Both the position numbers and the translations under genes were made by a program. DNA of 59,652 nucleotides from a bacterium (GTDB lineage: Bacteria > Bacillota > Clostridia > Lachnospirales > Lachnospiraceae). Location of the stretch: assembly GCA_030535455.1 (NCBI GenBank), contig JAUNJY010000011.1:1-59652 (forward strand). Direction: 5' to 3'. The first letter of the stretch is position 1; each line of letters begins with the position of its first letter. The notes beneath the pieces are model-generated. The model was not told the origin of the DNA, did no database searches, and saw nothing but the letters and a program-made list of their open reading frames with translations. Positions 1 to 59,652 of the stretch are shown piece after piece.

Positions 1-184
1 TGTGTGAACGATGTGAACTATGCGATCTGTGTGCAGCATATGCATCATCCCCATATAATAAAACACTCAGAACAACCACAACAGATCCTATAGCTAATAC
101 TTTTGACCTCGAAATATTTCCTTCTTCTTCTGTAATAAAGTCCTCTATATTTCTTTTTATCATTGGAAATAACTCTTTATCCAT
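1..184 (-). CDS. hxsA: HxsA, His-Xaa-Ser repeat precursor (3' end cut by window edge)
   Basis: Predicted substrate of the HxsB/HxsC radical-SAM enzymes. Reading minus from ATG at 184-182 gives 61 residues before the edge: a charged N-terminus (MDKELFPMIKRNIEDF), an acidic ITEEEG stretch, a hydrophobic segment (about 29-44), then DDAYAA followed at once by HRSHSSHRSH, an in-register His-x-Ser repeat. The start is fixed by a GAGGAG sequence overlapping the stop of the MORN gene, 5 nt between genes. The His/Ser repeat is the hallmark of HxsA. Two processing sites are conceivable: a signal-peptidase-like AYA-A just before the repeats, or after Gly22 by the operon's A24-type peptidase. The C-terminus and repeat number are not visible. 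Identity is secure because hxsB, hxsC and hxsD sit in the same operon; the chemical modification of Hxs peptides is not known to me. Confidence 0.85.
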   Translation of the reverse strand, partial: MDKELFPMIKRNIEDFITEEEGNISRSKVLAIGSVVVVLSVLLYGDDAYAAHRSHSSHRSH

Positions 185-189
185 GCTAC

Positions 190-1329
190 CTACTCCTCTA
201 AACTTGTAATTTTAGTACATTTTCCATTCTTCCATGTACCTTCATAAATAGAACCATTCTTTGTTACATATTTGGCACTTCCATTTAATTTGCCCTTTTC
301 CCAGGTTCCATCATAATATGAGCCATCTTTAAACGTATATACACCCTCTCCATCATATGTATCATACTCCCAATCGCCTACATATTTATCCCCATTCTTG
401 AATACCATAGTGCCTGTTCCAAACTTCTTATCATTATTAATTTCTCCGGTGTACACATCTCCATTACTGTAAGTTATTTCTACCTCTCCATTAAGAGCAT
501 CTTGGCTCCAAGTCCCTTTTATAATAGTTCCTTTTTTATGATAATAAATACCTGCTCCTGAACGTTCATTTTGTTCAAAACTCCCAGTAAAATAATCTCC
601 ATCAGAATAAGTTAATACCCCCGTACCATCTGGAAATCCATCTTTAAATTGTCCTTTATACTTATTACCATTTGAATAAGAGATTTCGCCATCTCCCGAA
701 GCTGCTCCCCCTTCAAATGTTCCTTTATAAATATCCCCACACGTATATTCTAAAGTTCCTTTTCCTTCTGGAACCCCATTAGTAAATACACCTTTATACT
801 TGTTACCATTTGAATAACTTAATTTCCCATTTCCGTTAGCTACGCCCTCTTTAAACGTACCTGTATAAATATCCCCAGACTCATATTGTAAAGTTCCTTC
901 TCCTTCTTCAATATAGTCATGTGTAAGTGGTCCTACATAAGTTTTTTTTCCTAATCCATCACTATAATGAATTACTGCATTCCCTGACATTTCACCACTT
1001 ATTATAGTTCCACTTATTTTTCTATCACTAATCAGTGCTTCTTCTGCAATACCATCTATAAAAACTACTTTTTCATCTACTAATTTATAGGAGCCCTTAT
1101 AGCTTCCAGCTGTATTATAATGAATTTCTCCTATATACTGAGAATTCCCATCTACAGTCATACCTTCATAATTATAATTATCTTCATAACACTTAACATA
1201 TTTTTGATAGGTTGTACGTTTTTTCGCTTCACTTATCTTTATATTATTAGTAGAAGAGCAACCCTGAACCCAAATACATCCTAAAAATATTACTAAAAAC
1301 GCAACTATCTTACTATTAATTCGTTTCAT
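190..1329 (-). CDS. MORN-repeat lipoprotein of the Hxs operon
   Basis: 379 residues. The N-terminus MKRINSKIVAFLVIFLGCIW followed by VQGCSS is a lipoprotein signal with lipidated Cys. The rest is about ten MORN repeats of the form 'YxGxxxxGxxxGxGxxxYxxGxx' (for example GDIYTGTFKEG, NKYKGVFTNG, DKYVGDWEYD), which fold as an elongated beta sheet. An ATG 24 nt upstream (1353) would also be in frame, but AAAGGAG lies 6 nt before ATG 1329, so 1329 is chosen. The gene starts 11 nt after hxsB and ends 5 nt before hxsA, so it is co-transcribed with the maturases and precursor. MORN proteins usually act as scaffolds or membrane-contact modules. Here it may anchor or display the exported HxsA product on the outer face of the membrane (inference). 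MORN proteins are not part of the Hxs gene set as I know it. Confidence 0.85.
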   Translation of the reverse strand: MKRINSKIVAFLVIFLGCIWVQGCSSTNNIKISEAKKRTTYQKYVKCYEDNYNYEGMTVDGNSQYIGEIHYNTAGSYKGSYKLVDEKVVFIDGIAEEALISDRKISGTIISGEMSGNAVIHYSDGLGKKTYVGPLTHDYIEEGEGTLQYESGDIYTGTFKEGVANGNGKLSYSNGNKYKGVFTNGVPEGKGTLEYTCGDIYKGTFEGGAASGDGEISYSNGNKYKGQFKDGFPDGTGVLTYSDGDYFTGSFEQNERSGAGIYYHKKGTIIKGTWSQDALNGEVEITYSNGDVYTGEINNDKKFGTGTMVFKNGDKYVGDWEYDTYDGEGVYTFKDGSYYDGTWEKGKLNGSAKYVTKNGSIYEGTWKNGKCTKITSLEE

Positions 1330-1340
1330 TTTTTCTCCTT

Positions 1341-2726
1341 TTAGTACACCCAATCATACAATACTTTCATTGTTGATTCATCATTTTCTAAAATAAGTTC
1401 AAATAATATATCTAAAATACCTTGATAAACTCTGCATCTAAAATCTTCTTTTAGATCTGGGAATATTGTTCCATACAATGCATAACTGATAACAGGACAG
1501 GTACCACAATATGGACTGTATACACACGTACTGCAATTTTTATGATTTTCTAAACATGAACTAACTGCAACCGTCTTACAAACAGGACTTTTCATTAATT
1601 CTTTATACGTAGATTTATATACGTTACCTAAGCAAAAACTTTTATCCCCCATCTCACCAAGCATTCTTCCTTCATCGCATGTATAAACATCACCATTATA
1701 ATAATAAGCTAACTGACCAATCGCACCACCACAAGGTGATCTCAGTTCCATATAATTTATTGATTCATATTGTAATATTTTTGATAAGAAAATAGATGCA
1801 TGACGCTCACTTATAAATGTACCGTTTTTACAAAGCTCAATCATATATAGTAATGAATTCTTATAAAATTCCAAAAACTCTTCTGAAGTATAACCCACAG
1901 TATCCCAGTTTTCAGCTGCATACCCTAATCTAGTTAATGGACGTATAAAAAGACTATCTAACCCGTGACTAACATAAGCATCTACTAATTCCTTATAGTT
2001 ATTTAACGTATACTTCGTTGTAGTCTGAATAGCTCCTATCTCTAATTTGCTATCTTTAACTTGCTGAAACTGTTTTTCCCATTTTTCAAATACATTTAAT
2101 TTTCCGGCAGGTCTATTTCTATTATGAAGACACTCATCTCCATCCAATGATGTACTTATACTCACATTATTCTTCACAAAAAACTCAAGCATTTCTTCTG
2201 TAAGTAATAATAAGTTTGAAACAAGAACAAACTCTACATTCTTTTCTACATTAACTTCTTTAGTGTATTCAACAATATATTTAATTGTTTCAAAATTTAA
2301 TAATGGCTCTCCACCCTGAAATTCAAATGTTAGATATTTACCTGGGGCACATAATGCCAAATCAACCGCTCTCTTTGCAGTTTCATTATCCATTTTTTCT
2401 AGTTTTTCATTATTTGCAGATGCCTGACAATAGATACAATGTTGATTACAATTTTTTGTTACAACAAATATATGAAGAGATGTTCCCTGAAATAAATATC
2501 GTTTATATTCTCTAAGCTCACTTCCAGCTTTTAAAGAAAATATCTCCTTGGGTTCCTTATAAACAAAGTACTTTTCTGTCAACTCCGTATATTTTTCTAA
2601 TGGTAATTTACTTTCATTTTCATTTAATAACTGAAACTCTTCATCAGATAAAAATACAGATCTTCCCAAATCATTTGTAATTAAATAACTGTCATTTATT
2701 TTTTTATAATTATAATAATTTTTCAT
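1341..2726 (-). CDS. hxsB: HxsB radical SAM maturase (SPASM type)
   Basis: 461 residues. The radical-SAM motif CNQHCIYC (Cys93/97/100) binds the catalytic 4Fe-4S cluster and S-adenosylmethionine. EFQGGEPLLN and ISTSLDGDECLHNRNRP are typical of peptide-modifying maturases. The C-terminal third is Cys-rich (CGGAIGQLAYYYNGDVYTCD, then further Cys pairs up to CGTCP), as in SPASM domains with auxiliary Fe-S clusters. Length, the opening 'YLITNDLGRSVFLSDEEF' and the segment SLHIFVVTKNCNQHC match the HxsB family. The start codon follows the hxsC stop directly (TAAATG), so translation is probably coupled. Expected role: cytoplasmic modification of HxsA together with HxsC. The reaction is not known. 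Confidence 0.9.
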   Translation of the reverse strand: MKNYYNYKKINDSYLITNDLGRSVFLSDEEFQLLNENESKLPLEKYTELTEKYFVYKEPKEIFSLKAGSELREYKRYLFQGTSLHIFVVTKNCNQHCIYCQASANNEKLEKMDNETAKRAVDLALCAPGKYLTFEFQGGEPLLNFETIKYIVEYTKEVNVEKNVEFVLVSNLLLLTEEMLEFFVKNNVSISTSLDGDECLHNRNRPAGKLNVFEKWEKQFQQVKDSKLEIGAIQTTTKYTLNNYKELVDAYVSHGLDSLFIRPLTRLGYAAENWDTVGYTSEEFLEFYKNSLLYMIELCKNGTFISERHASIFLSKILQYESINYMELRSPCGGAIGQLAYYYNGDVYTCDEGRMLGEMGDKSFCLGNVYKSTYKELMKSPVCKTVAVSSCLENHKNCSTCVYSPYCGTCPVISYALYGTIFPDLKEDFRCRVYQGILDILFELILENDESTMKVLYDWVY

Positions 2727-3770
2727 TTATTCATTCCTTCTAAAAGGCTTAACCTTAAATTCTGTATTTGCAATAGTCGATGCAAAAAAACCACCACAGT
2801 AACTTTTCAATTCACATGCATCGCAAGCTTCTTGATAACGTATTTTACTTGGTGTAATACTTTTTCTATAGCACGCCCAGTACTTTTTACCAATTGCACA
2901 CAATGGGAAATTATATAATCTTGTTTCTATACCATTGCGAATCGCTTTCTCAATTGTTTGTTCTAAGACAGGCTTCAATTCTTCATATTCAATCCATACC
3001 TTATCTTTATTCTTAAAAGCATTTCCCATTACTTCCATTCCCATAATATTAACATAATGTACAAAAGGAAATTCCAAAGAGATAAAATCAATTAACTCGC
3101 TCAACTGATATGCATTTAATTTACTAACAACTATCCTTATTCCAACCTCTATTCCCACGTTATGTAGGTTTTTAATTCCTTTAATTGTCTGTTTAAAGCT
3201 TCCAATATCACCTGAAATTAGATCATGTCTGGCTTCCCAATGACTATGCATTGGAATTTCAATTCGCATTGATTTATTATTAAATTGTGAGAAGTGCTCA
3301 GTATAAGTTTTATCTGCAAAACTTCGTCCATTCGATAATGCTAGTAATTCTACATCCGGATATTTTTCAAATATTTGTGCTAATAATTCCGGGAACATTT
3401 CTTTCAATAAAGTTGGTTCTCCTCCTGTGACATCAACTGAATAAATATTTTGAGGAAATAATTTAATTCTTTCAACTAATCCCTGATATGTTATTGTATT
3501 ATGAATACGCCTTACATTTTCTGAATCAGGGCACATAATACAATTTGAATTGCACTGATTAGTGACAAATAATGTCATATGAGTATTGTCACCTTTATGA
3601 ATAATCCTAATTTCTCCATCTCTTGGATAAAATATGTCATCTATATCAAGAAGATTATCGTTATCTGAAATAGTCTGAACGTTCCCGTCCATATTAATAA
3701 TTTCTACATTCTCATTTTCTTTATTATTTACTCTATATAAACTTCCTTTTAGTTCTGTAATATCTACCAT
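2727..3770 (-). CDS. hxsC: HxsC radical SAM maturase
   Basis: 347 residues. Radical-SAM motif CNSNCIMC at Cys73/77/80, preceded by the family-like MTLFVTNQ; then DVTGGEPTLL, LLALSNGRSFAD, IPMHSHWEARHD, YVNIMGMEVMGNAFKN and a C-terminal Cys set ACDACELKSYCGGFFAS. These match HxsC, the partner of HxsB in His-Xaa-Ser systems; HxsC lacks the long SPASM tail. The start ATG overlaps the 3' end of the A24 peptidase gene by 7 nt, with GGGAGG just upstream, so the two are translationally coupled. Function is inferred: modification of the HxsA repeat region in the cytoplasm before export. Confidence 0.9.
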   Translation of the reverse strand: MVDITELKGSLYRVNNKENENVEIINMDGNVQTISDNDNLLDIDDIFYPRDGEIRIIHKGDNTHMTLFVTNQCNSNCIMCPDSENVRRIHNTITYQGLVERIKLFPQNIYSVDVTGGEPTLLKEMFPELLAQIFEKYPDVELLALSNGRSFADKTYTEHFSQFNNKSMRIEIPMHSHWEARHDLISGDIGSFKQTIKGIKNLHNVGIEVGIRIVVSKLNAYQLSELIDFISLEFPFVHYVNIMGMEVMGNAFKNKDKVWIEYEELKPVLEQTIEKAIRNGIETRLYNFPLCAIGKKYWACYRKSITPSKIRYQEACDACELKSYCGGFFASTIANTEFKVKPFRRNE

Positions 3771-4798
3771 ACTACCTCCCGTATAATGTAAAAAATCAAT
3801 CCTAATAAAAAGAAAATAGCAAAGGGGAGATGCTCAACAATTATAACCTTACTCTCACCATACTTTGATTTTTCCCATCGTCTTATTGCCTCTGCTTCTT
3901 CATCACTTATACGGCTTTTTGTTGTTTCATCAGTGTATGTTGGAAGCCCTTTCACACGCGATTTATTAAACATTAATATCATGCCATAAGAAAGTATCAT
4001 TCCTTTTTTCACACTACTAGTACATACCTCTTTATAGTTAAATACTCCCGCAACACTTCGAATTAATATAGACGAAAATACAATGATAATAGAAAACAAA
4101 AGTTGTCTAATGTTAATGATTGTAGTATTACTATAAGAATATAAAATACTTATATGAAGACATAGGCATACGAATGAAATAATCTTTTTTTTCTTCAACG
4201 AAATAGTTGCAATATAGCTTGCAAGTATTAAACCAATAATCATAAAAAATATTCTGTTATACATATAATATAGACTAAAAATATGTGCACATATATTATA
4301 AAATATATATACAATAAAAGAATTAAGTAGTATCTCGATAATATTTTTATCTTTCAATATATCCCCATCTTTTTTCTTGATTTTTAATTTATTTGGATTC
4401 AGTATAAACTTCACTAGGGTCTCTAGTAATACATATACATATGCTATTAAAAAAATATAAACAAAAATTCTCATACTTGGAAATAACTCATACTCTAACT
4501 TACTATATCTTGCGTAAGGGAAAATAATAGTTATAACGATCCATAACTTACTATCTCCAGCACCCCATATCTTCTGTACAAAAAAAACATATCCAATAAA
4601 AATAACAATTGCTAAATTAATAATATATTGAACAAATAATTCACTATTCTGGATGTAGTAACTCACCACAAGTACACCACTTATTAAAAGAAAAAAAGAT
4701 AATACTTTATTAAATACTTTACCATGTAATATATCTGTAATACCTGCAATACCGCATAAGAATACACATAGCATTATTAAACATATTTCTAATATCAT
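3764..4798 (-). CDS. A24-family prepilin-peptidase-like membrane aspartyl protease
   Basis: About 344 residues and very hydrophobic, with roughly eight membrane segments. The two aspartates of the TadV/CpaA/PilD (A24) family are present: GITDILHGKVFN near the N-terminus and WGAGDSKLW (GxGD) near residue 85. A long cytoplasmic-looking stretch (TYTDETTKSRISDEEAEAIR) precedes a last segment (LPFAIFFLLGLIFYII) that resembles the final prepilin-peptidase helix. It is longer than CpaA-type enzymes (about 170 residues), with an extra multi-helix middle. ATG 4798 forms a TAATG junction with the gene before; ATG 4807 is an alternative. No pilin, ATPase or assembly gene is nearby, so the likely substrate is HxsA, whose leader has an acidic stretch, a Gly and then a hydrophobic segment (inference). 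Confidence 0.75.
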   Translation of the reverse strand: MILEICLIMLCVFLCGIAGITDILHGKVFNKVLSFFLLISGVLVVSYYIQNSELFVQYIINLAIVIFIGYVFFVQKIWGAGDSKLWIVITIIFPYARYSKLEYELFPSMRIFVYIFLIAYVYVLLETLVKFILNPNKLKIKKKDGDILKDKNIIEILLNSFIVYIFYNICAHIFSLYYMYNRIFFMIIGLILASYIATISLKKKKIISFVCLCLHISILYSYSNTTIINIRQLLFSIIIVFSSILIRSVAGVFNYKEVCTSSVKKGMILSYGMILMFNKSRVKGLPTYTDETTKSRISDEEAEAIRRWEKSKYGESKVIIVEHLPFAIFFLLGLIFYIIREVVW

Positions 4799-5004
4799 TA
4801 TCTGCATCCCATTATACCAATCAGATAATTCATATACTCTTTCTTTATTAAATCTACTTCTGCTTTTTCATTTTTAACAAGAACAATATAGTATTTATCT
4901 GTTTCCTTTGTAATACACATATTAGCCACCTGATCATATGCTGCATTTGCTATTTCTAAAACATTTCTACTATATATCTCTTTATTTACTTTAAACTCAC
5001 TCAT
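4798..5004 (-). CDS. Second, short HxsD-like protein
   Basis: 68 residues beginning MSEFKVNKEIYSRNVLEIAN. It aligns by eye with the first part of HxsD next door: EFKVNKEIYSRNVLEIA against MKIKVNENVFSKENVIKA, then a central YYIVLV strand against YFIISI, then EYMNYLI against EFRNELV. It lacks the C-terminal extension of HxsD. The ATG overlaps the hxsD stop (ATGAGTGA), and its own stop overlaps the next start, so it is tightly coupled. It may be a degenerate HxsD paralogue acting as a peptide-binding or chaperone partner for one of the two maturases (inference). An upstream in-frame ATG at 5031 lies inside hxsD and is less likely. Confidence 0.65.
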   Translation of the reverse strand: MSEFKVNKEIYSRNVLEIANAAYDQVANMCITKETDKYYIVLVKNEKAEVDLIKKEYMNYLIGIMGCR

Positions 5005-5353
5005 GCTCAAACCAATCCCTTGCAATATCATTTATTGAGAACTCTTTTGTTTCTTCTTCACTTATTTCATCCTCTGTTTCCTCAAAATACGTTGAGTATA
5101 AAGCTCTTGTTAATATGAGCTCTCGAACATTACTTGTTTCTTTAGAAATCTTTTCTCTAACATTCTGATTAACTAGTTCATTTCTAAATTCAGACTCAAT
5201 ACTTATATTGTTATTTTTTTCTTTTGCTGAGATGCTAATAATAAAATATTCGTTTTCTTTATCAATTTCTATGTAATAATCATCGATAAACTCAAAGCTA
5301 GCTTTTATTACATTCTCTTTACTAAATACATTTTCATTTACTTTTATCTTCAT
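4997..5353 (-). CDS. hxsD: HxsD, His-Xaa-Ser system small protein
   Basis: 118 residues. The core EFRNELVNQNVREKI followed by VRELILTRALYS matches the conserved HxsD signature (a F-x-NEL-x-x-Q-x-x-R block, then a VREL helix). The N-terminal half is a small alternating beta/charged region (YYIEIDKENEYFIISISAKE). The tail is acidic (EETEDEISEEETKE). HxsD is always found with HxsB/HxsC and is thought to be a small accessory protein, possibly binding the precursor; no biochemistry is known to me. This is the first gene of the operon: AAGGAA precedes ATG 5353 and a strong promoter lies about 45 nt upstream. Confidence 0.85.
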   Translation of the reverse strand: MKIKVNENVFSKENVIKASFEFIDDYYIEIDKENEYFIISISAKEKNNNISIESEFRNELVNQNVREKISKETSNVRELILTRALYSTYFEETEDEISEEETKEFSINDIARDWFEHE

Positions 5354-5395
5354 TTTAATTTCCTTATATATACTTATTTTGCACCATAAATATTA

Positions 5396-5423
5396 ATTAT
5401 AAAGCAGAATAGGAATAAGTCAA
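5396..5423 (-). promoter_or_regulatory. Sigma-A promoter of the hxs operon
   Basis: On the minus strand TTGACT (5423-5418), a 16-bp spacer, then a perfect TATAAT (5401-5396), ending about 42 bp before hxsD. No other promoter of similar quality is seen inside the tightly packed operon. Confidence 0.8.
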
Positions 5424-5504
5424 TGTTAGTTCTTTCCTTAATAAATAATTATTCTATACATCCCTATTTCTAAATACCATAATATTCATTTCAAGATACA
5501 TATG

Positions 5505-5555
5505 CTCTAAATATTGCTCTAACATTTTATATTCATCAAAAAGCTAGAGCAATAC
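5505..5555. repeat. Inverted/direct repeat of TGCTCTA upstream of hxs promoter
   Basis: ATTGCTCTA (5515-5523) and its inverse TAGAGCAAT (5547-5555) are separated by 23 bp; a further TGCTCTA sits at 5505-5511. The set lies about 80-130 bp upstream of the hxs promoter and just downstream of the Nudix gene. There is no T-run, so it does not look like a terminator. It could be an operator for an unknown regulator (inference). Confidence 0.4.
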
Positions 5556-5576
5556 CGACACCTCTTTTATCTAGAT

Positions 5577-5975
5577 TTACATCTTCCCTCTAACAACATC
5601 CACAACTTCAACATCCGCAGCCAGCCATTCCACGCTATCAAGTTCATCTAACCCAAGCCACTTCGCATCTTCATGTTCCAACAACTCAAGCTCGCCACTA
5701 ACAACCTCACACCAATAGCAATGCATTGTTAGATGGAACTTAGGATAATCATACTCTACAGTACAAAGATAATCTCCGACTTCAATCTCTGTCGCTAACT
5801 CTTCCTTAATTTCTCTTTTTAACGCCTCTTCCTTCTCTTCCCCAGCTTCCATTTTCCCACCTGGGAACTCCCAGCCATCTTTAAACTCGCCGTAGCCACG
5901 TTGTGTGGCAAATATTTTTGTTTGACCTTGCTCAGTCTTGTTAATTACTGCTGCAACAACCTCTATTTTCTTCAT
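5577..5975 (-). CDS. MutT-like Nudix hydrolase
   Basis: 132 residues. A full Nudix box GGKMEAGEEKEEALKREIKEEL occupies about residues 39-60, including the metal-binding REIKEE. The opening KKIEVVAAVI and FATQRGYGEFKDGWEFPGGK is typical of 8-oxo-dGTP or CTP pyrophosphatases of the MutT group. Such enzymes hydrolyse damaged or non-standard nucleoside triphosphates in the cytoplasm. It lies 54 nt downstream of the PLD-helicase gene on the same strand with no terminator between, so the two are probably co-transcribed; this suggests a role linked to that helicase (inference). The exact substrate cannot be read from sequence. Confidence 0.85.
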   Translation of the reverse strand: MKKIEVVAAVINKTEQGQTKIFATQRGYGEFKDGWEFPGGKMEAGEEKEEALKREIKEELATEIEVGDYLCTVEYDYPKFHLTMHCYWCEVVSGELELLEHEDAKWLGLDELDSVEWLAADVEVVDVVRGKM

Positions 5976-6029
5976 TTGCTTATTCCTCTATTTCTTATCT
6001 TTCTAATTTTTCATATTATCAAACAGTTG

Positions 6030-8927
6030 CTATTGAGTAATATATTGATAAATATCCTCACGAACCGGAGTCTCTAATTCATACATAATTTCAACCGCTT
6101 TTTTATTTGCTTTCTCCATAATAAATGGAATTGGTTCACCAATTGTGTGCATTCTACCTAAATAGTAGAATTCTTTGGACATCTTATCATCCTTATTTTT
6201 ACGCACAAACAACTCTATATCTACCCCTAATTCCTTTGCATGGTATGCCGTTACGATATCTTCTGACTCAGGGGTTCTACCTGACTTTGAGATTGCAATC
6301 AGTTTTGTTTCACTTAGAAAACGATCTTCATAGGCAATCGAGTCACTAATATCTTCCCCTTTTTCGTAATTAATAAATACAGGGTAGGTTTTGGTCGCTT
6401 TATCAAATTTATAACCACCAATATTCAAGGCCACTTCGCCCTTCTCCCACTCAAGAAGTCTACAAACATCTTCATACGTATATTTGCTATATAATTGCAA
6501 ACTTGTGTCTTTGTAACGATTACTATAGAATTTCTTATTTCGATGCAACCCAAACTCTATCAGTTCCATTACAATTTGATAAAAGTCATCATTCTTTAAC
6601 ATCTCTGAAAAGCTTTCTGTGATCTTATAATCCGACTTGTCTTTCTCGATAAAGATACAGTCTTCATATGTTTTCTTATTGGAGCCAGTTGCAAATTCAT
6701 TGGTCATAAGATTCGCTAAATTGGTTACTGTCTTTTCTTTCATTTGAATGCCATATTCTTTTTCTAATGTATCCTTACAAAGCTTCATAACATTGTGTTT
6801 ATATGTGATTAGACGTTGTAATAAAATCAATTCATGCACACGTTTCCCTGAGGCAAATTTCTTTGAAATATACTCCACATATTTTTCTTGTGATTCTGAT
6901 AGCTTCACAGTATATTCTTTTTCATATTTATCTAAAAACTTATGATATGAACCTAAAGACTTATTTTCAAATATTCTGGTCACATCAATAGAACCATATT
7001 CGTCAAAATCTAATAACTTTGGTATTCTACCTAGCTTAAATTTTAAGTCTTGGTAGCTATCTTTAATTAACTTAATATCATTGAAATTAGCACTATCAAT
7101 GGAAGCATAAATTCGTTTTCTTGATACTTCATCAAAATGAATAGTTGAGCTTCCAGGAATAACTCGATTACCCTCTGCAACGTATTTTCGAATGGTATCC
7201 TTGTTAAAGGAGCGATCTCCGGATAGAGCAATTGGAATTAAAAAGTTCTTTGTATAATTTCCAATAAAATCGATGATTACTACATACTCTTTATCTTCCA
7301 TTTTACGTAATCCACGGCCTAACTGTTGAATAAACACAATGGAAGACTCGGTTGGGCGAAGCATAATTACTTGATTTACACATGGAATATCAACACCTTC
7401 ATTGAAAATATCTACGGTAAAGATATAATCTAGGCCGCCTTCTCTTTCGTCTTGCTCTAATCGTTCAATTGCCTCTTCTCTTACCGCTTGTGAGTCCGTA
7501 CCTGACAACGCTGTTGTATAATATCCTTTGTGATTAAATAGTCTTGATAATTCTGCGGCTTCCTTTGTGCTACTACAGAAGATTAATCCTTTCACACGAT
7601 CGCCGGAATATCCAAAATACTCAGCCTTTTCGATAATATGGTCCACACGATCTGTAGATATTAAATAACTAAATTCTGTAGTATCATCTATTTCTTGTCC
7701 ATCTATCACTAACTCAGTTACTCCAAAATAATGAAACGGGCAAAGTAAATTCTCTTGAAGAGCATGCTGCAAACGGATTTCATATGCAATATTATGATCA
7801 AATAACTGATAGATATCGAAGCCATCAGTTCTTTCTGGACTTGCTGTCATGCCTAGCCAAAAACTTGGTTCAAAATATTGAAATACCTTATTATAAGTAT
7901 TGGCACCTGCACGATGAACCTCATCAATTACAATAATATCGAACTCTTCTTTCTCAAATCTTGTATATACATCTTCTCGAGACATCATTTGTACGGTCGA
8001 AAATAGAAAATCTACATCGTATTCTTTGGAATTTCCTGATAATAATCCCATTTTCTTTGTATCACCAAACACATTTTGATAGCTTTTCAATGCTTGCTTT
8101 GCAATCTGTTCCCTATGAACTAAAAACAAAACTTTCTTAGGTTTTAAGGAACGTAAGGCAAATGCTGAGGCATAGGTCTTTCCCGTTCCTGTTGCAGAAA
8201 TTAAAAGTGCTCTTGTTCCACCCTCTTCAATAATCTTCTTTAAATTATTCGTAAATGCAACCTGCATCGTATTAGGTTCTAATCTTGCCTGAGCGATTGT
8301 AGGCAATTTAGTTGCTTTTGTTATTCTTTTCTGTTCGTTGTAAATCTCTGTGTATGTATCAATCCAAGACTCTAATGGCCTTGCTTGACCCCATAATGTG
8401 TTAAACTCTTTTATTGCTTCTTTTGCAAACTCCCCTTGCTCTGTAGAAACAACTTTTGTATTCCATTCTTTATTTTTTGTAAGTGCACTTAGTGTCATAT
8501 TGGCACTACCAATAATGATTCGATACACTTCTTCTTGCTTAAACATATATCCCTTTGTGTGGAAACCAACATTCTCTTCTTCCACACAGTACATTTTAAG
8601 CTCTATATTTTTTAAGGACGCTAATTTCATCAAGGCTTTCGGCTCACTAAATGTTAAATAATCCGTTGTCATAATCTTGCCTGGAATACCACGTTCTTCT
8701 AATTCTTTTAATGTTTGCAATAATGGTGTAATACCACTCTCTGTAATAAATGCAACGCTAATAAAGAATTCATCGCATTGCTTTAATTCTTGTTCAATTG
8801 AAGTAAGAATTTTCTTACCTTGTTTATGATCATTCGTCACAAACTGTGGACGATATGCTAAGTTGGAATTCGTTCTATAGTCGATAAATGCAGTTTCACA
8901 TCCTGCTTGTATTGCTTCTGTATTCAT
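6030..8927 (-). CDS. PLD-nuclease / DEAD-DEAH helicase / DUF3427 protein
   Basis: 965 residues. The N-terminal ~190 residues form a phospholipase-D-like nuclease: H123-T-K125 in FHTKGYMF and IIGSANMTLSAL around 140. A superfamily-2 helicase follows: Walker A SATGTGKT (244-251), DEVH (335-338), GMTASPERTDG, VDIFNEGVDIP and QQLGRGLRK. The C-terminal part (about 600-965) has the look of DUF3427, with YEDRFLSETKLIAISKSGRT. Such proteins are found in restriction and defence islands and in repair contexts; the PLD domain probably cleaves DNA while the helicase translocates. GGAGG lies 7 nt before ATG 8927. The neighbouring Nudix and SRA-like genes support a defence or modified-DNA role (inference). 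Confidence 0.85.
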   Translation of the reverse strand: MNTEAIQAGCETAFIDYRTNSNLAYRPQFVTNDHKQGKKILTSIEQELKQCDEFFISVAFITESGITPLLQTLKELEERGIPGKIMTTDYLTFSEPKALMKLASLKNIELKMYCVEEENVGFHTKGYMFKQEEVYRIIIGSANMTLSALTKNKEWNTKVVSTEQGEFAKEAIKEFNTLWGQARPLESWIDTYTEIYNEQKRITKATKLPTIAQARLEPNTMQVAFTNNLKKIIEEGGTRALLISATGTGKTYASAFALRSLKPKKVLFLVHREQIAKQALKSYQNVFGDTKKMGLLSGNSKEYDVDFLFSTVQMMSREDVYTRFEKEEFDIIVIDEVHRAGANTYNKVFQYFEPSFWLGMTASPERTDGFDIYQLFDHNIAYEIRLQHALQENLLCPFHYFGVTELVIDGQEIDDTTEFSYLISTDRVDHIIEKAEYFGYSGDRVKGLIFCSSTKEAAELSRLFNHKGYYTTALSGTDSQAVREEAIERLEQDEREGGLDYIFTVDIFNEGVDIPCVNQVIMLRPTESSIVFIQQLGRGLRKMEDKEYVVIIDFIGNYTKNFLIPIALSGDRSFNKDTIRKYVAEGNRVIPGSSTIHFDEVSRKRIYASIDSANFNDIKLIKDSYQDLKFKLGRIPKLLDFDEYGSIDVTRIFENKSLGSYHKFLDKYEKEYTVKLSESQEKYVEYISKKFASGKRVHELILLQRLITYKHNVMKLCKDTLEKEYGIQMKEKTVTNLANLMTNEFATGSNKKTYEDCIFIEKDKSDYKITESFSEMLKNDDFYQIVMELIEFGLHRNKKFYSNRYKDTSLQLYSKYTYEDVCRLLEWEKGEVALNIGGYKFDKATKTYPVFINYEKGEDISDSIAYEDRFLSETKLIAISKSGRTPESEDIVTAYHAKELGVDIELFVRKNKDDKMSKEFYYLGRMHTIGEPIPFIMEKANKKAVEIMYELETPVREDIYQYITQ

Positions 8928-8967
8928 TGTATATCCTCCAAAATTATGCCTTATCTTAACGCTATCA

Positions 8968-9006
8968 TATAAAAAAGCACCTGCATTACTTGCTGCTGGT
9001 GCTTTT
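8968..9006 (-). terminator. Terminator between SRA-like gene and helicase
   Basis: On the minus strand AAGCACC, a 15-nt loop and GGTGCTT are followed by TTTTTT. It separates the SRA-like gene from the helicase/Nudix unit, so these are two transcripts. Confidence 0.7.
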
Positions 9007-9035
9007 CATTTCAAACAATGCTATATAGTATAATT

Positions 9036-9737
9036 CTATATAAATTCAATCAACTTATTGTCCAAACATAATTGATAACTTAATGTTTTTTTATCACCTG
9101 CAAAATTCACTGTAAGTATTCCATCTTTGAGTGCTGCAATTGTTCCAGTACCATACGCTTTATGATTTATCTTTTTCCCCTTTAAAGTGTTGCCACTAGA
9201 AGATGCTCTTTTCTTTGGTTTTTTAAGTTTTAATTTATCGTATTCAGCGTCCGCATTCTTACCATGAAGTCTATAGTCTTCCATACTTTCAAACACTAAA
9301 CCTTCTGGTTTTCTTACGTCATTATCTGGAACTGGTCTAACTGGGAACATCCAAACTTCTCTTTCTTTTCCCTCTTCACCTAGTTGAATTTCTTTATATG
9401 GTTCCTCCACAAGCATTACTCGTCCACAGTAAATATATTCACCTGGATCCATCACCTCGAAGAGATGAACACCTACGCCATTAGTACTGGATTTTGCAAG
9501 AGTTGCATTTTGAGACCATTGAATATCTTGATTCCCCGTCTTTCCCATACCTGTGTAGTGTAACACTCCATTGATCCATTTATCATGATATAATCCTTTT
9601 GTGTAATCTGAAACAATTACTAACGTATTGGTCCTGTGGGAACGGCGCATTCCTCCCATATTTCCACATGCAAATCTACTTACGATTTCTGCATTTGATA
9701 CTATCTGTCCTATCTCGTATTCTGGATCAAACTTCAT
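9036..9737 (-). CDS. SRA-like modified-DNA reader with C-terminal Tudor-like tail
   Basis: 233 residues. The first ~150 resemble the SRA-type domain of ScoMcrA-like modification-dependent endonucleases: RFACGNMGGMRRSHRTNTLV, then LHYTGMGKTGNQD, QNATLAKSSTNGVGVHLFEV and VWMFPVRPV. SRA domains flip out a modified base (or read phosphorothioate). No HNH nuclease motif is present; instead residues ~185-233 (INHKAYGTGTIAALKDGILT) form a small beta module like the tail of PcrA/UvrD helicases. It may therefore sense modified DNA and hand it to another nuclease, such as the PLD-helicase next door (inference). AGGAG precedes ATG 9737. The SRA assignment is from motif memory and should be tested by profile search. 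Confidence 0.6.
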   Translation of the reverse strand: MKFDPEYEIGQIVSNAEIVSRFACGNMGGMRRSHRTNTLVIVSDYTKGLYHDKWINGVLHYTGMGKTGNQDIQWSQNATLAKSSTNGVGVHLFEVMDPGEYIYCGRVMLVEEPYKEIQLGEEGKEREVWMFPVRPVPDNDVRKPEGLVFESMEDYRLHGKNADAEYDKLKLKKPKKRASSSGNTLKGKKINHKAYGTGTIAALKDGILTVNFAGDKKTLSYQLCLDNKLIEFI

Positions 9738-10022
9738 CCTTTTCTCCTATCCATCTCAAGGCATAATGCCTATTTATATAACGATCTAATAAGTTTCATT
9801 AAATTAACCTATCAGTAATTATCAACCTCATACCACTTTAACATCTACCGAGTAGAATACTATATGTATAATGATACAACTCCATAAAAAGATACTTTAA
9901 CTAAATATCTTTCCTGCAAAGCTCATTCATTAATCTTATTTTATTGTGAACTCTATTTATGTCAAAAGAATACTTTGCTAACTCTATTTTTGATCGTAAC
10001 ATATAAAACGACATCTTTCAAC

Positions 10023-10763
10023 AATCAATACTTGGATAACTTCTTTAGATCTTCTACTTCCAATAGTATTTCTTTACAATTTCCACTCTGCTCTTTTGCA
10101 AACGAAATCCTCTAAGCTCTTTATAAATTGCAGTTTCCTCGATTGGTCCTTCTATTGATTAAACAATTCCTGTTTGTTCTTTATTATTCAGCCGATACTT
10201 TTCATATTTTTTTGTATAATCTTTTATCCTTGGCTTATGTAATTTTAAATAGGACATTGCCCACTCATACAGTTCATTATCAGAACATCCATACTCTTTT
10301 GATTTCTTATTCATCTCTTTCATATAAGTAATCAATTGATCTGCACGAATTACTTTCTCTTTTATCTCTTTCTTAGCAAACCTTGAATTTAGAACAGTCT
10401 TTGGATTCGCCAACACTACCACAGGCTTATTAAAACCTTCAAAATATTTTTCTCCAAAGAACTTTAATATCCTATTGTTTTTCGACTCCATCCTTACCTT
10501 CTTCATTACTTCTAAATGCCTCTGGTTCTGTGTAATCGGTGAATAAACCCCTTCCTTTTTCGTTCTACCTCCAAACGTCATCGAACGAACAAAATCACCT
10601 GTATTATTTATTTCAATATTTCCATAAAGATTTTTACACTCTATTACAAAACAGATTTTTTTCGTAAATACAAGATAATCAATTTGAGCTCCTCTAATTG
10701 TATTTCCGCATTACTGCTTTCTTTCAAAAATACTGGTTCTTTTAATCGATTAAATAATCCCAT
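10023..10763 (-). pseudogene. Decayed NERD-HRDC nuclease-related gene
   Basis: From ATG 10763 (AGAGGAG upstream) frame 1 reads MGLFNRLKEPVFLKESSNAE, a typical NERD-protein start, and stops after 41 codons. The NERD core continues in another frame from about 10705: RGAQIDYLVF, CFVIECKNLYG, GDFVRSMTFGGRTKKEGVYS, PITQNQRHLEVMKK, ending at a stop near 10159. Beyond it a third stretch (about 10138-10060, IEETAIYKELRGFRLQKSR) is a piece of an HRDC domain, also broken. Compared with intact NERD-HRDC proteins, roughly 60-80 residues before the core are deleted and the HRDC end is truncated. The longest remaining open segment is 140 codons (10581-10159). NERD domains are nuclease-like, so this is a dead member of the neighbouring defence/repair patch. 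Confidence 0.75.
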
Positions 10764-10831
10764 ATGTATATTCTCCTCTTGTCTTTCATCGTATTATATA
10801 AAATTATAACTCCCCCCTTAATTGCCTATAA

Positions 10832-10878
10832 CTAAAAAAGAGCCTAATTCCTTCACAAAAGAATTTCGACTCTTACCT
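10832..10878 (-). terminator. Terminator after the 46-residue ORF
   Basis: Minus strand AAGAGTCGAAATTC pairs imperfectly with GAATTAGGCTCTT and is followed by TTTTTT. It ends the transcript carrying the small ORF at 10898 and the alarmone synthetase upstream. Confidence 0.6.
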
Positions 10879-10897
10879 AACAAATAGTCGTACTCAC

Positions 10898-11038
10898 CTA
10901 TCTATTTTTAATTTCTTTCATATGCTCTTTTGCCTTTTTCCCAATTCCATAGATGTCCTTGCCATCCACTCCTGGCTCATTATATCTTCCACGGTGCATA
11001 TTTTTTACTTCTTCATCTTTTCCTAACTTCATGTTCAT
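10898..11038 (-). CDS. Small basic protein, 46 residues, unknown
   Basis: Reads MNMKLGKDEEVKNMHRGRYN followed by EPGVDGKDIYGIGKKAKEHM and a short basic end. AAGGAG lies 7 nt before the ATG, which supports translation. It starts 22 nt after the alarmone synthetase stop and ends before a terminator, so it is probably in the same transcript. No membrane segment or recognised domain. Function unknown. Confidence 0.6.
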   Translation of the reverse strand: MNMKLGKDEEVKNMHRGRYNEPGVDGKDIYGIGKKAKEHMKEIKNR

Positions 11039-11060
11039 ACTTATTCTCCTTCATCTCAAC

Positions 11061-11729
11061 TTACTCAATAATTCGATCCTTAATCTTTTCCATTCTTGCA
11101 TCTAGTTTTGCACTGGCGTCTGCACAGTATTTCAGCTCTGCTGCCAAATCGTCTGATAGCCGCTCGCCAATCTCTTTCTTATAACGCATGCGGTGCTCTA
11201 GACTGGCCCAGAAGTCCATGGCTATGGTACGAAACTGGATTTCTACCTTCATCATCTTCTTCTCATTTTGCAGAAAGATGGGGGTCTCCACGATTAGATG
11301 GAGACTGCGATAGCCATTCTCCTTTGGATGCTTGATATAGTCCTTGATTTCGACCATGTAAATGTCATCCTGTTCCAAGAGACAGTTTGCCACCAGATAA
11401 ATGTCGGTTATAAACGGACAGATGACTCGAATACCGGCCACATCGTTAAGCTCACGCTCGATTACTTCCACTTCTACTGGAAGATTTCTTCGCTGCAGCT
11501 TGCCTACGATGCTTTCCGGCGACTTTAGACGGGTCTTAATTGTCTCGATTGGATTATAGCTTTGCTGTAAAGAAAATTGTTGGTTTAAGACTTTGAATTT
11601 GGTCTCCACTTCCATAAGGGCACAACAATAATAGGCCATCAGCCTCTTGCCATCACCAATCTTCTTATGAAAAATAGCTAGCATTTCTTGTGATACACTT
11701 AGTGGTAGTACTCTTTTATCCTCTAACAT
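11061..11729 (-). CDS. Small alarmone synthetase (RelA/SpoT domain)
   Basis: About 222 residues, a stand-alone (p)ppGpp synthetase of the YjbM/YwaC type. Landmarks: NDVAGIRVICPFITDIY (GTP/ATP site and catalytic region), HPKENGYRSLHLIVE, and VEIQFRTIAMDFWASLEHRM. There is no HD hydrolase, TGS or ACT domain, as expected for a small synthetase, which transfers pyrophosphate from ATP to GDP/GTP under stress. GGAG is 9 nt before ATG 11729; ATG 11744 is an alternative 5 codons upstream. A second, divergent RelA/SpoT-domain protein is encoded at 20276-21265. Confidence 0.9.
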   Translation of the reverse strand: MLEDKRVLPLSVSQEMLAIFHKKIGDGKRLMAYYCCALMEVETKFKVLNQQFSLQQSYNPIETIKTRLKSPESIVGKLQRRNLPVEVEVIERELNDVAGIRVICPFITDIYLVANCLLEQDDIYMVEIKDYIKHPKENGYRSLHLIVETPIFLQNEKKMMKVEIQFRTIAMDFWASLEHRMRYKKEIGERLSDDLAAELKYCADASAKLDARMEKIKDRIIE

Positions 11730-11930
11730 TTTCTTTTTCTCCATCTATTCTCAAAACTTTTGCTCCTGTTATTTTTCTCATTTTTTATAACAGCTATGCA
11801 TGTAATGATCGTAGCATGGATTTAAGCTATTGTATCATTTGCATCATGGAAGTTCCAGTGTACTTTCTTCCATAAATGGATATCTATTGGGCACAGCTCT
11901 GACTTCAAGACATTGTCTCAAATATTTAAA

Positions 11931-13286
11931 CTAGAGGCTGACCTTTTCGCCTTTTCTGGTATACACAAGATACCAAATCGTAAAGAACACAATTCCATAA
12001 ACAGAAGCCAGCGGAACTGCTACTCCAATATCAGTCAAGTTGGCCCCATCTTTCAAGCTAAACAGATAGGATAATGGCACACGGACCAAGAAGGATGCAC
12101 TGATGCCTTGCAGCATAACTGGCAGCGTCTTGCCATGACCATTGAAATATCCTATGTAACTAAACACGATACAGGTCAGAATTGCTTCCGGACTAAATCC
12201 TTTTAGATATTCTGCAGAACGGGCAATATAGGAAGCATCCGAAGTAAACAAACGGGATGGCACGTTGCCAAAGAAAAATGCCATGGAGAAGATTAGGATG
12301 CCTAGTCCTCCGCCGATTACCATGCCTGTATGCATTGCCTTACGAGAACGAAGTTCTTGTCCTGCCCCCACATTCTGGGCAACAAAGGCATACATAGACT
12401 GCATTAGGGACGATGGAATTAACATAACGAAAGCAACTACCTTCTGGGCAATGCCATAACCGGATGACGCCTCTAAACCAATGCCATTTACAATTGCACA
12501 TAGGATTAAGAAGGATAAGTTTGTAAGGAATTCCTGCAACGCAATTGGAGCTCCTACCTTAAAAAATGAACCGATTTCTGAGTTAAATCGAATGTCTTGT
12601 CTATGCATGTGAAATGGAAGCGACTGTTTTCTTATGATCAAGATGGATAAGACTACGCTGACTGCCTGAGCAAGAATTGTTGCAAGGGCTGCACCTGCCA
12701 CATCCATTTTACATACTGCAACAAATAACAGGTCCCCTACAATATTGACCACGCAGGCAATGGCAACAAAGATAAGAGGCAATGTGGAGTTTCCCAGTCC
12801 CCTGAAGATGCCACTGATTACATTATAGGCAATGACAAATACAATACCTGCCCCACAAATACGGACGTAGGTTACCGTCAGATCAAACGCCTCTGCTGGT
12901 GCATTTAAAAGTCCTGCAAAAGTTGGAGCAAATACTAAAAGCACCACCATGATAACTGCTGCAAATAGTAGAAAGAAGCAGATGGCACCTCCAATGACAG
13001 CACCAATCCTTTCATTGTGCTTTTCCCCCAGATAGCGGCTGATCACCACTGTTACACCCATGGTCAGCGCTGTTATTACAAAGGTAACCAAATTGATGAT
13101 ATTACCGCCTGTTGCTACTGCAGAAATCCCTGCACTTGTTCCAAACTGACCAATCACTAACAAATCGACTGCACCATACATTGCCTGTAAGACCAACGCC
13201 CCAAGCACAGGTATCATAAACTTTAGTAACTTTACCGCGATATTTCCCTGTGTAAAATCGCCGGATAACTTATTTGTTTCTTTCAT
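11931..13286 (-). CDS. MATE family multidrug/Na+ antiporter (first copy)
   Basis: 451 residues, twelve membrane segments. Typical MATE openings: GDFTQGNIAVKLLKFMIPVL and LQAMYGAVDLLVIGQFG, repeated in the second half (FKVGAPIALQEFLTNLSFLI, FVAQNVGAGQELRSRKAM). It exports drugs or metabolites using ion gradients. A longer frame opens at 13349, but GAGGAG sits 7 nt before ATG 13286, which is preferred. It lies about 90 nt downstream of an AraC-type regulator with a GyrI-like effector domain on the same strand, suggesting drug-induced expression (inference). The MATE at 21556 is a relative with its own leader. Confidence 0.92.
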   Translation of the reverse strand: MKETNKLSGDFTQGNIAVKLLKFMIPVLGALVLQAMYGAVDLLVIGQFGTSAGISAVATGGNIINLVTFVITALTMGVTVVISRYLGEKHNERIGAVIGGAICFFLLFAAVIMVVLLVFAPTFAGLLNAPAEAFDLTVTYVRICGAGIVFVIAYNVISGIFRGLGNSTLPLIFVAIACVVNIVGDLLFVAVCKMDVAGAALATILAQAVSVVLSILIIRKQSLPFHMHRQDIRFNSEIGSFFKVGAPIALQEFLTNLSFLILCAIVNGIGLEASSGYGIAQKVVAFVMLIPSSLMQSMYAFVAQNVGAGQELRSRKAMHTGMVIGGGLGILIFSMAFFFGNVPSRLFTSDASYIARSAEYLKGFSPEAILTCIVFSYIGYFNGHGKTLPVMLQGISASFLVRVPLSYLFSLKDGANLTDIGVAVPLASVYGIVFFTIWYLVYTRKGEKVSL

Positions 13287-13374
13287 AGCTGTTCTCCTCA
13301 TCCTTTCCTCCCTTGATGCCGGCAAATAGCCATGGACGACATCGCCCATGGCTAAATACTTCTTTTACTTTTAA

Positions 13375-14268
13375 TTACGCTTTCTTTCTTATTGGTATCC
13401 ATAGTTCTGCAAACAACCCTGGTTCTCCTTGTTCAGGGTAAATTTCAAAATCGCAGGCATCCATCATTTCATATCCTGTCTGTGGCAAGAACTCCTTATA
13501 GAACCTGCTCCACATCTGACTAATGCAGTCGCCATCCTGTCCGAAGCACTTTAACACCACGTAAGTACATGCAGGGACCTCCCAAAACTTATAACCATTT
13601 GTTCTTACTGTTTCTTCTTTAAATGGTTTTGTATCTTGGTCCAGCTTAATACCAATTCCATAATCGAATGTGCTCTCTCCATTTTTTGTGGGGGTACCTA
13701 AGCCAAATAAGTCTTTTTTCCCCTCTGGCCTAAGTTCCCTTAAAGGCTCCACAAGGTTGTTCTTATGACACTCTGTCCAAAAATCAGGAATTTCTCGGTT
13801 CCCCTGCTCATTTATGCTTTCATTACGAAAGGCTCTGACAAGTGCTAAAAATACCAGTTTCTCAGCTTCTTCAATTCTGTAGTCCATACTCTTTCCACCC
13901 TCCATTGATATTTTAATAACCAAAGGATTAAAAAGACAAAGCTCGGTTCCTCTTTGCTTAGCGTATTTAGGCGCAACTCCATGGAACCTTGTAAATGCCT
14001 TAGTAAAACTTTCTGGAGTGTCATAACCGAACTTTAGGGCAACATCAATGACCTTGGCATTGCTCTCTTGCAGCTCCTGCCCTGCCAGGGACAGCCTGCG
14101 GTTACGGATATATTCGTTTGCCGTCATGCCCGCCATAAAGCTAAACGTCCTATGAAAATTATAGTTTAACATATGTAAATAGTGTGCCACATCTTCGTAG
14201 TTCACATCTTCTAGCAAATGCGCTTCCATATAGTTGATTGCCTTCTGTAAAAGCTCCGTCCACTCCAT
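13375..14268 (-). CDS. AraC-family regulator with GyrI-like effector domain
   Basis: 297 residues. The N-terminal ~105 hold an AraC double helix-turn-helix: LLEDVNYEDVAHYLHMLNYN and VALKFGYDTPESFTKAFTRF, then GVAPKYAKQRG. Residues ~128-297 match a GyrI-like/effector-binding fold (MDYRIEEAEKLVFLAL, then EVPACTYVVLKCFG and ELWIPI at the end), as in Rob/SoxS-like or BmrR-type drug-sensing regulators. The MATE gene follows directly, so it probably activates that efflux pump in response to a small hydrophobic ligand (inference). Confidence 0.88.
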   Translation of the reverse strand: MEWTELLQKAINYMEAHLLEDVNYEDVAHYLHMLNYNFHRTFSFMAGMTANEYIRNRRLSLAGQELQESNAKVIDVALKFGYDTPESFTKAFTRFHGVAPKYAKQRGTELCLFNPLVIKISMEGGKSMDYRIEEAEKLVFLALVRAFRNESINEQGNREIPDFWTECHKNNLVEPLRELRPEGKKDLFGLGTPTKNGESTFDYGIGIKLDQDTKPFKEETVRTNGYKFWEVPACTYVVLKCFGQDGDCISQMWSRFYKEFLPQTGYEMMDACDFEIYPEQGEPGLFAELWIPIRKKA

Positions 14269-14366
14269 GTCTTACACTTCCTTTCGTTATGGCTTTAGTA
14301 TAGATGGTTTTTGTATGGTTTCCTTTCTTGCCTTGCTGACTTTTGTCAGGATTATACTCCCTGCTG

Positions 14367-16253
14367 CTACTGCAATAACTGCATAATACCATTTTCCTGT
14401 TTGTTTGCCTGGGAAAGCATTGCTTGTGTTGCCTGTATTAATATACTGCTGGTTGAGTATTTCACCATCTCTCGCGCCATATCCGCATCACGTATCCTGC
14501 TCTCTGCTGTGGACGTATTTTCTGAAGATATGGAGGCAATTGCATGTGCGTGTTCCAATCGGTTCTCAAATGCTCCAAAAGTACTTCGTTGGGAAAGTAC
14601 TTTCTTATTTGCCTCATCAATACTTTGGATTGCTGTCTGACTGTCCTCTTGCGTATCAATTTTCATTTCTTCAATCCCTAGCTGAAATAAATCAAATGCT
14701 TTATAAGATACTTCAATAGACTGGCCACTGTTGGCACCTGATTGTATCTGCAATCGATTAGTAGCTTCAAAAATAGGAGAATCAAACTCCACCTTTTTAA
14801 TACTTCCCATGCTGCTATATGTTGAAGAGGAGGCCTCACTGGTAGAGGGATTACCCGCATAAATATCTAATCCATCTAAAGAACTTAACTTTTTCATAAC
14901 CGTATCCACTGTATCAGTTTCAGTCACGTGGATTTTCATAGTCAAATTTCCAATGGAAGTATATTTACTGCCACCCACATAATATTCACCACTATCTGGC
15001 GTAAGGGCAAAGTTCATTACAATATAGCCTCCGTTCTGGGTATCATCTACTAAATTAACGCCCTTTGAATTATTAAGTGCATCGAGTACAGAACTGATGC
15101 TTCCATTGTTTGGTTCTGGATAAAATGACTTTGCATAATCGTATCCATAAGAACTGGTATACCACCATTTCTGATCTGGATCCTTCCAATCACTGTAGTA
15201 ATAGGCACTTTCAGATTTAGCTGTAATGCCGCCTACTCCCTGCATGTCAAACTTGAAAATCCATTGTTCTGAGGATGCAGTAGTGGAAGTTGGATCATTC
15301 ACCAAATTGCTAATACTGCTTGGTTCAATAAACTTCGTATCATACGTCTCAAAGTCCTTCCCTGAAGCCAGCAGTGCACTATAATTAAAACTTGTAGAAA
15401 ATGAAATATCTGAATTATCTATCCCTGTATCAAAGGATGGCTTTGCTGTCTCACTGCAATATTCATAACAAGAAACAGTACAGCCATTGATTGAATCAAT
15501 GACATCATCTAATGATGCATAGTCTGCCACAGAATATGTATAGGTAAAGTCAATTCCTTGTAATTCTGGATGCATTGTCTTATCAACATAATCTGATAAT
15601 TTAAATGAATGTGTATTATGTAAGTTGTCTGGCCATCCAATTACAGATGACGTATATGCGGTTCCATTATATCCCGTCCATGAAACGGTAATTCCCTCTT
15701 CTGTGGCCAAAAGGTCATATTTACCATTGGCTGGGACAGCGAATTTATTTGTATTTGTAAGTGTGCCACTATAATAAGGCCTGTCAGATGTAACTGCCGT
15801 GACCTTTTCTGTACCAATTTGTGTTCGATCCGTGGAATTTAAATCCCATATCTTTCTTCCATTGAATTCAGTGGATCGAAAGATCGATGTAACTTCCTGT
15901 TTTAATGCTACCACTTCTTCATTTAGTGCCCGACGGTCATCGTTCGTATTAGTATCATTGGCCGACTGCACTGCCAGCTCTCGCATCCGATTAAAAATGG
16001 AATTCACTTCATTTAGTGCGCCATCTGCCACTTCACAATAGCTAATTCCATCCATAATATTCTTCTTTGCCCTGTCAAGGCCACGAATTTGAGCACGCAT
16101 CTTATGAGAGATGCTTAATCCTGCTGCATCATCTGCAGCCATATTAATTCGATAACCGGACGAAAGATTTCTTGTTGTCTTCCCTAATTTAACTGTTTCC
16201 CTTTTTAAATGGCTATTTGCAAATTGTGCAACCATATTATGTTGTATAACCAC
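14367..16253 (-). CDS. Flagellin with a large variable central domain
   Basis: 628 residues. The conserved N-terminal D0/D1 helices (VIQHNMVAQFANSHLKRETV, LSSGYRINMAADDAAGLSIS) and C-terminal helices (FGAFENRLEHAHAIASISSE, RDADMAREMVKY, SILIQATQAMLSQANKQENG) flank a ~330-residue variable region rich in Ser/Thr/Tyr (about 150-490) that would form the exposed surface of the filament. This is longer than the common 270-500-residue flagellins. A GTG start at 16253 is chosen: AAAGGAG lies 6 nt upstream, and the -10 box of a promoter occupies the upstream in-frame ATG at 16298. No other flagellar genes are in the window. The product is exported by the flagellar type III system. Confidence 0.92.
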   Translation of the reverse strand: MVIQHNMVAQFANSHLKRETVKLGKTTRNLSSGYRINMAADDAAGLSISHKMRAQIRGLDRAKKNIMDGISYCEVADGALNEVNSIFNRMRELAVQSANDTNTNDDRRALNEEVVALKQEVTSIFRSTEFNGRKIWDLNSTDRTQIGTEKVTAVTSDRPYYSGTLTNTNKFAVPANGKYDLLATEEGITVSWTGYNGTAYTSSVIGWPDNLHNTHSFKLSDYVDKTMHPELQGIDFTYTYSVADYASLDDVIDSINGCTVSCYEYCSETAKPSFDTGIDNSDISFSTSFNYSALLASGKDFETYDTKFIEPSSISNLVNDPTSTTASSEQWIFKFDMQGVGGITAKSESAYYYSDWKDPDQKWWYTSSYGYDYAKSFYPEPNNGSISSVLDALNNSKGVNLVDDTQNGGYIVMNFALTPDSGEYYVGGSKYTSIGNLTMKIHVTETDTVDTVMKKLSSLDGLDIYAGNPSTSEASSSTYSSMGSIKKVEFDSPIFEATNRLQIQSGANSGQSIEVSYKAFDLFQLGIEEMKIDTQEDSQTAIQSIDEANKKVLSQRSTFGAFENRLEHAHAIASISSENTSTAESRIRDADMAREMVKYSTSSILIQATQAMLSQANKQENGIMQLLQ

Positions 16254-16297
16254 TTTTTTCTCCTTTGTCTCAATCGTATAAAATTTGTGTCGTTGCA

Positions 16298-16326
16298 ATT
16301 ATAGCAATTCCCCTACTTTGATACAA
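16298..16326 (-). promoter_or_regulatory. Sigma-A-like promoter of flagellin
   Basis: Minus strand TTGTAT (16326-16321), 17-bp spacer, TATAAT (16303-16298), 45 bp before the GTG start. No sigma-D (sigma-28) type TAAA/GCCGATAA motif was found, which is unusual for a flagellin gene. Confidence 0.65.
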
Positions 16327-16333
16327 GTCAAGT

Positions 16334-16396
16334 AAAAAAAAGTGTAGGTAATTAATCCAAGTTTTCTTATTCTTGGATACAATTCCTACACTTTTT
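16334..16396 (-). terminator. Strong terminator after 16410 gene
   Basis: AAAAAGTGTAGGAATTG pairs with TAATTACCTACACTTTTT across an inner CCAAG/CTTGG stem; a run of eight T follows on the minus strand. It insulates the flagellin promoter from the upstream lipoprotein gene. Confidence 0.85.
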
Positions 16397-16409
16397 CCTA
16401 CACTCTGCA

Positions 16410-17048
16410 TTATTCTCTTTCTATTCCTGTCGTCTCATAGTACTCTTCAGAAAATGGAATCAAATTATAGTCAAACTTTTCTTGTATGCTGTGAATGATG
16501 TCAAATAGATTATCTTCTGGCTTAAGTTCAAGCTCAGTCGTCATCTCGTCAATGACTTCTTTCATCTCTGCACTTGCTTCCACTTCCTCCATAAATAAAT
16601 CATATTTCTTACGGTCCATAGCCCCTGCCTGCTCTAATACACCTGCATCTCCACAGGCAATAACCATCTCCAGAAACTCTTTAAGATTATTTGCTACCGG
16701 CTTAACGTACTGATCAGGAGCCATTGGATTTACTGCATATACCATTCCCTGCTCAAGAGAACGATCCGGCTGCAGGCTTGGTATGAAACAAAAATGAATT
16801 CCATCCACCCCAAGTCTTGCAAATACTTCAGCCCCTACAGGTGTACAAAAATAACCATCGTTTGTTTCCTGCTTTGCTAATCCAAGTAGTCCCGTGTCAC
16901 TGTTTAAATGGTAAAACTTCTGTAGCAGGCTGGCTTCCGCTCTTTGTGCCTCTTGTGCTTTAGAAGAACAGGATTGTATTGAAAAAACAGCAGCCATCCC
17001 TGCCATAAAAATTAAGCTGTTGATTAGTGTAAATATATTGCTTTTCAT
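16410..17048 (-). CDS. Putative lipoprotein, SUKH-like body, unknown
   Basis: 212 residues. The N-terminus MKSNIFTLINSLIFMAGMAA followed by VFSIQSCSSK could be a lipoprotein signal (Cys about residue 27), although Gln at -2 is unusual. The body (GLLGLAKQETNDGYFCTPVG, VDGIHFCFIPSLQPDRS, VYAVNPMAPDQYVKPVANNL, EFLEMVIACGDAGVLEQ) recalls SMI1/KNR4 (SUKH)-type proteins, where a late hydrophobic helix and FxEFL-like segment recur; this is a weak impression. No partner gene such as a toxin is adjacent. It lies between kdgK and flagellin on the same strand, with its own terminator. Function unknown. Confidence 0.6.
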   Translation of the reverse strand: MKSNIFTLINSLIFMAGMAAVFSIQSCSSKAQEAQRAEASLLQKFYHLNSDTGLLGLAKQETNDGYFCTPVGAEVFARLGVDGIHFCFIPSLQPDRSLEQGMVYAVNPMAPDQYVKPVANNLKEFLEMVIACGDAGVLEQAGAMDRKKYDLFMEEVEASAEMKEVIDEMTTELELKPEDNLFDIIHSIQEKFDYNLIPFSEEYYETTGIERE

Positions 17049-17157
17049 ATTTTATTTCCTATTATTAATCATAGATTGATTTCTTTAAGTATTGTTAAGC
17101 CTCTAGTGCTGCTCCACCTCAACTTTGACTAAGTTTTAGGGACACTCTGCTTTTTGC

Positions 17158-17200
17158 TAACGAAAAAAGAAGGATATAGATATCCTATACCCTCCTTCTT
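17158..17200 (-). terminator. Terminator of kdgK
   Basis: Minus strand GAAGGAGGGTATAG, a short loop, CTATATCCTTC and TTTTTT, 23 bp after the kdgK stop. Confidence 0.8.
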
Positions 17201-17222
17201 TGCTAGCATTTTAAATGTAATC

Positions 17223-18245
17223 CTATCGATCCATTTCCGCTTGTTGTCCAACTGTATTATGGTCTTTGATAATACGATTGATTTCACGAAGATCAGATGA
17301 TGGCATATCGCCTGGAATTGTGTTCTTAGTAGAACTAGTTGCATTACCGTATTCTAATGCCATTTGACAATCTCCGTCGTGAGCTAATAATCCGTATAAT
17401 ACACCTGAGATATAAGCATCACCACTACCAATTCTATCTACAACGTCAATGTTTTCATAAGGAGCTTCTTCATAGTAAACATCCTCTTTTGCATTGTAAA
17501 TAACAGATCCAAAGCTATGAACTTTTGGACTATGAACTGTACGTTGTGTTGCAGCAACGATTGAGATTGGGTAGTCTTCTGTAAAGCTCTTCATGATTTC
17601 ACGAACATTTCCTTCTTTTAAGAAAGTTAAACGTGCAGTATCTTCAGAACAGAAGAATACGTCAACATATGGAAGGATTTCTTCGATACAAGCCTTTGCT
17701 TCTGCACCTGTCCATAAGTTTCCTCTAAAGTTAACATCGAAAGAAATTAATACGCCATGTTCTTTGAAACGCTTCATCATTTCGATCGTAGTCTTTCTTG
17801 CCTGTTCACTTAATGCTAATGTAATTCCTGTTGTATGGAAGCATCTTGTAGAGGAATAGATTTCTTCTGGGAAATCATCAACACTGATTTTATTGATTGA
17901 AGTATACATACGGTCATATACGATGCCTGGCTTTCTTGGGTATGCACCATTTTCATAGTAATACACGCCAAGTCTTGCATCCTTTTCATTGTCATATACT
18001 AAATAATCATCACTAACGCCTGCATAACGAATTTTATTCTTTGCAAATGTTCCAACTGCATTGGCTGGAAGTTTGGAAATCATACCTGTTCTAAGACCAA
18101 GTAAAGAAACACCGGATACTACGTTTAATTCTGCGCCCCCAACTTGCTTTTCAAACATGTCTCCACGTACAATTCTTTCATTGTTTGGTGGTGACAATCT
18201 TAATAAAACTTCTCCTAATGATAATAGGTCAAACTGCTTATTCAT
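17223..18245 (-). CDS. kdgK: 2-keto-3-deoxygluconate kinase-type PfkB sugar kinase
   Basis: 340 residues of the PfkB/ribokinase family. The N-terminus LLSLGEVLLRLSPPNNERIV with VGGAELNVVSGVSLLG binds the sugar; the C-terminal signature DRIGSGDAYISGVLYGL contains the catalytic Asp. The opening and overall pattern match KDG kinases, which phosphorylate 2-keto-3-deoxygluconate to KDPG in pectin/uronate breakdown. No aldolase (kdgA) or uronate gene is adjacent, so the substrate is by family only. TAGGAGG precedes ATG 18245. The upstream region has an inverted GTAGA/TCTAC (about 18391-18404), possibly a GntR-type operator. Confidence 0.85.
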   Translation of the reverse strand: MNKQFDLLSLGEVLLRLSPPNNERIVRGDMFEKQVGGAELNVVSGVSLLGLRTGMISKLPANAVGTFAKNKIRYAGVSDDYLVYDNEKDARLGVYYYENGAYPRKPGIVYDRMYTSINKISVDDFPEEIYSSTRCFHTTGITLALSEQARKTTIEMMKRFKEHGVLISFDVNFRGNLWTGAEAKACIEEILPYVDVFFCSEDTARLTFLKEGNVREIMKSFTEDYPISIVAATQRTVHSPKVHSFGSVIYNAKEDVYYEEAPYENIDVVDRIGSGDAYISGVLYGLLAHDGDCQMALEYGNATSSTKNTIPGDMPSSDLREINRIIKDHNTVGQQAEMDR

Positions 18246-18609
18246 GCCTAATCCTCCTAAAACTTCTCATCATTCGCATACTCATTTCTTATTTATAGTT
18301 ACAGTGAATACGCTATTTCTTCTATTCAAAGCCTAATTACTAGAGACACCAGGGTAATCCCCCTTTATCCAGAAACGGTTTTCAATTATATATGTAGATT
18401 GGTCTACTTAAAATAAAGTTTTCCTCTAGCTGTCTCGTTTTTAATCTAGCTTCTCATATTATAAGCTAGTAAATCGAGATATTGCAAGTGTTTTACCTCG
18501 AAAATGGTCGGTTTTCCTTTGAAGATTTGCTTTTTTGTTATTTATGCATAAAACTATGTCGAAACATTCAGTAATTATTTCGACTACATCTTCTACCATA
18601 ATTTTCATT
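18246..18609. other. Intergenic stretch upstream of kdgK
   Basis: No gene seen. It holds an inverted repeat GTAGATTGGTCTAC near 18391-18404 that could be a GntR-family operator for kdgK, and otherwise AT-rich sequence carrying the divergent upstream regions of kdgK (minus) and the small ORF at 18690 (plus). Confidence 0.35.
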
Positions 18610-18638
18610 TTGTAGTTTTCTTTGGAATATGGTACAAT
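18610..18638 (+). promoter_or_regulatory. Sigma-A promoter of small ORF 18690
   Basis: TTGTAG (18610-18615), 17-bp spacer, TACAAT (18633-18638), about 50 bp before the ATG. Confidence 0.55.
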
Positions 18639-18689
18639 CCATTAGTATTTTTGTCGAACTTACGTTCGCAAGAAAGTGGAGGAATTTTT

Positions 18690-18851
18690 ATGAACTTAGA
18701 CATACTGAATTCACCTGAATTTCAAAAAGATTTAACCGAAGTCATTCAAAAGATTAATAAGCAGCATAATCTATCCATTAAATGCGGCCAGATTTGTTGT
18801 GATAAAGAGCTTTTCACTATTTATATTGAGGATGAGGAAGCTTACAAATAA
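18690..18851 (+). CDS. Small protein, 53 residues, unknown
   Basis: MNLDILNSPEFQKDLTEVIQ then KINKQHNLSIKCGQICCDKE. GTGGAGG lies 7 nt before ATG 18690, so this start is preferred to an in-frame ATG at 18651. Two Cys pairs (CGQICC) may bind metal, but there is no clear motif. It has its own promoter and terminator, so it is a single-gene unit. Function unknown. Confidence 0.6.
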   Translation: MNLDILNSPEFQKDLTEVIQKINKQHNLSIKCGQICCDKELFTIYIEDEEAYK

Positions 18852-18888
18852 GTGCATATCTCATGCCCTGTTTTTTTGGGATGCTATA

Positions 18889-18918
18889 GGCTTTCTATTT
18901 TTAGAAAGCCTTTTATAT
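18889..18918 (+). terminator. Terminator of small ORF
   Basis: GGCTTTCT ATTTTT AGAAAGCC followed by TTTT. The same stem recurs at 32755, 35695 and 45729 as part of the dispersed element. Confidence 0.75.
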
Positions 18919-18946
18919 TTTTATTCTATCTTTGATTATGTACCTT

Positions 18947-19459
18947 CTACTGTCGCATCTGTTCCTTCATCATATGTAATACATTTGATTTTTCCATTAC
19001 TAAAGTAATAACTATTGCAATAATTGTGCCTCCACATGTACTGACCATAAACGGGAACACGAATGTGAAGACTGCAGCTGTACTGTTTCCCATTACAAAT
19101 ACTGCAATCGGATAGGATAAGATACCTCCGAGTATCCCCGTTCCAATGATTTCACCAAGATATGCATATGGTAATTTCTTGCCCCATTGATACATAAGCC
19201 CTGCAAAAAATGCTCCACACATACTTCCGGGAAATGCAAGTAGGGTTCCTAGTCCTAATAGGTTACGGATGATGCTGGAGATGCCCGCTGCTGCCACACC
19301 ATACCATGGTCCTAATAAGATTGCACACAGAATATTTACCACATGCTGTACCGGCGCACATTTTGCTCCTAATACCGGAAATGAAAACAAGGATCCAACT
19401 ACTGCCATTGCCGCAAGTAATGCGGTTAACGTTAGTTTTTTACTATTTGTTCTTTTCAC
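18947..19459 (-). CDS. thiW: ThiW, thiamine-precursor ECF transporter S component
   Basis: 170 residues with about five membrane helices: LTALLAAMAVVGSLFSFPVL, CAPVQHVVNILCAILLGPWY, GLGTLLAFPGSMCGAFFAG. These match ThiW, the substrate-binding subunit of an energy-coupling-factor transporter thought to take up the thiazole moiety of thiamine. The shared ECF ATPases and T component are not nearby, as is normal for group II ECF systems. Translation starts at GTG 19459 with GAGG 8 nt upstream. Expression is controlled by the TPP riboswitch at 19547-19697. No thiM or thiE follows, so thiW stands alone here. Confidence 0.9.
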   Translation of the reverse strand: MKRTNSKKLTLTALLAAMAVVGSLFSFPVLGAKCAPVQHVVNILCAILLGPWYGVAAAGISSIIRNLLGLGTLLAFPGSMCGAFFAGLMYQWGKKLPYAYLGEIIGTGILGGILSYPIAVFVMGNSTAAVFTFVFPFMVSTCGGTIIAIVITLVMEKSNVLHMMKEQMRQ

Positions 19460-19500
19460 TATAACGTCCTCTTTTCTTTTATTTACCTTTGGTTTAGAAC

Positions 19501-19546
19501 AAGTAACCTAATATGGCTAAGTTCGAAGAGAAGTTTCCTATGTATT
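19501..19546. repeat. Truncated copy of the long dispersed hairpin
   Basis: TCGAAGAGAAGTTTCCTATG TATTAA (19523-19548) matches the 3' arm of the hairpin at 35722-35766; the 5' arm is reduced to CTAATATGG. It lies between the TPP riboswitch terminator and thiW. Confidence 0.55.
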
Positions 19547-19697
19547 AAAAAAGGTGAATACACCAAATTGGCATATTCACCTAGTATCCTCACACTCTCT
19601 ACTAGCAAAAGTAATATCCCTACGTTGGCATTATCCAAATCAGGTTACGGGTCTAGACAATTCAGTCTACTCTCAGCCAACTTTAGTCAGCTCCCCT
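19547..19697 (-). ncRNA. TPP riboswitch (THI element) with terminator
   Basis: Minus strand: GGGGAGCT, then GCTGAGAG, ACCC and the diagnostic ACCTGATTTGGATAATGCC, closing with GTAGGGA; aptamer about 19697-19617. The expression platform is a terminator, GGTGAATA (13-nt loop) TATTCACC followed by TTTTTT (19581-19547). Binding of thiamine pyrophosphate should terminate transcription before thiW, which begins about 90 nt downstream. Confidence 0.95.
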
Positions 19698-19794
19698 TTT
19701 TTGTTTATAGCGATTATATCATGTTTTACCAAATTATTCTATATTGTTCTATAAAAGCTTAAAATAACATAGTGTAAAGCCATTCTATTTGTAA

Positions 19795-19953
19795 TTATTG
19801 AGAGATCTTTTTCGTTCTTTCAGAATCAGCATTGATGTTTTTATGTCTTTGTTGAACTTTACCTACACCAATTTTCTTTTCGCCATGAAAGAAACTTCCT
19901 TTTTTCTTCTCTTCAATGATTTTTTTTAATCTTTCCATATCTTTTGGATCCAT
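19795..19953 (-). CDS. Small basic protein, 52 residues, unknown
   Basis: MDPKDMERLKKIIEEKKKGS then FFHGEKKIGVGKVQQRHKNI and a Lys-rich end. GATGGAGG lies 8 nt before ATG 19953. It is rich in Lys/Glu with no membrane segment; it could be a nucleic-acid-binding or structural peptide, but nothing is recognised. It sits upstream of the TPP riboswitch on the same strand. Confidence 0.65.
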   Translation of the reverse strand: MDPKDMERLKKIIEEKKKGSFFHGEKKIGVGKVQQRHKNINADSERTKKISQ

Positions 19954-20114
19954 TTTTATATTCCTCCATCTATTGTTACAATAAATTACTTTATTTCTAT
20001 TGTATCATTAATTCGTCCATCTGTCATTCGACAATTTTCGTTTCCGCAAACAAGACATCGTTATCCTACTTCAAGGATTGTCTTTTTCTCCAATTAATAT
20101 ACATTTCCACCTGG

Positions 20115-20222
20115 TTATTCATGTACTTGTAAATATTCAATTCCTACCATGCTTTTCCTCCGGCAGACCACAGCAATATCACCTTCGTTCATGTCATGAT
20201 ACAGGGCAGAAGAGACCTTCAT
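20115..20222 (-). CDS. Possible 35-residue ORF
   Basis: MKVSSALYHDMNEGDIAVVC then RRKSMVGIEYLQVHE. It starts 54 nt after the RelA/SpoT-domain gene stop on the same strand; GGGAG abuts the ATG and GGGGAG lies 12 nt upstream, so the ribosome site is poor. No known match. It might be a co-transcribed small protein or chance; low confidence. Confidence 0.3.
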   Translation of the reverse strand: MKVSSALYHDMNEGDIAVVCRRKSMVGIEYLQVHE

Positions 20223-20275
20223 CTCCCTAATATCTCCCCGCTTCCTGTGAATATCTTTTTTCTTTTGTAAATTAT

Positions 20276-21265
20276 TTAGTCTATTAAATCATTTTGAAAT
20301 CTGGATAGATGCTCATAAGGCAGAATCAGTCTGCCACGGTATAAGCCACAGCCGTCATTGATCAAACTATTATCCATGGCGGAAAACATATTTACATCCA
20401 AGTCTTTCAGTTCCAGCTGCTGCAACAGCATTCCCCTCTCATAGGCCTGATCGAAATAAATACATTCTCCCACAGGAATTGCATCCCTTCTGGCACGTTC
20501 ATTTTCCTGGCGCTTTTCGTATCCTAAGTGATTTGCAGGCCCTATCTCCGCATAATCATCCATATCTTTTGTACGCAGCTGTACCTCAAAATAAGAGCGG
20601 GCACTGCTATCATAAAAGGTAATATGAAGGGAACGGTAACCATAAGGACTTGCATTGGTAATATAGTCCCTGTAATAAGGCTGTACTGCTTTTTTCAAGC
20701 TAGAAGACTTCTTTTCCTCTGTAATCCCTGATATCTCAGCACTAAAGCCACGCTCCTCAAGAAACTCGGGAAGATGGTTTGCAATCTTATATAAATACTT
20801 AATTTCCTCCGCTTCTCGGTCCTCCTCGTTTTTCAGATGGCATCTTGGCATGGAAATCACAATTCGATAGGCAATAAGGTCCCTGAAACAATTTAGCTTG
20901 TTCTTTAACTCAGCAACTGTTGGATATGTGCCATGCTCCTTATAATAGTTATAGATATATTCTACAATGTAGCCATTAAATTTCTCCTCTGCTCGAATTA
21001 AAGACTTAATCCGTCCCTTAAAGGTAAATGCAAGATACGGATATTCATTTGCCATATATTTATAGAAATCGCGAATACGCTGGGACTGAGACGTTAAAAA
21101 GTCATTGTGTTCCAGCATGCTTGTAATCTGAATTAGAAAATTACAATGTACCAAATCAATCTGGTTATGGGTCTGAATTGCCGACTCTCTAAGATCCTCT
21201 ATGTATTTATATAAAATTTTTAGCACGGTATCACCAGAATACAAATAATCATTTAATTTTATCAT
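20276..21265 (-). CDS. RelA/SpoT-domain (p)ppGpp synthetase-like protein
   Basis: 329 residues. A mostly helical N-terminal ~95 residues precede a RelA/SpoT nucleotidyltransferase-like domain: CFRDLIAYRIVISMPRCHL, SPYGYRSLHITFYD, SYFEVQLRTKDMDDYAE and ANHLGYEK. The spacing and the extra insert (EKKSSSLKKAVQPYY) make it clearly different from the small synthetase at 11061. No HD hydrolase or TGS/ACT domain. Reaction inferred: pyrophosphoryl transfer to a guanine nucleotide, though divergent members may act on other acceptors. AGAGG lies 9 nt before ATG 21265; an upstream in-frame ATG at 21358 overlaps the promoter region of the divergent gene. Confidence 0.78.
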   Translation of the reverse strand: MIKLNDYLYSGDTVLKILYKYIEDLRESAIQTHNQIDLVHCNFLIQITSMLEHNDFLTSQSQRIRDFYKYMANEYPYLAFTFKGRIKSLIRAEEKFNGYIVEYIYNYYKEHGTYPTVAELKNKLNCFRDLIAYRIVISMPRCHLKNEEDREAEEIKYLYKIANHLPEFLEERGFSAEISGITEEKKSSSLKKAVQPYYRDYITNASPYGYRSLHITFYDSSARSYFEVQLRTKDMDDYAEIGPANHLGYEKRQENERARRDAIPVGECIYFDQAYERGMLLQQLELKDLDVNMFSAMDNSLINDGCGLYRGRLILPYEHLSRFQNDLID

Positions 21266-21362
21266 CGTTTCGTACCTCTTTGCATTTGACTTAGTATAAA
21301 TATAATAATTATAACTTTTCATGTAAAAAAATACAAACAAAATGGTTCCAGATGGCAACCGA

Positions 21363-21391
21363 TTGACTTTTTATTTATGAGCTGATAAAAT
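21363..21391 (+). promoter_or_regulatory. Sigma-A promoter of the MATE leader
   Basis: TTGACT (21363-21368), exactly 17 bp, TAAAAT (21386-21391). Predicted start of transcription near 21398, giving an untranslated leader of about 160 nt before the MATE gene. Confidence 0.75.
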
Positions 21392-21397
21392 TTTAGA

Positions 21398-21488
21398 CAT
21401 ATCGGAGGGTGACTAACGGTTAATGTTAAGAGCTGGATAAGATATCGGGTGAGATTCCCGGTTACTTATCCAGCTCTTTTTTTTACGT
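21398..21488 (+). promoter_or_regulatory. Attenuator-like leader with intrinsic terminator
   Basis: The leader begins with a hairpin-capable ACATATCG...CGGTTAATGT (about 21398-21427). A strong terminator follows: AAGAGCTGGATAAG (21428-21441) pairs perfectly with CTTATCCAGCTCTT, enclosing CGGGTGAGATTCCCG, then eight T, all upstream of the MATE start codon. No plus-strand gene precedes it, so the terminator can only control the MATE transcript. A five-codon ORF (ATG 21423, M-L-R-A-G) overlaps the terminator 5' arm, which would allow ribosome-mediated attenuation; a small-molecule riboswitch is the alternative. It does not match guanidine, preQ1, fluoride or TPP aptamers by eye. Confidence 0.65.
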
Positions 21489-21555
21489 CAACTCCACAAA
21501 TCATTTCATTTCTTATATCAATTTGCATAATAATAAGTAAAAAGGAGAGAAAAAA

Positions 21556-22887
21556 ATGAAAAAACAAAGTTTGACTCAAGGACATATCTTGCGTTCCTTA
21601 ATGACCTTTGCTTTTCCAGTCCTGCTTGCATTGTTTCTGCAGGCTATGTACGGCGCAGTAGACTTATTTGTTGTAGGTAAGTTTGCAGGCACCAATGAAC
21701 AATCCGGAGTAGCTTCCGGTAGCCAGCTTTTCAATATGGTGACAATGATTATTACAGGACTTACCATGGGGGTGACTGTCTTTGTCGGTGAAGCAATTGG
21801 AGCCGGGGACAAAAAGAAAGCGGGGCAGGGAATTGGCTCCGGCATCTGTATCTTTGCCATTGTGGCTTGTGTAATCACATTATTTCTAGTAACTTGCAGT
21901 ACTCCACTTACAAGCATGTTCCATGCTCCGCAAGAGGCATTTTCCCAAACAAGCAGCTATCTTCGCATCTGTGGAATTGGTACTGTCTTTATCGTCTTTT
22001 ACAATGTAATTGGCGCAGTCTTTCGTGGAATTGGAGACTCAAAAACTCCTCTGATTACAGTTGCAATTGCCTGCGTAATCAACATTGTGGGAGACTTGCT
22101 CTTAATTGGCGTATTTGGTCTGGGGGCTGCAGGTGCTGCAATCGCAACCGTATGTGCACAGGCAATCAGCGTACTGATTTCCCTTGGCTTTATCCTAAAG
22201 AAAGAGCTTCCATTTGAATTCTCCCGACATAACATCCGGCTAGAAAAAGAGTATGTCAAAAAGATACTGCTTGTAGGCGTGCCGATTGCCACACAGGAAA
22301 TGCTAGTGCAGTTTTCCTTCCTGTTCATTCAAGTCATTGTAAATAAAATGGGAGTTACAGCATCTGCAGCTGTAGGTGTTGCTGAAAAAGTATGTGTATT
22401 CTTAATGCTCGTTGCCTCCGCCTATATGCAGTCTATTTCTGCTTTTGTTGCCCAAAATAACGGAGCAGGACAATATGAGCGTTCCAAAAAGGCATTATTC
22501 TATGGAATGGGAACAGCTTTTGTTGCTGGACTGACCATGGGTATCCTTGCATTCTTTGGTGGTGATAAACTGGCAGCTATCTTTTCCAATGAACCAGCGG
22601 TAATCTCTGCTGCTCATGACTATTTAAAAGCATATGCCATTGACTCCTTGCTGACTGCCATCCTATTCTGTTTTATCGGCTACTATAACGGCTGTGAAAA
22701 AACAGTATTTGTCATGGTACAAGGAATTATCGGTGCATTCTGTATAAGGATCCCCGTAGTATATGCTATGAGCAAGCTGGATGGTGCCTCATTATTTCAC
22801 ATTGGCCTCGGAACCCCTGCCTCATCAATGGTTCAGATCATCCTGTGTTTAATTGCGTATCGGGTATATCATAAACGGAAATTGTAG
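21556..22887 (+). CDS. MATE family efflux transporter (second copy)
   Basis: 443 residues, about twelve membrane helices, related to the copy at 11931: SLTQGHILRSLMTFAFPVLL, LQAMYGAVDLFVVGKFAG, TMGVTVFVGEAIGAGDKKKA, and FVAQNNGAGQYERSKKAL in the second half. AAAGGAG lies 8 nt before ATG. It probably exports a toxic or antibiotic compound by ion antiport. Its leader contains a strong intrinsic terminator directly upstream, so expression is likely conditional (inference). Element R1 begins at its stop codon. Confidence 0.92.
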   Translation: MKKQSLTQGHILRSLMTFAFPVLLALFLQAMYGAVDLFVVGKFAGTNEQSGVASGSQLFNMVTMIITGLTMGVTVFVGEAIGAGDKKKAGQGIGSGICIFAIVACVITLFLVTCSTPLTSMFHAPQEAFSQTSSYLRICGIGTVFIVFYNVIGAVFRGIGDSKTPLITVAIACVINIVGDLLLIGVFGLGAAGAAIATVCAQAISVLISLGFILKKELPFEFSRHNIRLEKEYVKKILLVGVPIATQEMLVQFSFLFIQVIVNKMGVTASAAVGVAEKVCVFLMLVASAYMQSISAFVAQNNGAGQYERSKKALFYGMGTAFVAGLTMGILAFFGGDKLAAIFSNEPAVISAAHDYLKAYAIDSLLTAILFCFIGYYNGCEKTVFVMVQGIIGAFCIRIPVVYAMSKLDGASLFHIGLGTPASSMVQIILCLIAYRVYHKRKL

Positions 22888-22946
22888 ACACTTTGTCTGC
22901 ACCAAATCAGGTCACGTAAGCGACACCTTCCTTTCTGATGAGTGCG
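22886..22946 (+). repeat. Dispersed structured element, copy R1
   Basis: AGACA-CTT-TGTCT hairpin, then GCAC...GTGC (P1), ATCAG...CTGAT (P2) and a GTCAC/GCGAC hairpin (P3) with the CACCTTCCTTT linker. It starts inside the MATE stop codon. See the separate finding on this family. Confidence 0.65.
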
Positions 22947-22959
22947 TATCCTATTAATG

Positions 22960-23011
22960 AAAAAAAGAGATAAGTTCACAAACCTACCATTTGGGAACTT
23001 ATCTCTTTTTT
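22960..23011. terminator. Bidirectional terminator between MATE and rlmD
   Basis: AAAAAGAGATAAGTTC and GAACTTATCTCTTTTTT form a long stem around a 17-nt loop; A- and T-runs on both sides serve the two convergent genes. Confidence 0.85.
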
Positions 23012-23029
23012 ATAATTTCATACTTTTAT

Positions 23030-24388
23030 TTATTTCACTTTTTTAAGCAGACAAACCGTCTCAACATGAACTGTTTGTGGGAACATATCCACTGCTACCA
23101 CTTTTTCTACTTTGTATCCTCTTTCTTGAAGAGTCACAAGGTCACGAGCTAATGAGGTTGGCTTACAGCTGATGTAAACCATACGGTCTACGCCATAATC
23201 GATAATCTTATCAAGAGCCTTTGGATGAATACCATCACGTGGTGGGTCAAGCATGATAAAGTCTGGTCTTACTTCGATTGTATCAAGCATCTTAAGAACA
23301 TCACCTGCGATAAATTCACAGTTTGTAAGTCCGTTAAGTTTTGCATTTTCTTTTGCAGCTTCAACGGCTTCTTCGATGATCTCAACACCAATTACTTTCT
23401 TCGCTACAGGTGCAAGGATTTGAGCAATCGTACCTGTTCCTGAGTAAAGATCGAAGATAAGCTTGTCTTTTGTTTCCCCAACATATTCTCTTGCTGTGCT
23501 GTATAATACTTCTGCACCAAGGGAGTTAGTCTGGAAGAAACTGAATGTGCTGATTTTGAATTTAAGTCCAAGGATTTCTTCATAGAAATAATCTTGACCA
23601 TATAAAACTTCCATAGAATCTGCCTTAACGACATCTGCTAGGCTGTCATTGATTACATGGCTGATACCAACGATCTTACCGTTTAAGTCTAATGCTAATA
23701 ACGCATCTACTAATGGCTGTAAGTCTACCGTTGCTTGAGAGCTTGTTACAAGCGCGATTAACATTTCTCCTGTTTTTACAGCACGACGTACTAATAAATG
23801 ACGAAGATATCCTTCATGTCTCATTTTGTGATAGAAGCTTACATCTTTATCAGCAAAGAAATCTAATACCGTACGTAATACTTTGTTATAATCTTCATCA
23901 ACAATTTGGCAGGCATCTGTCGTTACGATATCATGGAAGCTTCCTTTTTTATGCATACCAAGGGCAAGAGGACCGTCTTTTACTTCATCGCCAAAAGAGA
24001 ATTCCATCTTGTTACGGTAACCATGTTCTACTGGGCTTCCTTTAATTCCTTCGAATTCGTAGTCATCGCAAACGCCGTCGATTAGTTCTTTTACCCAGTT
24101 AGCTTTTAGCTTTAACTGTTCTTCATATGGAAGAGATTGAAGGGAACATCCACCGCATGTACCAAAGCTTTTACATACTGCTTCACGTGACTCCTGTGGA
24201 GAGCGTTCTACAACTTCAAGAAGACGTCCTTCACATTTGCCTTTTCTCTTCTTATTAATTTGTGCCTTTACTGTCTGACCAGCAAGTGCATTTTTTACGA
24301 CAACTTTTTCATCTTCTATATACATAATTCCCTTGTTTGGGAAATCTACTTTTTCGATTCTACCTTCTACGATTTGACCTTTTTTCAT
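23030..24388 (-). CDS. rlmD: 23S rRNA (uracil-C5) methyltransferase, RlmD/RlmCD type
   Basis: 452 residues. N-terminal TRAM RNA-binding domain (about 1-60), then a Cys set for a 4Fe-4S cluster (AVCKSFGTCGGCSLQSLPYE), and a C-terminal Rossmann methyltransferase: DLYSGTGTIAQILAP binds S-adenosylmethionine, FIMLDPPRDGIHPKAL and VYISCKPTSLARDL hold the catalytic region with the nucleophilic Cys. It methylates C5 of uridines in 23S rRNA (U1939 and/or U747); which one cannot be told from sequence. Single-gene unit, ending at the bidirectional terminator. Confidence 0.92.
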   Translation of the reverse strand: MKKGQIVEGRIEKVDFPNKGIMYIEDEKVVVKNALAGQTVKAQINKKRKGKCEGRLLEVVERSPQESREAVCKSFGTCGGCSLQSLPYEEQLKLKANWVKELIDGVCDDYEFEGIKGSPVEHGYRNKMEFSFGDEVKDGPLALGMHKKGSFHDIVTTDACQIVDEDYNKVLRTVLDFFADKDVSFYHKMRHEGYLRHLLVRRAVKTGEMLIALVTSSQATVDLQPLVDALLALDLNGKIVGISHVINDSLADVVKADSMEVLYGQDYFYEEILGLKFKISTFSFFQTNSLGAEVLYSTAREYVGETKDKLIFDLYSGTGTIAQILAPVAKKVIGVEIIEEAVEAAKENAKLNGLTNCEFIAGDVLKMLDTIEVRPDFIMLDPPRDGIHPKALDKIIDYGVDRMVYISCKPTSLARDLVTLQERGYKVEKVVAVDMFPQTVHVETVCLLKKVK

Positions 24389-24511
24389 CGTAACCTCCAG
24401 ATATTTTATTCGCGTCCGTTCGACACCATTTACAACCTTATGATTTTAACCGATTATTATTGTTTTTTCAACCTATTTCGCAATCGTTTTATAATAAAGT
24501 ATGATGTTTTT

Positions 24512-25168
24512 CTACTTTTGCTTTCCATTTACAAGTGGGTCAATTACATTTGGAATTAGATAAGATAATACCGGTCCTACTCCTAATGCAATAATGATGG
24601 TACCAATACCAACTACACTTCCCATAAAGTATCCCAATACGATAAGTGTGATATCAACGATAATCTTAGCATATTGAAGTTTTAATTTACCGTGAGTTAA
24701 ATCGCATAAGATAAATCCCATTGCATCATATTGGCTAATCCCTAATTTTGCACAGCTATACATTGCAATTCCTGTACTCGTTACAAGAATTCCTGTACAT
24801 ACAATGATCAAGCGCACGAATAGATTAAATGAGGATCCATCAATTGGAAGAATATATAATACAAAGTCTGAAATATATCCGACTAATACCATCGCCAAAA
24901 CAGTACCTACGCTAAAATATTTAAATCCTGGGTATAAAAGTACCAATGTGAGTACAATATTTACAAGTAATTGAGCGGTACCAAAGGATAATCCTGTTAC
25001 ATTTGCCACTCCCAGATTGAAGCAGGAAAATGGGTCTGTTCCAATATTCGCTAAACGGAATAAGGATACTGCAGTACTGATTAATGCAATTCCTAATATG
25101 GAATAGCCTAGTTTTTTTAGGGAAATATTTTTCATGTAGTCCCATATGTTTTTAAAGTAATTGTTCTT
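24512..25168 (-). CDS. YczE/YitT-like integral membrane protein
   Basis: 218 residues with about five membrane helices. LGYSILGIALISTAVSLFRL, ANIGTDPFSCFNLGVAN and GTAQLLVNIVLTLVLL are characteristic of the YczE/YyaS family; a second repeat-like block carries CAKLGISQYDAMGFIL. Function of the family is not established. GAAGGA lies about 7 nt before ATG 25168, chosen over the in-frame ATG 25210 which lacks a ribosome site. Expressed alone. Confidence 0.8.
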   Translation of the reverse strand, partial: KNNYFKNIWDYMKNISLKKLGYSILGIALISTAVSLFRLANIGTDPFSCFNLGVANVTGLSFGTAQLLVNIVLTLVLLYPGFKYFSVGTVLAMVLVGYISDFVLYILPIDGSSFNLFVRLIIVCTGILVTSTGIAMYSCAKLGISQYDAMGFILCDLTHGKLKLQYAKIIVDITLIVLGYFMGSVVGIGTIIIALGVGPVLSYLIPNVIDPLVNGKQK

Positions 25169-25396
25169 CATCGTTATTTCCTTCTCTTTTATTTTTACAA
25201 CATCCGACATTTTATCACATCTTTTATCAATTTTTCAATAGAATATAATTGGTTAGCTCTTTCTTATAGTATGCCTAATTATTATGCATATATATCCACT
25301 TGCATTTTAAATATTTCGCATATATAATAGATTCCGTATTTTTATATTTAATTTTAATATTGACAAAATAGTCTTTTTACAAAGGAAGGATCCAAT

Positions 25397-26122
25397 ATGA
25401 AAATTGCTTTAGATACTCATACGCATACTCTTGCAAGTGGTCATGCTTATAATACAATCAATGAAATGGCTGAAGCTGCTAGTGAGCTTGGTCTTGAAAT
25501 TCTTGCAATAACAGAACATGCAATGGCTATGCCAGGTACATGCCACCAATTCTACTTTGAGAATTTAAAAGTAGTTCCAAGAGAAATGCATGGCGTTCGT
25601 TTAATGATGGGAACGGAAGCAAATATTATTAACCTGAATGGTGAACTTGACATGCCTGATTACCTGCTTGCCAAGATGGACCTTGTAATCGCTAGCATGC
25701 ATTTACCATGTGTTACACCTGGTACTGCAAAAGAGAACACCGATGCAGTGATTGCTGCAATGAAGCATCCTGCTGTCAGTATCATCGGACATCCGGATGA
25801 CGCCCGCATTCCTATGCTTTACGAACCACTCGTTAAGGCTGCAAAGGAATACAATGTATTATTAGAGCTTAACAATTCATCTTTAAATCCAAATGGATTT
25901 CGATTAAATGCCAGGGACAATGATATCGAAATGCTTAAGCTTTGCAAGGAATATGGTGTTTCCATCACTCTAGGCAGCGATGCTCATTTTTCCACTGATA
26001 TTGCAAACTATAACTATGCTTTTGATGTATTAGAGGAAGTAGATTTCCCTGAAGAATTAATTGCCAATACTGATGTAGAGAAATTCTTAAACTTATTACG
26101 TCGTAAAAGAAGCGATGTCTAA
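25397..26122 (+). CDS. PHP-domain phosphatase, YcdX-like
   Basis: 241 residues. Metal-binding PHP motifs are all present: DTHTHTLASGHA, ITEHAMAMPG, IIGHPDDARIP and LGSDAHFSTDI. These belong to the trinuclear-zinc YcdX-type phosphatases, which hydrolyse phosphate esters. Physiological substrate unknown. AAGGAAGGA lies about 8 nt before ATG. It is followed by the YerC gene about 140 nt downstream on the same strand. Confidence 0.85.
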   Translation: MKIALDTHTHTLASGHAYNTINEMAEAASELGLEILAITEHAMAMPGTCHQFYFENLKVVPREMHGVRLMMGTEANIINLNGELDMPDYLLAKMDLVIASMHLPCVTPGTAKENTDAVIAAMKHPAVSIIGHPDDARIPMLYEPLVKAAKEYNVLLELNNSSLNPNGFRLNARDNDIEMLKLCKEYGVSITLGSDAHFSTDIANYNYAFDVLEEVDFPEELIANTDVEKFLNLLRRKRSDV

Positions 26123-26261
26123 AGCAACCAGGTATAAGTCCCTTTATTTATCACTTTACTTTAATACTTTATTGTGGTAAAATGTTGTAGTGAATTTAGA
26201 TTACTTACTACTGAATATAAAAGACTTTTAAATAAATACAGTAACCTAGGAGGGACTATTA

Positions 26262-26573
26262 ATGAACAAAAAGATCAAAACACCTGCGGTTGATTACTTA
26301 TTCGATGCTATTTTAAGCTTGAAAGACCGCGAGGAATGTTATGTATTCTTTGAAGACATTTGTACGATTAATGAATTACTTTCACTATCTCAACGTTGTG
26401 AAGTAGCAAAAATGTTGCGTGAGCATAAGACATATTTAGAAATTGCTGAAAAGACTGGGGCTTCTACTGCCACAATCAGCCGTGTAAACCGTTCCTTAAA
26501 TTATGGAAATGATGGGTATGACATGGTCTTTAGCCGCGTTCAAATGGAAGAACAAGAAGACATTTCTGAATAA
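26262..26573 (+). CDS. YerC/YecD-type TrpR-like DNA-binding protein
   Basis: 103 residues. VDYLFDAILSLKDREECYVF, FFEDICTINELLSLSQRCEV and a helix-turn-helix YLEIAEKTGASTATISRVNR match the YerC/YecD group of TrpR-related repressors common in Firmicutes. The ligand and targets are unknown. AGGAGG lies about 9 nt before the ATG. It is followed by a strong bidirectional terminator. Confidence 0.88.
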   Translation: MNKKIKTPAVDYLFDAILSLKDREECYVFFEDICTINELLSLSQRCEVAKMLREHKTYLEIAEKTGASTATISRVNRSLNYGNDGYDMVFSRVQMEEQEDISE

Positions 26574-26578
26574 GAACC

Positions 26579-26600
26579 ATGTGTCTTCGACACACTCAGC
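26579..26600 (+). repeat. Possible remnant of element P0 hairpin
   Basis: TGTGTCTTCGACACA equals the first hairpin of element R2 (28954-28974), but none of the P1-P3 part follows. Probably a decayed or partial copy. Confidence 0.35.
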
Positions 26601-26611
26601 TTTTCATTCAT

Positions 26612-26649
26612 AAAAAAAGAACCCTCTCGTAAGAGAGGGTTCTTTTTTT
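26612..26649. terminator. Bidirectional terminator
   Basis: AAAAAGAACCCTCTC, loop GTAA, GAGAGGGTTCTTTTTT; serves yerC (plus) and the chemotaxis receptor (minus). Confidence 0.88.
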
Positions 26650-26654
26650 ATGAG

Positions 26655-28778
26655 CTATTTGACAATAAACTTACTGACAGCCTGGGTTAACACTTCGGAC
26701 TCTTCTTCTAATGTCCTAATCTTTTCACGAAGCCTTCCCACATTATCCATCTGATTGATCGCCGTTGCAGTGATCTCTTCCGTTACAGCACTAGTTTCCT
26801 GCGCATAACTAGAGATATTCTGAACGCTTGTAAGGGTCTCATTCTTCGCCCCTTCAATCAGCTCAACTCCATCGGTAATATTCTTTAACTGTTCCACCAA
26901 TAGGTCGAATTGCTCTTTGATATGTCCAAACATGGCAACCGTCTGAGCCAGTGATTGTTCCTGAATATTTACATATTCCTCTGTCTTCTTTGCTACCGTT
27001 ACGGTCTCTTTCGTCTTAGTCTGAATTGAATTAACAATCTTTCCAATTTCAACGACCTGTCTAACTGACTGATCTGCAAGCTTTCGAACTTCATCTGCAA
27101 CAACTACAAATCCTCTGCCTGCATCCCCTGCTCTTGCTGCTTCAATTGATGCATTTAACGATAACAGGTTTGTCTCTTCTGCAATTGCATTGATCACATC
27201 TACGATTTTCTCAATATTTTTAGACTGAACTGCTAAATTCTCAACATTTTGAATTACTACTTTTGTCATATCGGATGAGTCCTTCATATTAGAAGAAAGC
27301 TTATCAACCACTGTTATTCCCCGTTCTACAACTTGGTTGGTTTCTTCGCTGATCTGTCCAATCTTAGTTGTCCCCTCAAACACTTCCTGTACCTGTCTAG
27401 AGAGCTGGTTCATCTGTGACAGACAGTTATCTGCATCGTTTGCCTGATTCACCACATCTGTCGCAACTTCCTGCAATGCCGTAGAAATTTCACTAGAAGA
27501 GGTAGCAAACTCGTCTGCAACACCGGTTACATACTTGGCAGAATCATTTACCTGTTCATTCATGCTTTTCATATTGGTAATTAGGTCTCTTAAGTTAAAT
27601 ACCGTATCTCCCACTTTGTTAGCAATCATTCCAAACTCATCTTGATATTTTGATCCAAAGTCAATTGTAAAATCACCTTGGGCAACCATATCTAGCTTTT
27701 TATCCAGCTCATCCATGCCATATTTCATTCTACGAGAAATGTAAAGTCCAAATATGATCGTTACGATTATGATAAATCCCGAAATCAAAATGGTCGTGAT
27801 CTTAATAGATGTTGCCTGGTTTACTACCACGCCTTTAGGAATTAATGCTGTAATCGCTGTCTTTGTATCCCCAATCTTGCTATAGATAAATAAATATTTT
27901 TCACCATGGAAGGTTACATATTTACTGTCATGATCTACATCACTTTCCATCGCTTCCTTGTAGAATTTCTCTCCGGCAATGGTTCCGCTTCCTACTACGG
28001 CATCCTTAATGACTTCATTTTCTTTGTCACCAGACTGTCCGTAGAACTCTTTTTTCTCATCTGTAACAAATGATAAAATGCCTCGTTCTCCAATGGAAAA
28101 TTCATTTAGATAACTTTTCACTGCATCTGCGCTGATATCCATCAAAAGGAAGCCTTCTGCCGTTTGTAACGGTATTCCATAAACAGCTGCATATGAATTT
28201 GGATCTGTTCCCTCAATTTCATCAATGGCAGGATGTTGGCTAAACCAAATATTTGAATTCCCCTGTTGTTCAAATATTTCTTTTATCTCATTATACACAT
28301 TCCCTGCTTCATTTTGCTGTTCTGCAGATACCACCCTGGAATTTTCAGAAACACTATAAATGTTGCTGCACATTTCATCAACGGAGGTAATGTCAGAATA
28401 TTGTTTTCGAATATTTAAAATTGTATTTCTTTCCACTAAATCATCATAGTAGTAATATCCATTATGATATTTGTTAATCGTATCGTCGCTATATAATTGA
28501 ACCGCCTGTGTCCTAATGTTCGACATTCCAAGATTGAAATAATCTGAAATTGCTACTATTGTAGATGACGTGCTTGCTATGTAACTTTCTGAAAGCGCAT
28601 TGGATGCCCTCTCGTAGGAAATAACTCCAAGTAAGATGGTTAATATCAGCGATGTTACCAATAATGCGCCAATCTGTCTTTTAATACTTGATAAAAATCC
28701 TTTGTCCCTTTTTTCCCCACCTTGTCTGATGCGTATCTTTTCCCTTATACGCCGTACGTCTCGTTTTGTCTTATCCAT
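26655..28778 (-). CDS. Methyl-accepting chemotaxis protein
   Basis: 707 residues. Cytoplasmic N-terminus, first membrane helix about 36-54 ([20 protein letters not shown]), an extracytoplasmic dCache-like sensor domain of ~270 residues (SISRRM-free region with [20 protein letters not shown]), second membrane helix about 325-347, a HAMP domain, and a long coiled-coil signalling domain whose tip [20 protein letters not shown] contacts CheA/CheW. It senses an external ligand and steers the flagellar motor, in keeping with the flagellin gene elsewhere. The ligand cannot be read. No che genes are adjacent. Confidence 0.92.
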
Positions 28779-28953
28779 TCAGTTCCCTCCAAATAAATCC
28801 ACTAAATACATATTATGTATTTTAGACATTATATCATAAAATATGGCATTTTAAAACATATTTTTCGTCATCATTTTCTAATATCGATGTATTTTCGACT
28901 TTTTTTGGTCACTTATGTAGATAAGATTGTATCCTGTTTTTCTAGCTTTGGAA

Positions 28954-29050
28954 CAAAGTGTCTTCGACACTTTGCCGCGCCGAACCTGGTCGTGTAAACG
29001 ACAGCCTCCTTTCCGGTGAGTGCGCATTGTTCGCCCTGTATTTTAGAACT
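28954..29050 (+). repeat. Dispersed structured element, copy R2
   Basis: CAAAGTGTC-TTC-GACACTTTG hairpin (28954-28974), then GCGC/GCGC (P1), ACCTG/CCGGT (P2, imperfect) and GTCG/CGAC (P3) with a CCTCCTTT linker; a GTTC...GAAC hairpin with TTTTA loop follows (29029-29049). It lies upstream of the minus-strand receptor gene, antisense to neighbouring transcription. Confidence 0.7.
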
Positions 29051-29060
29051 TTGCATTACA

Positions 29061-29103
29061 TAAAAAAAGCTCCTATACTATTGTTTCGTATAGGAGCTTT
29101 AAA
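29061..29103 (-). terminator. Terminator of the DUF1836 gene
   Basis: Minus strand AAAGCTCCTATAC and GTATAGGAGCTTT around a 9-nt loop, followed by TTTT, 3 bp after the DUF1836 stop. Confidence 0.85.
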
Positions 29104-29105
29104 AG

Positions 29106-29783
29106 TTATTCTTCTGATTTTTTCTTATCTTTTTTTTCTTTTTTCTCTTTTTCTTTCTCTGCTTGTTCTGCCTTACGCTTTGGTCCGTTGATTTCCTGAT
29201 CAATGATGCGCTCAATAATCATCTTCTTCACATAAACATCAAAACTTAACATGCAGATACAGGAGAATGTCTGTAAAAACTCACGATCTTTTTCATCCTC
29301 TACTTGAGAAAATGTATCTTTTGATTTTGTATATTTTCGAATCACGTCTTTTGTCAAGGATTCCATCTGATCCTGTTCAAAACTGAACACTTCCTTGTAG
29401 ATATCCTCTAAGTCGACCTGATTTTCTTTGTCATAAAATTTCTCTGTCAGCGGTCCAAAGATGCTTTGAATATCGCTAATGGAAAGAAAACTCTTCATAT
29501 AATAGATAAATATTAAAAGCAGCATATGCTCTTTCGAATATTTCTTCTTATTTGGTGATGGTAATAAATTATTTTTCGTATAATTGTTAATCATAGTCTT
29601 TGTAAGCATTTTATCATCCTCAAAACGCTTGCAAAGTGCCAAGTGACTATCCATAAATGTCGTAACTTGGTCCATATATAAATCAATATTTGGAATTTCA
29701 TCCGGTTTTATATAATCAATTTTTTTAAGTTCATTAATAATTCTCTTTATATAAACTTCATTGGTATTTTCCACGATAATCAC
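29106..29783 (-). CDS. DUF1836 protein
   Basis: 225 residues. The core MLTKTMINNYTKNNLLPSPN then KKKYSKEHMLLLIFIYYMKS is the DUF1836 signature, with a MerR-like helix-turn-helix look ('TKTMINNYTKNNLLP'). The C-terminus is a highly charged Lys/Glu tail (KEKKEKKDKKKSEE). Family function is unknown; a DNA-binding regulator is a reasonable guess. It is divergent from pcrA. Confidence 0.85.
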   Translation of the reverse strand: MIIVENTNEVYIKRIINELKKIDYIKPDEIPNIDLYMDQVTTFMDSHLALCKRFEDDKMLTKTMINNYTKNNLLPSPNKKKYSKEHMLLLIFIYYMKSFLSISDIQSIFGPLTEKFYDKENQVDLEDIYKEVFSFEQDQMESLTKDVIRKYTKSKDTFSQVEDEKDREFLQTFSCICMLSFDVYVKKMIIERIIDQEINGPKRKAEQAEKEKEKKEKKDKKKSEE

Positions 29784-29866
29784 CTCATTGTTATATTATA
29801 TAGTATTCATTACTACATGTAAATAGTCATTTGACATTTGTCTCTTTTTTTTCTTGACGGAATTTA

Positions 29867-29895
29867 TTGAAACACATGTTCTTAGATGATATAAT
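29867..29895 (+). promoter_or_regulatory. Sigma-A promoter of pcrA
   Basis: TTGAAA (29867-29872), 17-bp spacer, TATAAT (29890-29895). It overlaps an upstream in-frame start of the pcrA frame, which excludes that start. Confidence 0.8.
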
Positions 29896-29929
29896 AGCGA
29901 GTAATGATTTTGAAAAAGGTGGTAACAAA

Positions 29930-32275
29930 ATGAGTATATATGATTCTTTAAATCCTGAACAGCGTAGAGCCGTAGAACATGTCAACGGACCACTACTTTT
30001 GCTTGCAGGAGCTGGTTCTGGTAAAACAAGAGTGCTCACTCATCGTATTGCATATTTAATCGATGAAGTTGGCGTAAACCCTTGGAACATTTTAGCGATT
30101 ACCTTCACGAACAAGGCCGCTAAGGAAATGCGTGAACGTGTGGATAAGATTGTTGGCTATGGTTCCGAAAATATTTGGGTCAGTACATTCCATTCCACCT
30201 GCGTGCGTATTTTAAGACGTCACATTGAAAAGTTAGGCTATGAAAAAAGTTTTACCATATATGACAGCGATGATCAAAAGAGTTTGATGAAAGACGTTAT
30301 CAAATATCTTGATCTTGATCCAAAAAACTGGAAAGAAAAAGCTTGTCTTGGCGCTATTTCTTCCGCAAAAGATGACCTTCTTTCTCCTGACGAATTTGAA
30401 CGTGAAGCTGGTGCCGACTATAAGGCACGTAAGACGGCAGAAATCTATCGTGAATATCAAAAGCGTCTTAAAGCAAATAATGCGTTAGACTTTGATGATT
30501 TAATCGTATTAACCTGTGAATTATTCCGTACCTGTCCTGACGTGCTTCATTTATACCGTCAGCGCTTCCGCTATATCATGGTGGATGAATATCAAGATAC
30601 CAACACGGCTCAGTTCAAGCTGATTGAATATCTTGCTACTTCTACCAATGAAGACGGAGATATCGAGCATAATATCTGTGTAGTTGGTGATGATGACCAG
30701 TCCATTTACAAGTTCCGTGGTGCAAACATCCATAACATCCTAAACTTCGAAAAGGTATATGCCAATACGGAAGTAATCAAGTTAGAGCAAAACTACCGTT
30801 CTACACAAAATATCTTAAATGCAGCCAATGAAGTAATTGCAAATAACTTTGGCCGTAAAGATAAAACTCTCTGGACCTCCAATCCAGAAGGAAACTTGGT
30901 AAAATTCACGCAGTATGAAAATGAATATGAAGAAGCTGATCAAATCGTTTCTGACATTTATAATAAGATTAACAATGATGGCGTGGAATATAAGGACTTT
31001 GCAATCCTTTACCGTACCAATGCGCAGTCCCGTATCTTCGAAGAAAAATTAATCCGTAACAACATTCCTTACAAGATTGTCGGAGCCGTAAACTTCTACC
31101 AACGTAAGGAAATCAAGGATTTACTTTGCTATTTAAAAACAATTGACAATGGTGCTGATGATATTTCTGTAAAACGTATCATTAACGTTCCAAGACGTGG
31201 TATCGGCCTTACTACCATCGACCGTGTGTTAGAATACTCCATGAATAATGACATCAGCTTTTATGATGCATTAAAACATGCGGAGGTAGTTCCTGGACTT
31301 GCCCGTGCCATTGCTAAGATTTCACCATTTGTAAGTATGATTGAAATCTTAAAGCAAAAGTCAAATGATCCAAAATACAGTCTTGAAGACTTGATTAATG
31401 AAGTATTAGAAGCAACTGGATATCTTGCTGACCTTGAGGCAGAGGATACAGAAGAAGCCAAAGGAAGAATTGAAAACATTCAAGAATTAATCAACAAGGT
31501 GATTGCATATGAAGCAAACTGTGATGACATTCCAACACTTAGCGGTTTCTTAGAAGAAGTTGCTTTGGTTGCAGATATTGATAATTTAGAGGAAAGCAAT
31601 GACGTAGTTGTCTTAATGACATTACACAGTGCAAAAGGACTTGAATTCCCTTATGTTTACCTTTGCGGTATGGAAGATGGCTTATTCCCAAGCTATATGT
31701 CCATCAATGGAGATGATCCAACGGAAGTTGAAGAAGAACGTCGTTTATGCTACGTTGGTATCACTCGTGCAATGAAGGAACTCTCCTTAAGCTGTGCACG
31801 AAGCCGTATGGTGCGCGGGGAAACTCAGTTTAACAAGCCATCCCGTTTTATTCGTGAAATTCCAAGACATTTAATTCAAGAAAGCATGAGTTCTAAATCT
31901 CGTAATGCTTATGGAAGCAAGTTTGGAACTTCCTCCTCTTCAACTTTCAGACCAACACAAATGGAAAGCTCCATGCCTAGAGCAAGAAGCAATGATCCAA
32001 ACAATATCTTTGCAAATAATCCATTTATCAGTAAAGGATTTGGAAGCAGCTCTCCTTCTATGAATGTCTTTGATAAACCGACACCTGGTAAACGAGAGGA
32101 AAGCACAAGCGTTAACTATGCTGTAGGAGATACTGTAAAGCATATTAAATTTGGTACAGGCGTGGTTAAGACCTTAATTGCCAAAGGTACTGATTATGAA
32201 GTTACCGTTGAGTTTGAAAACAGTGGTCTTAAAAAGATGCTGGCATCCTTTGCTCGTCTTAAAAAAGTTCAATAA
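29930..32275 (+). CDS. pcrA: ATP-dependent DNA helicase PcrA
   Basis: 781 residues, superfamily-1 3'-5' helicase. Walker A GAGSGKTRVLTHRI, VDEYQDTNTAQF (Walker B), GDDDQSIYKFRGA, LEQNYRSTQNILNA, VVLMTLHSAKGLEFPYVYLC and RRLCYVGITRAMKEL are all present. The C-terminal tail after ~715 (YAVGDTVKHIKFGTGVVKTL) is the Tudor-like module that contacts RNA polymerase in PcrA. Roles: nucleotide-excision repair, clearing of RecA filaments and replication-transcription conflicts. AAGGTGG lies just before ATG 29930. A similar tail ends the SRA-like protein at 9036. Confidence 0.95.
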   Translation: MSIYDSLNPEQRRAVEHVNGPLLLLAGAGSGKTRVLTHRIAYLIDEVGVNPWNILAITFTNKAAKEMRERVDKIVGYGSENIWVSTFHSTCVRILRRHIEKLGYEKSFTIYDSDDQKSLMKDVIKYLDLDPKNWKEKACLGAISSAKDDLLSPDEFEREAGADYKARKTAEIYREYQKRLKANNALDFDDLIVLTCELFRTCPDVLHLYRQRFRYIMVDEYQDTNTAQFKLIEYLATSTNEDGDIEHNICVVGDDDQSIYKFRGANIHNILNFEKVYANTEVIKLEQNYRSTQNILNAANEVIANNFGRKDKTLWTSNPEGNLVKFTQYENEYEEADQIVSDIYNKINNDGVEYKDFAILYRTNAQSRIFEEKLIRNNIPYKIVGAVNFYQRKEIKDLLCYLKTIDNGADDISVKRIINVPRRGIGLTTIDRVLEYSMNNDISFYDALKHAEVVPGLARAIAKISPFVSMIEILKQKSNDPKYSLEDLINEVLEATGYLADLEAEDTEEAKGRIENIQELINKVIAYEANCDDIPTLSGFLEEVALVADIDNLEESNDVVVLMTLHSAKGLEFPYVYLCGMEDGLFPSYMSINGDDPTEVEEERRLCYVGITRAMKELSLSCARSRMVRGETQFNKPSRFIREIPRHLIQESMSSKSRNAYGSKFGTSSSSTFRPTQMESSMPRARSNDPNNIFANNPFISKGFGSSSPSMNVFDKPTPGKREESTSVNYAVGDTVKHIKFGTGVVKTLIAKGTDYEVTVEFENSGLKKMLASFARLKKVQ

Positions 32276-32364
32276 TTGTAATTATTAACTTATTTATTTG
32301 TAGTAAAATTATGAGTTAGGTGTTATAATAATAACATTAACGTAAGAAAGGTCGTGGGAGAAAA

Positions 32365-32640
32365 ATGAATAAGTTTGAAGAGCTTTTCAACGCTATGAAA
32401 CTTGGCGAATTAATGGGACAAAAACAAGAAGAAGAAAAAAAATCTTGCCCAGTTGTAATGATTTTTGCAATTATTGGTGCTGTTGCTGCTGTTGCTGCAA
32501 TCGCGTATGCAGTATATAAACATTTCACACCTGATTATCTTGAAGACTTCGATGAAGACGAATATGATGATTATGATGATGAAGATTTCGATGATGATGT
32601 GGTAGAATTCTCTACAACAGACGACGAAACAGAAGAATAG
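32365..32640 (+). CDS. Small single-pass membrane protein with acidic tail
   Basis: 91 residues: soluble Lys/Glu start (MNKFEELFNAMKLGELMGQK), one membrane helix (VVMIFAIIGAVAAVAAIAYA), then a long Asp/Glu tail (DFDEDEYDDYDDEDFDDDVV). GTAAGAAAGG precedes ATG by a suboptimal distance. Such proteins recur in Lachnospiraceae next to unrelated genes; function unknown. The tail would be extracellular or cytoplasmic depending on topology. Element R3 begins directly at its stop codon. Confidence 0.65.
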   Translation: MNKFEELFNAMKLGELMGQKQEEEKKSCPVVMIFAIIGAVAAVAAIAYAVYKHFTPDYLEDFDEDEYDDYDDEDFDDDVVEFSTTDDETEE

Positions 32641-32828
32641 GATGTGAGTCAAGACGAACTTTCCTAGTCACTAAAATAGAGTTTTCAAGTAAAACTCTTT
32701 GCACCGAACCTGGTCGCATCTGCGACATTTTCCTTTCAGGTGAGTGTGCCTCATGGCTTTCTGTTCTTTAGAAAGCCTTTTTAGTGATTAGGGATGTGAG
32801 TCAAGACGAACTTCCCTAATCACTAAAA
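32641..32828 (+). repeat. Dispersed structured element, copy R3, with flanking direct repeats
   Basis: Order: copy 1 of a 36-bp direct repeat starting GATGTGAGTCAAGACGAACT (32641-32676); hairpin AGAGTTTT/AAAACTCT (32678-32698); GCAC/GTGC (P1), ACCTG/CAGGT (P2), GTCGC/GCGAC (P3) with linker CATTTTCCTTT; a GGCTTTCT/AGAAAGCC terminator (32755-32777); then copy 2 of the direct repeat (32793-32828, 2 mismatches). Copy 2 is also the 3' half of a hairpin TTTAGTGATTAGGG...CCCTAATCACTAAA. Confidence 0.75.
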
Positions 32829-32874
32829 AAGAAGTCCCCCTCTATTAAGGGTAGAGGGGGACTTCTTTTTTATG
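32826..32874. terminator. Bidirectional terminator
   Basis: AAAAGAAGTCCCCCTCTA and TAGAGGGGGACTTCTTTTTT, loop TTAAGGG; serves convergent genes. Confidence 0.88.
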
Positions 32875-32881
32875 TCTATGT

Positions 32882-33880
32882 TTATTTCACTGCATTTATG
32901 GAGTAATCAGTTACTACCAGGTCTTCATAAGGAATATCCTTTTCCAATTGTCCTGCACTCTTTAAGATGTCTTTTAACAGTTCAAAACTCTCTTTCTCAA
33001 ATACTGTGTTCTCTTTCCATGTTCCTTGCTCATAATATCTGGTTACAATATTAATGATTGCTTGCATGTCTGTTTCCCTAAACTGAGGACTAATTACCTG
33101 AGCAATTTCCTCTGGAGTGTGGGTCTGTACATAGTCCATTCCTTGCTGAATTGCATTGGTAAATCTACGAATGATATCCTGATTTTCTTCAATATAGCTC
33201 TTCTTTGCGCAGAATGAAGTATAAGGAACATTACCACTTTCTACTCCCAGACTTGCTACTACTTTACCTTTTCCTGCAACTTCCAGTGCATTGGCACTTG
33301 GCTCAAACTCTACCGTATAGTCGCCCTGACCGGAAGTAAATGCTTCTGCAGTGTGCCCAAAGTCAATATTCTGTACTATGTTCAAATCATTCTTTGGGTC
33401 AATGCCTTTCTGCTTCAAAATGTATTCAAATACCATTTCTGGCATTCCGCCTTCTCTTCCACCAAGAACTGTCTTATTCTTTAATGTATTCCAATCAAAC
33501 TCTTCTGCTGCATTGTCACTCCTTGCTACCAAGAAGTTTCCTGCACGCTGGGTCAGCTGTGCAAAACTTTGTACATAATCCTTTTTACCCTGCTGGTATA
33601 CATAAATTGTAGTTTCGGAACCCATAAATCCAATATCTGCTTCCCCAGACAAAACGGCTGTCATCGTCTTATCGGCTCCTAGCCCATTTACTAGTGTTAA
33701 ATCGATTCCTTGTTCTTCAAAGTATCCAAGTTCAATTGCTGCATACATAGGGGCATAAAAAATCGAGTGTGCAACTTCATTTAAGGTAACTTTCTCTACG
33801 TCACTACTTCCGCCACATCCAGAAAGACTAACTAACAGAAGCATTAACATAATTCCAATGGCAACGATTCTTCGTTTCAT
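32882..33880 (-). CDS. NMT1/ThiY-SsuA-like ABC substrate-binding lipoprotein
   Basis: 332 residues. Signal with lipobox (MLMLLLVSLSGC GG, Cys about 22). The body LNEVAHSIFYAPMYAAIELG, VNGLGADKTMTAVLSGEADI and YTVEFEPSANALEVAGKG matches the NMT1/THI5-like binding proteins of ABC importers for sulfonates, nitrate/cyanate or pyrimidine precursors. It would sit outside the membrane. No permease or ATPase gene lies nearby, so it is an orphan component here or uses a transporter elsewhere. Ligand unknown; a role in thiamine or sulfonate uptake is only a family guess. Confidence 0.82.
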   Translation of the reverse strand: MKRRIVAIGIMLMLLLVSLSGCGGSSDVEKVTLNEVAHSIFYAPMYAAIELGYFEEQGIDLTLVNGLGADKTMTAVLSGEADIGFMGSETTIYVYQQGKKDYVQSFAQLTQRAGNFLVARSDNAAEEFDWNTLKNKTVLGGREGGMPEMVFEYILKQKGIDPKNDLNIVQNIDFGHTAEAFTSGQGDYTVEFEPSANALEVAGKGKVVASLGVESGNVPYTSFCAKKSYIEENQDIIRRFTNAIQQGMDYVQTHTPEEIAQVISPQFRETDMQAIINIVTRYYEQGTWKENTVFEKESFELLKDILKSAGQLEKDIPYEDLVVTDYSINAVK

Positions 33881-33955
33881 AAGAAATCCCCCTTTTCGAA
33901 CATATTAACACTACTATATCCGTATATATATATTCAAAAAGAGGGAAGTTATGCT

Positions 33956-34495
33956 TTACTCTCGATATCCAAATTCAATATTAAATTGTTCAGCAAGTTC
34001 TTTTCGATCCCAAAGGGTAATTCCACTGGCCTCTGCCAATTCTTTGGCAGCCTTCGTATAATAACTGTTGGTGATCACCATGCCATTTTCAATTCCATAA
34101 TACTCCTTAGCACCAATAATCTCCTGAACCGCCTTAATCCCTACCGATCCAGAATACCGTTTTGCCTGCACCACATATTTTTTTCTTCTTCGTTTCAAAA
34201 TAAGGTCTGCACCAAAATCTCCTGATACAGGTGTTAACTGTACCCGGTACCCCTTTTTCTTGAAATGAAGCATTAAATATTCTTCAAACTTGACCCCATC
34301 CATTTGATCTATCTTCTTAAACGAACTATGGAACAAGCGCTGTTTCTTTGTATGGCGAATTAAAAAGATAATAAGCAGCAAGCCGCCAATAATAAGACCA
34401 TACTCGATTTCTGTCACTACTTGATTTATTACTACAATAATTCCTACGATATAAGCAAACGCAATTATAATGAAGCCTCGAAGCAACTTTTTCAT
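33956..34495 (-). CDS. Membrane-anchored Mrr-like restriction endonuclease domain protein
   Basis: 179 residues: two N-terminal membrane helices (about 5-25 and 33-47), then a PD-(D/E)xK Mrr-type nuclease: SFKKIDQMDGVKFEEYLMLH, VSGDFGADLILKRRRKKYVV and QAKRYSGSVGIKAVQEIIGA, with catalytic D and QAK. Mrr enzymes cut methylated DNA, but membrane-tethered versions may act on incoming DNA or in stress. It lies between an ABC binding protein and a hydrolase on the same strand without obvious functional link. Confidence 0.82.
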   Translation of the reverse strand: MKKLLRGFIIIAFAYIVGIIVVINQVVTEIEYGLIIGGLLLIIFLIRHTKKQRLFHSSFKKIDQMDGVKFEEYLMLHFKKKGYRVQLTPVSGDFGADLILKRRRKKYVVQAKRYSGSVGIKAVQEIIGAKEYYGIENGMVITNSYYTKAAKELAEASGITLWDRKELAEQFNIEFGYRE

Positions 34496-34519
34496 ATCTC
34501 TATCCTTTGTAGTCTATTA

Positions 34520-35449
34520 TTAACGACGATCCTGCCATAATTCCAACTGTGACACCACGTCTGTAAATACTTTCATATGGTCAGCCTCATTCAGGATTTC
34601 ATGACGCATCCCTTTGTAAGTTTTATGAGAGACATTTTCATATCCAACATTCTTAAGATGTTCCACAGCTTCCATAAACTTCTTATCTGACCCTCTGCAT
34701 GGATCTTCTTTTCCGGAAATAAACCAGATTGGAAGTTCTGGCTTATTCATATGCCAATTGTCCTTCTCATATACTGTCTTTACCAGTTTACAGAGATTTT
34801 CCATGCCATTATAAGTAAAGATAAATCCGCAAAGATCATCATTGTCATACTCTTCAACCACGCTGTCTGTTGCGCAGATCCAAGAATTCACTGACTTTGG
34901 ATTTTCAATGTCATCATTGTTATGCTTAAACATAATATCCGAAATCATAACTGCCCTTTTCTTCTTGCCTAATATCATTCCGCCTGCTTTTGATAACTGT
35001 ATGCCAAGTCCACTTAACTTGTTATTACTTGGACTTCCACAAACGATGAGCCCGTCTAGCACCCTGTCATATTTTTTTATATATGCCCTTGCTACCAATG
35101 ATCCCATGCTATGTCCTAACATATATAACGGTATATTTGGAAATTGCTTTCTTGCAATACGATTAATCTGGTTTGCATCCTCCACAATGGCTTTTGCTCC
35201 ATTTTCGTACATAAATCCTAAATCATCCTTATGTCTTACACTTTCTCCGTGTCCCCTGTGGTCATGAATTATGGATGCAAATCCATGTTCTGCAAGAAAC
35301 TCCATAAATGTAAGATATCTTTCCTTATGTTCACACATGCCATGAAGAATCTGCACTACTGCTTTTGGCTCTCCGTCTGGTTTTACCAATATTCCACCAA
35401 TATTTAGCTCGTCCATATGTGATTTCACACTAAAGCGTTCTATTTGCAT
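34520..35449 (-). CDS. Alpha/beta hydrolase, monoacylglycerol-lipase/lysophospholipase type
   Basis: 309 residues. VVQILHGMCEHKERYLTFME (HG oxyanion turn), HDHRGHGESVRHKDDLGFMY, the nucleophile in LYMLGHSMGSLVARAYIKK (GHSMG), acid in FISGKEDPCRG and the late His in GMRHEILNE complete the catalytic triad. This matches the lysophospholipase/monoacylglycerol lipase group. No signal peptide, so cytoplasmic. Substrate not determined. Confidence 0.88.
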   Translation of the reverse strand: MQIERFSVKSHMDELNIGGILVKPDGEPKAVVQILHGMCEHKERYLTFMEFLAEHGFASIIHDHRGHGESVRHKDDLGFMYENGAKAIVEDANQINRIARKQFPNIPLYMLGHSMGSLVARAYIKKYDRVLDGLIVCGSPSNNKLSGLGIQLSKAGGMILGKKKRAVMISDIMFKHNNDDIENPKSVNSWICATDSVVEEYDNDDLCGFIFTYNGMENLCKLVKTVYEKDNWHMNKPELPIWFISGKEDPCRGSDKKFMEAVEHLKNVGYENVSHKTYKGMRHEILNEADHMKVFTDVVSQLELWQDRR

Positions 35450-35530
35450 AAAATTCTCCTTCTTTTAATGTCATATCATCTATTATAGTCTATTTTTACA
35501 CAAAATAAAATTAATTTTGCATACAATTTC

Positions 35531-35616
35531 CACTTTACCGCGCAAACCAGGTTTGTATAAACGACATCTTCCCTTCCGCTAAGTGCCATTGTTCATCCAG
35601 TCTTCTAGGAGGAACA
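35531..35616 (+). repeat. Dispersed structured element, copy R4 (degenerate)
   Basis: P1 GCGC/GTGC, P3 GTTT/AAAC, linker ATCTTCCCTTCC; P2 is degraded. A GTTCATCC...GGAGGAAC hairpin follows. Upstream of and antisense to the minus-strand hydrolase gene. Confidence 0.55.
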
Positions 35617-35617
35617 A

Positions 35618-35766
35618 AGTGTTTTGCTTGCAAAACACTCCGCGCCGAACGCGATCACGAAGTGATAAACTCCTTCCGCGTAAGTGCGCATCTTGGCTTT
35701 CTGGTTTTTAGAAAGCCTTTGTTAATACATAGGAGGCTTCTCGAAGAGAAGTTTCCTATGTATTAA
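35618..35766 (+). repeat. Dispersed structured element, copy R5
   Basis: Hairpin AGTGTTTTG/CAAAACACT (35618-35639), P1 GCGC/GCGC, P2 ACGCG/CGCGT, P3 ATCAC-GAA-GTGAT, linker AAACTCCTTC, then terminator stem GGCTTTCT/AGAAAGCC (35695-35717), then long hairpin TTAATACATAGGA/TCCTATGTATTAA (35722-35766). Nearly identical to R6. Confidence 0.75.
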
Positions 35767-35770
35767 CAAA

Positions 35771-35790
35771 AGAGCGCCGCTTCTGGCGAC
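35771..35790 (-). terminator. Possible terminator of the arabinan operon
   Basis: Minus strand CGCC/GGCG hairpin followed by a short CTTTTG T-run, 10 bp after the yesL-like stop; weak on its own. Confidence 0.4.
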
Positions 35791-35799
35791 ACCCCTTCA

Positions 35800-36426
35800 T
35801 TATTCTGGCATATAGTTCTCAAATATCTTTAAATAAAGACCTGTATTAACAAAAGCACTTACTCCAAACCCAATTATAAGATAAATCATAAGTATTGCTG
35901 GAATAGTTGATGTATTTGTAAAAACCAGTAAAACTGGAGCAAGTGTTACAATTGCAAGTAAAACAGTATATCCAATATGTCTAAGACTCATAATAAATGC
36001 ATTCTTATATGTATTTATTATAGTATTGTCGAACTGTGCCAACAGTGGAAACGTATACATGATCGTAATGATGAATACTAGGCCAATCATCAAGATTGTC
36101 ATATGAAGTACGGACCGTGCACCACTTTGTAATGCTCCCACCAAGACCAAATCTAACCCAATCAGTGCAAACAGCAGTACATCCGCTACCCACATAAAGG
36201 TTGCCTGCTTTAGGTTCTCCCTGAATGCATGAAAATACATTCGGGTAATTGGGCCTTCTTCATGACGCTTCATTTTTATTACAGTGTAATAAAGCGCTGT
36301 CCAGGCTGCTCCAATTGTCACAATCGGAATACAGCATAAAAGGAAGCAAAAATTAACTATTACTAAATCAGCAAGCCGGTTAAAAAAATTCCACATTGGA
36401 CTATCTAGTCCAAAAAATTTACTCAT
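35800..36426 (-). CDS. YesL-like (DUF624) membrane protein
   Basis: 208 residues with five or six membrane helices. MSKFFGLDSPMWNFFNRLAD and LLCCIPIVTIGAAWTALYYT are the DUF624/YesL signature. YesL proteins regularly accompany sugar ABC importers and glycoside hydrolases in Firmicutes, function unknown. The start overlaps the GH43 stop by 4 nt (ATGA), so it is coupled and last in the arabinan operon. Confidence 0.85.
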   Translation of the reverse strand: MSKFFGLDSPMWNFFNRLADLVIVNFCFLLCCIPIVTIGAAWTALYYTVIKMKRHEEGPITRMYFHAFRENLKQATFMWVADVLLFALIGLDLVLVGALQSGARSVLHMTILMIGLVFIITIMYTFPLLAQFDNTIINTYKNAFIMSLRHIGYTVLLAIVTLAPVLLVFTNTSTIPAILMIYLIIGFGVSAFVNTGLYLKIFENYMPE

Positions 36427-37406
36427 GCCTTACACCTCTCTATATTGGCTAAGTCAAACACTGGCTTTTCTTCCTTCCATTCTATTCTCATACAATATGC
36501 ATGGCGGTTTGGATCATAGAGCGGATCTCCTTCAACCTCATCATACTGCCTTGCATGAAAGATCATCATGTCACTTCTTCCATCCTCTGACTTAACAAAT
36601 GAATTATGGCCCGGTCCATAAATTCCTTTTTCTGCATCACTTTTAAGTACAGGCTCCTTGCTTTTTGACCAAGAAGCTGGATCTAAAAGGTCCGAACCAT
36701 ACTGTGCACTTAACAAGCCCACACAGTAACATGCACCTGTTGCACTGGCCGAATATGTCAGATATACCTTGTCCTCATGTTGCAAAAAGGCAGGACCTTC
36801 ATTGACCCAGAAACCAACTCGTTCCCAATCATAATCCGGTGTGGTAAGCAATACCTGCTCCGTAGAAAGCTTCCAAGGTGTTTCCATCTTTGCAATATAT
36901 AGATTTGATATCTTCTGTCCTACACTTACCTTTTCTGCCCAAACACAATACCATTCCTGCATATATTCAAACACTGTCATGTCCAGAGAAAAATCACGAA
37001 AAGAAAACAGATCATTTTTAGCATTCTGCATCTTTCCTAGTTCCCGAAATGTTCCTTGCAGCGGATCTTTACTGTCACAGGTCAGAACATACGGACGTAT
37101 TGCCCAGATATCCTCAGCTTCACCTGCTGCAAAATATATGTACCAGGCTCCTTCAATAAAATGCAATTCTGGAGCCCATATATGCTTACTCATTATGCCA
37201 TTCTCATGCTTTTTCCATACTGTCACTTCTTCTGCTGTAGCAAGCCCTTCGATTGTATCTGCCCTTCTAAGCACGATACGATCATATTCAGGAACTGATG
37301 CAGTAAAGTAATACATTCCGTCCGTATGCTTATACACGTAAGGATCCGCACGCTGTGGAATTAGCGGTTCATTATATGGAGTATGTTCAAACTTATTCTT
37401 GTTCAT
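36423..37406 (-). CDS. GH43 alpha-L-arabinofuranosidase / exo-arabinanase
   Basis: 327 residues, a single five-bladed propeller domain. Catalytic Asp in PLIPQRADPYVYKHTDGMYY, pKa modulator in SFRDFSLDMTVFEY, acid Glu in WVNEGPAFLQHED. No signal peptide, so it acts in the cytoplasm on imported oligosaccharides. The family releases L-arabinose from arabinan or arabinoxylan side chains, which fits the GH51 and GH127 neighbours. The start lies 13 nt after the GH51 stop. Confidence 0.85.
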   Translation of the reverse strand: MNKNKFEHTPYNEPLIPQRADPYVYKHTDGMYYFTASVPEYDRIVLRRADTIEGLATAEEVTVWKKHENGIMSKHIWAPELHFIEGAWYIYFAAGEAEDIWAIRPYVLTCDSKDPLQGTFRELGKMQNAKNDLFSFRDFSLDMTVFEYMQEWYCVWAEKVSVGQKISNLYIAKMETPWKLSTEQVLLTTPDYDWERVGFWVNEGPAFLQHEDKVYLTYSASATGACYCVGLLSAQYGSDLLDPASWSKSKEPVLKSDAEKGIYGPGHNSFVKSEDGRSDMMIFHARQYDEVEGDPLYDPNRHAYCMRIEWKEEKPVFDLANIERCKA

Positions 37407-37419
37407 TCTAATCCCTCTT

Positions 37420-39833
<2,414 letters not shown>

Positions 39834-39835
39834 TC

Positions 39836-40720
39836 TTACTCACTCTCCTCATCCAGTGTTCCTGTAACTTTCAACTGTATAATATTCACTATCATGATAA
39901 TGACCAAAAGCAGAAGGCCAACTGCACAAGCATAGCCCATTGCACGTTTTTCAACACCTTGGCGATACAAATATCCAACTATGGTAAGTCCGATATTATT
40001 TGGAGAGTTATTTCCCTTAAACAACATATTGCTTTCAAGGAACATTGACAAGCCTGCATAAATACTGATTGTCAATACATATACGGTGGTTGGCTTTAAC
40101 AGAGGTATGGAAATGCTCTTAAACTGCTGCCACTTGCTTCCTCCATCGATTGCTGCTGCCTCATATAGCTCCGTTGGAATACTCTGTAATCCAGCAAGGA
40201 AGTATAGGATATTTACTCCTGTCCATCTCCAGCATGCCAAAAGGAAAAGGGCAAAATAACTGGTTCCTGCACTTTTCAGCCATTTTATTGGTGATAAGCC
40301 AAAGAAGCCAATTACTTGGTTCGCCAAAGAACTTTCTGCCTCACCAAACATCAAACGGAAAATGGTACCTGCTACAACTACGGAAGTTAACGCTGGTAAG
40401 AAGTAAACTGATTTAAATAGTCCAGGTCGCTTCATCAGCTTGCTATTTAATAATGTTGCAAATAACATAGGGAAGGGAATTAAAAGAATCAAGGTCCCCA
40501 CCATATATTTAAAACTATTCATAACTGCCTTAAAAAAGATCTTATCTGAAATGAGCCTCTCATAATTATTGAGTCCTACCCACTGATTTTTCAAAACATC
40601 CTGGAAACTTAACAATACACCATTGCAAATTGGTGCGATCCAAAATAACAATACAGTCAGTACAAATGGACATATAAAAACATAGGGAGCTATTTTTTTA
40701 GAGTAAAACAGCTTTTTCAT
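39836..40720 (-). CDS. Carbohydrate ABC permease, MalF/AraP type
   Basis: 294 residues, six membrane helices; EAA loop YEAAAIDGGSKWQQFKSISI. Pair of the MalG-type subunit with 2 nt between the genes. Preceded by a stable hairpin (40775-40810) that separates it from the binding-protein gene. Confidence 0.92.
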   Translation of the reverse strand: MKKLFYSKKIAPYVFICPFVLTVLLFWIAPICNGVLLSFQDVLKNQWVGLNNYERLISDKIFFKAVMNSFKYMVGTLILLIPFPMLFATLLNSKLMKRPGLFKSVYFLPALTSVVVAGTIFRLMFGEAESSLANQVIGFFGLSPIKWLKSAGTSYFALFLLACWRWTGVNILYFLAGLQSIPTELYEAAAIDGGSKWQQFKSISIPLLKPTTVYVLTISIYAGLSMFLESNMLFKGNNSPNNIGLTIVGYLYRQGVEKRAMGYACAVGLLLLVIIMIVNIIQLKVTGTLDEESE

Positions 40721-40774
40721 TGTACACTTTCCCCTTTCTTATTTTCTCTGTGACGAGTTGTCCTCGTAAACGAA

Positions 40775-40810
40775 ATACATGCAACGGCAAACTGATGACG
40801 TTGCATGTAT
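40775..40810 (-). terminator. Hairpin between binding protein and permease genes
   Basis: Minus strand ATACATGCAACG and CGTTGCATGTAT, a perfect 12-bp stem with a 12-nt loop but only TTTCG after it. It probably acts as a partial terminator or 3'-end stabiliser, giving more binding protein than permease, as in other sugar ABC operons (inference). Confidence 0.7.
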
Positions 40811-40834
40811 CAATTCCATTTCTTTTAATCCGTT

Positions 40835-42193
40835 CTATTTAAATTCATTTTCTAATGTTTCTTGTGACTTTTTCAGTGTCTCAGTAACATCTGCACCATC
40901 TTCAAAAATACTGTTTAACGTAGTCGTACAGAACTCATTATTGATGGATGGATATTTAGAATCTGTATAGGATTTTAATGTACCAATGCTGTCTTTTACT
41001 TGATTTAAAGCATCAAATGGAGGATTCATAAAATATTTAACAAATTGGTTATCTTTGTTTTCTGTTAATGTCTTATCTGACCATACGGATGTATTTACAG
41101 GGTCAAATCCAAGAACGTTCCAAACTTCTTCGTTAGCTTCTGGAGAAAGTTTGATAAATGCCATTACTTCTGCTGCTAAATCTGCATTTTCACCAGATGC
41201 AATAACTGCAGTACCTGTACCGCCACCACCAATAGTAGCTACTTCGCCATCACTTTCACTCCATACTGGAACTGGAGCAATTGCAACTTTTCCACTTAAG
41301 TCTTTCATGTAGTTTACATATCTTGAAGTCTGCCAGAAAGGCATGATCTGTACTGCGTAGTCTCCGGAGTTATAAGAAGGGTATGCTTCTTCATTGTCTG
41401 GTTGTCCACCAGGAACTGTAGCAAATGCACCTGTCTTTTGCATATCTTTTATGTATTGAAGTACTTCTGTCATTTCTTTGCTTGTAAGATTTAAGTTACC
41501 ACTTGCATCGATGTAGTCTCCGCCTTTTTGTGCAAGCATCAGGTTGATCATCCATTGTGCGGAAGTTTCTACACATGCAAAGTATTTTCCAGTCTTCTTG
41601 AAATATTTTTCGCCAGCTTCTTTAAACTGATCCCAAGTCTTGATTGTCTTATAGTCGATATCAGCTTTTTTCAATAATTCATCATTATAAAATGCTACTG
41701 TTGTTCCAACATGGGTAGGAAGTCCATAAATCTTGCCATCTTTTGAATACAGGTCTAATCTGGACTGTACGATATTTTCCTGATATGGTTTTACCGCATC
41801 TGATAAGTCCTTAAGTCCGATTGTACCATTTGTAAATGCAGGGAATTTACCTAATTCGATATCAACGATATCTGGAGCTCCTTTTCCAGATTCCAAAGCA
41901 AGGGATAATTTATTATGCATATCGTCATATTGCATATTGCTAAGAACCAGCTTTACCTTCTTGTCTGGATTTTTCTCATTCCATTTTTCAGCCATATTTA
42001 CATAGAAGTCTTGATGCATTTCGATAAATGTCCATACATTCAGCGTAGTTACGCTATCCCCTTCAACTTTCATTTCCTGTTTTGAAGTATTGGAATTACT
42101 GTTGCTGCTCTCTTTTGATGACTTTCCACATCCGGTCATCATTGTAGCAACCATGGCTACTGATAAAAATGCTGCTAGAAACTTTCTTCTCAT
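40835..42193 (-). CDS. Extracellular sugar-binding lipoprotein (ABC family 1)
   Basis: 452 residues. Signal MRRKFLAAFLSVAMVATMMT followed by GCGKSS with lipidated Cys; a Ser/Asn linker, then LNVWTFIEMHQDFYVNMAEK, DIVDIELGKFPAFTNGTIGL, YGLPTHVGTTVAFYNDELLK. This is the sugar-binding protein of the importer. AGGAGGAG lies 6 nt before ATG 42193, which excludes the in-frame ATG 42265. Likely ligand: arabino-oligosaccharides or beta-L-arabinofuranosides released by secreted enzymes (inference). Confidence 0.92.
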   Translation of the reverse strand: MRRKFLAAFLSVAMVATMMTGCGKSSKESSNSNSNTSKQEMKVEGDSVTTLNVWTFIEMHQDFYVNMAEKWNEKNPDKKVKLVLSNMQYDDMHNKLSLALESGKGAPDIVDIELGKFPAFTNGTIGLKDLSDAVKPYQENIVQSRLDLYSKDGKIYGLPTHVGTTVAFYNDELLKKADIDYKTIKTWDQFKEAGEKYFKKTGKYFACVETSAQWMINLMLAQKGGDYIDASGNLNLTSKEMTEVLQYIKDMQKTGAFATVPGGQPDNEEAYPSYNSGDYAVQIMPFWQTSRYVNYMKDLSGKVAIAPVPVWSESDGEVATIGGGGTGTAVIASGENADLAAEVMAFIKLSPEANEEVWNVLGFDPVNTSVWSDKTLTENKDNQFVKYFMNPPFDALNQVKDSIGTLKSYTDSKYPSINNEFCTTTLNSIFEDGADVTETLKKSQETLENEFK

Positions 42194-42280
42194 TTTTTCT
42201 CCTCCTAAATCTACTTGTCTCACACCTGATAAGTTACAGGCATCTATCAACATAGATGTTCTCATCTATATGATATTCAG

Positions 42281-44221
42281 TCACAAAAACTCTTTGATCC
42301 ATACTAGCATTTCTCCAGGTTGTCGGTTTGCCCATACATGATATGGCACGGCTTTTAGAGAAACTGCTTCCCTTAGTACCTTTCTTTCACTATACAACTC
42401 TTCCTCTTTCCAGTTTTCCTTAAGCTTCTCTCCTTGAAATGTAAGCGTCACCACTCCACCAAGAAGGTTTTCCTCATACTGTTCTTTAAGTTTCTGTGCC
42501 GAATCCACATAAATAGACGGCAGGTTTCTTCCGTTATCTAGCTCTTCAATGCAATATACCATAGGCCCCCTTATTATGGCCACTTTTCCAATATTCTCAC
42601 TTACTTTAGGATTTGCCCGTACAAATACTGCCGGCTGCTCAAATGTAATTGTTATCTCCGTCTCCTTAAATCGTCCGGTAAGATATGCATATCCATCTTT
42701 TTCTATATAATCTTTAACTGTCTCTCCATCTTTTTCTACTTTAAAATGTCTAGCATAAGAAGGAATTCGAAGGGCTATCGTAAGGTCAGCTTCCTTCTCT
42801 GTAGCAATATGAAGTCTGGATTTCCCTTCAATCGGAAGTTTTGTATCCAGTTCCACATTCCATTCGTTCCCTGCTATTGTTTCAGACATCTTATTACCAA
42901 TATATAGATTGACATAGAGAGCATCGTCACCTGCAAAATACAGGTATTGTCCCAAGGACGCCAATGTTCTTGCAATATTAGGCGGACAGCATGCTACACC
43001 AAACCATTTCTGACGCTGAAACTTCACATGTTCCCGGTAAGTCCTTGAGATGCATTTATCCGGGTTTACTTCTAGCGGATTTACATAAAAGAAACTGGTT
43101 CCATCAAGGGAAATGCCTGATAGCACGTTGTTATAAAGCTCCTTTTCCACAATATCCATATATGAGGCATCCTTCGTAATCTCTGCCATTCGTTTTCCAA
43201 ACAGTGCCATTCCAATGGATGCACATGTTTCCGAATAGTTGCAGTCGTTTGGCAAATCGTAATCTGTAGTAAAACGTTCTAGCATTCCGGATGATCCAAT
43301 TCCTCCTGTTATGTACATTCGCTTATTTACGACGTTATTCCATAGCTTCTTGCATGCTGTAAGCAATTCTTTATCCTGATATTCATAAGATAAGTCTGCC
43401 ATTGCACAATACATATACATTGCTCGAACTGCATGTCCCTCTGCAGTCTCTTGTTCTCTTACTGGAAGATGGGATTGGGAATACTTTGGATCATACCCTT
43501 TAAACTCTGGGAAAATATGTCCTTCCCTTTGTTTTTCTTCCTCAAGAAAGTAGTTGCTTCCCACTCCACGCTGATCAATAAAATATTTGGCTAGTGTAAG
43601 GTACTTCTTTCTTTTAGTGACGCGAAATAACTTAACTAAGGCAAGCTCGATTTCCTGATGGCCTGGATATCCATGACGTTTTCCCTCTTCTGTTCCAAAT
43701 GTCTCACAGATCAAATCTGCAAATCTGGATACGATGGAAAGAAACTTGTCTTTGCCGGTTGCATTATAATAGGCCACTGCAGCCTCGATCATATGCCCTG
43801 CCGTATAAAGTTCATGTCCCTCTTCTAGATTTTTAAAGCGTCCTTCTGGCTCCTTAATTGTAAAATATGTATTTAAATAGCCATCTTTCTGTTGTGCACG
43901 TCCAATCAATTCAATTGTTTCATCTGCCAGCCGTTCAAGCTCTGGATCCGGATTGCATTCCAAAGAATAAGCTACTGCCTCCAGCCACTTTGCCACATCT
44001 GTATCCTGGAAGACAGCCCCTTCAAACTCTCCTTCTAGCTCACCCGCTGCAATTTTAAAATTATGAATGCAGTGGCTTGGTTCCACATCTTTTACTAAAT
44101 CGTTTAATATCTTCCATTGGTATGGAATGATACTCTCTTTAACCAGTTTTATGTACTTATTCCAGAATTCATCTTGAATCTGTATTTTTCTTAGTGGTAT
44201 ACTCTCTAACTTTTCACCCAT
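42281..44221 (-). CDS. GH127 beta-L-arabinofuranosidase
   Basis: 646 residues, intracellular. The zinc/nucleophile set of HypBA1-type GH127 enzymes is conserved: E315 (acid/base), E331-x-C333 in NYSETCASIG, and C411-C412 in VACCPPNIARTLAS, with spacing that follows HypBA1 (322, 338/340, 417/418). The N-terminal (alpha/alpha)6 barrel is followed by two beta sandwiches. It cleaves beta-1,2- or terminal beta-L-arabinofuranosides, as in hydroxyproline-linked arabinans of plant extensins. First gene of the operon; a promoter lies about 140 nt upstream. Confidence 0.92.
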   Translation of the reverse strand: MGEKLESIPLRKIQIQDEFWNKYIKLVKESIIPYQWKILNDLVKDVEPSHCIHNFKIAAGELEGEFEGAVFQDTDVAKWLEAVAYSLECNPDPELERLADETIELIGRAQQKDGYLNTYFTIKEPEGRFKNLEEGHELYTAGHMIEAAVAYYNATGKDKFLSIVSRFADLICETFGTEEGKRHGYPGHQEIELALVKLFRVTKRKKYLTLAKYFIDQRGVGSNYFLEEEKQREGHIFPEFKGYDPKYSQSHLPVREQETAEGHAVRAMYMYCAMADLSYEYQDKELLTACKKLWNNVVNKRMYITGGIGSSGMLERFTTDYDLPNDCNYSETCASIGMALFGKRMAEITKDASYMDIVEKELYNNVLSGISLDGTSFFYVNPLEVNPDKCISRTYREHVKFQRQKWFGVACCPPNIARTLASLGQYLYFAGDDALYVNLYIGNKMSETIAGNEWNVELDTKLPIEGKSRLHIATEKEADLTIALRIPSYARHFKVEKDGETVKDYIEKDGYAYLTGRFKETEITITFEQPAVFVRANPKVSENIGKVAIIRGPMVYCIEELDNGRNLPSIYVDSAQKLKEQYEENLLGGVVTLTFQGEKLKENWKEEELYSERKVLREAVSLKAVPYHVWANRQPGEMLVWIKEFL

Positions 44222-44359
44222 CCCTTTTCACACCTCATTTTTTCCCGTGCGATATTTTGTTAGTGAAGTCTACGCTTCATTTTATCCTCAAAATATGTAG
44301 TTGAAACTTGTAGTATTACACTATTTTTTAATGCTTTTCCTTTTTTTTACTGTAAATAA

Positions 44360-44388
44360 ATACTAACATATTATTTTCTTGATGTAAA
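44360..44388 (-). promoter_or_regulatory. Sigma-A promoter of the arabinan operon
   Basis: Minus strand TTTACA (44388-44383), 17-bp spacer, TAGTAT (44365-44360). An AAACGATTTA stretch (44427-44416), one base off the LacI-gene operator, lies about 30 bp upstream. The rest of 44222-44525 holds no gene. Confidence 0.65.
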
Positions 44389-44525
44389 GTATTTTTGTAT
44401 AATTTTTACATTTTCTAAATCGTTTAACCTCGTCATTTTTACCATATTTTTTGGCATAATTGCCGAACCATGCCATATTTTCGCTATATTGTTCACTATT
44501 AAGTGTTTATCCTATATAGAACGTT

Positions 44526-45569
44526 TTACTTACTCATAAGGATGTTCACTGATTTTCTTATATTCTTATTGCATTCTACGGTGCAGATCTGCTCCTGCGC
44601 CTCCAGTTCCTTCCCCTCTAACATCTCAATCATGATTTCACTTGCCCGATATCCAATATCATGTAGTGGAAGGGATATGGTTGTAAGCGGTGGCTTATAG
44701 TAATTGGATAGCTCTCGATTATCATATCCAACCACCGAAAGATCCTTTCCAACCTCCATATGTAATTCATCCAGCCGGTCATATACTCCGCCTGCCATCA
44801 GGTCGTTCATGCAAAAGACAGCCGTTATGCCCTTTTCCAGCAGAAAATCAACATATTGATATGCTGACTCTCTCGTCCAATCCCCATTACAGACTAACTC
44901 TGGATCATATAAAATTCGTTCATCATACAGCGCTTTTTGATATCCCTCTAAACGTGCCTGAGTATGAAGACTGTATTTTTTACCTGTAATTACACCAATC
45001 TTTCTATGTCCACATTCAAGCAAGTATTTGACTACCTCATAGGCTCCATGAGTATCATCTACCACCACGGATGGCACTTGCTCGTTTTCTGAGTATCCAT
45101 ATGCCATTACAACTGGGAACTTCAAATCTTTTGGAACTACTCGTATTACACGTTCATGAGCAGCTACATAAATAATTCCTTCCACTTGTTTTTCACGTAA
45201 TTTCCGCATCTCGTCCCTTACCAGCCCATAGTAGTCTTCTCTGTCATAATATGTATCGTTATATTTTTTAAAAAGGCGTAAATTTGTTAAAAGAATTTGA
45301 TATTCTACCTCTTCGCAATGCTCTGTAATGCCATCAACAATATCTGGGATACTGAAAATCGTCATATCTTCTACAATGACCCCTATGCTTCTTGTCTTCT
45401 GCATTTTAAGGTTTTTAGCAAGCACATTGGGCGTGTACTGCATCTTTTCAACCATTTCAAGGACTTTCTTTCTAGTCTTTTCACTTGTGCCAGGCTTCTG
45501 ATTAATAATATTGGATACGGTTGCAACAGATACCCCACATGCTTTAGCCACTTCCTTTATTGTAGCCAT
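44526..45569 (-). CDS. LacI-family regulator of the arabinan operon
   Basis: 347 residues. N-terminal helix-turn-helix ATIKEVAKACGVSVATVSNI and hinge region to YTPNVLAKNLKMQKTRSIGV, then a periplasmic-binding-like sensor domain (VVVDDTHGAYEVVKYLLECG, AVFCMNDLMAGGVYDRL, VVGYDNRELSNYYKPPLTT). It should repress the GH127-to-YesL operon and be released by an arabinose-derived sugar (inference). Its own promoter carries a palindromic LacI-type operator. Confidence 0.9.
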   Translation of the reverse strand: MATIKEVAKACGVSVATVSNIINQKPGTSEKTRKKVLEMVEKMQYTPNVLAKNLKMQKTRSIGVIVEDMTIFSIPDIVDGITEHCEEVEYQILLTNLRLFKKYNDTYYDREDYYGLVRDEMRKLREKQVEGIIYVAAHERVIRVVPKDLKFPVVMAYGYSENEQVPSVVVDDTHGAYEVVKYLLECGHRKIGVITGKKYSLHTQARLEGYQKALYDERILYDPELVCNGDWTRESAYQYVDFLLEKGITAVFCMNDLMAGGVYDRLDELHMEVGKDLSVVGYDNRELSNYYKPPLTTISLPLHDIGYRASEIMIEMLEGKELEAQEQICTVECNKNIRKSVNILMSK

Positions 45570-45602
45570 AATGTCACCTCCATTTTGCTGTACTAATTAA
45601 AG

Positions 45603-45617
45603 CTTAAACGTTTCAAA
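45603..45617 (-). promoter_or_regulatory. LacI-type operator in the regulator's promoter
   Basis: TTGAAACGTTTAAGC contains the perfect palindrome AAACGTTT, about 35 bp before the lacI-type ATG; likely autoregulation. Confidence 0.55.
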
Positions 45618-45662
45618 TACATTTTAACCCATTTTTTTCCTTTCTTCAAGTCCCCCCTTCTG

Positions 45663-45802
45663 CATAAAACACTCCGCGCCGAACGCGATCACGAAGTGAT
45701 AAACGCCTTCCGCGTAAGTACGCATCTTGGCTTTCTGGTTTTTAGAAAGCCTTTTTAATACATAGGAGGTTGCTCAAAGAGAAATTTCCTATATATTAAA
45801 AA
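45663..45802 (+). repeat. Dispersed structured element, copy R6
   Basis: Same order as R5: degraded first hairpin (only AAAACACT), P1 GCGC/ACGC, P2 ACGCG/CGCGT, P3 ATCAC-GAA-GTGAT, linker AAACGCCTTC, terminator stem GGCTTTCT/AGAAAGCC, long hairpin TTTTAATACATAGGA/TCCTATATATTAAAA. It lies between two minus-strand genes in antisense orientation. Confidence 0.75.
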
Positions 45803-45834
45803 AAGACGGCAGACTTATTGTCCGCCGCCTTTAA
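45803..45834 (-). terminator. Terminator of the HtrA gene
   Basis: Minus strand AGGCGGCGGAC and GTCTGCCGTCT form a near-perfect stem followed by TTTTTT, 22 bp after the htrA stop. Confidence 0.78.
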
Positions 45835-45855
45835 AGGAGATGTTTCTATCGAAAT

Positions 45856-47283
45856 TTAGTTGTTTTGACCATAATAGTAATAGTAAGGATTTTGGCTGCT
45901 GCTTCCGCCATTTGAGCCTCTTCCTGAACTAGAGCCTGATCCGGAATTAGAGCCGGAATTGGAGCTTGAGTCTTGGCTTGATTGATAATCTGATTTCTTA
46001 CCAAGTGTTACTTTTACTGTAGTTTCTTTATAAGAATTGCCTTCTCCTCTTTGAAGAGTAAATGTTACTTCAGTGTTTGCTGCCTTTGTACCTAATACTT
46101 CTTGGAATGCTGAAGATGTTGTACAAGTTGCCCCATCAATTGCAGTAATTACATCGCCTGCTTGAAGACCACCTTTATCAGCTGGGCTGCCGCTAACTAC
46201 AGATGTTACATATACGCCTTCTGGAATGCCAAATGCAGAAGAATATGCCTGTTCTACTTCATAGAAACGTACACCTAAGTATCCTTTATCTTCATCCGCA
46301 ATCTTTTCAGTACTAATTAACTGGTTAATAATTGGGATTGCATAAGAGATTGGAATTGCATATCCAATACCCTCAACTTCTGTTGAAGAATATTTTACAG
46401 AGTTAATACCAATTACTTGTCCAGATGCATTTAATAAAGCGCCACCACTGTTACCAGGATTGATTGCAGCATCTGTCTGTAATAATTTCATTGTATAGTC
46501 ATCTGTTTGAACTTCACGATCCTTTGCACTTAAGTAACCAACAGTAACAGATTGACCGTATCCTAATGCATTACCAATGGCAACTACCATTTCACCAACT
46601 TTAGAGTCATCTGAACTTCCTAATGTTGCAACACGGATTGTTGACTTAGTAGCATCACTTAAATCTGATAAGTTACATTGAACAACTGCTAAATCACTGC
46701 TTGACATGGTACCTCTCACTTCAGCATCTACTGTTGAGTCATCTGAAAATGTTAATTTTACAGAGTTAGCACCACTTACTACATGGTTATTAGTTGCGAT
46801 ATATAATTTTTCTGAGTCCTGGCTTACGATAATTCCTGTGCCGGCACTTACTGCTTCTTGGCTTTGTGACTGTCCGAAATAGTCAGAAGCTGTTGTTGTA
46901 GAATTACATGTAATTGATACGATGGATGGCATTACTTCACTTGCCACGCCACTTACGTCATCTATGGAAGCTGTTGTTACATTGCTTGTATTTAAAATTG
47001 CTGCACTATTTGTGCTGTTATTTCCAACCAATGTATCACTGGATGCTTCGCTTTGATTTGGTGTCTGTGTAGAAACAACTTTTGTGTTATTCAAACGATA
47101 CACATAAGAAGCTCCTCCAAATGTTCCCCCTGCTGCTAAGCCAAAGATCAAAGTATAAGCAATTCCTCTTACTACCTTATTGCTTTTCTTTTTTGGTTTT
47201 TCAGGCTTTCCTTCGTTGTTATTTCCCATATTGTTGTCTACATTGTAGTTTTCCATATTAAAGTTATCGTAATTATTATTCAT
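45856..47283 (-). CDS. htrA: HtrA/DegP-type membrane serine protease
   Basis: 475 residues. Cytoplasmic Asn-rich start, one membrane helix (about 43-63, VVRGIAYTLIFGLAAGGTFG), then an extracytoplasmic trypsin-like protease: His in YIATNNHVVSGANSVKL, Asp in SSSDLAVVQC, Ser in INPGNSGGALLNASG. One PDZ domain (about 355-440) and a low-complexity Ser/Gly tail ending NPYYYYYGQNN. It degrades or refolds misfolded exported proteins. GGAG lies 8 nt before ATG 47283; in-frame ATG 47355 is less likely. Confidence 0.9.
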   Translation of the reverse strand: MNNNYDNFNMENYNVDNNMGNNNEGKPEKPKKKSNKVVRGIAYTLIFGLAAGGTFGGASYVYRLNNTKVVSTQTPNQSEASSDTLVGNNSTNSAAILNTSNVTTASIDDVSGVASEVMPSIVSITCNSTTTASDYFGQSQSQEAVSAGTGIIVSQDSEKLYIATNNHVVSGANSVKLTFSDDSTVDAEVRGTMSSSDLAVVQCNLSDLSDATKSTIRVATLGSSDDSKVGEMVVAIGNALGYGQSVTVGYLSAKDREVQTDDYTMKLLQTDAAINPGNSGGALLNASGQVIGINSVKYSSTEVEGIGYAIPISYAIPIINQLISTEKIADEDKGYLGVRFYEVEQAYSSAFGIPEGVYVTSVVSGSPADKGGLQAGDVITAIDGATCTTSSAFQEVLGTKAANTEVTFTLQRGEGNSYKETTVKVTLGKKSDYQSSQDSSSNSGSNSGSGSSSGRGSNGGSSSQNPYYYYYGQNN

Positions 47284-47428
47284 AATATCCACTCCATTCT
47301 TAGTTTTATCTATGTCTCGATTTATTTGTGTAAATCTATTGCTTATCTTTATCATGGCTTTATGATATCAACTAATTATGAAGTAATTGTGTTCTATTTT
47401 CAAAGAATATGTGAAGATGGTTCACAAT

Positions 47429-48565
47429 TTAGACAGTCTTAAAATTTCCTAGTATCTTCATACTCGAAGCCTCTTCATTTATGCCGATTAATGCGTTTTT
47501 GACGCCTGGGTCCTTAAGATTTCCCTCAAATTCTACAAAGAAACGATACTCCCAAGTATGTCCGCTAATTGGTCTGGACTCAATCTTTGTCATATTTAAT
47601 CCATTATAAATGATATGGCTAAGCATTGTGTAAAGACTTCCGCTCTCATGAGGAATTTCAAAACATATGCTGACCTTATTTGCATTTTCATTGTAAATCT
47701 TCTTATTAGTAATAATGATAAATCTAGTGCTATTCTTTTCCTCTTGGTTAACACCTTGCTTAATGATTTCTAAATCATAGCACTTCGCTGCACGAGTGCT
47801 TGCAATGGCGCCAATACTCTTATCTTGCTTTTCACTCACATACTTGGCTGCTGCAGATGTGCTTTCTGTACATGGCTTAAGGCTGATCCATTCCTTGTCT
47901 TCAAAATACTCCCTGCATTGAAGCAGTCCCTGTGGATGGGAATATACCACTTTCAGATCTTCTTCGGTTGCTCCTTTTACTGCCATAAGTGCATGGTCGA
48001 TTTTCACATAATGCTCTCCGATAATGGTATTTCCATATTCAAATAATAAATCGAAAATATCTGTAATGCCACCGGTGGAAGAGTTTTCAATAGGAAGAAC
48101 TCCAAACTCCACATCGCCGTTCTTCACCATTTCCATTACCTGTTTAAAGTTACACACGCTAATCCCGTCAATATTTTCTCCAAAGAAGTCAATCATTGCC
48201 TGTTCTGTATAACTTCCAATTTCCCCAAAGAATGCAACTTTCGTCTGGCTGTTAAATGCCAGTTCATCGTAAGCTTCATATCCAATATTGGAATTAGATG
48301 CGATATATCCATACTGCCATTTTCGGCTCATTGACATTATCTGAGTAAATAGTTCATTTACTGCATGGGCATTAAATGGATTGCTTGCTAAAGAAGATAG
48401 GACTTCTAATTTCTGCTGCTCACGTTCCTTATCTAACACTTTTTTCCCGGTATTTATCTTATACTCTGCAACATCTTGTGTAATCTTCATACGTTGCTCA
48501 AATAGCTCTAATATTTGTCGATCAATGCTATCAATCTTGTCTCTGCTTTCAATTAAGTCTATCAT
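47429..48565 (-). CDS. pheA: Bifunctional chorismate mutase / prephenate dehydratase
   Basis: 378 residues. N-terminal AroQ chorismate mutase (RDKIDSIDRQILELFEQRMK, about 1-90), then prephenate dehydratase (VAFFGEIGSYTEQAMIDFFG, VLPIENSSTGGITDIFDLLF, GVNQEEKNSTRFIII) and a C-terminal ACT domain (ESGSLYTMLSHIIYNGLNMT, SRP) for phenylalanine feedback. It makes phenylpyruvate for phenylalanine synthesis. Upstream of folC on the same strand but with a terminator between them. Confidence 0.93.
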   Translation of the reverse strand: MIDLIESRDKIDSIDRQILELFEQRMKITQDVAEYKINTGKKVLDKEREQQKLEVLSSLASNPFNAHAVNELFTQIMSMSRKWQYGYIASNSNIGYEAYDELAFNSQTKVAFFGEIGSYTEQAMIDFFGENIDGISVCNFKQVMEMVKNGDVEFGVLPIENSSTGGITDIFDLLFEYGNTIIGEHYVKIDHALMAVKGATEEDLKVVYSHPQGLLQCREYFEDKEWISLKPCTESTSAAAKYVSEKQDKSIGAIASTRAAKCYDLEIIKQGVNQEEKNSTRFIIITNKKIYNENANKVSICFEIPHESGSLYTMLSHIIYNGLNMTKIESRPISGHTWEYRFFVEFEGNLKDPGVKNALIGINEEASSMKILGNFKTV

Positions 48566-48683
48566 GGCTGTCCTCCTGTTACTCTTTTCTAATGTAAAGT
48601 GCTAAATTGCATATTTTCTCTATTATATCGTTGTGCAAATAAAATAGCAAGTCTAGTCATATATTGTAATTATAGAGTATAAA

Positions 48684-48724
48684 TAGTAAAAAGCCACTGG
48701 CTATGTTGCAGTGGCTTCTTACTA
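48684..48724 (-). terminator. Terminator of folC
   Basis: Minus strand AAGCCACTG and CAGTGGCTT around a loop of 9 nt, followed by TTTTTAC and an outer TAGTAA/TTACTA extension; it overlaps the folC stop. Confidence 0.75.
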
Positions 48725-48725
48725 T

Positions 48726-50027
48726 TTATACTGTTTTTCCGGCGATATCTGCAAGAAAGCTTAATGATCCAAAACATAGGATATAATCATCTTCCATAGC
48801 CATTTGTTTTGCAATGACCATGCCGTTTTCGATGGTCTTAGCATCGATTACATGGTTACAGTACTGCTTTGCTACCCGCTTTAGCTTGTCGCTTGGTAGT
48901 GCTCGTTCAGACTTTGTTGTTACTGTTATGATCATTTTTGCATATTTTGATGTCCTCTTCAGGATTTCCTCATATTCCTTATCTTGAAAGACTCCCACAA
49001 CGAAGATGCCCTTTTTGGTTCCAAAATATTGTTCTACTGCCCTGCACAACATATTTGCTGCATCAATATTATGGGCGCCGTCTACGATTACATAAGGATT
49101 GTGCTCAATTACGCTAAAACGACCAAACCATCTTGTATTTGCAAGACCAAGTCGGATATTTTCTTCGTTGATTACAAATCCCTGTTCCTGTAACACCCTG
49201 GCTGCTGTCATAGCTACATAAGCATTGTATACTTGGTGCTCACCAAGCAGTGGAATATAATATGGCTCCTCTTGCTCTTGTTCAAGCAGGAAAGTCGTGC
49301 CATTAATCGTCATTGTCTTAATCGAAACATCCTTCTTATGTAGCATATATAGTCTGCTTCCTGTTTCTTTACAACGCTCGTTAATTACCTTCTTTGCCTC
49401 TTCCTGCTGCTCATAGGAAACAACGGGAACTCCTTGTTTGATGATACCAGCCTTTTCACTTGCAATTTCTGTTAGCGTATTTCCTAAAAACTGCATATGG
49501 TCCATACTGATAGAAGTCATAATGCTTACTAATACATTATTTATTACATTGGTAGCATCTAATCTTCCGCCGAGTCCTACTTCTAGTATGACAATATCCA
49601 CCTTCTGCTCGATGAATTCTAAAAATGCCATAACCGTTTCTATTTCAAATGCTGTCGGAGAGGTCAATCCCTCTTCCACCATTTCATCACAAATTCCTTT
49701 TATTTTGGTCAAATGCTTTGCAATGTGTTCTTTCCTTATATATGCTTTAAGTGCCGGCTGATCTTTTCTTATTACTTGGATACACTCTTCATATGCCACA
49801 ACCACTGGTGAAATATATCTTCCCACCGTATAGTCTGCCTCTGCAAGTATGGATGCCAGATAGGCACTTGTTGATCCTTTTCCATTGGTTCCGGCCACAT
49901 GAACGAATTTCAGCTCATTTTCCGGATGATCTAATCGTTTCAAAAGTTCCTGAATGGACTCTAATCCAAGCTTGCCTCCATAGCAGCTGACTTCTTTTAA
50001 ATAATCCATCGCTTCATTATAATTCAT
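48726..50027 (-). CDS. folC: Folylpolyglutamate synthase / dihydrofolate synthase
   Basis: 433 residues of the Mur-ligase fold. P-loop HVAGTNGKGSTSAYLASILA, ILEVGLGGRLDATNVINNVL, SMDHMQFLGNTLTEIASEKA, VIVDGAHNIDAANMLCRA. It adds glutamate to dihydropteroate or folates with ATP. ATG 50027 has GGGTGAT upstream and is preferred to in-frame ATG 50039. It ends at a terminator overlapping the stop. Confidence 0.93.
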   Translation of the reverse strand: MNYNEAMDYLKEVSCYGGKLGLESIQELLKRLDHPENELKFVHVAGTNGKGSTSAYLASILAEADYTVGRYISPVVVAYEECIQVIRKDQPALKAYIRKEHIAKHLTKIKGICDEMVEEGLTSPTAFEIETVMAFLEFIEQKVDIVILEVGLGGRLDATNVINNVLVSIMTSISMDHMQFLGNTLTEIASEKAGIIKQGVPVVSYEQQEEAKKVINERCKETGSRLYMLHKKDVSIKTMTINGTTFLLEQEQEEPYYIPLLGEHQVYNAYVAMTAARVLQEQGFVINEENIRLGLANTRWFGRFSVIEHNPYVIVDGAHNIDAANMLCRAVEQYFGTKKGIFVVGVFQDKEYEEILKRTSKYAKMIITVTTKSERALPSDKLKRVAKQYCNHVIDAKTIENGMVIAKQMAMEDDYILCFGSLSFLADIAGKTV

Positions 50028-50239
50028 TCTATCACCCATCTATCTATATTTTCTTCTATCTTTCTATATTTCGTTCGCATCTAAATTTTTCGTCGTTAAT
50101 CATCCCTAATTGTATTCCTCTGTTCTTACACGGTCAAGCTGCAATAAGTAAAAATACAAAATAAACATAACTTATTCACTCTTTTTTCATATTTTTACGA
50201 TAAAGTAACACCATGACAACAATGCAAGGAGGAATTTAA

Positions 50240-52279
50240 ATGCATAATATAAAACGATTTTTAGGAAAACGTGCTGCCATGGCGCTTCTTTTATTTACAT
50301 TCGGAAGCACTGCCATTATGGGATGCAGCAATAATAACAATACAAATGAAACTACACAGACAGAACAGCCAGCTACTGCAACGGCGTCTCCAAGTACTGA
50401 AACTGCTGATTATTCTAATACGATCAAAGGCAGTGAGATCTCTGTAAACTATAAGGATGAGGATACTAATACAGATTACAAATCTTCTTCCTATGAAACC
50501 ATTACATTATCAGACAGTGGAATTGAATACTCTGGTTCCAATGCAAAAGTTTCTGGTCAAACAATCACCATTACTTCTGCTGGTGTCTACTATGTAACAG
50601 GTTCCATTAAAGATGGACAGATTATTGTAGAGGCAACTAAAAATGACTTAGTTCATATTGTCTTAGACAACGCATCCATTACAAGTTCCACAGGAGCTGC
50701 CATTTATGCAAAACAATCCGATAAACTTGTAATTACCTTGGCCGAAGGCTCAACAAACACACTTACAGATGGAACAAGCTATTCTTACTCTGATACAGAA
50801 AATGCTCCAAATGCCTGCCTTTACAGTGCAGATGATATTTCCATCAATGGTACCGGAACATTAAATGTGACTGGAAACTACAAAGATGGTATTGCTACAA
50901 AAAATGACCTTAAGATTGTAAGTGGTATAATCAATGTTACTGCTGCTGATGATGGCATTCGCGGAAAAGATTCCATTGCAGTAAAAGATGGTACCATTAC
51001 CGTGACTGCCGGCTCAGATGGACTCAAATCTACTAATACAACAGAAGACGACAAAGGCTATCTCTTACTTGAAGCAGGTACTTTTACAATCACTGCCGGA
51101 AATGATGCTATTCAGGCAGAAAAAAGCCTTTGTGTAAAAGGCGGAACTTATACGCTTACAACCAACAATGGCAGTACCAATGCACAGAAAACACACGAGG
51201 AAATGATGAGCGGAGGAATGAATGGCGGATTTGGAAATCGTAATAACCAAGCTTCCCAAACAACTGAGGCTACAATAGCTCCTGAAACAACCGCTTCTTC
51301 TACTACAGAAACTACAACAAGTACCAGCTATAAAGCAATGAAAGCCGGAAACGACATTTATGTTACAGGCGGTACCTTTACCATTGATAGCTGTGATGAT
51401 GCCATTCATTCTAACAATACGGTGACGATTGATGATGGTACTTTTAAAATCAAGGCCGGTGATGATGCCATCCATGCAGATGCTGATTTAACCATTAATA
51501 ATGGTACTATTGCAATTGACGCAAGTTATGAAGGTCTAGAAGCTTCTAATATCACAATAAATGATGGAACAATCACTGTTGTTGCAAGCGATGACGGTAT
51601 CAATGCTGGTGGCGGAACTGACTCCTCCCAAGGCAATTCAGCCTTTGGTGGAGATCCATTTGCCAATACGGGAGACTACTCCATTAATTTTAATGGTGGA
51701 ACTGTTACCGTAACTTCAGAAGGAGATGGCATCGATTCCAATGGATCCATCTACCAAAAAGGTGGCACGATCTATGTAAATGGTACGACAAATGGAGGAA
51801 ATGGCAGTTTAGATTACGATACTTCCTATGAGATTTCAGGTGGTACTCTAATTGCAGCCGGTTCAACTGGAATGGCACAAACTACTTCTGATACCTCCTC
51901 TCAGGCATCCATCTTTGTTCAATACACAGATGTTAAAAATGCTAACACTCCGATTACGTTAAAAGACTCCTCTGGTAAAACTGTAATTACCTATGCACCA
52001 ACTACTAATTACCAATGTGTAGTCTTAAGTTCCACTGATATCAAGACAAATGAAACGTATAGTCTTTACTCTGGTGAAACCAAGTTATGTGACATCAAGC
52101 CTACTAGCGTAGTTACTTGCGTTACAGACTCTGGCGAAACAACGACGATTTCCCAACATGGAGGCGGCGGTGGACGCGGTGGCAATGGCGATGGCGGAAA
52201 ATTCAATAACGATGGCACCGGCACACGTCCAGAACGTCCAGATGGCGCTATGGATCCTGCTCAAACTCCATCTGCTTAA
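50240..52279 (+). CDS. Surface beta-helix carbohydrate-binding lipoprotein (Cthe_2159/DUF4353 type)
   Basis: 679 residues. Signal ending GSTAIMGCSNNN with lipidated Cys about 30, Ser/Thr-rich spacer, then about ten degenerate beta-helix repeats of the form 'G-T-hydrophobic-x-I-x-x-x-DDGI' (DDGIRGKDSIAVKDGTITVT, DDAIHSNNTVTIDDGTFKIK, DDGINAGGG). Low-complexity Gly/Asn linkers and a Pro-rich tail complete it. Members bind plant polysaccharides. It faces the VTC-like/DUF4956 pair in convergent orientation, a grouping seen in Firmicutes together with CotH kinases (established co-occurrence as I know it; CotH itself is absent here). Confidence 0.85.
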   Translation: MHNIKRFLGKRAAMALLLFTFGSTAIMGCSNNNNTNETTQTEQPATATASPSTETADYSNTIKGSEISVNYKDEDTNTDYKSSSYETITLSDSGIEYSGSNAKVSGQTITITSAGVYYVTGSIKDGQIIVEATKNDLVHIVLDNASITSSTGAAIYAKQSDKLVITLAEGSTNTLTDGTSYSYSDTENAPNACLYSADDISINGTGTLNVTGNYKDGIATKNDLKIVSGIINVTAADDGIRGKDSIAVKDGTITVTAGSDGLKSTNTTEDDKGYLLLEAGTFTITAGNDAIQAEKSLCVKGGTYTLTTNNGSTNAQKTHEEMMSGGMNGGFGNRNNQASQTTEATIAPETTASSTTETTTSTSYKAMKAGNDIYVTGGTFTIDSCDDAIHSNNTVTIDDGTFKIKAGDDAIHADADLTINNGTIAIDASYEGLEASNITINDGTITVVASDDGINAGGGTDSSQGNSAFGGDPFANTGDYSINFNGGTVTVTSEGDGIDSNGSIYQKGGTIYVNGTTNGGNGSLDYDTSYEISGGTLIAAGSTGMAQTTSDTSSQASIFVQYTDVKNANTPITLKDSSGKTVITYAPTTNYQCVVLSSTDIKTNETYSLYSGETKLCDIKPTSVVTCVTDSGETTTISQHGGGGGRGGNGDGGKFNNDGTGTRPERPDGAMDPAQTPSA

Positions 52280-52296
52280 GGATACTGCTCCTAACC

Positions 52297-52336
52297 AAAA
52301 AGCTCTTACAAGCACTTGCTTGTAGGAGCTTTTTTT
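52297..52336 (+). terminator. Terminator of the beta-helix gene
   Basis: AAAAAGCTCTTACAAG and CTTGTAGGAGCTTTTTTT with loop CACTTG. Confidence 0.85.
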
Positions 52337-52598
52337 CTGTTCTTACAGACTGTACATTATCAACGGATCAATGGACTAATTATACAATGTTTCATACTCG
52401 ATTATTTCTTTCACTTTTGACGATTGCCTGATCGATTGTTTCTTCACTAAAGAAATCCTATAGACCCATATTACTATTACTTATTTAAGCCTTCTCTAGT
52501 CCCTTCTCAGCTATGAAAAACATGTTAACATATTTTTTTTAACTAGACACAAAAGTCCCCCTTATTTCCTTCTTTGTTGCATTCTACTTCAATAATGG
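52337..52598. other. Gene-poor stretch beside the IS200 remnant
   Basis: No open reading frame or RNA of note. It probably includes more decayed insertion-element sequence next to the transposase fragment. Confidence 0.35.
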
Positions 52599-52748
52599 CT
52601 ATCCCATAAAACTGGATATGCTTATTTTAGATGAGATACTCACCAACATATGAATGTGGTCTGGCATAAGATGTCCTTTAAGAATTTCTCCTCCTTTGTA
52701 AGAACACAACTGTTTCAGAATATCGCGAATATCTGTACTTTGGCTCAT
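52599..52748 (-). pseudogene. IS200/IS605-type TnpA transposase remnant
   Basis: 49 codons from ATG 52748: a helical start (MSQSTDIRDILKQLCSYKGG), then GHLMPDHIHMLVSISSKISI ending at SSFMG-stop. PDHIHMLV is the HUH motif of single-strand transposases, and the block from EILKGH to SSFMG matches the middle of TnpA. The normal ~150-residue protein is missing its start and the catalytic-Tyr end. It sits directly upstream of the terminator of the DUF4956 operon. Confidence 0.8.
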
Positions 52749-52761
52749 TGTTTATGTAAAT

Positions 52762-52800
52762 AAAAAAATCCCGAAACAATTTTCATTGCTCGGGATCTTT
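52762..52800 (-). terminator. Terminator of the DUF4956 operon
   Basis: Minus strand ATCCCGAGCAAT and ATTGTTTCGGGAT around GAAA, followed by TTTTTTT. Confidence 0.85.
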
Positions 52801-52841
52801 CTTTACTCTTTTTATTTACTATGAATTATTAATGTCAGACA

Positions 52842-53513
52842 CTATAGTTCTTCACGATTTACCATTGGTCTTCCGCTTAATACTGTAAGGTTGCCATTTC
52901 TGCAGCGAATTGCATCAATTAACTCCTTCTCTTTTGCAGAGTCTTTTAAGGAGATTGTATAAGTAAGTTCATATAAACTACCCATGTTTGTTGTCTTTAC
53001 TCGATCTAAGGATACTTTTTTAGTGTATGTTTCAAATAAATCATCAAAGATATTAGTATAGTCAAGATTTTCTGGGATAACGATTTTTAATGCTTTTTCA
53101 GTATTCTTTCTCTCTCCAAAGCTTGCTTTTGTAAGGATCACCATTAAAAGGCAAACGATTGCTGTAAATACCACAGCATAAAGAAGTAAGCCTACACCAG
53201 CAGCAAGACCGGCAGCCATTGCTAAAAATACAGCGCTGATTTCTTTGGATGTACCAGGTACAGAACGAAATCTTACTAAACCAAATGCTCCTAAGATTGC
53301 AACACTAGTACCAAGGTTACCATTTACCAATATGATGACCGCTTGTACCATTACCGGCAATACAGTAAGTGTGAATACAAAGTTTTTAGAATAATCTGTT
53401 GTTAACATGTAAGTTGTTGAAATGATGAAGCCAAGTAAGATGGCCACCCCTAAGCAAATGAATAAGTCGGTAGCTGATACGCTCCCCGTTGTATTTAGTA
53501 TTGAATTAAACAT
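52842..53513 (-). CDS. DUF4956 membrane protein
   Basis: 223 residues. Three or four membrane helices (LFICLGVAILLGFIISTTYM, FVFTLTVLPVMVQAVIILVN, AMAAGLAAGVGLLLYAVVFT) with VRFRSVPGTSKEISAVFL between, then a cytoplasmic C-terminal domain of about 85 residues. This is DUF4956, regularly encoded with VTC-type proteins. The start overlaps the VTC-like gene by 8 nt, so they form one unit. Function unknown; possibly a membrane partner that senses or exports the VTC product. Confidence 0.85.
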   Translation of the reverse strand: MFNSILNTTGSVSATDLFICLGVAILLGFIISTTYMLTTDYSKNFVFTLTVLPVMVQAVIILVNGNLGTSVAILGAFGLVRFRSVPGTSKEISAVFLAMAAGLAAGVGLLLYAVVFTAIVCLLMVILTKASFGERKNTEKALKIVIPENLDYTNIFDDLFETYTKKVSLDRVKTTNMGSLYELTYTISLKDSAKEKELIDAIRCRNGNLTVLSGRPMVNREEL

Positions 53514-54222
53514 ATAATATTCCTCCTTTAGTTTCTTCTAGTCTCTTCTTATATATGTTTCCGTACTTTGAAAATGAAGTAGGATAAATCTCTAGTTCAT
53601 TTAGTAATGCTGAAAGCCATAAAGGCATAGCCCCTGCAATCTTTATTTCCATAAGATGATAATTTTCATCTAAGAGAGGCTCACCATAATCTCCATATTC
53701 TAATCCCAAGTCATAATCTCGGCTTCTGATATTGCTGTCAAAGGTAATTCTGACTTCCGAATCTTCTTTTCCAAACATGGCAAAACGATCATAAGCAATG
53801 AATAACTTAGGTACCGGCTGGTAAAACTCCATGAAATACGTAAGCTCATTTCCAATCTGAGTAGTTTCTCTTAGCGGAATGCCTTCCTCTGTAAACTCTT
53901 TGGCTGTCTTTAGGTCCATAACCATTCTTCTCTTATAAACAATACCCTTGAATTTCTTCTTTATCTCTAAAAACACATTACTCTCTAAGGATGGCACTCC
54001 ATAACTTCTTAAACGTAACTTTTCCTTATAGAGTGGCTTGTCTAAAGAGTTCCTTATTAGTTCATCATGCTCTGTATCATAATATATGTTACAAATCGTA
54101 TGGACACCGTAATCATCCATTATCATATGTTCATTTAGTGCACTGAGCAGTGCATCATACTTCTCTTCAGTTACCATATATTTTTTTTCAAATCGTTTAA
54201 ATACCGATTGAACTTTTGACAT
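53506..54222 (-). CDS. VTC-like polyphosphate polymerase domain protein
   Basis: 238 residues. FKRFEKKYMVTEEKYDALLS, NIYYDTEHDELIRNSLDKPL, YKEKLRLRSYG, FLEIKKKFKGIVYKRRMVM and HLMEIKIAGAMPLWLSALL match the catalytic VTC4-like tunnel fold with basic residues that bind polyphosphate. Eukaryotic VTC makes polyphosphate at a membrane; bacterial homologues sit with DUF4956 and CotH. Here the partner is DUF4956. AGGAG precedes ATG 54222. Confidence 0.88.
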   Translation of the reverse strand: MSKVQSVFKRFEKKYMVTEEKYDALLSALNEHMIMDDYGVHTICNIYYDTEHDELIRNSLDKPLYKEKLRLRSYGVPSLESNVFLEIKKKFKGIVYKRRMVMDLKTAKEFTEEGIPLRETTQIGNELTYFMEFYQPVPKLFIAYDRFAMFGKEDSEVRITFDSNIRSRDYDLGLEYGDYGEPLLDENYHLMEIKIAGAMPLWLSALLNELEIYPTSFSKYGNIYKKRLEETKGGILYV

Positions 54223-54385
54223 TATCGATCACTCCTCTCGCTCATCTTGTACTCTTATTAAACCAACTGAGTGTGTTTACTTTTTGAATAGAATGTGATA
54301 AAAGAGTGAACAAAGTAAATTTTAGCAGAAATCAATGTAAATAATTTCTAGTATAACTATTGGCTCTGTTTTAAATACTATTTAT

Positions 54386-54799
54386 ATGAAACGAAATCTA
54401 TTTACTAATTTTATTATTTGTGGCTGCATCGGCTGGTGCTTTGAATGCTTCTTTAGCGGCCTATGCGCGATTATAAATCATAAAGATCCAAAACTTGTAT
54501 GCCATTCTTCCGTCTGGATGTTTCCTATTTATGGACTGGCTGCTTTTATTTCTCCGATAAGTAAGAGAATTCAACACCTGAATATATGGTTTCGAGGAGG
54601 GATTTATACTATAGGTATTTTTTTCGTTGAATTTCTGACCGGAGTACTCTTAAAGAAAAAACATTGTTGTCCATGGGACTATAGTAAAGCAAAATGCAAT
54701 GTACTTGGTGTTATTCGTTTAGATTATGCTCCACTTTGGTTTATCGTCGGATTACTTTATGAACGACTTAATTCTTTAACACTGGAAAGTGGTCAATAA
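54386..54799 (+). CDS. CmpB/DUF1113-type small membrane protein
   Basis: 137 residues, three or four membrane helices. GCIGWCFECFFSGLCAIINH, SSVWMFPIYGLAAFISPISK, FFVEFLTGVLLK, PWDYSKAKCNVLGVIRLDYA PLWFIVGLL match the 'putative ABC-transporter type IV' (CmpB) family, whose function is not established. No SD is obvious; the start is set by frame and length. Followed by a short terminator. Confidence 0.75.
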   Translation: MKRNLFTNFIICGCIGWCFECFFSGLCAIINHKDPKLVCHSSVWMFPIYGLAAFISPISKRIQHLNIWFRGGIYTIGIFFVEFLTGVLLKKKHCCPWDYSKAKCNVLGVIRLDYAPLWFIVGLLYERLNSLTLESGQ

Positions 54800-54848
54800 A
54801 AAATCTTTCAATTTACTAACGCTTTAATCCGTTAAATTCAGTTCTTTC

Positions 54849-54873
54849 AAGGGGTATTCACCCCTTCTTTTTG
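54849..54873 (+). terminator. Terminator of the CmpB-like gene
   Basis: AAGGGG-TATT-CACCCCTT followed by CTTTTTG. Confidence 0.7.
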
Positions 54874-54927
54874 TGCAACTCTCACAACTCTTTTTCCATA
54901 ATTATCAATATATTCATTTTATATCCA

Positions 54928-54956
54928 TTGCTGGCAGATTTATGGTATTGTAATAT
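54928..54956 (+). promoter_or_regulatory. Promoter of the AbgT transporter
   Basis: TTGCTG (54928-54933), 17-bp spacer, TAATAT (54951-54956), about 60 bp before ATG 55017. Confidence 0.5.
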
Positions 54957-55016
54957 TGACTAAAATCGACAAAAATGGATATAGACAAAAATTTAAAAGG
55001 AATGGAATGGATATTT

Positions 55017-56573
55017 ATGAAAAAGCAAAATTCAGAAGAAACAAAAAAAGTATCTCTGATTGAACGAATTGGTTCCAAAATTCCTGATCCAGTAATTATC
55101 TTTATCGGTTTATTTGCAATCGTTATGATTATTACTGCATTTATGGGTGGAACAGAATTTATTACGAAACAAGTTGTTGATGGTGTTGAAAGTGATCAAG
55201 TGAACACAATCCAAAATATGTTCTCAACTGAAAACCTTCGCTGGTTATTCGATAATATGATCCTTACAAACTGGTTAGCATATTCACACGGTATCTTAGG
55301 AACAATCTTAATTGTTATGTTCGGTATTGGTATTGCTGAAGAATCCGGATTATTCTCTGCCTTAATTCGTAAAGTTGGTAGAAATATTCCTGAAACTTTA
55401 TTACCATACTTATTAGTATTTTTAGGTATTATGAGTAACCTTGCATCTGATGCTGGTTATATCGTATTAATACCACTTGCAGGTTTATTATACTTAGGGT
55501 TAAAGAAAAACCCATTAATCGGTATGTTTGCTGCTTTCGCTGGTGTTTCTGCAGGTTTCAGTGCCAACTTAATTCCAGCAACTATCATTGATGTTATCAT
55601 CGGTAAAAATGCACAAGGGTTTGCTGAAAGTGCTTCAGTTCCTTTCAAAGGATACTTAGGACAAGATCTTAACCCATATACAATGCACTACTACTTCATG
55701 TTAGCATCTACATTTATGCTTGTATTACTTGGTGGTTTCATCACAAACAGATTTATCAAGCCTAAATTTGACAAGATTTCTTACACAGTACCAGAAGATA
55801 TGGCTCTTACTGATTTCGGTATTAGCGAAACAGAAAAGAAAGGCTTACGTTGGGCTGGTATTGGTTTTGTATTATCTTTAGCATTTGTAATCTTCTTAGC
55901 TATGGGACCTTTAGCTCCATATACAGCAGAAGACGGTTCTTCTGTAACTCCATACCTAGATAACATCATTATCTTAATCACAATCGTATTCTTTACTAGT
56001 GGTGCTTTCTACGGTTATGCAACAAAGAAATTTGCAAAATCTCAAGATTTAATCAGTGCAATGTCTAAGCAAATTGGAAGCATGGGTTATACAATCGTAT
56101 TAACATTCTTCAGTTACAATTTCTTAGCTGTATTATCTTATACAGGACTTGGAACTTACATCACTTACTTAGGTGCAAAAGCACTTGAAGCAATTGGTGC
56201 ATCCAACTCCGCAACAATTTTAATTATCGGATTTATTTTAATTACTGCAGTTATCAACCTTTTCGTTGGTGGTTTAACATCCAAATGGTTATTACTTGGA
56301 CCAGTATTTATTCCAATGTTATACCAAGCAAATCCAAACATGACTCCAGACGTTGTTGCTGCTGCTTACCGTTTAGCAGACTCTTCAACAAACATCATTA
56401 CTCCTCTTATGACTTACGCTGGTGTAATCTTAGTTTACATGAGAAAGTACAAGAAAGAGTTCTCTGTTGGTGATTTAATTGGTGCAATGTTCCCTTACTC
56501 AGCATCATTCTTAGTAGCATGGACATTATTATTACTTGGATTTATCGGTTTCGGAATTCCATTAGGTTTCTAA
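55017..56573 (+). CDS. AbgT-family transporter (p-aminobenzoyl-glutamate or drug export type)
   Basis: 518 residues, about twelve membrane helices: IPDPVIIFIGLFAIVMIITA, MGIAEESGLF-like GIGIAEESGLFSALIRKVGR, SNLASDAGYIVLIPLAGLL, AFAGVSAGFSANLIPATIID and FVGGLTSKWLLLGPVFIPML are AbgT signatures. The family takes up p-aminobenzoyl-glutamate or exports sulfonamides. It shows strong codon bias with many TTA/AAT codons, different from its neighbours and typical of a highly expressed gene. ATG 55017 follows a modest GGA-rich site; ATG 54975 upstream in frame is possible. Confidence 0.88.
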   Translation: MKKQNSEETKKVSLIERIGSKIPDPVIIFIGLFAIVMIITAFMGGTEFITKQVVDGVESDQVNTIQNMFSTENLRWLFDNMILTNWLAYSHGILGTILIVMFGIGIAEESGLFSALIRKVGRNIPETLLPYLLVFLGIMSNLASDAGYIVLIPLAGLLYLGLKKNPLIGMFAAFAGVSAGFSANLIPATIIDVIIGKNAQGFAESASVPFKGYLGQDLNPYTMHYYFMLASTFMLVLLGGFITNRFIKPKFDKISYTVPEDMALTDFGISETEKKGLRWAGIGFVLSLAFVIFLAMGPLAPYTAEDGSSVTPYLDNIIILITIVFFTSGAFYGYATKKFAKSQDLISAMSKQIGSMGYTIVLTFFSYNFLAVLSYTGLGTYITYLGAKALEAIGASNSATILIIGFILITAVINLFVGGLTSKWLLLGPVFIPMLYQANPNMTPDVVAAAYRLADSSTNIITPLMTYAGVILVYMRKYKKEFSVGDLIGAMFPYSASFLVAWTLLLLGFIGFGIPLGF

Positions 56574-56587
56574 TTAATAGATCTAAC

Positions 56588-56620
56588 AAAAAAGCCTTCC
56601 CTTCCAGGAAGGCTTTTTTA
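56588..56620. terminator. Bidirectional terminator
   Basis: AAAAAAGCCTTCC and GGAAGGCTTTTTT around CTTCCA; shared by the AbgT and superoxide dismutase genes. Confidence 0.88.
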
Positions 56621-56621
56621 C

Positions 56622-57215
56622 TTATAGGTTCCAGAACTTCATTCTTTGGGCAACAATATCCCAATGTATGTTCTCCATAAATGCCTCAATATATGCTACT
56701 TTATTTTGTGCATACTGTAAGAAGTACGCATGTTCATATACATCCATCACTAGTAATGGCAAACCTAGAACGATTGGTCCAACATCATGAGCATCCAGAC
56801 TTATATTACGCAGCCGTTTTGTTCTCTGATCCCAAAATAAAACTGCCCAGCCCCTGCTTGCTTTTCCAGTTGCTATAAAATCTTGTTTCCAGTTCTCAAA
56901 ACAGCCAAAATACTTATCTATTGCACATTTCACAAAATCCTTTGGCTCTTTATTACAGCCTCCAATATTTCTAAAATATAATTCATGAAGGATTACTCCA
57001 TCTAACGCAAAGGTTTCTCCTCGTTTAAGTCCCCTGTAAAAACCATTCGTCGTATTGGCCTCTTCCACATTCTCCTTACATAATGTCTGCAGCTGATTAG
57101 TAATTTCATTAATGCTGTTTACATACCCTACGTATAAGCTATAATGCGCTTCATACTGCTTAACATTTACAACAGTAATATCCGGCGTATGAGTGAACTC
57201 AATGGCATTAATCAT
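56622..57215 (-). CDS. Divergent Fe/Mn superoxide dismutase
   Basis: 197 residues. The four metal ligands can be placed: His in YEAHYSLYVG, His in LHELYFRNIGG, and Asp/His in VMDVYEHAYFLQY. The C-terminal alpha/beta half (GWAVLFWDQRTKRLRNISLD, ENIHWDIVAQRMKFW) is clear, but the N-terminal 'HH' helical part and the GG(K/H) second-shell motif differ from classical SodA/SodB, so activity and metal choice are uncertain. It could be a superoxide dismutase-like protein. Divergent from the HAD-GNAT gene. Confidence 0.78.
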   Translation of the reverse strand: MINAIEFTHTPDITVVNVKQYEAHYSLYVGYVNSINEITNQLQTLCKENVEEANTTNGFYRGLKRGETFALDGVILHELYFRNIGGCNKEPKDFVKCAIDKYFGCFENWKQDFIATGKASRGWAVLFWDQRTKRLRNISLDAHDVGPIVLGLPLLVMDVYEHAYFLQYAQNKVAYIEAFMENIHWDIVAQRMKFWNL

Positions 57216-57340
57216 GCATTTACCTCATTTCTACGAAATTTTTACAATATGGACAAACTTCGCAATTCTACTTACTTAATTGTATTGTTTTACCCTCAAA
57301 AAAATGCTATTATATTAAAAAATTGAAACGAGGATTTTAT

Positions 57341-58519
57341 ATGTTAAAAGCTGTCATTTTCGACATGGATGGCGTTATTGTCGATACCGAACCTCAACAC
57401 ACCAGAGCACTGATCCGAGCTGGTGAAGCATTTCATGCCACTCTTTCAACTGAATATTGCGAGCAATTTATCGGTAAGCATATGGATGACCTAGTACTTA
57501 CTTTGCAAAGAGACTATCCACAGATTACTGATGGCCAGGCTTTTGCTGATAAATATAATGAATATAAGATTATCATTCATGAAGAAGAAGGCCTAATTCC
57601 TATCGAAGGCACTCTGAATTTAATGCGTTCATTACATGGCCATGGAATCAAAGTCGCTATTGCGTCCTCTTCTGAGCCTTATGAAATCAACAATGTAGTA
57701 AAGACCTTTTCTCTAGAGTCTTATGTAGACGAAGCAGTTAGTGGGTCCATGGTGGCCCACTCTAAACCAGCACCCGATATCTTCCTTCTGGCGGCAGAAC
57801 GATTAGGCGTCAAGCCAGAAGAATGCATTATTATTGAAGACTCTATGAATGGCAGTATTGCAGCCTCAAGAGCAAACATTACGTGTATTGGCTATCAAAA
57901 TAAAAGTTCGGGCAAACAGGATCTTTCAAGAACCTGCTGTATCTATGAGGATATGATGTCTCTAGATTATGAAGCTGTGTTAGAAGAATACAATCGCGCC
58001 CATGGCCTACCTGTTGATATTCTTACCACCAAACGACTACAAATCAAAGAATTAGCAGTTTCTGATATTAAGGAACTCTATAAAATCTATCAGCAGCCAG
58101 GAGTAACCGACTTTCTCCCACCTCTTCTCTCTTTAGAGGAAGAAGAAGAAAAACATGCTGCCTATATCAAACACAGCTATAATTTCTATCGTTTTGGATT
58201 ATGGGGTATCTTCCTAAAGGATAGTAACACGTTAATTGGACGCGCCGGCTTACAATGTATCGACATCCATGAAACTCCTGAAATAGAACTTGGCTACTTA
58301 ATCTCTCCACAATATCAGCGCCAAGGATATGCTTCAGAATGCATAGGGGCAATTATCCAATATGCAAAAGAATATCTTGAACTACCTTCCTTAGTCGCTG
58401 TCATTCATCCTGAAAATTTAGCTTCTATAACTCTCGCCGAAAAATATGGGTTTCAATTAGAGAGTACAATTACAAAAAATACGGGTAAATATTCAATCTA
58501 TCGTCTTTTCCTATCATAG
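57341..58519 (+). CDS. HAD phosphatase - GNAT acetyltransferase fusion
   Basis: 392 residues. Residues 1-~215 are a beta-phosphoglucomutase-like HAD hydrolase: nucleophile in VIFDMDGVIVDTEPQHTRAL, IAIASSS motif II (KVAIASSSEPYE), Lys in VAHSKPAPDIFLLAAERLG, IIIEDSMNGSIAASRAN (motif IV). Residues ~225-392 are a GNAT fold: LTTKRLQIKELAVSDIKELY, ELGYLISPQYQRQGYASECI, as in RimJ/RimL-type N-acetyltransferases. GAGG lies about 8 nt before ATG 57341. A single protein may both dephosphorylate and acetylate a shared metabolite (inference). Confidence 0.88.
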   Translation: MLKAVIFDMDGVIVDTEPQHTRALIRAGEAFHATLSTEYCEQFIGKHMDDLVLTLQRDYPQITDGQAFADKYNEYKIIIHEEEGLIPIEGTLNLMRSLHGHGIKVAIASSSEPYEINNVVKTFSLESYVDEAVSGSMVAHSKPAPDIFLLAAERLGVKPEECIIIEDSMNGSIAASRANITCIGYQNKSSGKQDLSRTCCIYEDMMSLDYEAVLEEYNRAHGLPVDILTTKRLQIKELAVSDIKELYKIYQQPGVTDFLPPLLSLEEEEEKHAAYIKHSYNFYRFGLWGIFLKDSNTLIGRAGLQCIDIHETPEIELGYLISPQYQRQGYASECIGAIIQYAKEYLELPSLVAVIHPENLASITLAEKYGFQLESTITKNTGKYSIYRLFLS

Positions 58520-58592
58520 GGGAGTTGAAAAACAGTATAATATCATTTAAAATGGTTAGGGTAATACTAAGAAAATATAATGTAGGTATCTT

Positions 58593-58766
58593 ATGTTAAA
58601 GAAAAAAATTGTAAGAAAACATCCAGTCAAAGACAAAAGTCCGATGGATGAAAACAAAAGAATAAATGCTACCAAGACAGTGAAGCAGTTATTTGATCAA
58701 AACCCAGATACCAGCGTTTATTCAAAGCGCTATCAATATAAGCAAACTGACCATACGGAGGACTAG
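58593..58766 (+). CDS. Small basic protein, 57 residues, unknown
   Basis: MLKKKIVRKHPVKDKSPMDE then NKRINATKTVKQLFDQNPDT and RYQYKQTDHTED at the end. Lys-rich start, no membrane helix; AGG lies 6 nt before the ATG. Its stop is 3 nt before the next gene, so it is probably the first gene of the fur-containing unit. Function unknown. Confidence 0.6.
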   Translation: MLKKKIVRKHPVKDKSPMDENKRINATKTVKQLFDQNPDTSVYSKRYQYKQTDHTED

Positions 58767-58769
58767 AAT

Positions 58770-59027
58770 ATGGATGAAATTTATGCAATGATCGAAAGTA
58801 AAATTAAAGAAAGCGGTTTTACCGGAGAAGTAAACGGTTTTGAAATCTATAATGAACTCTGTGACTTTGTGGATGAAAAAGAAAATGGAAGCTATATCTT
58901 CCTTTCCAAAAAGACAGATGACATTATCTTCGAATATAAGGTAGATATCAACAATGATGATTTTAACCTTTCTTATGTAGATATTAAAGAAAAGGATCAT
59001 TCATATCATATTGATTTTGATGCATAG
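58770..59027 (+). CDS. Small acidic protein, 85 residues, unknown
   Basis: MDEIYAMIESKIKESGFTGE, VNGFEIYNELCDFVDEKENG, SYIFLSKKTDDIIFEYKVDI, ending SYHIDFDA. A small mixed alpha/beta domain with no recognised family. GGAGG lies 8 nt before ATG. It precedes the Fur-family gene by 12 nt, so it is likely co-transcribed with it and with the 57-residue gene. Function unknown. Confidence 0.7.
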   Translation: MDEIYAMIESKIKESGFTGEVNGFEIYNELCDFVDEKENGSYIFLSKKTDDIIFEYKVDINNDDFNLSYVDIKEKDHSYHIDFDA

Positions 59028-59039
59028 GGGGGCATCCAA

Positions 59040-59510
59040 TTGCAAAACCAACGTAACACAAAACAAAAGCAACATATTTTAAATATCCTAAGCACGGCGA
59101 AACGACCGATGTCAATCAATGAAATTTATAACTGCTGCATTGAGACCTATCCTAAAATAGCGAAATCCACCATTTATAGAACGATTGATTCTCTTTTAAA
59201 ACAGGACTTGATTGATAAGTACTTCTTATCTGATAATGAAATGTTTTATCAGATCAAAAATAATCAAACAGGACATAAACATTATGTGATCTGCAACTGT
59301 TGCAAAAAGATTTTTGATTTGCCATACTGTCCAATCCATGATATCCAGGATAGTTTAAATGAGTATGGCTTTAGTGTGACGGACCACTATATTCAAATCA
59401 GCGGAATATGTAATGAATGTAAAAACCATACCCACAAATGCGTGGAGTGTATCAGCGACACCGACAGCCAATGTGCTGTTATAAAGAAAAACCAGAGCAA
59501 ACTATTCTAA
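59040..59510 (+). CDS. Fur-family metalloregulator (Fur/Zur/PerR type)
   Basis: 156 residues from a TTG start (59040-59042, AGGGGGG upstream). Winged helix: LSTAKRPMSINEIYNCCIET, KIAKSTIYRTIDSLLKQDLI. Dimer/metal domain: HKHYVICNCCKKIFDLPYCP with two Cys pairs, then a second Cys pair in SGICNECKN and more Cys in the tail (HKCVECISDTDSQCA), which may form an extra zinc site. It represses metal-uptake or oxidative-stress genes; whether it responds to Fe, Zn or peroxide cannot be decided. The extra C-terminal Cys cluster is unusual. Confidence 0.88.
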   Translation: MQNQRNTKQKQHILNILSTAKRPMSINEIYNCCIETYPKIAKSTIYRTIDSLLKQDLIDKYFLSDNEMFYQIKNNQTGHKHYVICNCCKKIFDLPYCPIHDIQDSLNEYGFSVTDHYIQISGICNECKNHTHKCVECISDTDSQCAVIKKNQSKLF

Positions 59511-59530
59511 TAGTTTCTCTGGTTTTTTCT
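59486..59530. terminator. Bidirectional terminator after fur-type gene
   Basis: AAACCAGAGCAAACTATT and AATAGTTTCTCTGGTTTTTT form a long stem overlapping the fur-type stop. Confidence 0.85.
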
Positions 59531-59539
59531 TTAGGTACA

Positions 59540-59652
59540 TTAATTTGCTGGACTTGCTGTAACCATATCATTAGCATTGTTTGTATTAACAGTACCAGCA
59601 TCATTAGTTGGAACAACATCCTTGTTGTTATTATTTGCATTATTATTATTTG
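59540..59652 (-). CDS. C-terminus of an Asn-rich protein (5' part outside window)
   Basis: Minus strand, ending NDMVTASPAN-stop at 59540; the preceding residues are Asn-rich (NNNNANNNNKDVVPTNDAGT). Such tails occur in secreted or surface proteins. Identity cannot be given from this piece. Confidence 0.55.
   Translation of the reverse strand, partial: NNNNANNNNKDVVPTNDAGTVNTNNANDMVTASPAN

Follow-up and report, generated by a model that had tools for sequence, protein, structure and literature searches.

The first 5,423 bases of the window, by which we mean the whole 59,652-nucleotide stretch of DNA analysed, carry seven minus-strand genes that overlap or lie at most 11 nt from their neighbours, encoding HxsD, an HxsD-like protein, an A24 peptidase, HxsC, HxsB, a MORN lipoprotein and HxsA3. 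The window begins at base 1 of contig C113, and hxsA3 is therefore incomplete; a family search for its remainder in the same genome returned the window copy only. The features are listed below, with curated NCBIfam cut-offs for the Hxs families.

5396..5423, minus strand: promoter-like TTGACT-16-TATAAT, best of 37 matches, their number not above chance
4997..5353, minus strand: hxsD (TIGR03976, 68.5 bits, cut-off 50); predicted beta-alpha-beta-beta plus long helix
4798..5004, minus strand: HxsD-like gene (NF038315, 42.8 bits, cut-off 41)
3764..4807, minus strand: hxs-type A24 (GxGD) membrane peptidase with a C-terminal KKGMIL...PFA region
2727..3770, minus strand: hxsC, radical SAM maturase (TIGR03977, 304.5 bits, cut-off 267.9)
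1341..2726, minus strand: hxsB, radical SAM/SPASM maturase (TIGR03978, 514.9 bits, cut-off 370)
190..1329, minus strand: lipoprotein of 379 aa with MORN repeats; lipobox VQGC seen in the sequence (PF02493, 118.8 bits, cut-off 22.5)
2..184, minus strand: hxsA3, 5' part only, 61 readable aa, truncated by the contig end (NF038309, 93.4 bits, cut-off 65)
119..139, minus strand: FITEEEG (F16-G22) with the proposed A24 cleavage after Gly22, from alignments, column counts and comparison with Flp1-like pilins

Identity and origin of the operon

The seven-gene Hxs operon described in an earlier sequence-only reading is borne out: all genes are codirectional and closely packed, and five of the proteins (HxsB, HxsC, HxsD, HxsD-like and HxsA3) exceed the curated cut-offs of the known Hxs families (TIGR03976-TIGR03979, NF038309, NF038315). 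The operon is thus the NCBI-named His-Xaa-Ser system of the HxsA3 type. The duplicated HxsD of that reading exists as a second gene but belongs to the already known HxsD-like family, which is optional (22/34 loci), and the His/Ser-rich hxsA is refined to HxsA3, for which HRSHSSHRSH is the only repeat visible in the window, full-length His-Xaa-Ser repeats being seen in relatives. A single promoter for all seven genes was not borne out: the best candidate (5423-5396) agrees with 11 of 12 consensus positions and is the top of 37 matches where chance predicts 36.7.

The AT-richness that had been judged by eye proved real, with a GC content of 29.8% in the operon against 37.2% in the remaining window, where none of 98 sliding 5,423-base stretches is as GC-poor. 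HxsA3 is absent from all three other genomes of the genus, two of which are at least 90% complete, and a complete congener has the locus beside the same NUDIX-helicase pair without hxs. Low GC, absence from congeners and the hxs-free locus all fit the suggested horizontal transfer. Plasmid and phage origins were rejected: none of 359 plasmid records reaches 60% identity to the operon even at its best-matching place, and of the two matching phage records one is a 7.6-kb scaffold from faeces that lacks annotation and carries Bacillota-type genes. Plasmid Hxs loci of Aeromonas, Nostoc and Acidiphilium encode HxsB, HxsC and HxsA or HxsA2, with HxsD annotated in two of the three; unlike the window, they have neither A24 nor MORN, and their HxsA looks Sec-type.

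An A24 peptidase and a prepilin-like leader at hxs loci

The window A24 protein scores 26.2 bits against PF01478 as a whole protein (cut-off 26.5) and 28.8 in the genome scan. It retains both catalytic aspartates, D25 and D85 (the latter within GxGD), as do all 38 alignment rows that cover them. A FlaK-like fold was assigned to it; by Foldseek alone, no PDB match was better than E 0.9. FlaK is the archaeal preflagellin peptidase (PDB 3s0x), from which the hxs A24 differs in being bacterial, longer, with an extra C-terminal region, and linked to radical SAM genes, its presumed substrate being HxsA.

A24 occurs in 36/38 hxsB loci of Bacillota and Actinomycetota, and a MORN protein in 29 of the 35 loci with a detected HxsA, so the view that both are conserved parts of the system holds; the outcome that had been named as counting against it, their absence from hxs loci in all related genomes, did not occur. 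The hxs-type A24 is also present in Spirochaetota, Elusimicrobiota, Gracilibacteria and two further genomes, sometimes 10-28 kb off; outside Bacillota, Actinomycetota and locus L044 it lies distant from hxsB within runs of other radical SAM genes, and in L044 and L059 it is on the opposite strand. In three loci (L052, L057, L058) the EEG leader is present, but the stretch read contains no A24. All tested EEG-leader genomes lacking an hxs-type A24 match have some other A24, and the need for a dedicated enzyme is therefore not proved. HxsD was found in 52/60 loci. Because the HMMs for HxsB and HxsC converged on iteration (157 matches each), the two radical SAM genes were separated by order and length in the locus comparison.

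Several candidates were set aside. An apparent A24-HxsC fusion (L032) is an artefact of an N run in the contig, and a Parcubacteria A24 beside hxsD (L049) is PilD-like, adjoins pilus genes and was left out of the counts. The L025 MORN match (25 bits with our own HMM) is no MORN by Pfam and was counted as MORN-less, lowering the total from 30 to 29. With this recount, an earlier clean length split no longer held.

HxsA of A24-linked loci has a conserved FLxEEEG leader ahead of a membrane helix. In the window HxsA3, a leader (M1-G22) ending in FITEEEG is followed by the helix, A48-Y49-A50 and AHRSHSSHRSH. This hydrophilic 22-aa leader, ending in G22 and followed by a hydrophobic stretch, fits the description of a class III signal peptide in PMC4471445 (hydrophilic leader of 6-26 aa, terminal Gly, then a hydrophobic stretch). 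For 41 HxsA sequences, picked with an anchor pattern in which Gly is obligatory, the conserved positions are -9 (I, 34 sequences), +1 (N, 34), +2 (I, 37), +4 (R or K, 37; R, 34) and +6 (K, 34). At +5 the residues seen are N, G, S, K, D and H; none of the 41 has the pilin Glu5, and HxsA is therefore not classed as a pilin. A signal-peptidase-like (A/V/I/M)-x-(A/G) site follows the helix in 36/36 HxsA.

The FLxEEEG leader is close to FLxEEDG, the leader that Tad (Flp1-like) pilins have in this bacterial family, both preceding a membrane helix. The leader set for these pilins comprised 24 counted rows, including at least three wrong frames (L108, L122, L123); 6/30 loci gave no row. Flp1-like PF16982 occurs in 146/150 genomes of the family, including the genome studied here, where a tad-like locus encodes both an A24 and a pilin of the Flp1-like kind; this profile takes the place of the Flp profile PF04964, without a match in 5/5 genomes. 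Searched with the hxs-A24 HMM, this genome gave 34 bits for the tad-locus A24, and 7 and 4.5 for two other A24s listed. An HxsA-leader profile recovered HxsA in the four of five genomes that have it and no Flp pilin even at E 10; the leader likeness is therefore that of a short motif, with homology not established.

Discussion

The Hxs gene set is already named by NCBI; the new element is its link to an A24 peptidase. We propose that Hxs of the HxsA3 type makes its His/Ser-rich protein as a precursor whose leader is prepilin-like (class III-type), and that the system brings an A24 peptidase of its own, a reading to which we assign a probability of about 0.53. Two radical enzymes probably modify the His/Ser-rich protein, before a pilus-like leader and a membrane protease serve its trimming and export. 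The hypothetical steps would be as follows: (i) HxsA is synthesised with its N-terminus in the cytosol, and HxsB and HxsC, aided by HxsD and the HxsD-like protein, modify the repeats, the likeliest product being a three-residue cyclophane that links a His ring to the Ser at i+2; (ii) as conservation and co-occurrence suggest, A24 would cut after Gly22, taking off the FLxEEEG leader at the cytosolic face; (iii) the helix would insert and the repeat domain cross the membrane, where it may be released by signal peptidase I acting at (A/V)-x-(A/G); (iv) the exported chain would stay attached to the envelope through the MORN protein, whose gene adjoins hxsA, or, alternatively, through an extension or anchor at the C-terminus of HxsA. 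Leader, signal-peptidase-like site and A24 are consistent with the earlier proposal of a cleaved and exported product, whose display is inferred; the metal-binding polymer also suggested there is conjectural. The cyclophane is the most likely chemistry by analogy, from the H-x-S spacing and from the triceptides treated in parts of PMC11002830: these three-residue cyclophanes of SPASM radical SAM enzymes share the i/i+2 spacing and include reported Phe-Ser and His-Ala crosslinks, whereas hxs has two radical SAM enzymes and a long repeat protein.

The EEG leader could instead be a RiPP docking sequence for HxsD or HxsB, its Gly kept for binding, while A24 cuts something else. We regard this as unlikely yet deserving real weight, as conservation at -9, +1, +2, +4 and +6 exceeds the A24 motif and HxsD is so widespread. 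A RiPP recognition element is a PqqD-like winged helix; the predicted HxsD structure looks unlike this, but its fold matches were uninformative. Against docking, where HxsA is of the Sec, Tat or another type, the stretches read show HxsB, HxsC and in most cases HxsD, yet neither the EEG leader nor an hxs-type A24; the motif therefore goes with A24, not with HxsD or HxsB. It is improbable that signal peptidase I alone processes HxsA, with the A24-like protein as a chaperone or export partner without a proteolytic role on it: the universal site after the helix and the extra C-terminal region of A24 would suit such a division of labour, but both catalytic aspartates are kept in every covering row. 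Least probable, and very much so, is that HxsA is a minor pilin or pseudopilin built into a Tad-type filament that the same cell makes. The similar leader and the nearly ubiquitous Flp1-like pilins, one in the genome studied here, speak for it, but HxsA lacks Glu5, is charged at +4 and +6 and, in its 61 readable residues, matches no Pfam family, pilin or other. The site directly after the helix would, moreover, remove the repeat domain. The operon has no recognised filament machinery, no pilus gene was recognised among 11 neighbour families recurring in at least three loci (four of them scanned with Pfam), and the long C-terminal region of the hxs A24 is a further difference from Tad processing.

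Beyond leader removal by the hxs A24, we raise only tentatively the broader possibility of a dedicated, ancient FlaK-like A24 subfamily that joins radical SAM modification to prepilin-type export as its leader peptidase, with cross-linked His-rich fibres that cells of several phyla would release or tether at their surface, and MORN or C-terminal extensions as interchangeable holders.

The literature searched yielded no description of an Hxs product and no paper combining radical SAM, a prepilin peptidase and a RiPP. One paper mentions HxsB/HxsC in passing (PMC9062424), one lists hxs genes on a genomic island (PMC8446631), and two use the terms His-Xaa-Ser (PMC6537148) and HxsD (PMC10686908) once each; in a review from 2023 on the leader proteases of RiPPs (PMC10885120), a term search showed prepilin, A24, aspartyl, aspartic, pilin and signal peptidase to be all absent. 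If A24 is the leader peptidase, the cut site, enzyme and export route become testable, and the EEG leader together with the hxs-type A24 becomes a marker that sorts Hxs systems by export class. The link between A24 and leader would thereby make Hxs, whose product is so far uncharacterised, directly testable.

The Hxs operon and its genome

The Hxs locus of the window is real, well preserved and belongs to the known HxsA3 type. All seven genes described in the sequence-only reading are present, separated by at most 11 nt or overlapping:

5353 to 2, minus strand: hxsD, HxsD-like gene, A24 (prepilin-type) peptidase gene, hxsC, hxsB, MORN lipoprotein gene, hxsA3

In the HMM comparison with the Hxs families, five of the seven proteins scored above the NCBIfam Hxs cut-offs; the MORN protein has a Pfam match, and the A24 peptidase has a marginal Pfam score, yet keeps both catalytic aspartates. 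HxsA is readable for 61 aa up to the contig end (contig of 82,767 bases; genome of 4.35 Mb in 126 contigs, 93.6% complete and 7.7% contaminated), and a family search of this genome found no further HxsA copy. The GC content of the operon is 29.8%, versus 37.2% for the rest of the window. Elsewhere in the window, a 643-aa ORF (14367–16298, minus strand) has a start that, judged by eye, resembles flagellin.

Among 299 genomes surveyed for the bacterial family, four carry HxsA3, as does one of four for the genus; both counts include this genome. The NUDIX-helicase pair adjoining the operon is kept in the complete congener, where similarity ends at window base 5552 and no recognisable hxs gene was found past that boundary; the difference reflects either gain in this genome or loss in the congener. 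In a plasmid collection, HxsB relatives were present in 359 records (316 from Klebsiella; 285 of the 359 predicted conjugative). MT837156, a faecal sequence of 7.6 kb filed under Bacteriophage sp., carries Bacillota-type hxsB, A24, MORN and HxsA genes and is probably a bacterial fragment.

Conservation of the gene set

An HxsB scan gave 56 loci (L015–L070), which with the window and L011–L013 made 60 loci annotated by purpose-built HMMs, including two duplicates (L012 = L038, L013 = L046); the HxsB and HxsC HMMs merged with each other, so these radical SAM genes were distinguished by order and length. The expected association with A24 and MORN genes held in the Bacillota/Actinomycetota set (38 loci, L012 and L013 left out): A24 is present in 36, and MORN lies directly upstream of hxsA in 29 of the 35 loci with a detected HxsA. 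Two orders occur, hxsD-(D-like)-A24-hxsC-hxsB-(MORN)-hxsA (22 loci) and MORN-hxsA-hxsD-(D-like)-A24-hxsC-hxsB (13 loci); MORN changes place together with hxsA, and wherever both flanks are readable A24 lies 3' of hxsD or the HxsD-like gene and 5' of both radical SAM genes. The HxsD-like gene is found in 22 of the 34 loci with readable upstream sequence.

Excluding the truncated HxsA of the window and L042, HxsA without MORN (178, 239, 244, 256 and 325 aa) tends to be longer than HxsA with MORN (121–208 aa, n = 29; Mann-Whitney p 0.0013). The HxsA of L012/L038 ends in a hydrophobic stretch and basic tail, with a below-threshold Gram-positive anchor match. This suggests that a C-terminal HxsA extension, in cis, serves the same holding role as a MORN protein in trans. 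It is a lead only, since the cases are few, L028 is related to L061, and L025, with 178 aa, is an exception.

Clostridium beijerinckii HUN142 (L022, 4681–7129) has two MORN-hxsA pairs in tandem, and Anaerostipes sp. MSJ-23 (L066, 10169–11059) a partial hxsB with other hxs genes undetected, perhaps a decayed locus. Hxs clusters of Elusimicrobiota (L072), of a further bacterium (L133) and of Gracilibacteria (L135) hold runs of 9 or 10 ORFs matching the merged radical SAM HMM within 17–20 kb, close to hxs-type A24. A ~340-aa membrane-protein family lies directly 3' of hxsA or within ~2 kb in nine loci (L027, L031–L035, L039, L041, L070); of two members scanned, one scored above and one slightly below the DUF5050 cut-off. 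XpaC-like genes lie 3' of hxsA in L011 (PF10112) and L013 (13061–14182). In L011, where the stretch concerned spans 12448–16272, a pair of TelA genes and one for a rhomboid protease come next.

A prepilin-like leader and its proposed peptidase

In this set of loci, HxsA begins with a hydrophilic leader, mostly ending F-(L/I)-x-(E/D)-E-E-G. Next come N-I-(S/T/P)-R-x-K, the membrane helix and, between helix and first repeat, (V/A)-x-(A/G). Column counts were anchored on a pattern that demands Gly; the Gly is invariant in an unanchored alignment of four HxsA. Flp1-like pilins of the same bacterial family (24 picked from 30 loci, at least three being wrongly picked frames retained in the counts) show F-(L/W)-x-E-E-D-G with E at +5; within this genome, the pilin reads FVNEEDG then VGIVE, whereas HxsA reads FITEEEG then NISRSK. 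HxsA and pilin thus share the peptidase side of the motif but not its pilin-assembly side. According to PMC4471445, the terminal leader Gly is critical for prepilin peptidase, while Glu5 is dispensable for processing and its mutants form no homopolymeric pili. The motif was absent from all 61 further ORFs of these loci that encode an N-terminal helix. Against pilin likeness, the HxsA leader profile matched no Flp pilin across five genomes.

HxsB, a radical SAM protein, has relatives of the SPASM type. The H-x-S spacing is the same as the i/i+2 geometry seen in three-residue cyclophanes; PMC11002830 records Phe-Ser and His-Ala crosslinks of this kind. Cyclophane-type chemistry might, by this analogy, act on the HxsA repeats.

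We slightly favour (probability roughly 0.53) an HxsA3-type Hxs system in which a modified His/Ser-rich pre-protein would have its prepilin-like leader cut by its own A24 peptidase. A literature search, with most subscription journals and the founding Hxs description by Haft and Basu (named in PMC9062424) outside its scope, found no paper connecting such a leader and A24 with Hxs. The prepilin-like leader with its associated A24 peptidase is the new, testable element in Hxs.
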